Shown in pieces: positions 1 to 52,244 of a stretch of 52,244 bases of DNA. Below the pieces are notes generated by a model, which worked only from the letters and a program-made list of their open reading frames with translations, was not told where the DNA came from and did not search any database. This DNA is from Pseudomonadota bacterium (lineage in GTDB: Bacteria > Pseudomonadota > Alphaproteobacteria > SHVP01), in assembly GCA_027622715.1 (NCBI GenBank), contig JAQBYN010000019.1, positions 1 to 52,244 of the forward strand. Reading direction: 5' to 3'. Position numbers and translations under genes: made by a program. Each line of letters starts with the position of its first letter. Position 1 is the first letter of the stretch.

Positions 1-31
1 TGTGCGATGAATTATCAGCACATGAATAGCT

Positions 32-106
32 TGGCGTCCCCAAGGGGAATCGAACCCCTGTTTCCGGCGTGAGAGGCCAGCGTCCTGACCGCTAGACGAT
101 GGGGAC
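32..106 (-). tRNA. tRNA-Glu (anticodon CTC)
   Basis: On the minus strand the sequence folds as a cloverleaf. The acceptor arm GTCCCCA pairs with TGGGGAC, followed by discriminator G and an encoded CCA (plus 32-34). The T-arm has GGTTCGATTCC. The anticodon stem CTGGC/GCCGG encloses the loop CTCTCAC, which places anticodon CTC. The D-arm and acceptor match bacterial tRNA-Glu. It lies downstream of the hydrolase gene but appears to have its own promoter. Confidence 0.93.
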
Positions 107-126
107 AAAACCAGCGGATCGCGGCC

Positions 127-155
127 AAATTGCGTCGGGTAACCCGCCCTGTCAA
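127..155 (-). promoter_or_regulatory. Candidate sigma-70 promoter of tRNA-Glu
   Basis: On the minus strand there is a perfect -35 TTGACA (plus 150-155), a 17-nt spacer and a weaker -10 CAATTT (plus 127-132). The -10 lies about 20 nt before the tRNA 5' end. The position is right for a tRNA promoter; activity is inferred. Confidence 0.5.
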
Positions 156-171
156 GACCGGATGGTGCCGC

Positions 172-978
172 CTAACCGAGGTGGCGGAGAATCTCGGCGG
201 CCGCCTTGTCGACCTGGCCAGCGGGCGCGGTCGCTGGGCCGACGCAGAAATCGCCCCGCACCGCCGCCGTGGGCAGATATTTCTGGAACCATTCAGGGCC
301 GATCACCGGCACGGTCACGGTTGCCAACCGCTCACCACTATTGTGACGCAAGGCGGCATTGAGCGCGACATGGTAGGTGCCGCACGCTTTGAGCAGCTCC
401 ACGGTCTTTTCATGCAGCTGCGCGGCGGTCGGCAGACCATTGGTGCGCGCATGCGCGGCGTCGCGGGTGAACCAAGGAAAGAACAAATGCTGATCGCGCG
501 CCAAGTGCCACAGCAAGTTGAGCTGGCTGCCAATCTGATCGACGACAATTTTGGGCGCGTGATTTTCCTGTAACGCTTTTTCGGTTGCTTCGTCGTATTC
601 CAGGAGCATCTCAATGTAGAGGCGGCGTACGCGCTTTGGCTGCAGGATCGCGACTTCGATGGCGGTATGCGCGCCGGTCATCGATCCCCACAAGTCGAAT
701 GTATCGACATTGAGCGCATCCAGCGTGCGCAGCGCCGCATCGGCGAAATAGGTCATGTCGGTTTCATCGTGCGCCGGCGCCGCTGAGTCGCCCATGCCGA
801 GAAGGTCGGGGGCGATGATTTGGCGGGCTGCGCCGAGTCGATCAATCAATGGCACGATTGAATGCGCTGACGTTGGGCCAGGATGCAGCATCACCAGCGG
901 CACATCCTCTCGCGCACCCTTGTAGCGATAGTGAACCTGCCCTTCGTCGATATCGACAAACCCGCGTTTTACGGTCAT
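172..978 (-). CDS. Alpha/beta-hydrolase-fold protein lacking the usual catalytic residues
   Basis: The 268-aa protein has the alpha/beta-hydrolase layout: an oxyanion-loop HPGP (residues 32-35), the PDLLGMGDS strand-turn (57-65) and a nucleophile elbow near residue 100. The elbow reads G-S-M-T-G (98-102), so the position normally holding Ser, Asp or Cys is Met100. The C-terminal region contains no obvious catalytic His: the last 45 residues have a single His four residues from the end. There is no signal peptide, so it is probably cytosolic. The ATG is preceded by AAGGAGA at good spacing. It sits alone between tRNA-Glu and the threonine aldolase gene. It may be a non-hydrolytic member of the fold, for example a lyase-like or binding protein. 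The fold is clear; the function is unknown. Confidence 0.8.
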   Translation of the reverse strand: MTVKRGFVDIDEGQVHYRYKGAREDVPLVMLHPGPTSAHSIVPLIDRLGAARQIIAPDLLGMGDSAAPAHDETDMTYFADAALRTLDALNVDTFDLWGSMTGAHTAIEVAILQPKRVRRLYIEMLLEYDEATEKALQENHAPKIVVDQIGSQLNLLWHLARDQHLFFPWFTRDAAHARTNGLPTAAQLHEKTVELLKACGTYHVALNAALRHNSGERLATVTVPVIGPEWFQKYLPTAAVRGDFCVGPATAPAGQVDKAAAEILRHLG

Positions 979-1109
979 CGCCCGTTCTCCTTGCCTTTGT
1001 TTTGCGCGGTCGCGGTGGGCCCTTTCGGGCAGCGCGACAACGGTGAAGGTGATAGCCGCAGCCCCCGGCGATTGGCGGCCATCAAGTATGCGTTTTCGGG
1101 GTGTCGGGT

Positions 1110-2144
1110 TTAGCCGGACAGCGCGCGTGCGCGCCTGACGAACCGGTCAACATCCGCCATCGGCGTTGAGAACCCCATCACCAGCCGCACGACGTTGTCA
1201 GCTGGATCGCCCCAGGGGTGAAACAGAAAACCATCGCCGGCCAACCCGTCAATCGTCGCCTGCGGCAATTGGACAAAAATCTCATTGGCCTGCAGGGGAT
1301 GGCGCAGTGCGACGCCGGGGAGGCCCTCGATCCCGTCGACGAGCCGTCTGGCCGCGGCGTTGGCGTGGTGTGCGTTGCGGCGCCATACATCGTCGCGAAT
1401 GTAGGCTTCGAGTTGCGCGGACAGGAACCGCATTTTTGACAGCAAGTGCCCCGCGCGCTTGCGCATGAAAGGCATTCGGGCAGCCAAACCAGGGTCAAAA
1501 AAAGTCACCGCTTCGGCCGCCATCGCCCCGTTCTTGGTGGCACCGAACGACAGCACGTCGACCCCGGCCCGCCAGGTCGCGTCAGCAAACGAACAACCCA
1601 AGTGAACGACGGCATTGGCGATCCGCGCGCCATCGACATGGAGTGCAACACCGTGGTCGCGGCAGACCGAGGAAATCGCCCTTAGCTCATCGAGGTCATA
1701 CACCGTGCCGACCTCGGTGGCCTGACTGAGAGACACTGCCGCCGGCTGGGCATTGTGATGGCCGTGCGGCGTGGCACCCGCGAGGCGTTGCGCGAGATCC
1801 GACGCAACGATCTTGCCGTCAGTGCCGGGCACCGGAACGACTTTGGCACCGCCAGTATAAAATTCCGGCGCGTTGCATTCATCGACCGTGATGTGCGCGG
1901 CCTCGTGCGCGTAAATCGCGCCATACACCGGTGCCAGCGACGCTAGCGACAGCGCGTTGGCCGCCGTCCCTGTCGCGACCGGAAACACGGTGACGTCGCG
2001 CTCGAACAGATCGGCGAAGGCGCTTTGCGTCCGCACGGTCCAGTCGTCCTCGCCGTAGGCGGCGGCCGACCCGCTATTGGCTGCGATGATTGCCGCAAGT
2101 ATTTCCGGGCAGACCCCGGTCACATTGTCGCTGCGAAAGTCCAC
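1110..2144 (-). CDS. ltaE: Low-specificity L-threonine aldolase family (PLP enzyme)
   Basis: The 344-aa protein belongs to the beta-eliminating lyase/threonine aldolase family, which cleaves L-threonine or L-allo-threonine (and related beta-hydroxy amino acids) to glycine plus an aldehyde. It begins with the typical DFRSDNVTG segment. HVDGAR (169-174) carries the Asp that contacts the PLP pyridine nitrogen, and LSFGATKNGA carries the Schiff-base Lys at about residue 204. The start is GTG at 2142-2144, overlapping the TAG stop of the JAMM peptidase gene by one base, so the two are probably translationally coupled. It is the last gene of a three-gene unit with that peptidase and a small membrane protein. 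Substrate stereochemistry cannot be read from the sequence. Confidence 0.88.
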   Translation of the reverse strand: MDFRSDNVTGVCPEILAAIIAANSGSAAAYGEDDWTVRTQSAFADLFERDVTVFPVATGTAANALSLASLAPVYGAIYAHEAAHITVDECNAPEFYTGGAKVVPVPGTDGKIVASDLAQRLAGATPHGHHNAQPAAVSLSQATEVGTVYDLDELRAISSVCRDHGVALHVDGARIANAVVHLGCSFADATWRAGVDVLSFGATKNGAMAAEAVTFFDPGLAARMPFMRKRAGHLLSKMRFLSAQLEAYIRDDVWRRNAHHANAAARRLVDGIEGLPGVALRHPLQANEIFVQLPQATIDGLAGDGFLFHPWGDPADNVVRLVMGFSTPMADVDRFVRRARALSG

Positions 2145-2572
2145 TAGGCGTCCACCATCGCCATGCGGCGAAAGGCGGCAGGGGTATTACCAGGGTCCGC
2201 CGCAAAGGCGCGAGATTCACCAACCGCACCGGCGGTGACCGCCGTGATCAACCAAATGAGGTCGGGCTCCAAAATCGACGCCCTATCGGTCGCGGACGGA
2301 TCAGGATCACCCGACGGATGGGAGTGAAAGACCCCGACGATTGCCGCGTCGCTACCGCGCAGTTCGCGTTGAAGACGTAGACGCAGGCCGGTGTCGACCT
2401 CAAACCCCGCGCATGGATCCGCGGCTAGATTTTTGCTCTCACGGGCCGCCGATATGACGACATCGTTGGCGTCGCGACGACCGACAAGAAGGCCGCAGGC
2501 CTCTTCGGGAAACCGCTCTAAGGCAAGCCCCTCGATTTGGCGTAAGACGGTTGGGTCAATTCGCACGGTCAC
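2144..2572 (-). CDS. JAMM/MPN+ (M67 family) metallopeptidase-like protein
   Basis: The 142-aa protein is a stand-alone bacterial JAB/MPN domain. It has an intact zinc site: Glu24 in PEEACGLLVG and the motif H-S-H-x7-S-x2-D with His83, His85, Ser93 and Asp96. Such proteins are predicted zinc isopeptidases; some remove ubiquitin-like sulfur carriers or act in cysteine metabolism, but the substrate here is unknown. No ubiquitin-like or E1-like gene is nearby in the window. The start is GTG, overlapping the TGA of the upstream membrane-protein gene (GTGA), and its own stop overlaps the threonine aldolase start. Coupling of all three genes suggests co-regulation but gives no clear pathway. Confidence 0.82.
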   Translation of the reverse strand: MTVRIDPTVLRQIEGLALERFPEEACGLLVGRRDANDVVISAARESKNLAADPCAGFEVDTGLRLRLQRELRGSDAAIVGVFHSHPSGDPDPSATDRASILEPDLIWLITAVTAGAVGESRAFAADPGNTPAAFRRMAMVDA

Positions 2573-2850
2573 GGCCCGACTAGGTCGAGCGTGCCGCGGA
2601 CGCGGCCGCGTGCGGTATCAATCACAATGAGGCGCTGGCGTCCGTCCGGCAGGCGGTAGCGAATTGTGACCTCGCCCGGCGCGGCGGCCATATCGACGAT
2701 TTCACCGTCGGGAAGAATGATTTCTTTGTTGTAAGGGCCTGACCGCTGCGCATCGTCGTTCGAGCGGTTTATGATCGTCACAATAATCACGACCACCGCG
2801 GCGATGATCAATACACCCATTAGGATCACGAGGGCCTTGAGTGCTTGCAC
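2569..2850 (-). CDS. Small single-pass membrane protein (DUF6476-like)
   Basis: The 93-aa protein has one N-terminal hydrophobic helix (about residues 5-27, very rich in Val and Ile). A soluble tail follows with an ILPDGEIVDM segment and an RYRLPDGRQRLIVID strand-like segment. The layout resembles the alphaproteobacterial DUF6476 family; the assignment is from memory of the pattern. The probable start is GTG at 2848-2850. It is divergent from rluD, whose ATG lies only 24 bp away, so the two 5' ends share almost no intergenic space. The stop overlaps the next gene by 4 bp. Function unknown. Confidence 0.65.
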   Translation of the reverse strand: MQALKALVILMGVLIIAAVVVIIVTIINRSNDDAQRSGPYNKEIILPDGEIVDMAAAPGEVTIRYRLPDGRQRLIVIDTARGRVRGTLDLVGP

Positions 2851-2874
2851 GATTTAACGAGGCTCCAGTTTCAG

Positions 2875-3864
2875 ATGACACGCGACGCAACGCCTGAGAC
2901 CTTTTCCGAATCGAGCAAACAACGCAAGCTCGATGTGCCGGCGGCGGATGCGGGGCTCAGACTCGACCAATTTCTAGCGCGCGCCTGCGCCGACCTGTCG
3001 CGCTCGCGGCTTAAGGCGTTGATCCTCGACGGACATGTGACGCTCGACGGGGCAACGCTGCGCGACCCGGCGGTGAAACTGAAGGAAAGCCAGCGCGTCG
3101 CGTTGGTGGTTCCGCCCGCGAGCGATCCCGTACCGCAGGGCCAGGCAATGGACCTCGTCGTCGTATATGAAGACGCGGACGTTATCGTCATCGACAAACC
3201 GGCGGGCCTGGTGGTCCATCCTGCAGCCGGCAATGCCGATCGTACCCTCGTCAACGCACTGATCGCCCATTGCGGGCTAAGTCTTTCCGGTATTGGTGGC
3301 GTGCGCCGCCCCGGCATTGTCCACCGGCTCGACAAAGATACCAGCGGCCTTCTGATCGCGGCGAAGAACGACGCCGCGCACGCCGGCCTCGCCGTCCAAT
3401 TCGCCGACCACTCGATCAAACGCGTATACCGGGCGATCGTGTGGGGCATGCCGACGCCGCCCGAGGGCGAGATTGCCGGTGCCATCGGGCGGAGCACGCG
3501 AAACCGCAAGAAGATGGCTGTGGTCGGTGAGGGGCGAGGAAAATCTGCCTTAACTCGGTTTCGCACGGTCCGCCGTTTTGGACGAACCGCGGCGCTGATC
3601 GAATGCCGCCTCGAAACCGGCCGCACCCATCAAATCCGCGTCCATCTCAGCCATATCGGGCACCCGGTTGTCGGTGACACCGTCTACGGCCGGGCACACC
3701 GGCCTAAACCACCCATGGAGCGCCAGGCTCTGCATGCCGGGGTCCTTGGGTTCAGCCACCCGATCACCAAGAAATGGCTCGAATTCGAAAGTGAACCTCC
3801 TTATGATTTCAATCGGTTAGCAGCCTGGTTCGAAGCTGGCCAAAAACCGATATCCGAGTCTTGA
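2875..3864 (+). CDS. rluD: 23S rRNA pseudouridine synthase, RluA/RluD family
   Basis: The 329-aa protein converts uridines of 23S rRNA (for RluD: 1911, 1915 and 1917 of helix 69) to pseudouridine. It has an S4 RNA-binding domain (about 28-75, LRLDQFLAR...SRSRLKALI) and a catalytic domain with HRLDKDTSG (150-158), where Asp153 is the catalytic residue. A later motif, ETGRTHQIRVHLSHIGHPVVGD, is typical of the family. The frame stays open upstream to a TTG at 2845, but the ATG at 2875 gives the usual N-terminus and avoids overlap with the divergent gene. RluD is the best paralogue match by length and S4 domain; the exact target uridines are inferred. Confidence 0.88.
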   Translation: MTRDATPETFSESSKQRKLDVPAADAGLRLDQFLARACADLSRSRLKALILDGHVTLDGATLRDPAVKLKESQRVALVVPPASDPVPQGQAMDLVVVYEDADVIVIDKPAGLVVHPAAGNADRTLVNALIAHCGLSLSGIGGVRRPGIVHRLDKDTSGLLIAAKNDAAHAGLAVQFADHSIKRVYRAIVWGMPTPPEGEIAGAIGRSTRNRKKMAVVGEGRGKSALTRFRTVRRFGRTAALIECRLETGRTHQIRVHLSHIGHPVVGDTVYGRAHRPKPPMERQALHAGVLGFSHPITKKWLEFESEPPYDFNRLAAWFEAGQKPISES

Positions 3865-3889
3865 ACTCAGGTATTGGGCCGCCTATCTA
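3860..3889 (+). promoter_or_regulatory. Candidate RpoH (sigma-32) promoter of rpoH
   Basis: CTTGAA (3860-3865) is followed after 16 nt by CCTATCTA (3882-3889). This resembles alphaproteobacterial heat-shock promoters (CTTG-N16/17-CYTATNT). The -35 overlaps the rluD stop codon, and the -10 lies 55 bp before the rpoH ATG. Autoregulation of rpoH from such a promoter is known in other alphaproteobacteria; here it is inferred. Confidence 0.4.
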
Positions 3890-3944
3890 ATTAGAAAGCG
3901 CCGCGGTTCGGCAAGTTAGGCGGCACAGGCATGAGGGGCAGACG

Positions 3945-4847
3945 ATGACGGCTAGAACCACCACAATTCCCAGCGTCGGCGCAGAAGGCAGTTTGTCTTC
4001 TTACCTGCAGGCGATCCGCAAATTCCCGATGTTGAACCCCGACGAGGAATTCATGCTCGCCAAACGCTGGCGGGAACATGAAGATTCAGAAGCGGCCCAC
4101 AGACTCGTCACAAGTCACCTTCGACTCGTTGCCAAGATTGCAACGGGCTATCGCGGCTACGGCCTGCCGGTTAGCGAGCTGATCTCAGAAGGCAACGTCG
4201 GCATGATGCAGGCGGTCAAGCGGTTCGATCCCGACCGCGGGTTCCGCCTTGCCACCTACGCGATGTGGTGGATCCGCGCCTCGATCCAGGAATACATTCT
4301 GCATTCGTGGTCGCTCGTCAAAATGGGCACGACGGCCGCGCAGAAGAAACTGTTCTTCAACCTGCGCAAGATCAAAGGTCAGATCAACGCGCTCGAAGAA
4401 GGCGATCTACACCCTGAAAACGTCAAAGAGATCGCCACGCGATTGAAGGTTTCAGAAACCGAAGTCGTCAACATGGACCGCCGTCTGTCGGCAAGCGATC
4501 ACTCGCTGAATGCGCCGATGCGCATTGACGGCGACGGCGAATGGATGGATTGGCTGGAGGACGATGCGCCCAGTCAAGAGACGGTGCTGGCGGAATCAGA
4601 GGAGATGGAAGGCCGCCGCGGGCTGCTGAAAGACGCGCTGAAAACCTTGAACGAACGCGAGCAGCACATCCTCACCGAGCGGCGGCTCAAGGAAGAACCT
4701 TCCACGCTCGAGGAACTCTCGCAAACCTACGACATTAGCCGCGAGCGGGTTCGGCAGATCGAGGTGCGTGCGTTTGAAAAGCTCCAGAAAGCGATGCGCA
4801 ACGCGTCTCTGGAGCAGCGCCTGACGACACAAGCTATCGCAAACTGA
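3945..4847 (+). CDS. rpoH: RNA polymerase heat-shock sigma factor RpoH (sigma-32)
   Basis: The 300-aa group-3 sigma factor directs RNA polymerase to chaperone and protease genes after protein-folding stress. Region 2 includes TYAMWWIRASIQEYIL (104-119). The diagnostic RpoH box QKKLFFNLR (133-141) follows, and region 4.2 has the helix-turn-helix YDISRERVRQIEVRAFEKL near residues 263-281. AGGGG precedes the ATG. It is convergent with purA. Likely regulon members in this window are ftsH, which also degrades RpoH in other bacteria, and the hsp20 gene at 43907. Confidence 0.96.
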   Translation: MTARTTTIPSVGAEGSLSSYLQAIRKFPMLNPDEEFMLAKRWREHEDSEAAHRLVTSHLRLVAKIATGYRGYGLPVSELISEGNVGMMQAVKRFDPDRGFRLATYAMWWIRASIQEYILHSWSLVKMGTTAAQKKLFFNLRKIKGQINALEEGDLHPENVKEIATRLKVSETEVVNMDRRLSASDHSLNAPMRIDGDGEWMDWLEDDAPSQETVLAESEEMEGRRGLLKDALKTLNEREQHILTERRLKEEPSTLEELSQTYDISRERVRQIEVRAFEKLQKAMRNASLEQRLTTQAIAN

Positions 4848-4864
4848 ACGGCCGCCGCCTCGAC

Positions 4865-4895
4865 CCGCGATAAGTCGCGGCCTGCGATTAGTCGC
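4865..4895. other. Two small hairpins between convergent rpoH and purA
   Basis: CCGCGA-TAAG-TCGCGG (4865-4880) is followed by GCGA-TTAG-TCGC (4884-4895); the second overlaps the purA stop codon. The two units look like degenerate copies of each other. Neither is followed by a T-run, so they may stabilise 3' ends of the convergent transcripts rather than act as classical terminators. Confidence 0.4.
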
Positions 4896-6180
4896 GAAAA
4901 GGGTCGTTCACGAGGATTGTGTCCTCGCGTTCCGGACTGGTGGAAAGCAGTGCCACCGGCGCTTGGATCAATTCTTCCACCCGACGAACGTACTTGATCG
5001 CCGATGCCGGTAGCGCCGCCCAGGTCCGCGCACCGCGGGTCGATTCCGCCCAGCCTTCCAGCGTTTCATAAACCGGTTCGACGCAGGCCTGCGCGCTCAT
5101 ACTTGCTGGCAAATGGTGGAGGTCTTTCCCGTCCAACCGGTAACCGACGCAGATCCTAATTTCCGGCAGTCCGTCGAGTACATCGAGTTTGGTCAAGGCG
5201 ATGCCGTTAATCCCGCCCACTTTTACAGCCTGGCGCACCAACACCGCATCGAACCAGCCGCACCGTCGCGCGCGGCCTGTTACTGTGCCGAATTCGTGGC
5301 CGCGTTCGCCAAGCAGTTGGCCGGTTTCGTCGTGAAGTTCCGAGGGAAAAGGTCCCTCGCCAACGCGCGTCGTGTAGGCCTTTGTGATCCCCAAAACATA
5401 GCCCACCGCGCTAGGGCCGACGCCCGCACCAACGGCAACCTGGCCGGCAAGTGTGTTCGATGAGGTGACATAGGGGTAGGTGCCGTGATCGTTGTCGAGC
5501 AACGCACCCTGGGCGCCCTCGAACAAAATCCGGCGTCCTGCGGCGCGGAATTCATCGAGTTGAAGCCAGACCGGTTTTGCGTAAGGCAAAATCTTGGGTG
5601 CCACCTCTTGCAGCGCCGCCCGAATTTCACCGCCGTCGATCGACGGCTTGCCGAATCCCGTCCTCAACGCATTGTGGTGCGCGAGCAAGGCCCGAATTTT
5701 GTCGTCCAGCACCGTTGGATCGGCAAGGTCGCAGACCCGAATTGCGCGCCGCCCGACCTTATCCTCGTACGCGGGGCCGATACCGCGGCGCGTCGTGCCG
5801 ATGTTCATGCCCGAATTTGAATCCTCGCGCGAGGCATCCAACTCCCGGTGGAGCGAGAGGATCAGCGTCGCGTTCTCCGCGACCGCCAAATTCTCGGGTG
5901 AGATATCGACACCCTGACCGCGCAGCGTTTCGATTTCGGCAAGCAACGCCCAGGGGTCAACCACCACCCCATTGCCGATGATTGAATACTTGCCGCCGCG
6001 AACGACGCCTGATGGCAGCAGGCTCAACTTGTAGGTGACACCGTCGACGACCAGTGTGTGCCCGGCATTATGTCCGCCCTGGAATCGCACGACGACATCG
6101 GCGCGCTCGGACAACCAGTCGACGATCTTGCCCTTGCCCTCATCTCCCCATTGGGAGCCAACCACGGCGACATTGGCCAT
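4888..6180 (-). CDS. purA: Adenylosuccinate synthetase
   Basis: The 430-aa protein catalyses IMP + aspartate + GTP to adenylosuccinate, the first committed step of AMP synthesis. The N-terminal P-loop [11 protein letters not shown] (8-18) includes catalytic Asp13. GHNAGHT (36-42) includes the catalytic His41. [14 protein letters not shown] and the [14 protein letters not shown] region are also standard. Length is normal for the family. Its ATG overlaps the hisZ TGA by one base (TGATG), so it is translationally coupled behind serC-serA-hisZ, a known alphaproteobacterial arrangement. Confidence 0.97.
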
Positions 6181-7352
6181 CAGCGTTTACCACTTTGCTT
6201 ACGCCCGGCATCGTCAAGCGCATGCACGGAACCGTCCAAAAAATAATGAGTGCAACCAAGACGCGCTGCTTCTGCTTTGGCATCCGCCGCATCGTCGAAA
6301 CCACGAACTGTGCGCCACCCTTCGGCATGGAGTTGCTGACATCGATCGAAACCCGCGGACGCCCGAACGAACACGAGCCCGCCGCCGACGCGCGCGGGAA
6401 GGGCGCGGCGAAGCGAGTCGAGGTAAACCGAAAAGCCGGTTGCCGGCTCACCATTTTCAAGGACGTAGCGCCCGCCCCGCCCCAACTCGCCGCGAACCCC
6501 GCGCGCGAAGACCGAAAAGCTGATGCCGGTGTGATATTCGAAGCCGCGGTATTCCGTCGGATCCAACGTCAACAACAGGTCGCCGAGGTGCGGTCTTGCC
6601 AGCGCAACCAGCGCCGACGCTGCATCAACAATGTCGGAGACTTCTTTTGGCAGCGCGATGGCCTTGATCGCCGCCAGCGCGTCGTCGACGGGCCCGGCCG
6701 CCTCAAGGAGTCGACCAAACGCGCGGTCGGGATCGTCTTTGGCCACCAAGGCTAGGGCCGCAGCGTCTTTGCGATCGAGCGCATCGCGAAGCTGATCGAG
6801 TCGCGGCCCAACGATCCCGCGATCTGCCGCCAGGACACCGACCAAATGCGGCAGCGTTAGGTCGATCGACAAATGAGTCGTACGCGCGCCCCGCAGGGCC
6901 TCGGCAGCAAGAAGAATGGCCTCAACATCCGCTTCGAGGCTGGCCGAGCCGATCAGTTCAAAGCCCGCTTGGGAGAACTGACGTTCGGGCCGGAGTTGAC
7001 TGCCGCGGGTGCGTAGGACCTGCCCGGAATAGGAGAGGCGCAAAGGGCGCGCGCGCTGGCGCAGCCGCGTTGCCGCGATACGCGCGACCTGGACGGTCAT
7101 GTCGGCGCGCACCCCAAGCATGCGCTGGGACTGTGGATCCATGACGCGAAAAGTTTGTTGGGCGAGTGCCGCGCCGGGTCCCCCGAGGAGGCTTTCCTCG
7201 AATTCGATCAACGGCGGTTTGACCCGTTCGTACCCATGCGCGCGGAACGTTGCCATGAGGGCGCCGATGACCTCAGCCTCGATATCCGCGTCAGGCGGTA
7301 AATCGTCGGCCAAGCCTGCCGGTAGAAGCGCTTTGCTGGTTTCGGATGCCAT
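6180..7352 (-). CDS. hisZ: ATP phosphoribosyltransferase regulatory subunit HisZ
   Basis: The 390-aa protein is a paralogue of the histidyl-tRNA synthetase catalytic domain that pairs with short-form HisG in the first step of histidine biosynthesis. It has class II fold features: motif 2-like [15 protein letters not shown]...[15 protein letters not shown] (about 102-135) and the later [13 protein letters not shown] segment. It lacks the C-terminal anticodon-binding domain of true HisRS, which argues against a tRNA synthetase. hisG is not in the window. Position between serA and purA matches other alphaproteobacteria. It implies that this genome encodes a short HisG. Confidence 0.88.
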
Positions 7353-7403
7353 ATCGGGCCGAAGTTTACTCGGTGCCCGTCGATTTGTCCGGGCAGCTCT
7401 GGG

Positions 7404-8984
7404 CTAATTGAAGCGAAGAAATTTCACGGCATTCACCAGTGGGAGCGCCCGAATTTTCGCCAAGACCTCGTCGGAAACGGGCTCGTCGGTAGCGATCAGC
7501 GACATCGCCTCGCTCCCCGATGCCTTGCGGCCGAGATGAAAGGTCGCAATGTTGACGCCGGATTCGCCCAGTTCCATGCCAAGCCGACCGATAAAGCCAG
7601 GCAAATCGTCGTTGGTTACGAAGAGCGTATTGGCCGACAGCTCCGCCTCGATATCGATGCCGTTGACGTGAACAATGCGCGGATTGGCGTCGGAAAAAAG
7701 TGTCCCAGCCACGACAAGCTCGTTGCCGTCACCCTTCACTGTGAGCCGGATCAGCGAGTGATATTCCGCACTCCGCTCATTCGTGGCTTCGGTCACGTCG
7801 ATATCGCGCTCCCGCGCGATGACCGGTGCGTTGACCATGTTGACGCTGTCCATTTGCGGCTGCAGCAGCCCTTCGAGCACGACAGCGGTCAAGGGTTTAG
7901 TGTTGAGCAGCGCGACTTGTCCTTCGTAGTCGATCCGGACGCTCTTCATCCCCGATTCAACGAGCTGACCGAGAAAGCTACCGACCTGCGCGGCAAGTTT
8001 GAGGTAGGGACGCAGTTTTGGCGCATCTTCCGCGCTGATCGACGGCATGTTGAGCGCATTGGTCACCGCACCCGCCATCAGATAGTCGGCCATCTGCTCG
8101 GCCACCTGAATCGCCACGTTCTCCTGCGCTTCGTTCGTGGACGCGCCGAGATGCGGTGTCGCAATAACCTCATCCATCCCAAAGAGAATATTCTCGCGCG
8201 CCGGCTCTTGCGCAAATACGTCCATCGCCGCACCAGCAACTTTGCCGGACTCAATGCCCGCCTTGAGATCTTCCTCGACAACGAGGCCGCCACGCGCGCA
8301 ATTGATAATGCGCACGCCGGGCCGCATGGTGGCGATTGCGTCCTTGTCGATAATGCCCTTGGTTGCCTCGGTCAGTGGGGTGTGCAGCGTGATGAAATCA
8401 GCCCGGGCGAACAATTCCGCCAATTCGACTTTCTCGACACCCAGGTCGGCGGCGCGGTCCGGTGAGAGATACGGATCGTAGGCGACGACCTTCATCTTGA
8501 GGCCCTGGGCCCGGTCGGCAACGATCGATCCGATGTTGCCGCACCCGATCAGACCAAGCGTCTTGCCATAAACTTCGACACCCATGAAACGAGACTTTTC
8601 CCATTTGCCGCTATGAGTAGATGCATTGGCGGTGGGGATCTGGCGCGCCAGCGAAAGCATCATCGCGATGGCGTGTTCGGCCGTGGTGATAGAATTCCCG
8701 AACGGGGTGTTCATGACGATCACACCGCGCGCGGTGGCGGCCGGGACGTCGATATTGTCGACCCCAATTCCCGCACGGCCGATAGCCTTTAGACGGCCCG
8801 CTGCGGCAAGCACCGCCTCGGTCACCTTTGTCGAAGAGCGGATGGCGAGCCCGTCGTAGTCGCCGATACAAGCGATCAGTTCCTCCGGGGTCAATCCGAC
8901 GCGCTCGTCAACTTCGACACCGCGCTCCTGGAATATCCGAGTCGCGTCGGGGCTAAGCTTGTCCGAGATCAGAACCTTAGGCAT
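7404..8984 (-). CDS. serA: D-3-phosphoglycerate dehydrogenase
   Basis: The 526-aa protein oxidises 3-phosphoglycerate with NAD+ to 3-phosphohydroxypyruvate, the entry step to serine. The Rossmann motif GCGNIG is at 147-152. IINCARGGLVVEEDL carries the substrate-binding Arg, and ATPHLGASTNEAQ carries the catalytic His. The C-terminus contains the intervening ASB domain and an ACT domain (about 455-526), making it the long, type 1 form. ACT domains commonly mediate serine feedback. It lies 18 bp downstream of serC, forming the serC-serA operon behind the leader at 10173-10221. Confidence 0.97.
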   Translation of the reverse strand: MPKVLISDKLSPDATRIFQERGVEVDERVGLTPEELIACIGDYDGLAIRSSTKVTEAVLAAAGRLKAIGRAGIGVDNIDVPAATARGVIVMNTPFGNSITTAEHAIAMMLSLARQIPTANASTHSGKWEKSRFMGVEVYGKTLGLIGCGNIGSIVADRAQGLKMKVVAYDPYLSPDRAADLGVEKVELAELFARADFITLHTPLTEATKGIIDKDAIATMRPGVRIINCARGGLVVEEDLKAGIESGKVAGAAMDVFAQEPARENILFGMDEVIATPHLGASTNEAQENVAIQVAEQMADYLMAGAVTNALNMPSISAEDAPKLRPYLKLAAQVGSFLGQLVESGMKSVRIDYEGQVALLNTKPLTAVVLEGLLQPQMDSVNMVNAPVIARERDIDVTEATNERSAEYHSLIRLTVKGDGNELVVAGTLFSDANPRIVHVNGIDIEAELSANTLFVTNDDLPGFIGRLGMELGESGVNIATFHLGRKASGSEAMSLIATDEPVSDEVLAKIRALPLVNAVKFLRFN

Positions 8985-9002
8985 CGGCGATACTCCGTCA
9001 GT

Positions 9003-10172
9003 TTAGGCGTTCGAAGACTTTACGGCGGCAAATGCCCAGTCGATCCAGGGTGTCAGGGCTTCGAGGTCGGCATGTTCGATGGTGCCGCCACACCAAATCC
9101 GTAGACCCGGCGGCGCGTCGCGGTACCCGTCAACGTCGAGCCCAACACCTTCGACCTCGAGCGTGGCGGCGATTTTTTTGGCGGCTACCGCTTGCGCCGC
9201 GTCATCCAAACCGGAGAACCAAGGGTCAACAATCTTGAGGCACACCGATGTCCGGGAGCGTATGGCAGGGTCCTCGGCGAGGAAGCCGACCCACGGCGTT
9301 GCCGCCACCCATTTTTCTAAAACGCCCAAATTGCGCTTCGCGCGTGCCACCATTTCAGGCTGCCCACCAATACCCGAAACCCACTTCAGCGCGTCGAGCG
9401 CGTCCTCGACACACAACATTGACGGCGTGTTGATGGTCGCGCCTTCAAAGATGGATTCGTCGAGCTTGCCGCCTCTTGTCATGCGGAAGATCTTAGGCAG
9501 GGGCCACGTAGGCTGATAGCTTTCCAGCCGCGCGACCGCGCGCGGTGACAGGACGAGCATGCCGTGCGCCGCCTCGCCGCCGAGGACCTTTTGCCAAGAA
9601 AAGGTTGTTACGTCGAGTTTGCCCCACGGCAGGTCGTAGGCAAATGCCGCGGACGTCGCATCGCAGATCGTCAAGCCATCGCGGTCGTCGGCGATCCAGT
9701 CACCATCGGGAACACAAACCCCGGACGTGGTCCCGTTCCACGTGAAGACGACATCGCGGGTGAAATCGACCGACCCAAGATCAGGAATTGCACCGTAGGT
9801 CGCGTCGAGCACGCGGAAGTCTGCAAGCTTGAGCTGCTTGGCGACATCCGTGACCCAACCGTCTCCGAAACTTTCCCACGCCAACATATCCACACCGCGG
9901 GCGCCCAACAGCGACCAGAGCGCCATTTCGACCGCCCCCGTATCGGAGGCCGGCACGATACCAATGCGGTAATCGGCGGGGAGGCCGAGGAGGTCACGGG
10001 TTTGGTCGAGAACCGCTCTGAGGCGGGCCTTGCCGGGCTTGGAGCGGTGGGAGCGACCGAGGACAGCGTCCTGAAGGACGTCGAGCGACCAACCAGGGCG
10101 TTTCGCGCAGGGACCCGATGAAAACAGCGGATTCGACGGACGGCGATCGGGACGCGGGGACGTATTTGTCAT
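9003..10172 (-). CDS. serC: Phosphoserine aminotransferase
   Basis: The 389-aa PLP enzyme converts 3-phosphohydroxypyruvate and glutamate to phosphoserine, and can serve the pyridoxine branch. [17 protein letters not shown] at the N-terminus and [15 protein letters not shown], with the PLP Lys, place it in the alphaproteobacterial SerC type (about 390 aa). The frame is open to 10256, but the ATG at 10170-10172 is preferred. It is preceded by GGAAGGGA, gives the family N-terminus and leaves room for the leader RNA and promoter, which would otherwise be inside the gene. It is followed by serA. Confidence 0.92.
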
Positions 10173-10221
10173 TCGTCTATCCCTTCCAGAATAGCGCAAC
10201 CCGTTGGGGGGTTGTGACCCG
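10173..10221 (-). ncRNA. serC leader-like structured 5' UTR
   Basis: About 49 nt lie between the predicted transcription start and the serC ATG. On the minus strand, CAACCC (10214-10209) pairs with GGGTTG (10202-10197). A final stem, CTATTC (10194-10189) with GGATAG (10182-10177), sequesters the Shine-Dalgarno region in its loop and 3' arm. A competing GGGT/ACCC pairing overlaps the first hairpin. The alphaproteobacterial serC leader motif is described upstream of serC-serA with its last stem over the ribosome-binding site, which fits. No ligand is known to me. Covariance matching was not done. Confidence 0.6.
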
Positions 10222-10227
10222 CCGCGG

Positions 10228-10256
10228 GGTATATGGACCCGCCAGCGGAATGTCAA
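10228..10256 (-). promoter_or_regulatory. Candidate sigma-70 promoter of serC-serA
   Basis: A perfect -35 TTGACA (plus 10251-10256), a 17-nt spacer and a -10 TATACC (plus 10228-10233) lie on the minus strand. This predicts a start near 10221, just before the serC leader hairpins. Confidence 0.6.
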
Positions 10257-10358
10257 CGAGACTTGGGTAAATGGCTGCGAAATCGTTGTTGTGTTGGCCG
10301 CCCCTCAATGGAATCATTGCTAATCGGGCCGCACGGATTTGTTGAGGAGGCTTTCGTC

Positions 10359-10973
10359 ATGTCGCGTACGTTGTTTTCTGCGTTCATTTTGGCCGCCCTA
10401 TTGGCGGCTTCCGTCGGACCATTTGCCGCGCCCAGCGCGGCTGGCGACATCAAGGCCGCGCATCCGCAGCCTGATTCAGCCATGGTAAAACCGGGCTTGA
10501 GCGTCAAGTACTACATTGAGCGGTTCAATCACATCGACGAGGTGATCAACGCCGCCACATGGATGAAACCGGTACGCGGCGAGCAGCTACCGATGCTCAA
10601 TTACAATGTCGGTGCAGGCCCGGTACTGACCAACAAGAACGACGACTTGGTTGGTGCCTTCATCCAGGGTTACATCAAGATCGACAAGCCGGGGACCTAC
10701 CTGTTCTCGGTCCAGCACAATGATGGCGTGCGTGTGTGGGTTGGGAACGAGATGATTTATGACGCGCCCTTCGTCGCGCCGGACACTTGGTCGCCAAACC
10801 TAGAAGTCGTGGCGAGCGAGGCAGGTTGGTATCCGCTGCGGATGATCTACTACGAAAAGAAGAGTACAGCGACGCTGGAGCTTTACTGGCAGGCGCCGGG
10901 GGCCGCATCGTTCGAGTTCGTACCCGCTACGGCATTCGGTCATATTCCGGGCGAGGACGATAAGACCAGCTAG
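10359..10973 (+). CDS. Secreted PA14-domain protein
   Basis: The 204-aa protein has a signal peptide (MSRTLFSAFILAALLAASVG..., about 1-30) and otherwise consists of a single PA14-like beta-barrel domain. Recognisable PA14 signatures include GYIKIDKPGTYLFSVQHNDG, VRVWVGNEMIYD and a C-terminal ATLELYWQAPG strand. PA14 domains usually bind carbohydrate and are commonly attached to glycosidases or adhesins; here it stands alone. The start at 10359 is chosen because GAGGAGG precedes it and a signal peptide follows at once; the frame is open further upstream. It is divergent from serC and ends at a strong terminator. A periplasmic or extracellular sugar-binding role is an inference. Confidence 0.8.
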   Translation: MSRTLFSAFILAALLAASVGPFAAPSAAGDIKAAHPQPDSAMVKPGLSVKYYIERFNHIDEVINAATWMKPVRGEQLPMLNYNVGAGPVLTNKNDDLVGAFIQGYIKIDKPGTYLFSVQHNDGVRVWVGNEMIYDAPFVAPDTWSPNLEVVASEAGWYPLRMIYYEKKSTATLELYWQAPGAASFEFVPATAFGHIPGEDDKTS

Positions 10974-10995
10974 GCCGAGCGTATCGTTTAGAAAA

Positions 10996-11022
10996 GGCCC
11001 TGCGCGTGCGGGGTCTTTTTTT
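10996..11022 (+). terminator. Rho-independent terminator after the PA14 gene
   Basis: GGCCCTGC (10996-11003), loop GCGT and GCGGGGTC (11008-11015) form an 8-bp stem with two G-T pairs, followed by seven T residues. An A-rich run on the 5' side could make it work for thiD on the other strand too, though with a shorter T-tract. Confidence 0.8.
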
Positions 11023-11025
11023 GCG

Positions 11026-11820
11026 TCAGCGCGCGAACGTATGGCTGTGGTTCAAGGGGCCATGCCCTGACCCAAAACCGGGTGCGGTGCGGATTGCCTC
11101 GAGGACGTAGGCCCGCGCCCGCTCCACTGAACGCGAGACACTGAGCCCCTGCGCAAGGCCCGTCGCAATCGCCGACGCGAGGGTACACCCCGTGCCATGG
11201 GTATGTTTGCTGTCGATCCGACGCGACTCGAAGCGTTCCACACCATCAGGCCCAAACAGTAGATCGCAGAGCCGCTCGCCCGGGAGATGCCCGCCCTTAA
11301 GCAAGACGTGGGTCGCACCCAAGGCCATGAGGTCGTCCCGCGCGGCCTCCATATCGGCCACGCTACGAATGGGTCGGCCAACCAGGATCGACGCCTCGGG
11401 CAAATTCGGCGTCAGCACGACGGCGCGCGGGATGAGCGTGTGTTTCAGCGTCATCGTGGCGTCGGTGGAAATGAGGGAATCGCCACTCTTCGCGGCCATG
11501 ACGGGATCGACCACAAGCGGCATGTTGGGCGCATCGCGCTCGAGCGTGTGGGCCACGACTTCGATGATCGCCGCCGTGTGCAGCATGCCGGTCTTGACAG
11601 CATCGGCCCCGAGATCCGCGAGCACCACGCTCATCTGTTGGCCAACGAATGCTGGGGGTACATCGACAATGCCGTGAACACCGTTGCTGTCCTGAGCCGT
11701 CAGCGCTGTGACTGCGGTCATGGCGAAGGCCTCCAACGCGGTGATCGTTTTGATGTCGGCCTGGATACCGGCGCCGCCACCGGAATCCGAGCCCGCGACG
11801 ACCAGGACACGTCCTTTCAT
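11026..11820 (-). CDS. thiD: Bifunctional hydroxymethylpyrimidine / phosphomethylpyrimidine kinase
   Basis: The 264-aa ribokinase-like enzyme phosphorylates HMP and then HMP-P to HMP-PP, the pyrimidine half of thiamine. SDSGGGAGIQADIKT (11-25) and VVDPVMAAKSGD are diagnostic. THGTGCTLASAIATGL near the C-terminus supplies the anion hole and catalytic residue. It is 11 bp downstream of glmM and ends the long minus-strand block. No TPP riboswitch is visible ahead of it. thiE, which joins HMP-PP to the thiazole, is at 33518. Confidence 0.93.
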   Translation of the reverse strand: MKGRVLVVAGSDSGGGAGIQADIKTITALEAFAMTAVTALTAQDSNGVHGIVDVPPAFVGQQMSVVLADLGADAVKTGMLHTAAIIEVVAHTLERDAPNMPLVVDPVMAAKSGDSLISTDATMTLKHTLIPRAVVLTPNLPEASILVGRPIRSVADMEAARDDLMALGATHVLLKGGHLPGERLCDLLFGPDGVERFESRRIDSKHTHGTGCTLASAIATGLAQGLSVSRSVERARAYVLEAIRTAPGFGSGHGPLNHSHTFAR

Positions 11821-11831
11821 GGCGCGATAAT

Positions 11832-13172
11832 CTAGGTCGCGGCCCGCTCGACGGCGACGCTCAAATCGTCAACAACGCTCGCGACCAGAACGGAGTCGAA
11901 CCCTTCCGCCATAATCCGAACCAGCGGCTCGGTTCCGGACGCACGAACGAGAACCCGCCCGTGATCGCCAAGTTGGCGCTCGGCGTTGGCAATCGCGTCT
12001 CGAACGCCCGCACTTTCCAACGGCGCGCCACCATTTACCCTAATGTTGCGAAGAAGTTGCGGCACCGGCTCGAAAAGCCGACCGACCTCGCTCACCGGCC
12101 GCCCTTCGTCGGCGACCAGGGCAAGAACCTGGAGCGCAGCGAGGAGGCCGTCACCGGTCGTCGCGTGATCCGAAATGATGATGTGCCCCGATTGCTCGCC
12201 GCCCAGATTGAGGCCGTTAGCCCGCATATGCTCCAGCACATAGCGATCGCCAACCTGAACCCGGTGGAGGGCCAGCCCGCGTTCCCGCAAGAAAATTTCC
12301 AATCCCAGATTTGACATGACCGTGGCGACCACCGCGTCGCCGCGCAGCCGTCCCGTCTTGTGCCAACGCTGGGCAATCATGGCCATGACCTGATCGCCGT
12401 CGAGCAGGTGACCAAGCTCATCAACAATGACAACACGGTCGGCATCGCCGTCAAGCGCAATGCCAATGTCGGCACCGTGGGCCACGACCTGCTCGCACAG
12501 CACCGCCGGCGCGGTTGAACCGCACCCTTTGTTGATGTTCGTTCCGTCGGGACGCTGGCCGATGGGGATGACCTCTGCGCCGAGTTCCCATAGGACCGTC
12601 GGCGCGACCTTATAGGCGGCACCGTTGGCGCAATCGATGACGACCTTCAGGTCGTCGAGCGTGCGTTCGCTCGAGTAGGTACCTTTTATGAACTCAATGT
12701 AGCGACCGCCAGCGTCTTCGAGCCGCTGGGCGCGGCCAAGGCGCGCCGAAGCAACGAGGTCGGGCGCCGATTCCATGCGCTGCTCGATACGCAATTCGTC
12801 CTGGTCAGAAAGCTTGTAGCCGTCCGGCCCGAAAAGCTTGATGCCATTGTCTTCGAAGGGATTGTGAGAGGCGGACAACATGACACCGAGGTCCGCGCGC
12901 AGGCTGCGCGTCAGCATGGCGACGGCGGGCGTCGGCATTGGACCGACGAGAATGACATCCATCCCGACCGAGGTAAATCCGGCGGTCAACGCAGGCTCAA
13001 GCATATACCCCGACAAGCGGGTGTCCTTGCCGATCAAAACGCGATGGCTGTGGTCGCCGCGATAGAACTCGCGACCGGCAGCCATGCCCAGCTTCAACGC
13101 CGTTGCGGCCGTCATCGGCTCTTGATTCGCGGCGCCGCGAATCCCGTCAGTGCCAAAGTATTTGCGAGTCAT
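11832..13172 (-). CDS. glmM: Phosphoglucosamine mutase
   Basis: The 446-aa alpha-D-phosphohexomutase converts glucosamine-6-P to glucosamine-1-P for UDP-GlcNAc, and so for peptidoglycan and [13 protein letters not shown] opens the protein. The phosphoserine loop is [12 protein letters not shown] with active Ser102. The Mg-binding loop is LDGDADRVV (about 240-248). A C-terminal [12 protein letters not shown] phosphate-binding loop is intact. The ftsH-folP-glmM order is widely conserved in Proteobacteria. Confidence 0.96.
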
Positions 13173-13244
13173 GGTGCTTTCGCCGCTCTTACCGTGCGTA
13201 TGGAATCACATTCGCGCGGCCAAGTCTTGCCCGGTGCGACTTCA

Positions 13245-14384
13245 CTAGTTGCTGCTAAGTGTTTCAGACGCCCCGCAATGGGCCCAAACCGCCAAAGCCT
13301 GCCGTGTTTCGGCAACATCATGAACCCTCAAATACTGCACGCCACGAGCAACCCCGAGCAATGCTGCGGCGATCGAACCGCCGATGCGGTGAGCCGCCGG
13401 CTGGTCGCGGTCGACGCGGGCGATAAAGCTTTTGCGTGAGGCGCCGAGCATGAGCGAGCATCCCAGACCGTGCAGAACGGCAAGATCGCGCATCAAGAGC
13501 GCGATGTGCTGGTCGTTTTGGCCGAAGCCGATTCCCGGATCAACGATGATCTTGTCGCGCGCGATCCCATGGCGCTCGCACGTCGTAATGCGTTCTTCGA
13601 GATAGCTGTAGATATCCAACCTGACGTCGCGGTAGTTGGGCCGCTGCTGCATCGTCTTAGGCGTGCTGAAACTATGCATCAGAACGACCGGGCATCCTGC
13701 CTCGGCGACGACCGCCATCGAATCCGGATCGCCAGAGAGTGCCGAGACATCGTTGACGATAGCCACACCCGCTTTGAGGGCCTGGCGCATCACCTCGGCA
13801 CTGCGGGTGTCGACCGATAGCGGCACGCGCCCGACCAACGCCGCGATGACCGGCAAGATGCGCCCACACTGTACAGATGGGCTCACGTCATCTGCACCAG
13901 GGCGGGTCGATTCGCCGCCGATATCGATAAAATCGGCACCGGCGTCAATCATCGCCAAGCCGTGGTCGATCGCAGCCGCGGTGGCCTCGAATTTTCCGCC
14001 GTCGGAAAAGCTGTCGGGCGTCACGTTCAGAACACCGACAATCCTTGGTTTACGCTGATCAAGACCGGCCAGCGGCTGGCGGGCCTCGGTCAGACGATCC
14101 AAAGACGAGCTAAGGGACTTGCTATCGCCGGTGCCAGCCGCCCATTCCTGGATCGCATCGAGCCTTGCTGCCGCCTCGGTGGCCAGACCGGCATTGGCGT
14201 CGGCGCGCCAAAGAAGACGAACGCGGGTAAAGGCCAATGGGCCTCCCGCCAGCCAGCGTGCCTCACCTGAACCTACCGCGACGGACGCAGCCGGATCGCC
14301 GATGATCCCTTCCGGCACCAATAACGCGGAATCTAACGACGAAAAACCCCGCGCAAGCGCGGGGCTATTCAGTTCGGCAGTCAT
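13245..14384 (-). CDS. folP: Dihydropteroate synthase
   Basis: The protein (379 aa from this start) condenses 7,8-dihydropterin pyrophosphate with p-aminobenzoate in folate synthesis and is the sulfonamide target. The TIM-barrel core starts near residue 115 with RIVGVLNVTPDSFSDGGKF. It includes DIGGESTRPGA, the SVDTRSAEV strand, IVNDVSALSGDP and DPGIGFGQ. About 110 residues precede the core, so the protein is longer than the E. coli enzyme (about 280 aa), as in some alphaproteobacteria. A terminator-like hairpin (14342-14364) lies inside codons 7-14 of this frame. Either the start is further downstream or the hairpin attenuates the gene. An alternative TTG at 14396 overlaps the ftsH stop. Confidence 0.85.
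   Translation of the reverse strand: MTAELNSPALARGFSSLDSALLVPEGIIGDPAASVAVGSGEARWLAGGPLAFTRVRLLWRADANAGLATEAAARLDAIQEWAAGTGDSKSLSSSLDRLTEARQPLAGLDQRKPRIVGVLNVTPDSFSDGGKFEATAAAIDHGLAMIDAGADFIDIGGESTRPGADDVSPSVQCGRILPVIAALVGRVPLSVDTRSAEVMRQALKAGVAIVNDVSALSGDPDSMAVVAEAGCPVVLMHSFSTPKTMQQRPNYRDVRLDIYSYLEERITTCERHGIARDKIIVDPGIGFGQNDQHIALLMRDLAVLHGLGCSLMLGASRKSFIARVDRDQPAAHRIGGSIAAALLGVARGVQYLRVHDVAETRQALAVWAHCGASETLSSN
14342..14364 (-). terminator. Intrinsic-terminator-like hairpin between ftsH and the folP core
   Basis: On the minus strand, CCCCGCGC and GCGCGGGG (plus 14347-14364) form a perfect stem with a tiny TT loop (or 7 bp with a CTTG tetraloop), followed at once by TTTTT. It starts about 29 nt after the ftsH stop and has the form of a Rho-independent terminator, yet it lies inside the annotated folP reading frame. 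Confidence 0.6.
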
Positions 14385-14392
14385 GCCGCCCG

Positions 14393-16327
14393 TCAAGATT
14401 CCGGTTGTGGGGAGGGATCGAACCCTGGATTGGGACGGCCCCGGTCTTTGGTCCCGGTCGTTGGAATAGGCGAACTCGCGCCACCTCGATCAACCGGCTC
14501 CTCCGGATCGATCCGGGTGATCGTCTCGCCGCGCAACAACGCGTTGATCTCTTCGCCGGTTAGGGTCTCGTACTCAAGCAACCCATTGGCGATGATGTGC
14601 AGGCCATCCATGTTTTCCGTCAGGATTTTTCGGGCGCGCGAATTGGCCGCATCAACGAGGCTGCGAATCTCTTCATCGATAATTTGCGCAGTCGCCTCCG
14701 AGACGTTCTTTCGTTGGGTCACGGAATGGCCCAGGAAAACTTCTTCCTCGTTGTCCATGTAACGCAGCGGCCCAAGCCGGTCGCTCATCCCCCATTCGGT
14801 CACCATCCGCCGGGCCAACGCGGTGGCTTGCTGAATATCGCTGGAACCGCCGGTGGTGACTTTGTCAGCGCCGAAGATCAACTCCTCGGCCAAACGCCCG
14901 CCGAAGGCAACGACGAGTGCATCTTGTAGGTATTCACGCGACTGCGAATATTTGTCTTGCTCGGGCAAACGCTGCACCATTCCCAAGGCTCGGCCGCGCG
15001 GGATAATCGTTGCCTTGTGGATCGGATCTGATGCCGGGCATTTGACGCCGACCAACGCATGGCCCGCTTCATGATAGGCCGTCAGGCGTTTTTCATCATC
15101 GGTCATGACCATCGAACGCCGTTCGGCGCCCATCATGACTTTATCCTTCGCATGCTCGAACTCGTCCATCGTCACGACGCGACGGCCCTTACGCGCCGCC
15201 AACAGCGCCGCCTCGTTGACGAGGTTCGCTAAATCCGCACCCGAAAAGCCCGGCGTACCCCGCGCAATCGTGCGCGGCACCACGTCGGGACCAAGCGGTA
15301 CTTTCTTCATGTGAACCTTGAGGATCTTTTCACGCCCAAGGATATCGGGATTCGGGACAACGACCTGTCGATCAAAGCGACCGGGGCGCAGCAATGCCGG
15401 ATCCAGAACGTCGGGCCGGTTCGTAGCTGCAATGAGAATGACGCCTTCGTTGGTCTCAAAGCCGTCCATCTCGACCAGGAGTTGGTTCAGTGTTTGCTCG
15501 CGCTCATCGTTGCCGCCGCCAAGACCGGCGCCGCGATGGCGGCCGACCGCGTCAATTTCGTCGATGAAGATGATGCACGGCGCATTTTTCTTGGCTTGCT
15601 CAAACATGTCGCGCACACGGCTGGCGCCGACACCGACGAACATTTCAACAAAGTCCGACCCTGAGATCGTAAAGAAAGGAACGTTGGCTTCGCCGGCAAT
15701 GGCGCGGGCAAGGAGCGTCTTGCCGGTTCCGGGCGGCCCGATCAGCAAAGCACCTTTCGGAATTTTGCCGCCAAGACGTTGGAATTTTTGCGGATCTTTG
15801 AGGAATTCGACAATTTCTTCGAGTTCTTCTTTGGCCTCGTCGATGCCGGCCACGTCGTCAAACGTTATGCGGCCGTGTCGCTCGGTCAGCAGCCGGGCGC
15901 GCGACTTGCCGAACCCCATCGCCTTGCCGCCACCACCCTGCATTTGGCGCATGAAGAAAATCCACACGCCGATCAAGAGAATGAAGGGGACCCACGAGAT
16001 CAGCAGTTGCATGATGAGCGAGGTCTCTTTCGTCGCCGGCGCTGCCCGAATGGTTACGCCGCGGTCGGACAGGCGTCGGACCAAATCCGGGTCATTGGGC
16101 GCATAGGTCTTGAAACGCGACCCATTCTGCCGCGTACCCGCGATAGCGTTGCCCTTGATGGTGACCTCTCGAACGTTGCCTGTCTCAACATCGGCGATGA
16201 ACTCGGAGAAGGCCAATTCGCTTTCGGTTTCGCGCGAGTCGTTCCCGTTATTGATCAACTCGAACAGCGCCACAATGAGCAGCGCGATGATGGCCCACAG
16301 AGCCAGATTTCGTCCGAGATTGTTCAA
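14393..16327 (-). CDS. ftsH: ATP-dependent zinc metalloprotease FtsH
   Basis: The 644-aa membrane AAA+ protease degrades misfolded membrane proteins and regulators such as RpoH and LpxC. Two transmembrane helices (about 7-25 and 106-126) flank a small periplasmic domain. The AAA module has Walker A GPPGTGKT (197-204), Walker [12 protein letters not shown] and a second-region [20 protein letters not shown]. The zinc site is HEAGH (419-423). The start is TTG (16325-16327); AAGGA precedes it at good spacing and the [12 protein letters not shown]-terminus is family-typical. Its position between tilS and folP matches many Proteobacteria. Confidence 0.97.
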
Positions 16328-16355
16328 AACCGCATTCCTTGATCCGCTAACCGAC

Positions 16356-16380
16356 GCGGCGCCGAGCGATTCGGCGCCGC
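16356..16380. other. Perfect 10-bp hairpin between tilS and ftsH
   Basis: GCGGCGCCGA (16356-16365) and TCGGCGCCGC (16371-16380) form a perfect inverted repeat with a 5-nt loop in the 82-bp gap. There is no T-run in either direction. It may be an RNA processing or stability element, or part of the ftsH 5' region. Confidence 0.5.
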
Positions 16381-16409
16381 TATCTCAATTACATAGTCAA
16401 CAATGCGGT

Positions 16410-17726
16410 TTAAGCAACTGCAAAGGGCGAGGAAAGGAGCTTACGCTGCGGCCGAAATATGGCCGAAAACCCCAAATGTGGGCGTGATTGATAGGCCAGT
16501 GCCGGAATGCTCAACACCTCTTTACCGCGCCATAGAGCCGGAAGACCGGCAAGCGCCGCCATTGGCACCCCATTTAACTGATCTCTGCCAAGGCCGGTAG
16601 CGACGCAATCCAAACCCGATTTGCCCAGAGCCTGGACCTGCGCCCCATCGACGGAATCGGCGTTCGCCCTCATTTCGACCCAAAACCGCAAGTCCCACAG
16701 AAACCCGGAACCCGGCATGATCGGTTGAGGCGGCGCGTGGCGGCTGGGCTCGCGCACAATCACGAGCGAAGACCGGCGGCGGCGAATTTCACAACCGCTT
16801 AGCGTCGCGGCACGTCCTGGCGCGAGGTCCAATAGTCGCGTTCCAAGGCGTTGGGCTGCCGCGGGCCTCGGCAGGTACGGACGCCCACCGACCCATGCGA
16901 CGACGTGGGCCAATGCGGCGGCCGTTGTCTCATGGTCCAAGGCCGCGAGGTCCACCTCGCAGAACCCGAACGGGTGCAGGTGCACGGCGCGCGCGAGCGC
17001 TGCACGAACGCGCTGCTCATTGCGTTGGCGAACGACGCCTGCCCGCCGGGTTCGATTCGGCAGCGCGTTCGCGGCGCTCGGTGCGCCCGATTGCCGAAGC
17101 CGCGCACGCTCAAATCGAAGATCCGCGTTACTCGGATCTTCGATCCACGGGACCCCGGCCGTCACGAGCGCCGCCCGCAGATCGTCACCTGCAATCGCTA
17201 GCAGCGGGCGCAGCAGTCGGCAGTGCTGCCACTCGACAACAGCCGACATTCCAGCGAGGCCATCAGCACCGCTTTGTCGCGCCGCGCGCATCGTCACGGT
17301 TTCGGCCTGGTCGTCGGCATGATGGCCGGCGAGCAAATGGAGCACGCCGTTGTGGTGGCACCAGTCGGATAGCAGCTGATAGCGCGCGGCACGCGCCGCC
17401 GCCTGAATGCCAGTCGTTGGTTTGGGGCCACGCCATTCGAGGATTCGGGCGGATAGGCCTAGGCCTGCGAGGCGGCGCTGGACCAGTTGTGCCTCTTCGT
17501 TCGATTCGGCGCGCAAACCGTGATCGACGATCAAGCCGGTTACGGTGCCGCTGCGTTCTTTGGCCCAGTCACTAGCGAGGATCGCCAGTGCCGTACTATC
17601 GGCGCCGCCCGAGAGGGCGACGGCGAGGTGCGGGCCATTCTCGTAGGGGGCGTATGCGCCCATCGTCGCGTCAAATCGTTCGCGCAGGTCGCTCCATACA
17701 TCGGTGCTGGCAAGCCGAGCCGCCAT
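16410..17726 (-). CDS. tilS: tRNA(Ile)-lysidine synthase
   Basis: The 438-aa N-type ATP pyrophosphatase attaches lysine to C34 of tRNA-Ile(CAU), converting its reading from AUG to AUA. The PP-loop is LSGGADSTALAIL with SGGADS at 39-44. Further support comes from VDHGLRAESNEEA, LLAGHHADDQAETV and WIEDPSNADLRFERARLR. It lies 11 bp from cpoB and upstream of ftsH, as usual. The segment encoding IEDPSNADLRF contains a perfect 12-bp inverted repeat at the DNA level (17114-17144). The C-terminal domain is weakly conserved, which is normal for this family. Confidence 0.93.
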   Translation of the reverse strand: MAARLASTDVWSDLRERFDATMGAYAPYENGPHLAVALSGGADSTALAILASDWAKERSGTVTGLIVDHGLRAESNEEAQLVQRRLAGLGLSARILEWRGPKPTTGIQAAARAARYQLLSDWCHHNGVLHLLAGHHADDQAETVTMRAARQSGADGLAGMSAVVEWQHCRLLRPLLAIAGDDLRAALVTAGVPWIEDPSNADLRFERARLRQSGAPSAANALPNRTRRAGVVRQRNEQRVRAALARAVHLHPFGFCEVDLAALDHETTAAALAHVVAWVGGRPYLPRPAAAQRLGTRLLDLAPGRAATLSGCEIRRRRSSLVIVREPSRHAPPQPIMPGSGFLWDLRFWVEMRANADSVDGAQVQALGKSGLDCVATGLGRDQLNGVPMAALAGLPALWRGKEVLSIPALAYQSRPHLGFSAIFRPQRKLLSSPFAVA

Positions 17727-17737
17727 TGGCGCCGGCC

Positions 17738-18667
17738 CTAAGGGCAGCCGAGCTTTTCTTTTTGTTGAGTCGACTGTTGGAGCAGGCGCGGATCGGCTGC
17801 GGGGAAACGGGTATCTAGTTCTTTCAATGACGCGCAGGCGTCATCTTTGTTGTCCAACGCCGCCAGCGACATGCCAAGCTTGAGAAGATTGTCGGGCGCC
17901 TTTGACCCTTCTGGGTAGCGCGTGTAGCCCTCGATAAAGGCCGCCGCCGCCTCAGCGTAGTTCTTTCGCACGTAGTAGCTCTCGCCGAGCCAGTATTGCG
18001 CGTTTGCGGCAAGCGGGTGCGCGGCGTTGTTGGCGAGAAACGCCTTGAACGCCTGTTCGGCCGTGTCGTATTCCGCGGACGTCATCAAAAGCGACAACGC
18101 GTGCTCGTACTGTTGGGCTGGGGTGCCGTCGGGCAACGACTGCGCGGGCACAACGGCGGCCTGCTGTTGGGGCTCGGTCCGGGGCGCTTCAGCGGCCCTC
18201 GCGACCCCGCGCTCGCCGGGCAACGACGCGGCGGATTGATCCTGCGCGCCTGGTTCGACGGCCCGTTCGAGCGCAGTGAGCCGAAAATCAACATCGGCTA
18301 CCAACTTGTCGACACGGGATCGCATCAGGTCGACCGCATGCACCGCATTTTCGATCGCCCCCGTCAGGCCGCGCAGTTCCGCCTCAATGTCGGCCATGCG
18401 TTGCTCGTTGGAGACAAGCCGTTGGCTCAACACTTCGGGCGCAATGCCGGCTGCCGGCACCGGCTGCTGCTCCCCGCCGGTACGCGCCGGGGGTGCTTCG
18501 CCGCGATAGACCGCGCGCTGCAGATCCTGGAGTGTTCGCTCAATATCGTTGAGGCGCTGGGCAATTGCGGTATCGCGGCCCTGCTGAGCCTGCGCGCCTG
18601 TAACCGGCAAGACCGCTAGGGCCGCCAATCCGACAAACAGCAGCGCCCGTGCTGCTAGTCCATACAT
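17738..18667 (-). CDS. cpoB: Tol-Pal accessory protein CpoB (YbgF)
   Basis: The 309-aa periplasmic protein coordinates Tol-Pal constriction with peptidoglycan synthesis at division in E. coli. The signal peptide MYGLAARALLFVG...GAQA ends near residue 27. A coiled-coil-prone, Glu/Arg-rich segment follows. The C-terminus is a TPR domain (about 185-309) with QYEHALSLLMTSAEYDTAEQAFKAFL and YWLGESYYVRKNYAEAAAAF. The frame extends upstream, but the ATG at 18667 gives a clean signal peptide and has AGGGA ahead of it. It is separated from pal by a strong hairpin. Confidence 0.88.
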   Translation of the reverse strand: MYGLAARALLFVGLAALAVLPVTGAQAQQGRDTAIAQRLNDIERTLQDLQRAVYRGEAPPARTGGEQQPVPAAGIAPEVLSQRLVSNEQRMADIEAELRGLTGAIENAVHAVDLMRSRVDKLVADVDFRLTALERAVEPGAQDQSAASLPGERGVARAAEAPRTEPQQQAAVVPAQSLPDGTPAQQYEHALSLLMTSAEYDTAEQAFKAFLANNAAHPLAANAQYWLGESYYVRKNYAEAAAAFIEGYTRYPEGSKAPDNLLKLGMSLAALDNKDDACASLKELDTRFPAADPRLLQQSTQQKEKLGCP

Positions 18668-18737
18668 CGTAATGTCCCTAATACCTGAGGTGGCCATCCA
18701 ACAGGACAATTATGGCAGAAGTAGGTGCCAGGCCAGA

Positions 18738-18778
18738 ATCGAAAGCGCCCGCCGGTATTGCCAGGCGGGCGCTTCGAT
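18738..18778. other. Long GC-rich hairpin between pal and cpoB
   Basis: AAGCGCCCGCC (18743-18753) pairs perfectly with GGCGGGCGCTT (18764-18774). After one bulged A, ATCG/CGAT extends the stem. On the minus strand the stem is followed by TTTCGATTCT, a poor T-tract. It may trim or partly terminate the pal transcript, lowering expression of cpoB relative to the abundant lipoprotein. Confidence 0.5.
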
Positions 18779-18797
18779 CTAGGAAAAATTAAACCGA

Positions 18798-19334
18798 CTA
18801 GTTGACGCCGGTCACGCCTCGGCGGTTCTGACCCCAGGCGGCTTCGTTTGAACCCAGTGCGACAGGGCGTTCCTTGCCGTAGCTAATGGTACTGACGCGG
18901 CGCGGATCAATGCCTTGCGAAACGAGGAAATCCTTCACCGAGTTAGCGCGGCGTTCGCCCAGCGCCAAGTTGTACTCGCGCGTTCCCCGTTCGTCGGCGT
19001 GACCTTCGACGGTCACGTTCAGGTTGGGAAACCGTTTCAGCCATGCCGCCTGACGTTCCAGCGTCGTACGGCTGGATGCCCGAAGGTCAAACTTGTCAAA
19101 ATCGAAAAAGACTCGGTCGCCAACGTTCGCGACCAGATCCTGAGCACTGCCTGGGGTGATTGCGGGCGCCTGCCGGGCTGCCTGCTCCGAGGCGCCTGAC
19201 TGCTCGACGCGAGCCGGTGCCGCCGCCTGGGCGCCGCCACCTGCACCGCTCGTCGCGGCCTCTTCTTCACCGGCGGTTGCACATGCGGCAACGACAAAAA
19301 GTGCGGCAATCATCGTAGTAAACTTCAAGCGCAT
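18798..19334 (-). CDS. pal: Peptidoglycan-associated lipoprotein Pal
   Basis: The 178-aa outer-membrane lipoprotein anchors the envelope to peptidoglycan. A signal peptide with lipobox VAAC places the lipidated residue at Cys18. A low-complexity Ala/Glu/Gly linker follows, then an OmpA-like domain with VFFDFDKFDL, VEGHADERGTREYNLALGERRA and the C-terminal SYGKERPVALGSNE. GGAG precedes the ATG. The 209-bp gap before it, after tolB, holds no other gene and probably carries its own promoter. Confidence 0.95.
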   Translation of the reverse strand: MRLKFTTMIAALFVVAACATAGEEEAATSGAGGGAQAAAPARVEQSGASEQAARQAPAITPGSAQDLVANVGDRVFFDFDKFDLRASSRTTLERQAAWLKRFPNLNVTVEGHADERGTREYNLALGERRANSVKDFLVSQGIDPRRVSTISYGKERPVALGSNEAAWGQNRRGVTGVN

Positions 19335-19543
19335 CGATATCTCCGTAATGACTTGTCTCGACGCCTCAATAACCTGGGCCGAGCACCGGCATCATAGCGG
19401 CACCGATCAACCGGGGTAACCGGCAACAGGCATCCGCCAAAGGTAAGTCCCTAACGCGTTGCGGAAAAATAGGGCGGGCACAACCGAATGTCCAGGGGCG
19501 GCGGGACTTTTTTCTTGGCGCCCTAGGGGTTTAGGGGGGTTTT

Positions 19544-20908
19544 CTAACGACTTTCTGAAAACAGGGGCGACCAGGCCGGGTCGGATCCGTCCAAAGGTGT
19601 AACCACGCGGCGCTGGTTAAAGCCCGTCAAATCGACGGACCACAGCGAAACTTCGCCGCCGGAACCGTCATCGCTCCTCGGCTGCTGGCGAAAAAACATG
19701 ATCACCCGACCGTTTGGGGCCCACGTCGGCGCCTCGTCAAGGAAGCTTTCGGTCAGCAGGCGCTCGCCTGATCCGTCGGGGCGCATGATGCCGATGTGAA
19801 AACGGCCCTGGCGAAACTTGGTGAACGCAATTAAGTCACCGCGCGGCGACCAGACCGGTGTGGCATAGCGACCGTCTCCAAAGCTAATCCGTTTTGGATC
19901 ACTGCCATCGGCGTTCATCACGTAGATCTGCTGCGTCCCGCTGCGGTCGGAGTTGAAGGTGATCTGGGTCGCGTCCGGCGCGAACGAGGGCGATGTGTCG
20001 ATCGCCGGGTGGCGCGTGAGCTGTTCCACGCGTCGGGTCCGTATATCCATCGTGTAGATGTCTGAATTGCCGTCAGCAGCCAGCGTCATGATCACCCTAT
20101 TACCATCGGGTGAAAACCTTGGCGCGAAGGTCATGCCGGGAAAGTCGCCAAGAATTTCCTGCTGACCTGTGTCGATATTGTAGATGTAGACCCGCGGTCG
20201 ATCACCGAAGTAGCTGAGGTAGGTGATTTCCTGCCGGGTCGGCGAAAAGCGCGGCGTCAACACCAGATCTTTTCCGTCGGTCAAGAACCGATGGCCGGAG
20301 CCATCCTGGTCCATGAGGGCAAGACGCTTGATCCGTCGGTCGGCGGCCCCGGTTTCAGAGATATAGACGATGCGCGTATCGAAATAGCCGTCCTCTCCAG
20401 TGAGCCGTTTGTAAATCGCGTCGGAGATGAGGTGGGAGATTCGCCGCCAGTTTTCGATGTTCGCGACGTATACGAGGCCGGTCATCTGCTGTTCGGCGAA
20501 GGTGTCCCAGAGACGGAATTCGACTCGCAATCGGCCGTCCGATTCGCGGCTCGCGGCGCCGGTGACGAGCGCCTGCGCATTGATGAGCCGCCAGTCGCCA
20601 AAACGGGGGCGCAACGTGATGCCGATCGGATCCTCAATGAACGCCGACCTTTCGATCGCGCGAAATAGTCCAGACCGCTCGAGGTTGGCGGCGATCACCC
20701 CGGCGATGTCGCGACCGACTTGCACGGTATCGGGGGTCGCGCCCGTCAGGTCGCCGATCGCGATGGGCAACGGATCAACATTGCCGCGCGTGATATCGAT
20801 CTGGAGCTGTGCCGCAGCGGGCCGCGCCGTAAACGACATTTGCGCGACGACAATCGCCGTCAGAAAAATGCTTAGAACAATGGTGGGCAAGCGCCTCACG
20901 ATGGTCAT
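19544..20908 (-). CDS. tolB: Tol-Pal periplasmic beta-propeller TolB
   Basis: The 454-aa periplasmic protein binds Pal and is released by TolA during envelope constriction. A signal peptide ([13 protein letters not shown]...ARPAAA, cleavage near 33) precedes the N-terminal domain. Six propeller blades with repeated [20 protein letters not shown] and [10 protein letters not shown]-type motifs follow. The open frame reaches 20977, but the ATG at 20908 is preceded by AAGGAAG and gives the correct signal sequence. It is 17 bp downstream of tolA. Confidence 0.95.
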
Positions 20909-20925
20909 TTGACTTCCTTCGCTTC

Positions 20926-21855
20926 CTAACCGCCGAGCATATCTCTCGGATTGAACGTCAACGTAATTTCTTGCCACCGGTCATATTTGGCGGTGGGCAG
21001 ATTCTTGAGCGGCGTGCATCGCTGTATGGCACGACGGGCGCTTTCGGCAGCGGCGCGATAGAACCCGTCACCCATGCGCTCGCGGTCGAGAATCTCCGGG
21101 GGCGACCTTAGCGATCCGTCCGGCTTGAGACTGATTTGAATTCGGATCACCAAGTCCTGGGCATCGCGTGCACCGGCCGGCACGTTCCAACATTGTTCGA
21201 TCTGGAAGCGAATCGCATCGACTTCGGTGATCGTCAGTCGATTGCCGACGGCTGCTTGACGCACCGGCGACTGCGGCACCGGCGGCGGCTGAAGGAATTT
21301 CTTTGGCGCTTCCTCTGAGTCGACTTCCGGTGTCGTTTCCTTGCGCGACTTGTCGATGAGGACGGAAATGCGTCCAGCATCGAACGTGGCGGCCTTTGAC
21401 GGTGGGGTCGGCTTGGTCCGCGGGCGGATGTCGGCGCGCGGCGGCACCGGTTTCGGCGTCGGCGGATCGGGGATGATTCGTGTTTCCGGCGGCGGTGGTG
21501 GCGGCGGCTCGACCGCCTCGGGCTTGGGTTCGGGTTTGGGCGGCGGCGGCAATGCGGCAACCTTTTCAGGCGGCGCCGGCGGCGTCGGCTGCGCCACGGG
21601 CGCTGGTGGTGGCGGCGGTGGTGGCGCCGGGGCGGCCTTTACGGGCTCCGGCTTTGGCGGCTCATCTTCCGGATCTGGTTCTTCCTTCTTGACGACCTGG
21701 GGAGCCGCGCGGGTTTCTTCATCGATCGCAACAAGCTCCACGATGATCGGTGTGTCCTCACGGAGCACATCGCGAAACAGCACCGGCACACCTGTCCAGG
21801 CCGCGGCCGCAAGCGCGAAATGGAAGGCAACGGATATAGTGATCGCCGCGCGCAT
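20926..21855 (-). CDS. tolA: Energy transducer TolA
   Basis: The 309-aa inner-membrane protein spans the periplasm and transmits force from TolQR to TolB-Pal. The N-terminal helix (about 5-27) includes SVAFHFAL, comparable to the SHLxH-type contact motif. The stalk (about 55-165) is extremely Pro/Lys/Glu-rich, with runs of PPPPPP, rather than the Ala/Lys-rich helix of E. coli TolA. That suggests a polyproline rod, as in TonB. The C-terminal domain (about 205-309) holds two Cys residues (QIEQCWNVP and AIQRCTPL) that probably form the conserved disulfide. It lies between tolR and tolB. Confidence 0.9.
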
Positions 21856-21862
21856 GATTGCC

Positions 21863-22297
21863 CTAGTTTGCCCGCGGTCGTTCAGTGATCAGCGCGACCC
21901 GCCGGAAGCCGGCGCTGTTAAGCGTACCCATCACCTCCATAACCCTCCCGTAGTCGATCGACTTGTCGCCGCGCACGAAAATACGCGCGTCGGGATTGTT
22001 CTGGGTAATCGCTTCGAGTCGCGGAATGAGGGTCTCCATGCTGACCTCGGAATCTTGGATGTAGACCCGCCCGGCGGCATCGATACTCACGGCCAGGGGT
22101 TCATCTTGACCCGGAATTGGCGCGGCGGCGGTCTCCGGTAGCTCGACCGAGACACCCACGGTCAAGAGCGGTGCCGTCACCATGAACACGACCAACAGCA
22201 CGAGCATAACGTCGACGAACGGCGTCACGTTGATCTCTGACATTGGCCGATGGCCGCGACCGTCGCGTTTCGTCCGCGCCATGAGGAAGGCAGCCAT
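21863..22297 (-). CDS. tolR: Tol-Pal proton-channel subunit TolR
   Basis: The 144-aa ExbD/TolR-family protein has one transmembrane helix (about 25-47). SEINVTPFVDVMLVLLVVFMV carries the proton-conducting Asp29. The periplasmic domain includes VRGDKSIDYGRVMEVMGTL. ATG (22295-22297) overlaps the tolQ TAA by one base, consistent with coupled translation of the channel subunits. Confidence 0.96.
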   Translation of the reverse strand: MAAFLMARTKRDGRGHRPMSEINVTPFVDVMLVLLVVFMVTAPLLTVGVSVELPETAAAPIPGQDEPLAVSIDAAGRVYIQDSEVSMETLIPRLEAITQNNPDARIFVRGDKSIDYGRVMEVMGTLNSAGFRRVALITERPRAN

Positions 22298-23025
22298 TAG
22301 GTTGCCCGCTCATCGAGCTGGCGCGAAAGAATGGCCGAGAATTCGCCGGCGAAGCCCTCTAAGCGCCCGGCAAATCGATTGAGATCGTTCGAAAACTTGT
22401 TGTAGGCGACCACCGCAGGAATCGCGGCGACGAGCCCAAACGCCGTTGCAAAGAGCGCCTCGGCGATACCCGGCGCGACGACTGCAAGACTGGTATTTTT
22501 GCTGAGCGCGATGGACTGGAAGCTATTCATGATGCCCCACACGGTGCCGAACAAGCCGATGAACGGCGCCGTCGAGCCAACGGTGGCGAGAAAACCAAGA
22601 TAGCGCTCAAGCCGGTCCAGCTCGCGGGCGATCGTCAGCCGCATCACCTGACCAATGCGTTCTTGGACACCGGTCGTTAGTTTGTCACTAGCGACCAGTC
22701 CGTGGGCACCTGAGCGCCGCCACTCCCGCATCGCCGAGGCGAAGAGAATCGCCATTGGATGATCGGCCTTGGTTCCGATCCGGTCGTAAAGATCTTCGAG
22801 CGACCCACCGGACCAGAACACTTCTTCGAACTCACTGGCCTTCCCGGAGACTCGACGAATATTGCGTATCTTGTCGAAGATAATGGCCCAGCACCAAACC
22901 GACGCGCCGAGCAGCAGAATGAGCACGAGTTTGACGATAATATCGGCGCGCAAGACGAGCGACAGGATTGACAAATCCCCTGAGATCGAACCCGCGATTG
23001 CAGCCGCTTCAACTGCTTGTTCCAT
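22297..23025 (-). CDS. tolQ: Tol-Pal proton-channel subunit TolQ
   Basis: The 242-aa MotA/TolQ/ExbB-family protein has three membrane helices: about 28-50, then LGFLATVGSTAPFIGLFGTVWG with the conserved Gly/Pro pattern, and AEALFATAFGLVAAIPAVVAYN near the C-terminus. With TolR it converts proton flow into TolA movement. GGAAG precedes the ATG. It is 12 bp downstream of ybgC. Confidence 0.96.
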   Translation of the reverse strand: MEQAVEAAAIAGSISGDLSILSLVLRADIIVKLVLILLLGASVWCWAIIFDKIRNIRRVSGKASEFEEVFWSGGSLEDLYDRIGTKADHPMAILFASAMREWRRSGAHGLVASDKLTTGVQERIGQVMRLTIARELDRLERYLGFLATVGSTAPFIGLFGTVWGIMNSFQSIALSKNTSLAVVAPGIAEALFATAFGLVAAIPAVVAYNKFSNDLNRFAGRLEGFAGEFSAILSRQLDERAT

Positions 23026-23037
23026 AATCTTCCTTTG

Positions 23038-23505
23038 TTAAAACGCAGATACCGGTTGGGCGATTCGTCCGAACGCCGCGCTAATACGCGATGGCAGGCT
23101 TTGAACGCGCCCCTCGCCGTCCATGCAAGCAATGCGCAGATCAGTCGACACCAGCAAATCATCATCCCGATGCACGTCCTGTAATACGTCGAGCACCGGC
23201 CCACGGATGCGTTGAATGCGGGTTCGGATATCCAAACCGTCGTCCAGACGGGCCGGCTTGCGGTATTTCACGGCGCAGCTGCGCACGATAAATGACAGGG
23301 CGTCATGGGACGCCATGTGCGAGTGCGTCACGCCTAGCAGGCGCATCATGTCGGTTCGCGCCCGTTCAATGAACTTTAGATAGTTGGCGTAGTAAACGAT
23401 GCCGGCCGCGTCTGTATCTTCGTAGTACACACGGATCGGCAGATGGTGAATGCCAGCGCTATCGATGCATCCCGAAGTGGGTTCAATGGCGGTCACGTCA
23501 ACCAT
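23038..23505 (-). CDS. ybgC: Tol-Pal-associated acyl-CoA thioesterase YbgC
   Basis: The 155-aa hot-dog-fold thioesterase has the 4HBT signature [19 protein letters not shown], with the catalytic Asp near residue 32. YbgC hydrolyses acyl-CoA thioesters and is encoded first in tol-pal operons; its link to envelope function is unclear. The frame opens at GTG 23514, but the ATG at 23505 has GAGG at better spacing. It overlaps the ruvB stop by 8 bp, linking the ruv and tol clusters into one likely transcription unit. Confidence 0.9.
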
Positions 23506-24556
23506 TGTCCTCACCGTCGGCGACCGGCATTTCTAGTTGGCGGGATGCGACAGACGGTGCCGCCAATCCAAGATGAGCGAAGGCAGCAGCGGTAAGCTGA
23601 CGGCCGCGCGGTGTCCGCTGCAAGAGTCCTTCTTGGATTAAGAACGGCTCGATGATTTCTTCCAGGGCATCGCGCGGCTCGGACAGCGCCGCAGCCATGG
23701 TTTCGACACCGACCGGGCCGCCGCCGAAAGACTCCGCGATACAGGACAGGTAGCGCCGATCCATCGCATCCAGACCGCGTTCATCGACCTCCAGCCGACT
23801 CAACGCTTCGGACGCGATGGCGCGATCGATCTGAGTGTGCCCCGCAACCGCTGCAAAATCGCGCACCCGGCGCAACAGGCGGCCGGCGATGCGCGGTGTG
23901 CCACGCGACCGGCGGGCAATCTCCAACGACCCTTCATCGGTCAGGGGCACCTTAAGGATTCGCGCGCCGCGACTGACGATCAAAATCAGATCGTCGGTAT
24001 CGTAGAAATTCAACCGCAAAGGAATGCCAAAGCGTTCGCGCAGCGGCGTCGTCAGTAAACCCGAACGCGTTGTCGCACCCACGAGGGTGAACGGCGGCAG
24101 GTCGATGCGAACGGAACGCGCAGCGGGCCCTTCGCCAATGATAAGATCGAGATGAAAATCTTCCATCGCCGGATAGAGAATCTCTTCGACAGCGGGGCTC
24201 AGCCGGTGGATCTCGTCGATGAACAAGACGTCGTGTGGTTGCAGGTTTGTCAGCAACGCAGCGAGGTCGCCGGAGCGCGCAATCACCGGTCCCGCCGTCG
24301 CCCGGAAACTGACGCTGAGTTCGCGCGCGACGATCTGGGCGAGCGTGGTCTTGCCGAGACCGGGCGGACCGACAAGCAAGACATGGTCTAGCGCTTCGCC
24401 GCGCGACCGAGCCGCTTCAACAAACACACGAAGGTTGGTGCAGACCTGTCGTTGGCCGACAAAATCGTCCAACGACACCGGCCGAATGCCGGGCCCCAGG
24501 ACATCGTCTTCGTCGCCGTCCGGCGCGACCAATCTGTCTTGTGAAGACTCGCTCAC
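23498..24556 (-). CDS. ruvB: Holliday junction branch-migration ATPase RuvB
   Basis: The 352-aa AAA+ motor drives branch migration with RuvA. Walker A GPPGLGKT (63-70), Walker [12 protein letters not shown], sensor 1 [18 protein letters not shown] and the C-terminal winged helix [15 protein letters not shown] are all present. The start is GTG, overlapping the ruvA TGA (GTGA). Confidence 0.97.
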
Positions 24557-25194
24557 GCGACCTTCCCGGCCTGGGCGAGTTCGCGCAACGCACTGCGGAT
24601 CAGGGCCTCGACCTGAAGGTCGCCGTCTTCGCCTCTGGCGACCGCAGCGACGGCGGTAAACGCCTCGACCCGGCGATACCCCAGATTCACCAGCGCCGAT
24701 ACAGCGTCGGCCGCCGCATCGCTCATTAAGCCCCGCGCCGTGCGGGTTTTGTCAGCATCATGCGGTGCGCCCGCTGTCAGCACTTCGATCAGAGACGGTA
24801 CCTTGTCCTTGAGCTCGGTGACGATGCGCTGCCCGACCTTTGCGCCAACGCCCGGCGCCTGAGTAATCACTGCCTTGTCCTGCGCAGCAATCGCCTCGGC
24901 CAGCTGTGCGGGCCCGAGCACCGACAAGATGCCGATCGCTACCCGGGCGCCAACGCCCTGCACGGTCTGCAAGAGGCGGAACCATTCCCGCTCAAGCGAA
25001 TCCGAAAACCCGTAGAGATGGATGTGATCTTCGCGCACGTGGGTATCGATCAGCAGCGTGGCCGCCCCGCCAGGCGGCGGTAGATCGCTCAACGTCCGCG
25101 CTGGGCAAAAGATCAAGTAACCGACGCCATTGACGTCGAGCACAACGCGGTCTGGGCCAACCGAGTCAACAACCCCTTTGAGTTTGGCAATCAT
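24553..25194 (-). CDS. ruvA: Holliday junction DNA helicase subunit RuvA
   Basis: The 213-aa protein forms the tetramer that holds a Holliday junction flat and targets Ruv[27 protein letters not shown] is the OB-fold N-terminus. [13 protein letters not shown] and [19 protein letters not shown] are the two helix-hairpin-helix motifs. The C-terminal domain III (about 150-213) contacts RuvB. The open frame extends to 25221, but the ATG at 25194 gives the standard N-terminus and overlaps the ruvC stop by 4 bp (ATGA). Confidence 0.96.
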
Positions 25195-25700
25195 TGCGCG
25201 CCCGCCACGGCCTGTTGCCACGAGAGATTCTTTGCCGGGAGATGGTGCCCGTGGCAGATCGCGACCGCCAATGCATCGGCCGAATCGCTACTGTCGATGC
25301 TCACCCCCGGCAATAGGTGTGAGACCATCATTTGAATTTGATTCTTGTCGGCGTGGCCAACGCCCATGACGGTCTTCTTGACCAGATTGGCCGCGTATTC
25401 GCCGACCGGAATGCCCATCGTCGCCGGCGCAAGCATGGCAACGCCCCGAGCCTGCCCGAGTTTGAGCGTGCTATTGGGGTTCTTGTTCACAAAGGTTTCT
25501 TCGATTGCCGCCGAATCGGGCGCGTGCCGCTCGACGACATCAACGACACCACGGAAAATCTCGCAGAGCCGCTCTGCCAGCGTCGTCTTCAGCTGGGTCC
25601 GGATCGTACCGTTTGCAATATGACGCAGGCGGCCCTCGTCGAGAGAGATGACGCCCCAGCCGGTCGCGCGCAATCCAGGATCCAGCCCGAGCAATATCAT
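25191..25700 (-). CDS. ruvC: Holliday junction resolvase RuvC
   Basis: The 169-aa RNase H-fold endonuclease makes paired symmetrical nicks in the junctions presented by RuvAB. LGLDPGLRATGWG supplies catalytic Asp7, AIEETFVNKNPNSTLKLGQARG supplies the second acidic residue, and the C-terminal SDSADALAVAICHGH supplies the remaining acidic pair. Length is normal. It is the first gene of ruvCAB, 11 bp downstream of yebC. Confidence 0.96.
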   Translation of the reverse strand: MILLGLDPGLRATGWGVISLDEGRLRHIANGTIRTQLKTTLAERLCEIFRGVVDVVERHAPDSAAIEETFVNKNPNSTLKLGQARGVAMLAPATMGIPVGEYAANLVKKTVMGVGHADKNQIQMMVSHLLPGVSIDSSDSADALAVAICHGHHLPAKNLSWQQAVAGAQ

Positions 25701-25711
25701 GCGCGCGCCAC

Positions 25712-26461
25712 CTAACCGCCGAGGCTTTCCAAGACGGCGTCGCTCACTTCGTAGTTGGCCGATACGCTTTGGACATCGTCGCTGTCATCGAGCGCTTCGA
25801 TCAATTTGAACAACGCGATTGCCTTGTCCTCATCGACCGGCACGGTGTTGGTCGGTCGCCACGTCAATTCTGCCGATTGCGGGTCGCCCAACTTGGCTTG
25901 GAGCGCTTCGCGAACGTCATAGAACGATTCCGGCGCACAAAGAAATTCATGGACGGCACTATCGGATTCGACTTCGTCGGCGCCGACGTCGATGGCGGTC
26001 TCAAGCACCTCGTCCCCCGCCGCAACATCGGCGGGATAGGAAATCAAACCGACACGGTTAAACTGAAACGACACTGAATTCGTTTCACCGAGTGATCCGC
26101 CGCTTTTGGTAAAGGCGCTGCGTATATCGCTCGCTGTTCGATTGCGATTGTCGGTCAGCGCCTCGACGATGACGGCGACACCGCCCGGGCCGTAGCCTTC
26201 GTAACGGATTTCCTCAAAGTTCTCACCGTCGGTTTCCCCTGCACCCCGCTTGATGGCGCGGTCCATCGTGTCTTTGGGTAGATTTGCCGCCTTTGCCGCG
26301 GCAATCGCGCCACGTAGGCGTGGGTTTGCCGCAGGGTCCGGCTGGCCCGACCGTGTCGCCACGGTGAGCTCGCGAATGAGTTTTCCGAAAACCTTGGCGC
26401 GCTTCGCGTCCTGCGCGCCTTTGCGGAACATGATGTTCTTGAATTGGGAATGACCGGCCAT
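25712..26461 (-). CDS. yebC: YebC/TACO1/PmpR family protein
   Basis: The 249-aa protein starts with the family signature [21 protein letters not shown] and contains the [19 protein letters not shown] core. Members were described as DNA-binding regulators (PmpR), and more recent work links YebC-type proteins to translation of polyproline stretches. The efp cluster in this window addresses the same problem. The frame is open to 26476, but the ATG at 26461 gives the conserved N-terminus. It precedes ruvCAB, a very widespread arrangement. A 129-bp gap upstream has an AT-rich TATAAA that may belong to its promoter. Confidence 0.93.
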
Positions 26462-26590
26462 GCTCGGTTGTGCCACTCTAATACTGGTAAGGCGATACCC
26501 GGTTTATACCAGATATTGTGGGAGAAGCAGCCTGGGACGCGCACCCCGTCGCTGACTTACCGGTGTTTTATGGCGATATTGGGGCGGGTT

Positions 26591-27403
26591 CTAGGAAACC
26601 GGCCATGCCGGCGCGAGACGCCCGCCCTGGCGCACTGGCGCCACTGTCGTCGCGAGACCTGTCGTATCGTCGGTCTCGACAAAGACGCCGCATAGCGTTG
26701 CCTCACCCAATGCCGGCGTCATCCGTGCCCGGATGACCCGCCCGGCGAACCGGTCGAGCGGTACACCCTTGTCCATACCGATGACCGAGTCGTAGTCGCC
26801 GCACATTCCAGCGTCGGTCTGATAGGCGGTGCCCCCGTTCAAGATCATCGAATCTGCCGTGGGCACCTGTTGGTGGGAGCCGAACACCGCACTGACCCGA
26901 CCGTCCAGGAAATGTCCCATCGCCATTTTTTCGCTGGTCGCCTCAGCGTGAAAGTCGACCAGAATGAAATTCACCGTGGCACCCAGTCGCACGTTGGCCA
27001 GAGCCTTTTCGACCGCGCGAAACGGGCTGTCGTTGGGCTCCATGAACACCTGCCCTTGCAGGTTGATCACCATCACTTTGCGCCCTGCGAGATTGTAAAT
27101 TTGGGCACCGCGCCCCGGCGCATCGGGCGCAATGTTGAGCGGCCGCATCAGGCGCGTATCGCCATCGATGTAGCCGATGACTTGCTGCTGGTCCCAGCTA
27201 TGATTGCCGCCAGTGACAATGTCGACCCCCGCGCCGTAGAAGGCCTGGCAGATTTCCTCGGTAATGCCGAAACCGCCAGCGGCGTTTTCGCCGTTCACCA
27301 CCACCATGTCGAGGCCAAGACGCTCGCGCAGGCTCGGGACCTTTTCGATCACGGCGTCGCGACCGGCACGCCCAACCACGTCACCCAAGAACAGGCATTT
27401 CAT
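26591..27403 (-). CDS. ymdB: YmdB/TIGR00282 family metallophosphoesterase
   Basis: The 270-aa calcineurin-like phosphoesterase has the dinuclear-metal motifs MKCLFLGDVVG (Asp8), VVNGENAAGG (Glu39, Asn40) and GGNHSWD (65-71). LVDFHAEATSEKMA and FGSHQQVPTAD supply the later ligands. Firmicute YmdB is a 2',3'-cyclic nucleotide phosphodiesterase; the physiological substrate here is unknown. The ATG at 27403 is chosen over upstream codons because it opens directly on the metal motif. One base separates it from the 5-formyl-THF cyclo-ligase gene. Confidence 0.9.
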   Translation of the reverse strand: MKCLFLGDVVGRAGRDAVIEKVPSLRERLGLDMVVVNGENAAGGFGITEEICQAFYGAGVDIVTGGNHSWDQQQVIGYIDGDTRLMRPLNIAPDAPGRGAQIYNLAGRKVMVINLQGQVFMEPNDSPFRAVEKALANVRLGATVNFILVDFHAEATSEKMAMGHFLDGRVSAVFGSHQQVPTADSMILNGGTAYQTDAGMCGDYDSVIGMDKGVPLDRFAGRVIRARMTPALGEATLCGVFVETDDTTGLATTVAPVRQGGRLAPAWPVS

Positions 27404-27404
27404 C

Positions 27405-27965
27405 CTAGAACCATTCCACACCTTCTTCGGTCACGACCGCGTCCAAGCGCTGGTCGGTCGGCAACACCGGCAGTTCGGCGATACGTTGCGCCGCAAACCC
27501 GACCCCAACCGCAAGGATTGACGACTGGGCCCGGATTTCTGCCAGGGTTCGGTCGTAAAAGCCCATGCCCGAACCCAGCCGGTGGCCCGCCCCATCAAAT
27601 AGCAAGAGCGGCACAACGACCAGCGTCGGTCGCAGCACCGGTGCGGTGTCGTGTGGCGCCGGTATGCCGTAGGGGCCCGGAACCAGTCGATCCGCTTCGC
27701 GCCACGATCTGAACGCCAATGCCTGGTCGGCCTTCACCACACAGGGCAGCGCCGCCGCCAGACCCTCGGCCATGAGGCCGCGCAGTATTAGGCGATCATC
27801 GATTTCGGTCCCGACCGGCCAATAGCCCGATGCCGTCTGATGCGCGCGGAATGGAATTCCCGACAGAAACGCCGCAGCAAGCCGTTCGCCAGCGTCGTTC
27901 TGCGCCGCCACAGCCGCCGCTCGGCGCCGCCGCGCCGCCCGACGTAATGCGTCGCGATCATTCAT
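27405..27965 (-). CDS. 5-formyltetrahydrofolate cyclo-ligase (MTHFS, YgfA family)
   Basis: The 186-aa enzyme converts 5-formyl-THF with ATP to 5,10-methenyl-THF, returning stored folate to the one-carbon pool. An Arg-rich N-terminus (MNDRDALRRAARRRRAA) is typical, as is the C-terminal RLGSGMGFYDRTL motif that binds folate and phosphate. The open frame continues to 28130, but that stretch is the 6S RNA gene, so the ATG at 27965 is the start. The zapA-6S RNA-MTHFS order is the same as in E. coli. Confidence 0.88.
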   Translation of the reverse strand: MNDRDALRRAARRRRAAAVAAQNDAGERLAAAFLSGIPFRAHQTASGYWPVGTEIDDRLILRGLMAEGLAAALPCVVKADQALAFRSWREADRLVPGPYGIPAPHDTAPVLRPTLVVVPLLLFDGAGHRLGSGMGFYDRTLAEIRAQSSILAVGVGFAAQRIAELPVLPTDQRLDAVVTEEGVEWF

Positions 27966-27989
27966 GACGAGAGAAGAATGGGGCGAGAC

Positions 27990-28143
27990 CGCTATGGCCG
28001 TCCGGAACATTCGTTCCTCTGTGGCCTGCCGAGGCAGGTGGGCGCCGCAATACCGGGACCACGGTCCCGACAGAGGCAGCTCCCGGAGAAAACGGTATTG
28101 GCCCCAGGGAGACGTGGCCGAACGAACCAAGCAGTACTCGCCC
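27990..28143 (-). ncRNA. ssrS: 6S RNA
   Basis: The RNA lies between zapA and the MTHFS gene, the classical ssrS locus. The minus strand folds as an extended rod. TTCGTTC (28126-28120) closes on GAACGAA (28016-28010). CAATACCG (28100-28093) pairs with CGGTATTG (28055-28048) beyond a central bubble. The small CCTGCC-TC-GGCAGG hairpin (28038-28025) lies on the 3' side of the bubble. The apical arm includes GGGACC/GGTCCC. 6S RNA mimics an open promoter and sequesters sigma-70 RNA polymerase in stationary phase. Ends are approximate (about 150 nt). The call rests on synteny and fold, not on a covariance search. Confidence 0.78.
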
Positions 28144-28147
28144 GCTT

Positions 28148-28180
28148 AATATAATTACCCGCTCTCCAGCCGTGCGGCAA
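28148..28180 (-). promoter_or_regulatory. Candidate 6S RNA promoter overlapping the 3' end of zapA
   Basis: On the minus strand, TTGCCG (plus 28175-28180) is followed after 17 nt by TAATTA, with an overlapping TATATT (plus 28148-28153). Either -10 would start transcription near 28141-28147. The -35 is inside the last zapA codons. Confidence 0.45.
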
Positions 28181-28484
28181 TGTTCTCGATACGGCTGGCC
28201 AGGGTGGCAAAGGTCGCCTCAGCGTCGCCGGCACGCTCTTCTTGGCCGTCTTCGAGCGTTTGTTTCATGGAATCGACCGATTCCAGCGCCTCAGAAAGCT
28301 CATCGGCAACCAACAATGAGGCCATCAAGATCAGACGCGCATCGCCGACCTGCCCCATCGTTTTGGCCAATTCCGCCACCCGCTTGTCAATATAACGAGC
28401 AAGATCGACGAGGTGATCCTCTTGGCCATCGTCGCACGCGACCTGATAGGTCCGTCCGTTGACGACCACATCAACAACAGCCAT
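28155..28484 (-). CDS. zapA: Cell division protein ZapA
   Basis: The 109-aa protein promotes FtsZ filament bundling at the Z-ring. MAVVDVVVNGRTYQVACDDGQEDHL and LARYIDKRVAEL form the globular ZapA domain. The C-terminal half (about 60-109) is a predicted coiled coil for tetramerisation. It is 6 bp downstream of the DUF4164 gene and upstream of 6S RNA, as in other alphaproteobacteria. Confidence 0.92.
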   Translation of the reverse strand: MAVVDVVVNGRTYQVACDDGQEDHLVDLARYIDKRVAELAKTMGQVGDARLILMASLLVADELSEALESVDSMKQTLEDGQEERAGDAEATFATLASRIENIAARLESG

Positions 28485-28490
28485 CGGACT

Positions 28491-28772
28491 CTATGTATCC
28501 AGCACCGCCCGCAGGCGGTCGATGGTGGCGTCCAATCGGTCGGTTACCTGATCAACTACTTTTTCAAGCGCCTGGTAGTCGTCCTGCAAACCCTGCAGTT
28601 GCGCCGTGACGCTGGTGTGTTCTGTGCGCAACGCGGACAAATCTTCGGTCAATTTGCCGCGTTCCTTTTCTAACTCGGAACTCTTGCGACCATCAGTCAC
28701 GCCGCCAATGGCGGTCTCGAGCCGGGCCACGGCTTCTTCTAACCGGGTCTTGGCAGACTCGCGCTCAGCCAT
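28491..28772 (-). CDS. DUF4164-like coiled-coil protein
   Basis: The 93-aa protein is almost entirely heptad-like (LEEAVARLETAI, LEKERGKLTEDLSALRTEH, LQGLQDDYQALEKVVDQV). It has no signal peptide or membrane segment. It resembles DUF4164, a small alphaproteobacterial family found beside zapA. A role with ZapA in division, analogous to ZapB, is plausible from context but not shown. It is divergent from tkt across a 217-bp gap in which I see no other gene. Confidence 0.75.
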   Translation of the reverse strand: MAERESAKTRLEEAVARLETAIGGVTDGRKSSELEKERGKLTEDLSALRTEHTSVTAQLQGLQDDYQALEKVVDQVTDRLDATIDRLRAVLDT

Positions 28773-28989
28773 CTCGGCGTACCTGCTTTCTCGGCAAAGG
28801 TCTCTTTGCGTGTCTTTTCGGGCGCTTCGAGCGCGCTTTTCACAGATCAGGATAGGCGGCGCGGTGCGCGGGCGTCAACAATGACGAGACACGCGCGAGA
28901 CCGGTTGCGAGGGGCCAATCATGCCGGTTGACGCCAATGGTCGCGCCCTTCATCTTGCGCCTCGCCTGCAACGCTAGCCGGGCGGCCCC

Positions 28990-31026
28990 GTGACCGACAA
29001 AAACAATATCCCTTCTTCCTCAGAGAGCGTACCAACGCCCTCAGGAATCTCGATGCGCGATATGGCAAACGCCATTCGCGCCTTGGCTATGGACGCCGTC
29101 GAGCAGGCCAATAGTGGTCATCCTGGCATGCCGATGGGCATGGCCGATGTCGCGACGGTCCTCTTTTCCAAGTTCCTCAAGTTCGACCCGGATTGGCCGG
29201 ATTGGCCGGATCGCGATCGTTTCGTGCTTTCGGCAGGTCACGGCTCGATGCTGCTGTACAGCCTGCTTTTCCTGACCGGCTACCCCGACATGACGCTGGA
29301 CCAGCTAAGGCGCTTTCGCCAGCTCGGCAGCCGCACCCCGGGGCATCCAGAATATGGTGCCACGCCAGGGATCGAAACAACGACTGGCCCGTTGGGTCAG
29401 GGACTGGCGACAGCAGTCGGCATGGCGCTCGCCGAACGGATGCTGCATGCGCGCTTCGGCACCGAAATCGTCGACCATCGCACCTGGGTGATCGCGGGCG
29501 ACGGCTGCCTTATGGAGGGGATCAGCCACGAGGCCATCTCAATGGCCGGCCACTTTCGCCTTGGTGGCCTGATCGTTTTGTTCGACGACAACAGCATTTC
29601 GATCGATGGGCCGACCAACCTTTCGGTGGACGACGACCAACTTGCGCGGTTCGCCGCGTCGGGCTGGCATATCGAACGCGCCGACGGGCACGACCCCGAT
29701 GACCTTGCGCGGGCGATGGAGGCGGCCACCCAAGACCCGAGACCGTCGCTGATCGCATGCAAGACCGTCATCGGATTCGGTGCGCCCAAGAAACAAGGCA
29801 CCGCCTCGACGCATGGTTCGCCCTTGGGCGCCGAGGAAATCGCCGCCGCCCGCGTCGAGCTCAACTGGCCCCATCCGCCGTTTGAAATTCCCGCTGACAT
29901 CTTGGACAGTTGGCGCGCGGTCGCCGGACGCGGTCGCGGGCAGTCACGGGCCTGGCACCAGCGGCTCCGCAGCCTCGACAAACGCGACCAAAAACTTTGG
30001 CATGCCGCGTTGGCTGGCGACACCACGCCAGTCGGCGACGCGATTCTCGCTTTTAAGGCCAGATTAGCGAGCGAGCGGCCGACCTGGGCGACGCGCAAGT
30101 CTTCGCAAGAAGCCCTTGAAGCGATCAACGCCGTTTTAGCCACGACGATTGGCGGATCGGCCGACCTGACAGGATCCAACAACACCAAGACCAAAAACAT
30201 GGCCGTCGTGACGCCGGACGACTTCGGCGGTCGCTACCTTCATTATGGCGTGCGCGAACATGGCATGGCGGCCGCCATGAACGGCCTGGCGCTGCACGGC
30301 GGGTTCATTCCCTACGGCGGCACGTTTCTGGTTTTCACGGATTACCTTCGACCTGCCTTACGCCTGTCGGCGCTGATGAAGCAGCGGGTTATCTATGTGA
30401 TGACGCATGACTCGATTGGGCTCGGCGAAGACGGCCCGACCCATCAGCCGGTCGAACAGTTGGCGAGCGTCCGCGCGATGCCCAATGTGGTGACGCTGCG
30501 GCCTGCCGACGCCGTCGAAACCGCCGAATGTTGGGAGATAGCAATCGACCGTACCGACGGGCCATGCGTGATCGCTCTGTCCCGCCAAGGCCTGCCAGCT
30601 GTGCGGCTGGATCATGTCGAGGAAAATTTGTGCCGCCGCGGCGCCTATGAAATCGCGCCTGCGAACGGGGACGCGGTGGCGACATTGTTTGCAACAGGTT
30701 CTGAAGTCGCGGTGGCATTGGCCGCGCGCGACATTCTGGCAAAAGCCGGCCACCCGAGCCGTGTGATCTCGGTACCGTCTTGGGAGCTCTTCCAACAGCA
30801 GCCGGCGGACTACCGTGCCGACATCCTTGGGCGCGGCACGGTGCGGGTCGCGGTGGAAGCCGGTGTCCGGATGGGCTGGGACGGGTTTATCGGCGAAGAC
30901 GGTATCTTTGTCGGCATGACGTCGTTTGGCGAATCCGCACCGGTTGATGACTTGTATGAACATTTCGGGATCACCGCCGACGCTATCGCCCAGCGTGTGA
31001 CCACTCGATTGGCCGAGAGTACGTAG
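28990..31026 (+). CDS. tkt: Transketolase
   Basis: The 678-aa thiamine-diphosphate enzyme moves two-carbon ketol units between sugar phosphates in the pentose phosphate or Calvin pathways. [12 protein letters not shown] (39-50), the ThDP/Mg motif [13 protein letters not shown] and the catalytic-Glu region [14 protein letters not shown] are intact. [20 protein letters not shown] is also typical. The start is GTG at 28990; its Shine-Dalgarno is weak, and [14 protein letters not shown] downstream is where conservation begins. A 9-bp tandem repeat at 29190-29210 duplicates Asp-Trp-Pro in the segment [13 protein letters not shown]. It heads the tkt-gap-fba operon. Confidence 0.95.
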
Positions 31027-31039
31027 GAGGAACGTTGAG

Positions 31040-32047
31040 ATGCCGACACGCGTCGCGATTAATGGATTTGGACGGATCGGGCGGCTCGTGCTGCGCGCCA
31101 TTCATGACTCAAAACGAAAAGATCTTAAGGTCGTCGCGATTAACGACCTCGGTCCTGTCGATGCGAACGCGCATCTCCTGCGTTACGATTCTGTGCACGG
31201 CCCCTTTCAGGGCACCGTCAAGACCTCGAAGAACGGTCTGGACATCGGCGGCGGCAAGATTGCGGTATTCGCGGAACGTGACCCAACGGCGTTGCCCTGG
31301 GGCAAGCTGAACGTCGATCTGGTTTTGGAATGCACCGGGATTTTCACAAAACGCGAACAGGCCGAGGCGCACATCGAGGCAGGCGCCCGCCGGGTTCTGA
31401 TTTCCGCACCCGCGACGGGCGCCGATCTCACGGTGGTCTACGGCGTCAATCACGACAAGCTGCGCAAGGGGATGACCATCATCTCCAATGCGTCGTGCAC
31501 GACGAACTGCCTCGCCCCGATCGCAAAAGTCCTCAACGATGCGGTGGGCATTGATCAGGGTTACATGACCACCGTGCATGCCTACACCGGCGATCAGCCG
31601 GTACACGATACGCTGCACAAGGATTTACGCCGGGCGCGCGCCGCGAACCTTTCGATGATCCCGACCTCGACAGGCGCAGCGCGCGCGGTCGGGATGGTGC
31701 TCCCTGAGCTCGACGGCCGGTTGGACGGAACGTCCATTCGGGTGCCGACCGCAAACGTTTCGATGATCGACTTTCACTTCACTGCAAAACGAAAGACCAG
31801 CATCGAGGAAATCCACGCCGCAATCAGCAAAGCCGCAAATGGCAAGATGAAAGGCGTGCTGGCCACCAATAGCGAGCCGTTGGTATCAATCGACTTCAAC
31901 CACAATCCGGCAAGTGCGACTTTCGATATGACGCAGACGCAAGTCATGGGCGGCAAGTTGTGTCGGGTTCTGTCGTGGTATGACAACGAGTGGGGCTTTT
32001 CCAACCGCATGGCCGACACCGCATCGGCGATCGGCAAGTTGGGATAG
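31040..32047 (+). CDS. gap: Glyceraldehyde-3-phosphate dehydrogenase, type I
   Basis: The 335-aa enzyme interconverts G3P and 1,3-bisphosphoglycerate with NAD(H). NGFGRIGR (8-15) binds the cofactor, and Asp36 in AINDLG favours NAD over NADP. The active-site Cys153 is in SNASCTTNCLAP. The later PTSTGAARAVG and SWYDNEWGFSNRM segments are standard. GGAGG precedes the ATG. It follows tkt by 13 bp. The next gene is not pgk, which is the usual neighbour. Confidence 0.96.
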   Translation: MPTRVAINGFGRIGRLVLRAIHDSKRKDLKVVAINDLGPVDANAHLLRYDSVHGPFQGTVKTSKNGLDIGGGKIAVFAERDPTALPWGKLNVDLVLECTGIFTKREQAEAHIEAGARRVLISAPATGADLTVVYGVNHDKLRKGMTIISNASCTTNCLAPIAKVLNDAVGIDQGYMTTVHAYTGDQPVHDTLHKDLRRARAANLSMIPTSTGAARAVGMVLPELDGRLDGTSIRVPTANVSMIDFHFTAKRKTSIEEIHAAISKAANGKMKGVLATNSEPLVSIDFNHNPASATFDMTQTQVMGGKLCRVLSWYDNEWGFSNRMADTASAIGKLG

Positions 32048-32057
32048 AAAAGAGGCA

Positions 32058-32474
32058 TTGTCCGCGACCTTCACCTTCCATTCTCGCGGCCACGTTGTCG
32101 CCGCTTTGGCCGCGGCAGCGGAAACCGGGGTGTCCGTAACCCTGGTGACACCGCCTAACGGCGCGACCAGCGCCGGACCCGAGATTTTTCTTGAAATGGT
32201 GCGGGCCGCTCGCGAAGAAGTACCGCAGGGTGCTTCGCGCGTGGTGGTCGATTGCGGTGCGGACGCGGGGACCGCGATGCGGGCACTGCGCTGTGGATGG
32301 CGTGACCTCCTCTTTACCGGTCGTCCGGCGACCAGTCGCAAGATCGAGGAGATGACCAACGCGTTGGACGGTAGGTTCGAAAATGATCGGCCCGTGACCT
32401 ATGATTTGCAGACGGCCAGTGACCCTGCTTGGTTCTGCCGCCGCGCACTTTCCACCGAAGCACGCGCAAGATGA
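32058..32474 (+). CDS. Uncharacterised protein between gap and fba
   Basis: The 138-aa protein (from a TTG at 32058) is not one I recognise. It starts with SATFTFHSRGHVVAALAAAAETG, has an alternating strand/helix pattern (VSVTLVTPP, SRVVVDCGADAGTAMRALRCGWRDLLFTG) and ends in an Arg-rich tail. It shows no phosphoglycerate-kinase motifs, so it is not a pgk remnant. It lacks a signal peptide or membrane helix. The start is uncertain: AGAGG sits only 2 nt before the TTG, and the frame is open back into gap. GC content and codon use look native. Its place in the tkt-gap-fba operon suggests a link with central carbon metabolism. Confidence 0.65.
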   Translation: MSATFTFHSRGHVVAALAAAAETGVSVTLVTPPNGATSAGPEIFLEMVRAAREEVPQGASRVVVDCGADAGTAMRALRCGWRDLLFTGRPATSRKIEEMTNALDGRFENDRPVTYDLQTASDPAWFCRRALSTEARAR

Positions 32475-32502
32475 GCGAATGCGACAAGAAACGGAGCGAA
32501 AC

Positions 32503-33528
32503 ATGACCAGTTCAAACCTCGATGCCATTGCCCGCAAAATGGTCGCCGCCGGGAAAGGTATCCTGGCTGCCGACGAGAGCACCGGAACAATCGGCAAACG
32601 ACTGGACGGCATCGGCGTTAGCAACAGTGAAGACAACCGTCGCGCTTACCGTGAACTGCTGTTCACCACGGCCGGCGCTGGCGACTTTATCAGTGGCGTC
32701 ATCCTGTACGACGAGACAATTCGCCAGAACGCCAGCGACGGAACCCCATTCACCAAAGTTCTGGAGAGCCAGGGCACGCTTCCTGGGATCAAGGTTGACC
32801 AAAGCGTTTTCCCGCTTGCTGGCGCGACTGATTACCCGATCACCGAGGGTCTGGACGGTTTACGCGGCCGCTGTGAGGAATACGCAAAACTTGGCGCGCG
32901 CTTCACCAAATGGCGGGCAGTGATCAAGATTGTCGGTGGGTACACGCCAGATATTGCCATCGAGGCCAACGCCCATGCACTCGCGCGCTATGCCGCGATC
33001 GCGCAAGAAGCCGGACTTGTCCCCATCGTCGAACCCGAAGTCCTGATGGACGGCGACCATACGATTGAAGTCTGCCAAGACGTTACGGAACGCACGCTCG
33101 CGCAGGTTTACGAGCAGTTGTTCCGTCACAATGTCCGCTTAGAGGGCACGGTACTGAAGCCAAATATGGTGGTGGCGGGCAGTACGTGTCCGCAGCAACC
33201 CGGGATTGACGAGGTCACGGACCGCACGCTTGAGGCGTTGCGTCGCCACGTCCCGGGGGCGGTTCCCGGCATCGCGTTTTTGTCCGGCGGACAATCCGAG
33301 GCGGAGGCGACGGCGCATCTCAACGCGATGAATGCGAAGGGGCCGAACCCCTGGGAACTCACCTTCAGTTACGGGCGGGCGTTGCAACAGTCCGCGCTGC
33401 AGGCTTGGAAGGGATCGGCCGCGAACGTTGCGGCCGCGCAGCGCGCGTTCAAACACCGGGCCCGTATGAACAGTTTGGCGCGCACCGGCGCCTACACGGC
33501 ACAACACGAGCGCGAGCTTGCCGCCTAA
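32503..33528 (+). CDS. fba: Fructose-bisphosphate aldolase, class I
   Basis: The 341-aa Schiff-base (metal-independent) aldolase cleaves fructose-1,6-bisphosphate. GKGILAADESTGTIGKRL (18-35) is the class I signature. The imine-forming Lys is about residue 219 in LEGTVLKPNMVVAG. PGIAFLSGGQSEAEAT supplies the phosphate loop. The frame is open from 32401, but the ATG at 32503 gives the family N-terminus. Many alphaproteobacterial tkt-gap-pgk operons carry a class II enzyme at this position or a class I as here. It overlaps thiE by 11 bp. Confidence 0.95.
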   Translation: MTSSNLDAIARKMVAAGKGILAADESTGTIGKRLDGIGVSNSEDNRRAYRELLFTTAGAGDFISGVILYDETIRQNASDGTPFTKVLESQGTLPGIKVDQSVFPLAGATDYPITEGLDGLRGRCEEYAKLGARFTKWRAVIKIVGGYTPDIAIEANAHALARYAAIAQEAGLVPIVEPEVLMDGDHTIEVCQDVTERTLAQVYEQLFRHNVRLEGTVLKPNMVVAGSTCPQQPGIDEVTDRTLEALRRHVPGAVPGIAFLSGGQSEAEATAHLNAMNAKGPNPWELTFSYGRALQQSALQAWKGSAANVAAAQRAFKHRARMNSLARTGAYTAQHERELAA

Positions 33529-34180
33529 TACCAAGGACGGATCACGGGCCAAGTCCGCGGCGCGCTGTCGGCTCTATCTTATTAGCCCACCTGAAATCGG
33601 GCCGGGCTTTCTCGATCAAGCCGCGGCCGCCCTCGCGGCAGGTGACGTCGCGTGTTTGCAACTCCGCCTCAAAGACGCCAGCGACGACGAAATCCTTCGG
33701 GTCGGCGCACAGCTATTGGCGATCACGCAACCCGCCGATGTTGCGTTGCTGATCAACGATCGCCCCGACCTCGCCGCGCAGATCGGCGCCGACGGCACAC
33801 ATATCGGGCAGTCCGATGCCAGCTATCAGGATGCACGCGACCGTGTTGGTGCCGACGCAATCGTTGGCATGACCTGCCACAACTCTCGTCATTTTGCGAT
33901 GGAAGCGGCTGAGCGCGGCGCAGACTATGTCGCGTTCGGCGCGTTCTTCGACTCGCCGACTAAGCCCGCAAAATTTCACGCCGAGATCGACCTTTTAGAA
34001 TGGTGGTGCAGCATTTTTGAAATCCCCTGCGTTGCCATCGGCGGGATTACGGCCAAGAACTGCGGCCCGCTGGTGCGCGCCGGCGCAGACTTTATTGCGG
34101 TGGTCTCGGCAGTATGGGACCACCCCGAGGGGTCGGCGGCTGGCGTTAAGGCGCTTAACGCGGCAATCGCCGAGGCCTAG
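33518..34180 (+). CDS. thiE: Thiamine-phosphate synthase (ThiE/TenI family)
   Basis: The 220-aa TIM-barrel protein fits ThiE, which joins HMP-PP and hydroxyethylthiazole phosphate. CRLYLISPPEIG and LQLRLKDASDDEIL open the barrel. LLINDRPDLAAQIGADGTHIGQ carries the pyrophosphate/Mg residues. The C-terminal IPCVAIGGITAKN and ADFIAVVSAVW loops bind phosphate. The usual YvALGPvFPTxTK region is AFGAFFDSPTKPAKFHA here. The probable start is a TTG inside the end of fba. A TenI-like paralogue remains possible; thiD at 11026 supports ThiE. Confidence 0.82.
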   Translation: MPPNTKDGSRAKSAARCRLYLISPPEIGPGFLDQAAAALAAGDVACLQLRLKDASDDEILRVGAQLLAITQPADVALLINDRPDLAAQIGADGTHIGQSDASYQDARDRVGADAIVGMTCHNSRHFAMEAAERGADYVAFGAFFDSPTKPAKFHAEIDLLEWWCSIFEIPCVAIGGITAKNCGPLVRAGADFIAVVSAVWDHPEGSAAGVKALNAAIAEA

Positions 34181-35247
34181 CTGCCCGCCACCGGAAGCCA
34201 TAGAACGTCGTCGATTTTCTCTGCGCCGGTGGCGACCATCACCAACCTGTCGAATCCGATCGCCATTCCCGCCGAGGACGGCAACCCGTGGTCGAGCGCC
34301 GCGAGAAAATCTTCGTCAATCGGATAAGTCGGGGCGCCAAGTACCGCCTTGGTTTCACGTTCGGCATCGAACCGCTGTCTTTGTTCCACGGGATCGGTGA
34401 GTTCGCCGAACCCGTTACCCAACTCCAAACCGGCAACATAGAGTTCGACCCGCTGCGCAATCCGGGCGTCACGAGGATCGAGTTGGGCCAGCGCGGCCAA
34501 CGGCGCCGGCCACGCTTCTAACAAGGTCGGTCGTCCAATACCGAGATTGGGTTCAACCCGATCGACGAAAACGCGAAAGAACATGTCTTCCCAGGTATCG
34601 TTTTCCTCGCAGCGAATGCTGGCGCCACGGCAGGCCGCCGCCAAAGCACCGACGTTCGGCGCACCTTTATCGTCTAGCGTCGCCATGAGATCGATGCCAG
34701 CGTAGCGGTCAAACGCTTCGGCAACCGGCAGGCGCTCAAACGGCGGCGTCGGATCGGCGGTTTTTCCGTCCCAGCGCAGTTGCCCGCGTGACAGCGCCGG
34801 CGCCACCGCATCAAAACCCGAACGGACGAGACCTTCGCATTGCGCGGCGAGGTCGTTCCAGTCGGCGTCCGCCGCATACCATTCGATCATCGTGAATTCG
34901 GGGTGATGGATCGCGGATCGCGCTTCGTTGCGCCACACGTGACCGATCTGAAACAGCCGCGGCACGCCGGCCGCCAGCAGTTTCTTCATCGCGAATTCCG
35001 GCGAGGTGTGGAGGTAGAGGCGCCGGCGCCCCATGCCGAACGGCTCGTCGAGATCGGTTTCAAACGCTCGTAAGTGCGGCTCGAGACCCGGCGAAACCTG
35101 GAGCGCCGGTGTGTCGACCTCGACAAAGCCGTGACGACCGAACCACGCGCGCAGGGCGCCCAGCATGGCCGCGCGCGCAGCGAGGTAGGGCTGCCGAAGT
35201 GCGAACCGGTCAGGCCGCCAAGGGGGCGCTTTGCTGTTGTTTTCCAC
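34177..35247 (-). CDS. epmA: EF-P (R)-beta-lysine ligase EpmA (PoxA/GenX)
   Basis: The 356-aa class II LysRS paralogue attaches (R)-beta-lysine to a lysine of EF-P. It has the catalytic domain but no N-terminal OB-fold anticodon domain, which separates it from LysS. Motif 2 is QIGHVWRNEARSAIHHPEFTMIEWY. Motif 3 is near the C-terminus (PSSAGMAIGFDRLVM). The start is GTG (35245-35247). It is convergent with thiE, overlapping by 4 bp, and divergent from epmB across 64 bp. Adjacency to epmB and efp settles the function. Confidence 0.93.
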   Translation of the reverse strand: MENNSKAPPWRPDRFALRQPYLAARAAMLGALRAWFGRHGFVEVDTPALQVSPGLEPHLRAFETDLDEPFGMGRRRLYLHTSPEFAMKKLLAAGVPRLFQIGHVWRNEARSAIHHPEFTMIEWYAADADWNDLAAQCEGLVRSGFDAVAPALSRGQLRWDGKTADPTPPFERLPVAEAFDRYAGIDLMATLDDKGAPNVGALAAACRGASIRCEENDTWEDMFFRVFVDRVEPNLGIGRPTLLEAWPAPLAALAQLDPRDARIAQRVELYVAGLELGNGFGELTDPVEQRQRFDAERETKAVLGAPTYPIDEDFLAALDHGLPSSAGMAIGFDRLVMVATGAEKIDDVLWLPVAGS

Positions 35248-35311
35248 TAATCCAAGAAACCCGCTATACCGCGCCGAAGTCTAGCAGCCCATTGACGATA
35301 AGGATCACGCG

Positions 35312-36385
35312 ATGACCAGCGCGCTAACCAAGCCCACCGCAGTGCTCCGCGACGGGAAATCGCTCGTCGCGGCAGGTTTGATCGATCAGGGTGCGCGCGC
35401 GGAGGCTGACGCGGTCGCGCGACGCTACGCCGTCGCGGTCACGCCGGCGGTTCAGGTGCTGATTGATCCCACTGACCCAGCCGATCCGATTGCCCGCCAG
35501 TTCTTGCCGTCATCGGCTGAACTCAAGGACCAACCCGACGAGGACGCCGACCCGATCGGCGATGACGCTTTCAGTCCGGTCAAAGGCATCGTCCACCGAT
35601 ATCCCGACCGCGTGCTTCTCAAGCTCGTCCACACCTGCCCGGTCTACTGCCGGTACTGTTTCCGCCGCGAACGGGTCGGTCAGGGAGAGGCCCCGCTATC
35701 GACGGCGGAAATCCAGCGAGCCCTAGATTACGTCCGGGCGCGACCGGATATCTGGGAAGTCATTCTGACCGGCGGCGATCCGTTTGTGCTTTCTTCCCGG
35801 CGATTGCGAAACACGATCACCGCGCTCGACCGGATCGACCACTTGGGGGTCGTACGCATACACACGCGGGTGCCGATTGCCGATCCGGACCGTATTGACG
35901 ACGATCTGGTTGCTGCGCTGTCGGCCGACAAAGCAGTCTACGTTGTTATCCATTGCAACCATGCCCACGAGCTGTCGACGCCGGCGGTCGCCGCGATCCG
36001 CCGAATCGTCGATGCCGGCATACCGGTTCTGGCCCAGTCTGTTCTGTTGAAAGGTGTCAACGACGACGCGGCGTCGCTAGAGGCATTGTTCCGTGCCCTG
36101 GTGCGGGCCCGGGTTAAACCTTATTACCTTCACCATCCCGACCGGGCACCGGGAACGACCCATTTCCGACCCTCGCTCGCAACCGGTCGAACCATTGTCG
36201 ACGGCCTGCAGGGACGCCTCTCGGGACTGTGTCAGCCAACCTACGTGCTAGATATCCCAGGCGGCCACGGCAAGGTTCCCGTGGCAATCGAAAGGGCAGC
36301 AGAAGCCGGCGACGGCGCCTATGTACTGCGCGACCGGAATGGCCACCTGCACGACTACCGCGACAACGTGGACAACGGGTCGTGA
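35312..36385 (+). CDS. epmB: EF-P beta-lysylation protein EpmB (lysine 2,3-aminomutase family)
   Basis: The 357-aa radical-SAM and PLP enzyme converts (S)-alpha-lysine to (R)-beta-lysine for EpmA. The [4Fe-4S]-binding CxxxCxxC is CPVYCRYC with Cys109, Cys113 and Cys116. EVILTGGDPFVLSSRRL follows. The PLP-binding Lys is probably in the C-terminal DIPGGHGKVPVAIE. The protein is shorter than clostridial KamA, as EpmB is. AAGGA precedes the ATG. It is followed by efp after 61 bp. Confidence 0.93.
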   Translation: MTSALTKPTAVLRDGKSLVAAGLIDQGARAEADAVARRYAVAVTPAVQVLIDPTDPADPIARQFLPSSAELKDQPDEDADPIGDDAFSPVKGIVHRYPDRVLLKLVHTCPVYCRYCFRRERVGQGEAPLSTAEIQRALDYVRARPDIWEVILTGGDPFVLSSRRLRNTITALDRIDHLGVVRIHTRVPIADPDRIDDDLVAALSADKAVYVVIHCNHAHELSTPAVAAIRRIVDAGIPVLAQSVLLKGVNDDAASLEALFRALVRARVKPYYLHHPDRAPGTTHFRPSLATGRTIVDGLQGRLSGLCQPTYVLDIPGGHGKVPVAIERAAEAGDGAYVLRDRNGHLHDYRDNVDNGS

Positions 36386-36446
36386 GTTTGCCAGCGTTAA
36401 GGCAAGCTGGTAGTTTCCGCGCCCTCCTTCCAGTTTTGAGTTCGGC

Positions 36447-37010
36447 ATGAAGATCAACGCCAATCAAATTCGACCCGGCATGGTGATCGAGTATGAGGGC
36501 CGCCAGATGGCGGTTATCAAGATTCAGCTCATTCAGCCGGGTAAAGGCGGCGCTTTCATCGCCGTCGAGATGCGAGATTTGACGAATGGCGTCAAAACCA
36601 ACCAGCGCTGGCGCACTGCGGATACCGTGGAAAAGCTGAATACCGAGGAGCACGACTACCAGTATCTCTTCGCCGAAGCCGACAGCTTTACCTTCATGGA
36701 CCCGCAATCCTACGAGCAAATCACCATCGCCGGGTCACTCTTGGGGGACGACGCGGCCTACCTTGAAGACGGCATGACGGTGCGCGTGAACAGTGTCGAA
36801 GGCGTGCCCATCGGCATCCAATTGCCAGCGACCGTTATTCTTGAGGTCATGGAGGCAGAGCCGGTGGTCAAAGGGCAGACCGCCTCGTCGTCGTACAAGC
36901 CGGCCCAAATGAGCAATGGCTTGCGGGTTATGGTGCCGCCTTTTGTCGAAACCGGGACGCGGATCGTCGTCAACACCGCCGACGGGACCTACCTCAAGCG
37001 AACGGACTAA
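36447..37010 (+). CDS. efp: Translation elongation factor P
   Basis: The 187-aa EF-P rescues ribosomes stalled at polyproline. Its tip loop QPGKGGAF carries Lys33, equivalent to the E. coli Lys34 that is beta-lysylated, and the modifying genes epmA and epmB are adjacent. The three beta-barrel domains are recognisable from NANQIRPGMVIEYEG and SSYKPAQMSNGLRVMVPPFV to VNTADGTYLKR. Proline-rich clients in this window include TolA and the OmpA-like protein at 37944. suhB follows after 6 bp. Confidence 0.97.
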   Translation: MKINANQIRPGMVIEYEGRQMAVIKIQLIQPGKGGAFIAVEMRDLTNGVKTNQRWRTADTVEKLNTEEHDYQYLFAEADSFTFMDPQSYEQITIAGSLLGDDAAYLEDGMTVRVNSVEGVPIGIQLPATVILEVMEAEPVVKGQTASSSYKPAQMSNGLRVMVPPFVETGTRIVVNTADGTYLKRTD

Positions 37011-37016
37011 GCGCAG

Positions 37017-37847
37017 ATGGCCGGATCACGGTCGCCAATCCTCAACGTCATGTCGGGGGCGGCCAAACGCGTCGGGCGCTTCCTCGTGCGCGACTACGGC
37101 GAGGTCGACAAACTTCAAGTCTCCATCAAAGGCCCCGGCGACTTTGTCAGTTCAGCTGATCGCAAAGTAGACAATACCTTGCGCGAGTTACTCGGCAAGG
37201 CGCGGCCAGATTGGGGTTTTCTGACCGAAGAAGGCGATGAGGTCATAGGACGTGACCCAGACAATCGCTGGATCATTGACCCGCTCGATGGGACCACAAA
37301 CTTCCTCCACGGGTTACCGCACTTTTGTATTTCCATTGCGCATCAGCGCGGACGAGAGGTTGTTGCCGGTGTGGTTTATGACCCACTGCGCGACGAAACC
37401 TTTGCCGCCGAGAAGGGTGCGGGCGCCTATCTCAACGATAGTCGACTAAGAGTTTCCGCTCGGCGCGACCTCGCCAAGTCAGTCCTGGCAACCGGCATAC
37501 CGACCATTCGCAGTCCGGACACGATCATGCCGTTCATGAAGCAGTTGGTCACGGTAACGGGTCAGGTCTCAGCGATCCGGCGGTTCGGTTCGCCCGCGCT
37601 CGATCTCGCCTACGTTGCCGCTGGCCGGTTCGACGGGTACTGGGAGGCCGACCTACGCCCCTGGGATATGGCCGCTGGATTGGTCCTGGTGCGCGAAGCG
37701 GGGGGCTTTGTTACCGACCTAACTGGCGGCGGTACCATGCTTGAATCCGGCGATGTGCTGGCCACCAATCCCGAACTCCACCGCCCCGTCATGAAGCTCC
37801 TGGAGACCGCCGCACGGCTACCAGACTGGCCGCAGGCCGGGGTTTGA
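37017..37847 (+). CDS. suhB: Inositol monophosphatase family protein SuhB
   Basis: The 276-aa Mg-dependent phosphatase has the metal motif WIIDPLDGTTNFLHGLP near residues 81-97 and the second motif WEADLRPWDMAAG near the C-terminus. In E. coli, SuhB hydrolyses inositol-1-phosphate and also joins rRNA antitermination complexes. It follows efp with a 6-bp gap, so probably shares its transcript. The true substrate is not evident from the sequence. Confidence 0.9.
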   Translation: MAGSRSPILNVMSGAAKRVGRFLVRDYGEVDKLQVSIKGPGDFVSSADRKVDNTLRELLGKARPDWGFLTEEGDEVIGRDPDNRWIIDPLDGTTNFLHGLPHFCISIAHQRGREVVAGVVYDPLRDETFAAEKGAGAYLNDSRLRVSARRDLAKSVLATGIPTIRSPDTIMPFMKQLVTVTGQVSAIRRFGSPALDLAYVAAGRFDGYWEADLRPWDMAAGLVLVREAGGFVTDLTGGGTMLESGDVLATNPELHRPVMKLLETAARLPDWPQAGV

Positions 37848-37943
37848 GCCTGTTGTCCTGGCGCGCGGCACTGAGCTAAGGTGCCCGGGCGCAGAACGGC
37901 GCCGAAGAACGCTGTGAGCAACGAGGCAAAGGGAGACTTCTCG

Positions 37944-38873
37944 ATGAGCAAGCAAGAGCGTCGAGTATTGGTCGCGCGCTCGCGCAGCTGGCGGGTCACG
38001 GTGACGGCCGCTGCGACCGTTTTATCACTCAGCGGTACCGCGCTGGCTCAGGAGACCGTGATCATCGGTGGTAGCGGGCAATCCTCGGTCGAGGTCAATC
38101 TGGAAACGCTGCGCGATCTGGCCGGACGCCAGGTCGAGCGCATCCTGCGGTTTCCTGGCGAGGCGACCGATCAAACGGTCGTGCTACGGCCGCCCGGCGG
38201 CAACGCGACCCCGGCCCCCACTGCAACGCGTCGCCCGGTTCTAACCGCGCCGACCGCCAATGCTCGGCCAAGCATGCCCGCGCCCGCAGCGCCGGCGATC
38301 AATGCCCCAGCCCCGCCACCACTTGCACGGCCCGCCGCACCAGTTGTGCGCGAAACCGCGGCCGCCGCACCGCCGCGCGTTACGTCGGCGCCAATGCCGG
38401 CACCACCCACGCCGCCAACCGTGGCGCGCCAAATACCGCCCCGGGATAGCGCCGCGCCGGTCCGCGCCGTGCCACGCGCACCCGTGACGGCCCAGCCACT
38501 ACCGACGCCGCCCGCAGCGCGACAACAGACCGCCGCCTTGCCACCAGCCGTATTGCCCAACGATGGACAGGCCTTGCGCTTGTTGTTCGAGGGATCGAGC
38601 ACCCAACTCAGCGCCGCGGCCCAAACCGAGCTGCAGCAAATGGCCGGTGTATTGAACACCAACGAGCGGCGGATTCAACTCAAAGCGTTCGCGAGCGGGA
38701 CCAGCGACCGACCCAGTGCAGCCCGCCGTGAGTCGTTGTCTCGCGCCCTCGCCGTTCGATCCTTTTTGATCGAGAACGGGGTGCGCAGCACCCGCATTGA
38801 TGTGCGCGCCCTAGGCGAACCGACCGACGGGGGCCCCAGCGATCGGGTGGACGTCATATTGCTGACGCAATGA
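37944..38873 (+). CDS. Secreted proline-rich OmpA-domain protein
   Basis: The 309-aa protein starts with a long signal sequence (MSKQERRVLVARSRSWRVTV...GTALA, cleavage near 35). A short conserved-looking segment (SSVEVNLETLRDLAGRQVERIL) follows. Next is a disordered Pro/Ala-rich linker (about 90-200) with repeated APAAP/PPP motifs. The C-terminus is an OmpA-like domain (about 210-309: LRLLFEGSSTQLSAAAQTEL, IQLKAFASG, ARRESLSRALAVRSFL). The linker could span periplasm while the OmpA domain binds peptidoglycan. It precedes MotA- and MotB-like genes, suggesting one machine. The end of the gene, with its stop, is duplicated in a 26-bp tandem repeat. The ATG at 37944 has GGGAGA upstream. Confidence 0.78.
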   Translation: MSKQERRVLVARSRSWRVTVTAAATVLSLSGTALAQETVIIGGSGQSSVEVNLETLRDLAGRQVERILRFPGEATDQTVVLRPPGGNATPAPTATRRPVLTAPTANARPSMPAPAAPAINAPAPPPLARPAAPVVRETAAAAPPRVTSAPMPAPPTPPTVARQIPPRDSAAPVRAVPRAPVTAQPLPTPPAARQQTAALPPAVLPNDGQALRLLFEGSSTQLSAAAQTELQQMAGVLNTNERRIQLKAFASGTSDRPSAARRESLSRALAVRSFLIENGVRSTRIDVRALGEPTDGGPSDRVDVILLTQ

Positions 38874-38910
38874 TTTGAAGAATCTTGCTGACGCAATGAT
38901 TTGAAGAATC
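38859..38910 (+). repeat. Exact 26-bp tandem duplication across a stop codon
   Basis: Positions 38859-38884 and 38885-38910 are identical, running from TTGCTGACGCAATG to GAAGAATC. The first copy contains the last four codons and the TGA of the OmpA-like gene; the second repeats them in the intergenic region. Flanking bases differ, so the unit is exactly 26 bp. No mismatch suggests a recent slippage event. Confidence 0.97.
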
Positions 38911-38951
38911 CGGCGGGGCCGCGCGCGCCTTAAGGGGAGCGATCAAAAAAC

Positions 38952-40085
38952 ATGACTGGAACCCGCACTTTTCTGACGAGGATGATCATCTTTTTGGTCA
39001 TCGCCGCGGCCGTAATCCTGATCATTATCGGGCCGCTGCGGACCGCCTTCATGGCGAACCCGGCGATCAACGGCCTTATTCTTGGCGTCCTGCTCCTCGG
39101 CATCGTGTACGCGTTTCGGCAGGTATTGCTGCTCCATCCTGAAGTGCGCTGGATCGAAACATTCCGCCGCAGCGAACCCGGATTGTCGGTGCAGGAACCG
39201 CCCACACTCCTTGGCCCCATGGCCACCATGCTTGGGGATCGCACCAGTCGGCGGATGCAACTATCGACGCTATCGATGCGCTCGCTGTTGGACGGTATTT
39301 CATCGCGCCTTGACGAATCACGCGACATCTCGCGCTACATGATCGGCCTGCTGGTCTTTCTAGGGCTGTTGGGCACCTTCTGGGGCCTGTTGCAAACGAT
39401 TGGCGCTGTGGGGAGCGCGATTTCAGCCTTGAGCGTCGACGGTGGCGATTTCAGCGCCCAGTTCGACAGTCTCAGACGGGGCCTTGAGGCGCCGTTGACG
39501 GGCATGGGCACCGCATTCTCGTCCTCGCTGTTTGGCCTAGGTGGCTCGCTTGTTCTGGGTTTCCTCGATCTTCAGGCCGGCCAAGCACAGAACCGGTTCT
39601 ACAACGACCTTGAGGAATGGTTGTCCAGCGTGACCCGGCTATCGAGCGGCGGCGGCCTGGCGGAAGGCGATCAATCTGTGCCGGCGTACGTTCAGGCACT
39701 GCTGGAGCAGACCGCCGAAAGCTTGGACAACCTGCAACGGACGATGACCAACGCCGAGAGCGGACGTCACAGCGCCAATCAAACATTCATGAATCTGGCA
39801 GAACGGCTGGCAACATTGACGGATCAAATGCGGTCCGAGCAGGACCTGATGGTCAAGCTGATCGAGAGCCAATTGGAAATGAAACCGGTTCTTCAAAAGC
39901 TCGCCGAGGACCGTGGCGGCATCGACAAGAGTGCGCAGACCCATTTGCGCAACATGGACGTCTATTTGAGCCAACTGCTCGACGCGACGACCCGCGGACA
40001 GGAACAACTGGCTTCGGAAATCCGCAACGAGCTGAAATTGGTCGCACGGACGATCGCCGCGACGCTCGACAAGCGGCGCGATTAA
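38952..40085 (+). CDS. MotA/TolQ/ExbB-family ion-channel-like membrane protein
   Basis: The 377-aa protein has four predicted membrane helices: about 11-29, 38-56, 129-152 and 180-206. The third, FLGLLGTFWGLLQTIGAVG, matches the conserved pore helix of MotA/TolQ/ExbB proteins. The fourth, PLTGMGTAFSSSLFGLGGSLVLGF, is also family-like. A cytoplasmic linker lies between helices 2 and 3, and a long C-terminal helical tail (about 215-377) is coiled-coil prone. It is not TolQ (present at 22297) and has no flagellar genes around it. The MotB-like gene starts 12 bp downstream. It is probably the stator channel of a proton- or sodium-driven envelope machine; the driven process is unknown. Confidence 0.82.
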   Translation: MTGTRTFLTRMIIFLVIAAAVILIIIGPLRTAFMANPAINGLILGVLLLGIVYAFRQVLLLHPEVRWIETFRRSEPGLSVQEPPTLLGPMATMLGDRTSRRMQLSTLSMRSLLDGISSRLDESRDISRYMIGLLVFLGLLGTFWGLLQTIGAVGSAISALSVDGGDFSAQFDSLRRGLEAPLTGMGTAFSSSLFGLGGSLVLGFLDLQAGQAQNRFYNDLEEWLSSVTRLSSGGGLAEGDQSVPAYVQALLEQTAESLDNLQRTMTNAESGRHSANQTFMNLAERLATLTDQMRSEQDLMVKLIESQLEMKPVLQKLAEDRGGIDKSAQTHLRNMDVYLSQLLDATTRGQEQLASEIRNELKLVARTIAATLDKRRD

Positions 40086-40097
40086 ACCAGACCCGCA

Positions 40098-41537
40098 ATG
40101 GCGTTCCGAACACGCACGCGTAGTCAAGATTACTGGCCGGGCTTTGTTGATGCACTGGCCGCCTTGCTTGTGGTCATCATTTTTCTGCTTGTCGTTTTTG
40201 TCCTGGCGCAGGTGTTCTTGTCCCAGGCCTTATCCGGGCGCGATGAGGCACTGCAACGCCTGACGACGCAGATCAACGAACTGACCGAATTGTTGTCGCT
40301 GGAGCGTCAGGGTAACGCCGATCTCCGCCTCAACGTGGCCCAACTATCAGCATCACTGCAAAGTGCGAACGAGGAGCGGGACAACCTCGTGATCGAACTC
40401 TCCGACTTACGCTCTGAGGCAGGGCAACTTAACGAGACCGTTGCCCTTTTGACGCGCCGTGCCGAAACCGCCGAACGGAACCTCGCCGACGCACAGGGCG
40501 ATCTCGCCGCGGCCAACGACACGGCGGTGCGTGACCGCGAAACCATCCGCGCACAGCTTGCCGATGTTGAGCGCCTGCAGCGTGACATCGATGCCTTGCG
40601 CGTGTTGCGGGCAGACCTCGAGAAACGGGTCGGCGAATTGGTCACCGCACTCGACACCTCAGAACGCAGTGCCGCGACGTTGCAGCAGCAATCAACCGAC
40701 CTTGAGAACGCCTTGGAGGAAACCCGACAGATCGTCGGTACCCTGAGGGACACCGAGCGCGAACTGCAGGCAAAGCTTGCGACCGAAGAAGAGCGGACGC
40801 TGCTTGCGCAACGGGATTTGCGCGATCGCGAGGCCCGCCTCGCTGAGGTGCAGGCGTTATTCCTGGCGCGCGAATCGGCGTTGGAGGAAGAGCAAGAGCT
40901 GTCGACCGAAGCCAAGGCGCGGGTGTCGCTCCTAAACCAGCAAATCGCCCTGCTGCGAGAACAATTACGCTCGATTCAGGCCGCCTTGGACCTGGCAGAA
41001 TCGCGCGACAATGAACAACGGGTCGTAATCTCCGACCTCGGCAGCCGACTAAACCAGGCGCTGGCCCAAAAGGTTGAGGAATTGTCGCGCTACCGGTCGG
41101 AATTCTTTGGCCGGCTGCGCGAGGTTCTTGGCGAACGCCGGGACATTCAAATCGTCGGCGACCGTTTTGTCTTTCAGTCTGAAGTTCTATTTGGCTCGGG
41201 CTCAGCTGAACTGGGCGAAGAAGGGCGGGCGCGGTTGCGCGATTTGGCCGATACGCTGATCGAAATCATCCCGCGCATCCCAGCGGAAATCAGTTGGATT
41301 CTGCGCGTCGACGGGCACACTGATTCAGTGCCAATTAATTCGTCCCAGTTCCCGTCGAACTGGGAACTGTCCGGCGCCCGTGCGACCAACGTCGTCAAGT
41401 TTCTGGTTGAGGCTGGCATTCCGGCCGAGCGCCTCGCAGCCGCAGGTTTCGGCCAATATCACCCGCTCGACGACGGAAACGATGAGATCGCCTTCAGGCG
41501 CAACCGCCGGATCGAAATGAAACTGACCGAGCGTTAA
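40098..41537 (+). CDS. MotB-like protein: membrane helix, long coiled coil, OmpA domain
   Basis: The 479-aa protein has a single N-terminal membrane helix (about 15-40). YWPGFVDALAALLVV places Asp18 where MotB carries its ion-binding Asp. A very long coiled coil (about 45-335) follows, rich in Leu, Glu, Arg and Ala. The C-terminal OmpA domain (about 355-479) has FVFQSEVLFGSGSAEL, VDGHTDSVP (404-412), SNWELSGARATNVVKFL and RRNRRIEMKL. The coil is long enough to cross most of the periplasm, unlike the short linker of flagellar MotB. It pairs with the channel gene upstream. It is convergent with the ABC exporter, overlapping by 4 bp. Confidence 0.85.
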   Translation: MAFRTRTRSQDYWPGFVDALAALLVVIIFLLVVFVLAQVFLSQALSGRDEALQRLTTQINELTELLSLERQGNADLRLNVAQLSASLQSANEERDNLVIELSDLRSEAGQLNETVALLTRRAETAERNLADAQGDLAAANDTAVRDRETIRAQLADVERLQRDIDALRVLRADLEKRVGELVTALDTSERSAATLQQQSTDLENALEETRQIVGTLRDTERELQAKLATEEERTLLAQRDLRDREARLAEVQALFLARESALEEEQELSTEAKARVSLLNQQIALLREQLRSIQAALDLAESRDNEQRVVISDLGSRLNQALAQKVEELSRYRSEFFGRLREVLGERRDIQIVGDRFVFQSEVLFGSGSAELGEEGRARLRDLADTLIEIIPRIPAEISWILRVDGHTDSVPINSSQFPSNWELSGARATNVVKFLVEAGIPAERLAAAGFGQYHPLDDGNDEIAFRRNRRIEMKLTER

Positions 41538-43354
41538 CCGACGGAGACGTCGCGCAGCCCACCGACATTGAACTGAAGTTTTGCCAACCGGGCGTAGAGA
41601 CCGCCCTGCTGCATCAGGTCAGTGTGCGTGCCCTCGGCGACAATGCGCCCGCCATCTACCACCACGATGCGATCAGCCTTTTGGACTGTGGCGAGACGGT
41701 GCGCGATCACGATTGTCGTACGCCCTTGCATGAGGACTTCTAGCGCGTTCTGGACCGCGCGCTCACTTTCGGCGTCGAGCGCGCTGGTCGCCTCATCGAG
41801 AAGAAGCAAAGCAGGGTTACGAAGAAGCGCTCTGGCGATCGCAATTCTCTGTTTTTGTCCCCCCGAAAGCGTGACCCCGCGCTCGCCTAGCTGGGTCGCG
41901 AACCCATCGGGCAGGCGGTCTAAGAACTCGGTCGCGGAAGCCGCGTCGGCGGCGGCCCGGACGTCCTCGTCGCTCGCATCGGGGCGCCCGTAGCGAATGT
42001 TGTCCCACGCGTCCGCACCGAAGATCACCGGGTCTTGCGACACCAATCCAACATGCGAACGAAGATCGCGTGGGTCGAGGCGCACGAATTCTAAACCGTC
42101 AAACGTCATGTGACCTTCGGACGGATCGTAGAATCGCAACAGCAATTGAAACACCGTCGTCTTGCCCGCACCGGACGGCCCAACAAGCGCGACTGTCTCG
42201 CCAGCCGATACGTTCAACGAAAACGCCGACAATGCGGCGACATCGGGGCGCATTGGATAACGGAAGGTGACGTCGTGAAGCGCGACGGCGCCTTGCGCAG
42301 GACCGGGAATGGCGAGCGGCGAGGCTGGCGCTTTGATGCCGGGTTCAGCGGTCAGCAGCTCCGAAAGTCGCTCCGCCGCCCCGGCGGCCTTCTGCACATC
42401 GCCATAAACTTCCGACAGCGCTGCGACCGACCCAGCCGTGACGATCGCGTAGAACACAAACGCGCCAAGGTCGCCACTCGTCATGTTGCCATTCATGACC
42501 TGTATGGCGCCGATCCAGAGCACCCCGACGATTGAGCCGAACACCATCATGATCACCGACAGCGTTAGAAACGCGCGAGCCCTGATTTGGCTGATCGCGG
42601 CCTGGAGCGCGGCTTCAACTTTGCCGCCGAACCGCGACCGGTCAATATCTTCGTGCACAAATGCCTGCACGGTCCGCACCTCATTGATGCTCTCATCAGC
42701 GGCGGCACTGACGGCGCCGATGCGATCCTGCGTCTGCCGCGACAAATGGCGGACCCGTCGACCGAACACCATGAGCGGCAAAACAATAGCCGGTACGGCA
42801 AGGATGATGAGGCCGGAAAGTCTTGGGCTGGTCACGATCAACATGATCAGCCCGCCAATGAGAAGCAGGATATTCCGAAAGGCCATCGATGCGCTGGCAC
42901 CGACAATCGATTGTATCAACGTGGTGTCGGTGGTAATCCGAGACAGAATCTCGCCGGTCTTGTTGCGTTCGAAGAATACCGGACTCAGTCCAATGACCCG
43001 GTCGTACACCGCGCGTCTTAGGTCGGCGACGACCCGTTCGCCCAGCCACATCACCAAGTAATATCGTCCGAAGGTCCCGACAGCGATCACCGCCACGACG
43101 CCCAGCAACAGAATAAAAGTGCGGTTTACCGCCGCCATGGAATCAAAATTGTCGATCAAGAGCTGGAGGACACGGCCAATGCCCAGCGTCCCCACGGCCG
43201 CGGCGACCAGCGCGACGCCGGCGGCGGCGGCTACCCGCCAATAAGGATAAGCAAATTCCAGGACCGGCCTAAGTTGTCCCAAATCTCGGCTTTTTGGGCG
43301 CTCTTCAGTGGTCCCCCCGATGGACCCACCGTAACTACTCGGCTGTCGCGCCAC
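41534..43354 (-). CDS. ABC transporter, fused permease/ATPase (MsbA/ABCB-type exporter)
   Basis: The 606-aa half-transporter has six membrane helices (about residues 35-330) and a C-terminal nucleotide-binding domain. The latter has Walker A GPSGAGKTT (about 391-399), signature VTLSGGQKQRIAIARALL, Walker B LLLLDEATSALD and the switch His in IVIAHRLATV. It functions as a dimer exporting lipids, drugs or peptides. Homology is to the MsbA/LmrA subfamily; lipid A-core is one possible cargo, but nothing nearby confirms it. The start is GTG with AAGGA upstream. It is convergent with the MotB-like gene and divergent from rpmE. Confidence 0.88.
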   Translation of the reverse strand: MARQPSSYGGSIGGTTEERPKSRDLGQLRPVLEFAYPYWRVAAAAGVALVAAAVGTLGIGRVLQLLIDNFDSMAAVNRTFILLLGVVAVIAVGTFGRYYLVMWLGERVVADLRRAVYDRVIGLSPVFFERNKTGEILSRITTDTTLIQSIVGASASMAFRNILLLIGGLIMLIVTSPRLSGLIILAVPAIVLPLMVFGRRVRHLSRQTQDRIGAVSAAADESINEVRTVQAFVHEDIDRSRFGGKVEAALQAAISQIRARAFLTLSVIMMVFGSIVGVLWIGAIQVMNGNMTSGDLGAFVFYAIVTAGSVAALSEVYGDVQKAAGAAERLSELLTAEPGIKAPASPLAIPGPAQGAVALHDVTFRYPMRPDVAALSAFSLNVSAGETVALVGPSGAGKTTVFQLLLRFYDPSEGHMTFDGLEFVRLDPRDLRSHVGLVSQDPVIFGADAWDNIRYGRPDASDEDVRAAADAASATEFLDRLPDGFATQLGERGVTLSGGQKQRIAIARALLRNPALLLLDEATSALDAESERAVQNALEVLMQGRTTIVIAHRLATVQKADRIVVVDGGRIVAEGTHTDLMQQGGLYARLAKLQFNVGGLRDVSVG

Positions 43355-43440
43355 ATTTTTTCCTTATCAATCAATCGGTTCCTAGGCGAAACATAGGGGC
43401 GCCCTGCCTCGGAAACAATACAGGCCACTCGCGGTCAAGG

Positions 43441-43470
43441 TTGCCCAAGACGGACGAGTTCTGCTATAAG
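43441..43470 (+). promoter_or_regulatory. Candidate sigma-70 promoter of rpmE
   Basis: TTGCCC (43441-43446), an 18-nt spacer and TATAAG (43465-43470) lie upstream of the rpmE ATG at 43496. The leader would be about 18 nt, with AGCGGAG as the ribosome-binding site. Confidence 0.5.
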
Positions 43471-43495
43471 CCCGGCCTTCGAGCGGAGATCAAAG

Positions 43496-43720
43496 ATGAA
43501 GCAGGACATTCACCCGGACTACCACGAGATTACCGTGGTCATGACCGATGGCACCGAGTTCACGACACGATCAACTTGGGGTGCAGCGGGCGACCGCATG
43601 ACCCTGGACGTCGATCCGAAATCCCATCCCGCGTGGACGGGCGGCAATCAGCGTTTGCTCGATTCCGAGGGACAGGTCGCGAAATTCCAGAAGCGCTTCG
43701 AAGGTTTCGGCATCAAATAG
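43496..43720 (+). CDS. rpmE: 50S ribosomal protein L31
   Basis: The 74-aa protein matches alphaproteobacterial L31: [29 protein letters not shown], then [19 protein letters not shown] and a basic C-terminal segment. It contains no Cys, so it lacks the zinc site of the C+ form, as is usual in this class. It is monocistronic, with a clear promoter and a terminator 21 bp after the stop. Confidence 0.96.
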
Positions 43721-43741
43721 GCTGCCGAAATTTCGTGAACG

Positions 43742-43766
43742 AAGCCGCCTCAGGGCGGCTTTTTTT
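43742..43766 (+). terminator. Rho-independent terminator of rpmE
   Basis: AAGCCGCC (43742-43749), loop TCAG and GGCGGCTT (43754-43761) form a perfect 8-bp stem running into a T-tract ending at 43766. Confidence 0.93.
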
Positions 43767-43833
43767 ATGTCCCATCCTTGATCCGTATTTTCCACACACC
43801 AAATCAATGGCGTGCCAAGTGCCCGATGTGGGG

Positions 43834-43861
43834 CTTGGCGTGACGCGAGGTTCGGCCATGT
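43834..43861 (+). promoter_or_regulatory. Possible RpoH promoter of hsp20
   Basis: CTTGGC (43834-43839), 14 nt and GGCCATGT (43854-43861) resemble the sigma-32 consensus CTTGAA-N13/15-CCCCATNT. The element lies 45 bp before the hsp20 start. It is a partial match only, and its plausibility comes from the downstream gene. Confidence 0.3.
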
Positions 43862-43906
43862 CGGCGAACCTTTTGACCACATTGCTTCAACGGAGGATGT
43901 GACGCT

Positions 43907-44374
43907 ATGCGCACCCAATTTCTGACACCACTTCTACGTTCCTCAATCGGCTTTGACCGCGTCGATCAACTACTTGATGCCGTAAGCCGGATGGACGATT
44001 CGAGCACTGCCTACCCGCCTTACAACATCGAGAAAACCGGCGAAGACGACTACCGGATCACGATGGCTGTCGCCGGTTTTGACGACGACGAACTCGATGT
44101 GTCTCAGCAAGAAAACGTGCTGTTGATCCGCGGGAAAGCCCAGGACGGCCCTAAGACAGCGTCCTATCTTCACCGCGGGATCGCCCGGCGCGCGTTTGAA
44201 CGCCGATTCGAGCTTGCCGACACCGTACGCGTGACCGGCGCATCGCTCGTCAACGGTCTGCTTCATGTCGACCTGGTACGCGAAATTCCGGAAGCGAAGA
44301 AGCCGCGGCAGATCGTCATCAGCACCGGCCAGGACCATCCGAACCAAATCGAACAGGTCTCCGCAGCCGCCTAA
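43907..44374 (+). CDS. Small heat-shock protein, Hsp20 family
   Basis: The 155-aa IbpA-like chaperone binds unfolding proteins without ATP. The alpha-crystallin domain (about 35-130) starts with YPPYNIEKTGEDDYRITMAVAGF. It contains LLIRGKAQDG and the ARRAFERRFELADTVRVTGASLVNGLLHVDL core, with the expected A-x-x-x-n-G-l-L signature. A short C-terminal tail carries IVIS, a version of the I-x-I oligomer motif. GGAGG precedes the ATG. It is a likely RpoH target. Confidence 0.93.
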   Translation: MRTQFLTPLLRSSIGFDRVDQLLDAVSRMDDSSTAYPPYNIEKTGEDDYRITMAVAGFDDDELDVSQQENVLLIRGKAQDGPKTASYLHRGIARRAFERRFELADTVRVTGASLVNGLLHVDLVREIPEAKKPRQIVISTGQDHPNQIEQVSAAA

Positions 44375-44382
44375 ATTGGGAA

Positions 44383-44411
44383 GCGCACCGGCACTTGTTG
44401 TGCCGGTGCGC
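44383..44411. terminator. 12-bp perfect hairpin between convergent hsp20 and thioesterase genes
   Basis: GCGCACCGGCAC (44383-44394), loop TTGTT and GTGCCGGTGCGC (44400-44411) form a perfect stem in the 45-bp convergent gap. There is no T-tract on either strand, so it may be a bidirectional 3'-end stabiliser or a Rho-assisted end rather than a canonical intrinsic terminator. Confidence 0.55.
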
Positions 44412-44419
44412 CCCAGCTC

Positions 44420-44863
44420 TTAGACCGCGATTTTCTCGAGCGCAGCGCGCAGCGCGTCGGACAACGGCGTGGGCCGCATTTCGGGCCTTTTGACGTAGAC
44501 ATGAACAAAATGGCCCGTAGCCGCCACCGCGTCGTCGCCGCGGCGAAACAATCCAACCTCGTATCGCACGCTGGAGTTTCCGATCTTGGACACCCTCAAG
44601 CCGGCGTCGATGACGTCCGGGAACCGAAGCGGCCGGTGGTATTGGCAGCATGTTTCAACGACAAAGCCGACGACATCGCCGATCTCGTAATCCAGGACGC
44701 CTTGGCTGATCAAGTACTCGTTCACCACGGTATCGAAATATGAGTAGTAGTTGACGTTGTTCACGTGGTGATAAACGTCGTTGTCCATCCATCGCGTGGG
44801 GATCTCCAGGAAACGCCTGTAGTTCCCACGATCCTCTTCTTTTGGGACGACGCTCACATTCAC
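44420..44863 (-). CDS. Acyl-CoA thioesterase, 4HBT hot-dog family
   Basis: The 147-aa protein has the 4-hydroxybenzoyl-CoA thioesterase pattern RWMDNDVYHHVNNVNYYSYFDTVVNEYL, where the Asp of MDND aligns with the catalytic Asp. The strand-rich remainder (VVETCCQYHRPLRFPDVIDAGL) is typical. It is a paralogue of ybgC in this window but not in a tol context. The start is GTG, and it follows the DUF1192 gene by one base. The substrate chain is unknown. Confidence 0.85.
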   Translation of the reverse strand: MNVSVVPKEEDRGNYRRFLEIPTRWMDNDVYHHVNNVNYYSYFDTVVNEYLISQGVLDYEIGDVVGFVVETCCQYHRPLRFPDVIDAGLRVSKIGNSSVRYEVGLFRRGDDAVAATGHFVHVYVKRPEMRPTPLSDALRAALEKIAV

Positions 44864-44864
44864 C

Positions 44865-45050
44865 TCATGCTTTGAAGACCGACGCAGCCGTGCCTCGGGC
44901 TTTTTCCTTGTCGCGGATTACCGCGCCGGCGCGGGCGACCTCTGCTTCGAGTTCGTCGATGTATTCGCCAAGTTCCTCGATGGACATTTCATCCAGCACA
45001 GGCGGCGCCAGTTTCTTCTTCTTGGGTGGTTCCAGATCGTCGGTGTCCAT
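44865..45050 (-). CDS. DUF1192 family protein
   Basis: The 61-aa cytosolic protein matches DUF1192: an acidic start (MDTDDLEPPKKKKLAPP), then DEMSIEELGEYIDELEAEVARA as a short amphipathic coiled coil, and a tail ending SVFKA. The ATG at 45050 is chosen over the GTG/ATG codons upstream because the family begins MD-DDLEP. It is co-transcribed with the thioesterase. Function unknown; the family is confined mainly to alphaproteobacteria. Confidence 0.85.
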   Translation of the reverse strand: MDTDDLEPPKKKKLAPPVLDEMSIEELGEYIDELEAEVARAGAVIRDKEKARGTAASVFKA

Positions 45051-45163
45051 CGCGCCACTCCCCAACGGCCTTGTCAATTCGGGCCCGATCATACTAGACC
45101 TCCGTCAAGCTTCTAGACCGAACGCCCGACGTACCTGCGATTCCAATGAAGAAGGATGATGTG

Positions 45164-46159
45164 ATGCCCGTTCCCACTGAAATGATCGCCATTGAGATCA
45201 CGGAGCCCGGCGGTCCGGACGTCCTCAAGCCCACTACGCGTCCCGTCGACAAGCCGGGAAACGGCGAAGTCCTCATCAAAGTCGTCGCCGCCGGGATCAA
45301 TCGACCCGATGTGTTTCAGCGCAAAGGCGCGTATCCGCCGCCGCCGGGCGCGCCCGATATTCCTGGACTGGAAGTATCAGGAACCATCGCGGCGGTCGGC
45401 CCCGACGTCGGGGCCTGGCAGGTCGGTGACGCGATCTGCGCCCTCGTCGCCGGTGGCGGCTATGCCGAATATTGCCTTGCACCAGTTGAACAAGTTCTGC
45501 CGGTACCGCGCGGCATCGATCTTTGCGACGCCGCGGCTTTACCGGAGACATTCTTCACCGTTTGGACCAATGTTTTTGACCGGGCGGCTTTGCAGCCTGG
45601 CGAAAGTTTGTTGGTTCATGGCGGTTCCTCAGGCATCGGTACCACAGCGATTCAGCTGGCAAAAAACCTCGGGGCGACGGTCTACGCCACTGCCGGGTCA
45701 CCGGAAAAATGCGCGCTGTGTGAAACCCTGGGCGCCGCTAAAGCGATCAACTACCGCGAAATAGATTTTGAGGACGCGATCCGAACCGAAACGGGCGGAC
45801 GTGGGGTCGATGTGATCTTGGATATGGTCGGCGGCGACTACGTGCCCAAGAACCTGCGACTTCTGGCGACCGAGGGGCGCCTAGTCTTCATCGCTTTCTT
45901 GAACGGATCCAAAGTCGAGGTCGACTTCAGCCGGCTGATGCGTAACCGCCTGCAGATCCATGGATCGACCCTGCGCCCGCAATCGATCGCGGCCAAAGGC
46001 AAGATCGCGGAAAACCTGCGCGCGACGGTTTGGCCGCTTCTGGAATCCGGGGCAATACGGCCCATCATCGACTCCCGTTTTCCCCTGGCCGAGGCCGCGC
46101 AAGCCCATGCCTTGATGGAAACCAGCAGCCACATGGGAAAGATCCTCCTGACGGTGTAA
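45164..46159 (+). CDS. NAD(P)H:quinone oxidoreductase, zeta-crystallin/PIG3-like MDR family
   Basis: The 331-aa zinc-free medium-chain reductase probably reduces quinones or enones with NADPH. The catalytic-domain segment AAGINRPDVFQRKGAYPPPPGAPDIPGLEVSG is PIG3-like. ETFFTVWTNVFDRAAL and VHGGSSGIGTTAIQLAKNLGA form the Rossmann region. It ends with EAAQAHALMETSSHMGKILLTV. None of the zinc-ligand Cys of alcohol dehydrogenases is present. The ATG at 45164 is preferred to that at 45146 because AAGGA lies 8 nt before it. Confidence 0.9.
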   Translation: MPVPTEMIAIEITEPGGPDVLKPTTRPVDKPGNGEVLIKVVAAGINRPDVFQRKGAYPPPPGAPDIPGLEVSGTIAAVGPDVGAWQVGDAICALVAGGGYAEYCLAPVEQVLPVPRGIDLCDAAALPETFFTVWTNVFDRAALQPGESLLVHGGSSGIGTTAIQLAKNLGATVYATAGSPEKCALCETLGAAKAINYREIDFEDAIRTETGGRGVDVILDMVGGDYVPKNLRLLATEGRLVFIAFLNGSKVEVDFSRLMRNRLQIHGSTLRPQSIAAKGKIAENLRATVWPLLESGAIRPIIDSRFPLAEAAQAHALMETSSHMGKILLTV

Positions 46160-46189
46160 CCGGCTGTTTTCCTAGGGAAATAGGGTGGT

Positions 46190-46217
46190 TTGCCTCGACC
46201 GCAAAGCACCCTATATT
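46190..46217 (+). promoter_or_regulatory. Candidate promoter of trcR
   Basis: TTGCCT (46190-46195), 16 nt and TATATT (46212-46217) lie in the 140-bp gap upstream of trcR. This would give a leader of about 75 nt, in which I see no clear structured element. Confidence 0.45.
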
Positions 46218-46299
46218 AGGGTTAGGCTGCGTCCTACCTACCGAAAAACAACAAAGTATTCGTGCGGGCGCCTGATAGGCGGTCGCGAAGGGTTTAAAA

Positions 46300-47070
46300 A
46301 TGCCTCATCCGCTTATGCCTAAGGCCACGGCGGTCTGGCTGATCGACAATACGTCGCTCGGCTTCGACCAGATCGCTGATTTCTGCGGTCTTCACGCCCT
46401 GGAGGTGCAGGGTATCGCTGACGGCGAAGTCGCAGTCGGCATCGTTGGCCGCGACCCCGTGACGAACGGCGAACTCACCCGCGACGAAATCGAACGGTGT
46501 CAGGGCGACCGCACCGCACGCATGGTCATGCTTGAGCCAGAGATCGAACTGCAGCAGCGGCGGCCTGGTCCAAAGTACACCCCGCTATCCAAGCGCCAGA
46601 ACCGACCGGACGCGATCGCCTGGTTGATCAAGTTTCACCCTGAATTGACCGACGCCCAGGTCTGTCAGTTGGTTGGCACAACCAAGCCGACCGTCGTGTC
46701 GGTACGCGATCGGAGCCACTGGAACACGCCCAATCTCAAACCCCAGGACCCCGTGAGCCTTGGAATGAGTACGCAAACGGAACTCGACTCGGCGGTCCAG
46801 TCTGCCGCCAAACGCATCCAGCGCAAAGAGGATCGGGACCGTCGTGCGGCAGCGAAAACCGCACGGGAAAAACAGGCCGCGGCGCTTGCCGCCCAGGAGC
46901 GCGAACAAGCCGCGGCGGCAGCTGTGGCGCCAGCCACGCCGGAACCTGAACAGAGTGCTGAACCCCCGAGCGACCTGCCCGATACCGCGTTGGGCGCTGC
47001 GTTGGCACAGGCCGGCGTCGTGCCCGCCGACTCTGGATCTGGCAACGAAAATTCAGGCAGCGAAAGCTAG
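46300..47070 (+). CDS. trcR: DUF1013 protein TrcR (cell-cycle transcription regulator)
   Basis: The 256-aa protein matches DUF1013: LMPKATAVWLIDNTSLGFDQIADFCGLHALEVQGIADGEVA near the N-terminus, then RRPGPKYTPLSKRQNRPDAIAWLIKFHPELTDAQVCQLVGTT, a helix-turn-helix-like segment. The last third is a charged, Ala-rich coiled coil and an acidic low-complexity tail (about 165-256). In Caulobacter the homologue associates with RNA polymerase and affects cell-cycle gene expression. The family is characteristic of alphaproteobacteria. A start at the second ATG (46315) is possible. It is convergent with prpE with one base between. Confidence 0.88.
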   Translation: MPHPLMPKATAVWLIDNTSLGFDQIADFCGLHALEVQGIADGEVAVGIVGRDPVTNGELTRDEIERCQGDRTARMVMLEPEIELQQRRPGPKYTPLSKRQNRPDAIAWLIKFHPELTDAQVCQLVGTTKPTVVSVRDRSHWNTPNLKPQDPVSLGMSTQTELDSAVQSAAKRIQRKEDRDRRAAAKTAREKQAAALAAQEREQAAAAAVAPATPEPEQSAEPPSDLPDTALGAALAQAGVVPADSGSGNENSGSES

Positions 47071-47071
47071 A

Positions 47072-48967
47072 CTAAAGCGCGAGCCCGGCCCGCCGCATTG
47101 CCTCGGTCACGATATCGAGCGTCGCGGGATCCTCGATCGTTGCGGGCATCGTCCACGCTTCTGAATCGGCGATTCGTCGCATCGTGCCGCGCAATATTTT
47201 TCCGCTGCGGGTCTTCGGCAACTGACTGACGACGAGCGCTGTCTTGAACGCCGCGACAGGACCAATCTTGTGACGGACTTCTTTGACAAGTTCCGCTGAC
47301 AGCTGATCGGCGGGTTTGTCGATCCCGGCATTCAACACCACCAGCCCAATGGGTACCTGCCCTTTGAGCGCATCTTTGATGCCGATGACCGCACATTCCG
47401 CGACGTCAGGATGGGCCGCGAGAACCTCCTCGATGGCGCCTGTCGAGAGGCGATGCCCGGCGATGTTGATGACATCGTCCGTCCGACTCATGATGTAGAG
47501 ATAGCCATCTTCATCGATGTGCCCGGCGTCGCCGGTTTTATAGAAACCGGGAAAATCACGCATATAGGCGTCGAGGAACCCATCGTCATTGTTCCATAGC
47601 GTCAGCAGGCTCGCTGGCGGCAGCGGCAGCTTCACGGCGATCGCGCCGTCCGTCCCGGCCGCGACCGGCTGTCCCGCCGGATCAAGCACGACGATGTCGT
47701 TACCCGGCGTCGGCTTTGTCGGCGAACCGTATTTGACCGGCAGCGCGCCGAGACCCACGCAGTTGGCGGCCATTGCCCAAGCCGTTTCGGTCTGCCACCA
47801 ATGATCAATGACCGGCTTGCGCAATTTCTCTTCCGCCCACTGAACCGTGTCCGGGTCGGCTCGCTCGCCCGCCAGGAATAGCGTCCTGAACCCCGAAAGG
47901 TCGTAGCGACCGATCAGTGAGCCCGTCGGATCTTCCCGTCGAATCGCCCGAAAAGAAGTCGGGGCGGTAAACAGCGCGGCGACTTTGTGTTCGGAGATAA
48001 CGCGCCAATAAACGCTGGCATCCGGTGTGCCGACGGGTTTGCCTTCGAAGAGCACCGACGTGCAGCCATGGAGCAGCGGGGCATACACAATATAGGAGTG
48101 ACCAACCACCCAGCCGACATCGGACGCAGCCCAGAAACACTCGCCGGGGTCGACGCCATAGACGCCCGACATGCTCCATTTAAGGGCCACCATGTGTCCC
48201 GCGTTGTCGCGAACGACACCTTTGGGGCGGCCCGTCGAGCCCGACGTGTAGAGAATGTAGAGCGGATCGTTGGACCCCAGCGGCACACAGTCCACCGGTT
48301 GCGCCGCGGCCATCACGTCGACCCAGTCCAGATCGCGCCCCTTTTCCAGGTGCGCGCGTTGCTGGTCGCGCTGGAAGACGATCACCTTGTCGGGCTTGTG
48401 CCGGGCCAGCTGAATCGCTTCATCAAGCAGCGGCTTGTAGGCGACGATCCGGTTGGGCTCGATCCCGCAGCTGGCTGAGACAATGAGTTTTGGCGTGCAA
48501 TCGTCAATCCGGGTAGCCAGTTCCTTTGCCGCGAAACCGCCGAACACCACCGAATGCACCGCGCCAATCCGGGCGCATGCGAGCATCGTGATCACGGCTT
48601 CGGGAACGGCGGGCATATAGACGATGACGCGATCGCCCTTTGTTACACCCTGTGCGCTGAGCCCCCCGGCAAAGCGGGCGACAAGATCGCGCAGCGCACG
48701 GTACGTCAGGCGCGAAATAGAGTTGGTGACGGGGGAATCATGGATCAACGCGAGTTGCGCGCCGCGGCCGCCGTCAACGTGCCGATCAAGCGCGTTGTAA
48801 CAGGTATTTACCTGTCCGCCTGGGAACCAGCGGTCAAAGGGCGAGCGGCTAGAGTCCAAGACCCGGTCCCAGGTGCGGAACCAATCGATCCCTTCGGCCT
48901 GTTCGGCCCAAAATTTTTCGGGTGACGCTTGCCAAGCCGCGTAGACCTCGGGGTATCTGCTACTCAT
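47072..48967 (-). CDS. prpE: Propionyl-CoA synthetase (PrpE-type acyl-CoA ligase)
   Basis: The 631-aa adenylate-forming enzyme activates propionate (or acetate) with ATP and CoA. It starts with YPEVYAAWQASPEKFWAEQAEGIDW, an N-terminal ACAS domain. The P-loop is YTSGSTGRPKGVVRD. WWQTETAWAMAANC lies in the acyl pocket, where PrpE differs from acetyl-CoA synthetase. The C-terminal catalytic Lys is in LPKTRSGKILRGTMRRI. The open frame extends to 49084, but the ATG at 48967 gives the family N-terminus. It is divergent from a second acyl-CoA ligase across 122 bp. Confidence 0.9.
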   Translation of the reverse strand: MSSRYPEVYAAWQASPEKFWAEQAEGIDWFRTWDRVLDSSRSPFDRWFPGGQVNTCYNALDRHVDGGRGAQLALIHDSPVTNSISRLTYRALRDLVARFAGGLSAQGVTKGDRVIVYMPAVPEAVITMLACARIGAVHSVVFGGFAAKELATRIDDCTPKLIVSASCGIEPNRIVAYKPLLDEAIQLARHKPDKVIVFQRDQQRAHLEKGRDLDWVDVMAAAQPVDCVPLGSNDPLYILYTSGSTGRPKGVVRDNAGHMVALKWSMSGVYGVDPGECFWAASDVGWVVGHSYIVYAPLLHGCTSVLFEGKPVGTPDASVYWRVISEHKVAALFTAPTSFRAIRREDPTGSLIGRYDLSGFRTLFLAGERADPDTVQWAEEKLRKPVIDHWWQTETAWAMAANCVGLGALPVKYGSPTKPTPGNDIVVLDPAGQPVAAGTDGAIAVKLPLPPASLLTLWNNDDGFLDAYMRDFPGFYKTGDAGHIDEDGYLYIMSRTDDVINIAGHRLSTGAIEEVLAAHPDVAECAVIGIKDALKGQVPIGLVVLNAGIDKPADQLSAELVKEVRHKIGPVAAFKTALVVSQLPKTRSGKILRGTMRRIADSEAWTMPATIEDPATLDIVTEAMRRAGLAL

Positions 48968-49089
48968 TATCGCTCCCGCCATGCGCGGGCGCATGATCTT
49001 CGGTCGCTGCCGATTTGGCAACGGCCCAACATTGATCGGCGACGGATACATCGCATAGTGTTCGCCGCGTGAAACCAGGATCACCTGAC

Positions 49090-50712
49090 ATGGCTGCCGA
49101 CAAATACGACGACGGGCTATCGCAGAACGCGGCCAACTATACGCCGCTTAGCCCGTTGACATTTCTTCGGCGCGCTGCGGCGGTGTTTCCAGAAAATGTC
49201 GCCATCATTCACGGCGAGCAACGCACGACGTACCGGGATTTCTATCGCCGAAGCCAACAACTCGCCAGTGCATTGGTTCGCGCCGGCGTGCGCAAAGGTG
49301 ACACGGTGGCAATCATGGCCCCGAATATTCCGCCGATGTTGGAGGCCCATTACGGCGTACCCATGACCGGGGCCGTGCTGAACACGTTGAACGTTCGGCT
49401 TGACGCGGCCGCAATTGCGTTCGCGTTGGACCACGGCGAGGCGAAGGTTCTCCTGACCGACCGCGAGTTTAGCGCAACGATCAAAGCCGCCCTCGCGAGC
49501 ACCACGGCCCGGCCGCTGGTGATCGATATCGATGACCCCCTCGCAATTGGTGGCGATTTGATCGGGGAGACCGACTACGAGTCCTTCATCGCCACGGGCG
49601 ACCCTGCCTTCGCGTGGTCCCTGCCGGCAGATGAATGGGACGCGATCTCGCTCAATTACACTTCCGGTACGACAGGTAATCCAAAAGGGGTGGTCTACCA
49701 CCATCGCGGCGCCTATCTGCTGGCGACAGGCAACATCCTTGCCTGGCACATGCCGGCCCATCCCGTTTACCTGTGGACACTCCCGATGTTTCACTGCAAC
49801 GGTTGGTGCTTTACTTGGTCGCTGAGTATTACCGCAGGCACCCATGTTTGCCTGCGCCGCGTGGAGCCGGGTGCCATCTTCGAGGCGATCGAGCGTCATG
49901 GCGTGACCCACCTTTGCGGCGCCCCAATCGTGATGAATATGATCGCGTCCGCCGCCGCCGACCATCCTGGCTTCGGTCGAACGATCGAGATTGCCACCGC
50001 CGCAGCGCCGCCGCCGGCGAGCGTAATCGGCAAGATGGAGCAATCAGGGTTTCACGTGACCCACCTATACGGTCTCACCGAGACCTACGGACCGGCGGTT
50101 GTCAGCGAATGGCACGAGTCGTGGAACGGTCTTCCGCCGGAGGAGCGGGCAGCGATGAAATCGCGCCAAGGTGTGCCGTACCAAGTCCTGGAAGACATCA
50201 TGGTGGCGGATCCCGATACCTTGGTGCCGGTCCCACCGGACGGCGAGACCATGGGCGAGGTTTTCTTCCGCGGCAACGTCGTGATGAAAGGGTACCTCAA
50301 GAACGCCCCGGCGACCGACGAGGCCTTTCGTGGCGGTTGGTTCCATTCCGGCGACCTTGGGGTCATGCACGATGATGGCTACCTCGAGCTAAAAGACCGC
50401 TCGAAAGACATCATTATCTCTGGCGGCGAGAACATCTCGACGATCGAGGTCGAGAACGCGATCTACGGCCATCCGTCGGTCCTTGAGGCGGCGGTCGTCG
50501 CGCGGCCGGATGAGACATGGGGTGAAACACCCTGCGCATTCGTGACGCTACGGCCGGGAAAAATCGCGACTGAACAAGACATCATTGATTTCTGCCGGGA
50601 GCGAATGGCGCATTTCAAGGCACCGCGCACGGTCGTCTTTACGGAGTTACCGAAGACGTCAACCGGCAAAATTCAAAAATTCAAGCTGCGCGAGGCGGCA
50701 CGCAACCTTTAG
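49090..50712 (+). CDS. Medium/long-chain acyl-CoA synthetase family protein
   Basis: The 540-aa AMP-forming ligase has the P-loop LNYTSGTTGNPKGVVYHHRG, the FHCNGWCFTWSLSITAGTHVCLRR segment, the core motif HLYGLTETYGP and GGWFHSGDLGVMHDDGYLELKDRSKDIIISGGENIS. The C-terminal Lys is in LPKTSTGKIQKFKLR. Its close relatives include AlkK-type fatty acyl-CoA ligases and 3-methylmercaptopropionyl-CoA ligase (DmdB); sequence alone does not separate them here. The ATG at 49090, with AGGA upstream, is preferred to the GTG at 49069. Confidence 0.9.
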   Translation: MAADKYDDGLSQNAANYTPLSPLTFLRRAAAVFPENVAIIHGEQRTTYRDFYRRSQQLASALVRAGVRKGDTVAIMAPNIPPMLEAHYGVPMTGAVLNTLNVRLDAAAIAFALDHGEAKVLLTDREFSATIKAALASTTARPLVIDIDDPLAIGGDLIGETDYESFIATGDPAFAWSLPADEWDAISLNYTSGTTGNPKGVVYHHRGAYLLATGNILAWHMPAHPVYLWTLPMFHCNGWCFTWSLSITAGTHVCLRRVEPGAIFEAIERHGVTHLCGAPIVMNMIASAAADHPGFGRTIEIATAAAPPPASVIGKMEQSGFHVTHLYGLTETYGPAVVSEWHESWNGLPPEERAAMKSRQGVPYQVLEDIMVADPDTLVPVPPDGETMGEVFFRGNVVMKGYLKNAPATDEAFRGGWFHSGDLGVMHDDGYLELKDRSKDIIISGGENISTIEVENAIYGHPSVLEAAVVARPDETWGETPCAFVTLRPGKIATEQDIIDFCRERMAHFKAPRTVVFTELPKTSTGKIQKFKLREAARNL

Positions 50713-50718
50713 GCAGGA

Positions 50719-50889
50719 TCATTTTTGCAAAAGGGCGATGCGGTCTTTGAGGAAGAGTTTTTCTTTCTTGAGGGTCGCGATCCGCTCTTCATCGGGCAGG
50801 GACCTTTTTTCTTCTTTCCAAATGACTTTGTCCAAGTCGTCATGTTTGGTTTTCAGCTCATCAATATCCACGGTTGCCAAATCGGTCAT
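50719..50889 (-). CDS. YdcH/DUF465-family small protein
   Basis: The 56-aa protein starts MTDLATVDIDELKTKHDDLD and continues through VIWKEEKRSLPDEERIATLKKEKLFLKDRIALL. This is the DUF465 pattern of an L-x-x-x-H-x-x-L-D motif followed by a K-K-E/R-K-L-x-L-K-D helix. It is a charged helical hairpin with no membrane segment. GGAGG lies 7 nt before the ATG. It is convergent with the acyl-CoA ligase gene, 6 bp from its stop. A second DUF465 gene lies at 51496. Function unknown. Confidence 0.88.
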   Translation of the reverse strand: MTDLATVDIDELKTKHDDLDKVIWKEEKRSLPDEERIATLKKEKLFLKDRIALLQK

Positions 50890-50961
50890 TGAGCACCTCC
50901 GTTACCTCTCAGAAAATGATACCGCAACCGAGCAGCGAAACCGAACCCGTTCTGGAAATTC

Positions 50962-51456
50962 TTACGCGGCGACCGACGCGACCAGCCGGTCGCGTTTTCC
51001 CTGGCTAAATCGAGGTAGCGATACCTTGAGAAAATACAAATAGGACGCGAGGTTGGCGGCGATTGTTGGTACGCCATATTCGCTCGGCGTGCCGCATTCC
51101 AGTGTTTCGAGGAATTCTAATTCGCATCGTTCAGCGATCAGCTCGAGTTCCTTCAAATGCGCCGCGATGCTGTGTGCCGTACTTTCGAATCTGGGCTCGA
51201 ACGCATCGCGTTGCCGAAGCGCGCGACGAATCGATCGTAGCGCGGCCACCGTGCTTGTTTGCCACGCGGCCACGGTCGGCACGACGATTTCAAAATCTAC
51301 ATGAGTCAAGCGCCGCCCATGCGCCCCAGCCCACAGTGCGTATATCAAGACCGGTACGTCCGCGTGCCAGGCGTCCTGGAGCTCCAAACATGCCGCCTCG
51401 AAACCCGGGCGGGTATAGACCCGGACAGCAAAATCCCAGAGCGGCTCGACCGCCAT
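50962..51456 (-). CDS. TIGR02444 family protein (DUF2390)
   Basis: The 164-aa protein starts MAVEPLWDFAVRVYTRPGFEAACLELQDAWHADVPVLIYALWAG, the TIGR02444 signature. It is largely alpha-helical and Trp-rich near the N-terminus, without a signal peptide. The family has no defined function. The ATG at 51456 is preferred to the TTG one codon upstream. It is divergent from the second DUF465 gene, with 39 bp between start codons, and follows the same direction as the first. Confidence 0.85.
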   Translation of the reverse strand: MAVEPLWDFAVRVYTRPGFEAACLELQDAWHADVPVLIYALWAGAHGRRLTHVDFEIVVPTVAAWQTSTVAALRSIRRALRQRDAFEPRFESTAHSIAAHLKELELIAERCELEFLETLECGTPSEYGVPTIAANLASYLYFLKVSLPRFSQGKRDRLVASVAA

Positions 51457-51495
51457 CAAATTGAGCCGCTCCCTACCGGCGTGCTAGGTTTTGTC

Positions 51496-51693
51496 ATGAG
51501 GGTGAGCCTCCTACAGCAACAACTGGTCGCGCTGAAGACGGAACACCGCGACCTCGACGCGGCCGTCGAGGTGCTCCTTGAGCACCGACCCTACGATAGC
51601 CTCAAGTTACAACGGCTCAAGAAACGAAAACTAATTTTGAAGGATCAGATCGCGGCGCTGGAAGACCAGCTGTACCCGGACATTATCGCTTAG
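51496..51693 (+). CDS. Second YdcH/DUF465-family small protein
   Basis: The 65-aa protein MRVSLLQQQLVALKTEHRDLD...LKLQRLKKRKLILKDQIAAL shows the DUF465 pattern, with LKTEHRDLD and KKRKLILKDQI. It is helical, basic in the middle and longer at the C-terminus (EDQLYPDIIA) than its neighbour at 50719. The ATG at 51496 is the first one that opens on the family motif; the Shine-Dalgarno is weak. It overlaps the GGDEF gene end by 4 bp, convergently. Confidence 0.85.
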   Translation: MRVSLLQQQLVALKTEHRDLDAAVEVLLEHRPYDSLKLQRLKKRKLILKDQIAALEDQLYPDIIA

Positions 51694-52244
51694 GCGGCGC
51701 CGCCGTTGGATTTCATGCGCTTTTTGTGGGCGTACATGTCTCTGTCGGCGGCAGCCAACGCGTGGCCCACGTCTTCAGCACCGGTAAATGTGTAAACGCC
51801 AACCGCGACATGAACGGGTACCTCGCGACCTTGATAGTTCATGGGAACTTTCATGATTTGCTGAGCCAAGTACTCGGCCTTTTCGCGCGCCATCGCCTGA
51901 TCAGTCCGATCCAGGATTACCCCAAATTCATCGCCGCCCAAGCGCCCCACAACATCGGATTCGCGGACACTGGAGAGGAGAAGGTCGGCGACATGTTTGA
52001 GCGCCTCGTCGCCTGCAGAATGACCGTATGAGTCGTTGATTTCTTTGAAATCGTTCACGTCAATATAGACGACCGAAGACGGCGTGCCGTAACGTTCGGC
52101 GAGCGCCATATTTCTCGTCATTTCGCGCACAAAGGCGCGTCGATTGGCGATCGGAATAAGCGGATCGCGGTCGGCCAGCTGATCTGCCCCCTTCTGAGTG
52201 GTCCAGAATCTTTGTTATTTTGGCTCACGAAGGAGTTTGGAAAT
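51690..52244 (-). CDS. GGDEF-domain diguanylate cyclase, 5' part beyond the window or disrupted
   Basis: The visible part encodes a nearly complete GGDEF domain that makes cyclic di-GMP from two GTP. It reads LADRDPLIPIANRRAFVREM, then VYIDVNDFKEINDSYGHSAGDEAL and GRLGGDEFGVIL, so the A-site is intact. The inhibitory I-site RESD lies five residues before GGDEF. The frame is open to the window edge, but residues encoded upstream of about 52190 look unlike a GGDEF linker. There the DNA turns AT-richer and a possible insertion-sequence end begins, so the true N-terminus is uncertain. Confidence 0.82.

Follow-up and report, generated by a model that had tools for sequence, protein, structure and literature searches.

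In E. coli FbaA, a class II fructose-bisphosphate aldolase, Asp109 is catalytic and His110, His226 and His264 are the zinc ligands, as given in the accessible text of PMC5434028. GatZ and KbaZ were annotated as aldolase chaperones and then shown to have C4-epimerase activity, according to the available part of PMC11907403. The half-barrel has been proposed as the evolutionary unit of the TIM fold, and the half-barrels treated in the accessible sections of the review that discusses this proposal are engineered constructs (PMC8250049). Among the matches listed in our literature searches, which left subscription journals mostly outside, there was no recognised description of the protein family presented here or of a natural stand-alone aldolase half-barrel. 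The protein that we call P, encoded by a small gene in a glycolytic gene cluster of an alphaproteobacterium, is almost certainly half of a TIM barrel standing by itself, and descends from the N-terminal (beta-alpha)4-beta5 portion of a class II aldolase.

The P gene and its cluster

The window (the whole 52,244-nucleotide stretch of DNA that was analysed) carries the P gene at 32058..32474 on the forward strand, a call based on the ORF, its homologues and an AlphaFold model (pLDDT 97.4, pTM 0.89). Upstream in the same gene cluster and on the same strand lie the transketolase gene tkt (28990..31026; Pfam) and the type I glyceraldehyde-3-phosphate dehydrogenase gene gap (31040..32047; PF00044/PF02800), the latter directly before P with a gap of 10 nt. 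Downstream, after 28 nt, comes the fructose-bisphosphate aldolase gene fba (32503..33528, forward strand, ATG at 32503), followed by the thiamine phosphate synthase gene thiE (33518..34180, forward strand; PF02581, with TIGR00693 above its cut-off). The thiE coordinate reflects the first possible start, a TTG at 33518 that overlaps the end of fba, and this start is provisional. The original prediction of a 138-aa ORF with a TTG start, in the order tkt-gap-ORF-fba, is correct in every part, and a PF00274 match confirms that the neighbouring fba encodes a class I (animal-type) aldolase.

The TTG start of P is backed by a relative of the same genus (L003), in which a TTG occupies the equivalent position and the open frame extends just three codons upstream of it. 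An AAGAGG stretch (32050-32055) lies just 2 nt ahead of the TTG. A search of positions 31900-32700 found no terminator-like sites. Within P, ahead of fba, there is a sigma-70-like promoter match (32377-32405, TCGAAA-17-TATGAT, 9/12, with 0.1 expected).

P had been suggested to occupy the place of pgk in this operon. The operon in the window does lack pgk, and a search of the rest of the genome, as had been proposed, located the sole pgk that we found on another contig (C67), where it is intact (E 9.2e-139), so that glycolysis in this organism is not short of Pgk. Among relatives, six loci (L046, L051, L054, L076, L091 and L092) have pgk immediately ahead of P, and in four of them (L051, L054, L076 and L091) gap directly precedes pgk. 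Since P and pgk thus coexist side by side, P is no stand-in for pgk, and the idea of a substitution is ruled out by this adjacency together with the copy on C67. The C67 pgk is flanked by two genes that read as adenylate/guanylate cyclase-like (L001 46-1365 and 2692-3957).

Relationship to class II aldolases

P from the window matches no Pfam model at its cut-off, is named by none of the libraries searched, and was to that extent rightly called unrecognised. The first lead was a match to PF01116 of 16.1 bits, below the gathering cut-off of 25.5, and the PLD-like and aldehyde-dehydrogenase Pfam matches to the same protein are as weak. Other members of the family are more telling: 13 of the 22 members in a profile that we call A1 match PF01116 at E<=1 (best E 3.6e-8), as do 6 of the 29 members of a set called A4 at E<=0.001. 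When the PDB was searched with the 22-member profile, the top 19 of 33 rows were class II aldolases, aligned over strands 1-4 with a best E of 1.3e-7. With hhalign, 64 P sequences aligned to 13 class II aldolases of the same class with a probability of 98.0% (E 1.7e-13), P residues 2-112 corresponding to aldolase 22-138, strands 1 to 5. Control profiles built from proteins of the P loci reached 17.9% (ThiE), 0.9% (DhnA-type aldolase) and 0.3% (PF00274 aldolase), and a global hhalign run of P against the aldolases gave a one-column alignment. In an unrooted FastTree phylogeny (77 sequences, 110 columns), P was parted from the 13 aldolases with support 1.0. The homology to class II aldolases is, on these comparisons, specific and goes beyond the shared TIM fold. 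It covers P residues 1-112 (32058..32393, forward strand), which form the (beta-alpha)4-beta5 core according to hhalign and the secondary structure of the model. We rejected the view of P as a relic of a half-barrel from before the duplication, given that the match of P is to the N-terminal half, with just 2.3% for the second-best alignment (aldolase 191-244), and that outside the class only full aldolases were matched at E<=1e-12, a threshold below which weaker relatives from other classes may lie.

Profile and structure searches had been recommended for this protein, and both point to class II aldolase. In a Foldseek search with the P model (best E 2.1e-4), ranks 1-39 were titled as fructose-, tagatose- or sulfofructose-type aldolases, some simply as "aldolase", with the exception of rank 8, titled ALF-ACNA. 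VIA aligned the model best with 8q58 (Z 12.0 over 136 residues, rmsd 2.6) and also gave Z 10.3-10.4 to hexulose-phosphate synthase and RuBisCO; with scores of this kind to other TIM barrels, P could not be assigned to a family by its fold alone. The model of a tail-less member (L074, 109 aa; pLDDT 96.0) found class II aldolases at Foldseek ranks 1-17 (best E 1.9e-3). The small alpha/beta-like protein that had been anticipated is therefore a conserved alpha/beta protein with a confidently predicted domain, and the start codon does not lie so far downstream that no stable domain is left.

Beyond the core, model and sequence comparison delimit a C-terminal tail, residues 113-138 (32394..32471, forward strand), consisting of YDL and then a helix. 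Five short members (L073, L074, L017, L023 and L024; 106-116 aa) lack it, ending shortly past strand 5, which suggests that the protein can do without the C-terminal helix. The tail is present in 55 of the 64 sequences used and resembles no segment of the aldolases in sequence. We considered it as a remnant of strand 8/helix 8, and VIA does align it near the aldolase C-terminus, yet for want of that similarity we set the idea aside.

Residue conservation was counted in 64 distinct members, excluding the partial or eroded L018, its twin L091, L021 and L027, and the aldolase L029. D65 is present in 64/64 and pairs with the Asp in the DHG motif of the aldolases; from consecutive D-H numbering and from general knowledge, we take this motif to hold Asp109/His110 of FbaA. 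Its neighbour C66 (63/64, with one Ala) stands at the position of the zinc His; the two codons, D65 aligning with the catalytic Asp, occupy 32250..32255 on the forward strand. Also conserved are S/T31 (64/64), G40 (62/63), R78 (60/64) and D116 (57/59 members with a residue there), and H8 is found in 47/64, hence is not universal. In the secondary structure of the model, H8, S/T31, D65 and C66 sit at the C-terminal ends of strands 1-3, and the C-terminal strand ends are the usual active-site face of TIM barrels. S/T31 was rejected as the parent aldolase's conserved Ser, one position before which it aligns in both the hhalign and the tree alignments.

The zinc ligands His226 and His264 fall in the barrel half missing from P, which at 138 residues, with homology ending at strand 5, does not form a complete eight-stranded barrel. 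P has lost the second half-barrel along with two zinc ligands and has Cys in place of the third, so that it should not work as a zinc aldolase or be able to cleave fructose bisphosphate by the zinc mechanism. The retained Asp and the new Cys suggest a site that is still in use, not an inert scaffold.

The explanation that we favour, a class II-derived half TIM barrel acting as a ligand-binding accessory, has in our estimate an even chance of being right as a whole; for the accessory role taken by itself the chance would be a little short of even. P would keep the old active-site corner, with H8, S/T31, D65 and C66 at the C-terminal ends of strands 1-3, and this corner might bind, or act chemically on, a small phosphate or aldehyde of the triose type that Tkt, Gap, Pgk and Fba share, P thereby acting as a sensor or regulator or as a minor metabolite enzyme. 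We hold it possible, if doubtful, that a zinc-free Cys/Asp half TIM barrel with its own chemistry or sensing has been inherited unnoticed in the central glycolytic operon of Alphaproteobacteria. The link to triose-phosphate metabolism that had been proposed for P draws its support from descent and gene context rather than from an activity.

The same residues bear on another reading, which we consider rather improbable: that P is a small enzyme whose Cys-Asp(-His) site, at the former zinc-bound carbonyl, acts on a reactive aldehyde or sugar phosphate as an isomerase, epimerase or repair enzyme. A near-invariant C66 beside an invariant D65, with S/T31 and, in most members, H8 sharing that barrel end, would suit such chemistry, and the C4-epimerase activity of GatZ/KbaZ, as reported in the available part of PMC11907403, offers a precedent. 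However, an open half-barrel encloses little for catalysis, and the dN/dS values of P are moderate.

Gene neighbourhoods and coexisting aldolases

The survey of gap-fba neighbourhoods that had been suggested was carried out by tblastn with the window proteins, one class II aldolase and one DhnA-type aldolase over 67 distinct P loci, eroded ones included, and P recurs near gap or pgk, class I fba and thiE. Within 400 bases downstream of P, the match was a DhnA-type class I fba in 31 loci, a PF00274 fba in 11, thiE in 9 and none in 12 (63 loci, each with 600 bases or more on that side). Upstream, gap is next in 24 of the 65 loci with at least 600 bases on that side, pgk in 6 and neither in 35. 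The most constant context of P is central triose/pentose phosphate metabolism together with thiE. The association of P with the operon could also be hitchhiking in a constitutive operon, gap lying within 2.5 kb upstream in only 31/65 loci. The window's genome encodes a second, diverged TMP-TENI protein (L106 1489-2208, contig C42; E 6.8e-28), to which the window's thiE is superior in score; the C42 gene adjoins a gene that reads as yggS-like (PLP homeostasis).

Recurrent neighbours raise the main alternative to our reading, that P is a non-catalytic partner stabilising or regulating an adjacent enzyme, with ThiE as the leading candidate, followed by GapA or transketolase. It is suggested by thiE lying within 2.5 kb downstream in 49 of the 63 loci, by its being the recognised next gene in the 9 loci without fba beside P, and by thiE matches that overlap the end of P in L065 and L072. 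We nevertheless regard it as unlikely: gene adjacency is no proof of contact, and the invariant D-C pair resembles a site rather than a surface.

The aldolases that accompany P narrow the choice of partner further. Among the genomes of the nine loci with thiE next to P, a PF00274 aldolase was found in 1/9, a DhnA-type aldolase in 1/9 (searched with one protein as query, so that a diverged copy could be missed) and a class II aldolase in 7/9, one genome having both the DhnA-type and the class II enzyme. The PF00274 search was positive in 0/14 control genomes, leaving the L072 genome as its sole positive. Neither class I type was found in 7/9 genomes, 6 of which carry a class II enzyme, and the L065 genome (1.6 Mb, of unstated completeness) was the one among the nine searched with none of the three kinds. 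These seven genomes speak against P being a subunit solely of class I aldolase, or a partner of it. Across the 385 genomes sampled, P (at least 137 genomes) and a full class II aldolase (108) occur together in at least 25 (Fisher p 0.0014 among the matches listed, ignoring kinship). As P coexists with each of three fructose-bisphosphate aldolase types, a role as a subunit of any single type is improbable.

The class II enzymes have their own settings. The class II fba has tkt and/or pgk beside it in 5 of 13 loci, and P has different neighbours. In the thiE-next genomes, tkt and/or pgk adjoin the class II fba in 6 of 8 loci (L115-L120), the two loci of G341 having neither. In two of the genomes with P beside thiE, class II fba lies elsewhere, with pgk in one (L118) and with tkt-pgk in the other (L119), as if the aldolase gene and pgk had relocated jointly.

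Distribution, selection and comparison with known systems

As a single query, P from the window matched 29 of 60 genomes at E<=0.01, the window's genome included. Three of the matches look spurious (L028, L030 and L031, from two genomes) and a fourth (L029) is a class II aldolase proper; 26/60 genomes remain, so that the ORF is not a chance one. Profile A1 found matches in 194 of 385 genomes of the class (E<=0.001), some of them full class II aldolases; among the matches listed, 11 of 150 places overlap such aldolases, and P places separate from them occur in at least 137/385 genomes. The A1 matches used reach down to about E 2e-10, and weak or eroded copies, for example that of G029 (L027), account for some few of these 137 genomes. 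The other 191/385 genomes of the class have no A1 match at E<=0.001, so the P gene is not needed by all. In a sample of 398 genomes from the phylum, searched at E<=1e-12, there were 30 matches, of which 16 came from the same class and 14 from elsewhere in the phylum. The outside matches aligned to model positions 5-97 at most; 13 of them belong to frames as long as full aldolases (354-426 aa), and the fourteenth (G524) is a class II aldolase frame with a DHG motif that runs off the contig end. In the genomes sampled here, the P family would thus appear to be confined to Alphaproteobacteria. Named carriers include Magnetospirillum, Paramagnetospirillum, Oceanibaculum and Caenispirillum, as well as MAGs titled Rhodospirillales and Acetobacteraceae. 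A plasmid collection searched with one member as query gave no P match.

P is under purifying selection. Its dN/dS ranges from 0.16 to 0.60 and is below 1 throughout (25 rows listed, representing 16 distinct pairs), so that P has both the homologues and the selective constraint whose lack would have told against a function; values of 0.2-0.6 are looser than expected for a core enzyme. Some decay is visible in the family: L018 (with its twin L091), L021 and L027 look truncated or eroded, and tails and N-termini differ among members. These features, and a class I aldolase usually lying downstream of P, would fit a decaying, functionless remnant of a class II aldolase displaced by class I fba. 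We consider this very unlikely, given dN/dS below 1 in all 25 rows, the confident folds of P and L074, an invariant site in the 64 members left after excluding the four eroded-looking ones, the full support for the split from aldolases, and the spread of the family over at least 137/385 genomes among the matches listed. A split class II aldolase, with P as its N-terminal half and the C-terminal half encoded elsewhere, would fit the homology of P and is otherwise scarcely credible: the zinc His of P's own half is lost, and the window's genome, for which a completeness of 100% is reported, lacks any PF01116 match at E<=1, hence no class II aldolase or C-terminal half, although a highly diverged half could escape the profile.

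A ligand-binding accessory built on half of an aldolase barrel would add a component to the glycolytic gene neighbourhood of many Alphaproteobacteria. It also has a practical side, as the members scoring best on PF01116 (E down to 3.6e-8) could be misnamed aldolases.

Like the class II aldolases (PF01116; FbaA, CbbA, GatY/KbaY, SqiA), to which it is homologous over strands 1-5 with the same predicted fold there, P keeps the catalytic Asp, G40 and the DxG motif. Unlike them, it consists of the N-terminal half only, has Cys in place of the zinc His and usually carries an extra C-terminal helix. GatZ and KbaZ are full-length barrels, unlike P, and have no model among the 16 Pfam families that the 22 P members hit at E<=1, a search in which HMMER filters drop most weaker matches. 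They resemble P as aldolase relatives encoded beside sugar-phosphate enzymes with changed metal-site residues, as described in the accessible part of PMC11907403, and that these "chaperones" turned out to have epimerase activity cautions against calling P merely structural. Engineered TIM half-barrels, such as the HisF halves, share with P a (beta-alpha)4-type half standing alone. P differs from them in being natural, inherited and under selection, and in being an aldolase half with beta5 and usually an extra helix, and it thereby provides a natural test case for whether a lone half-barrel can be a stable, functional protein.
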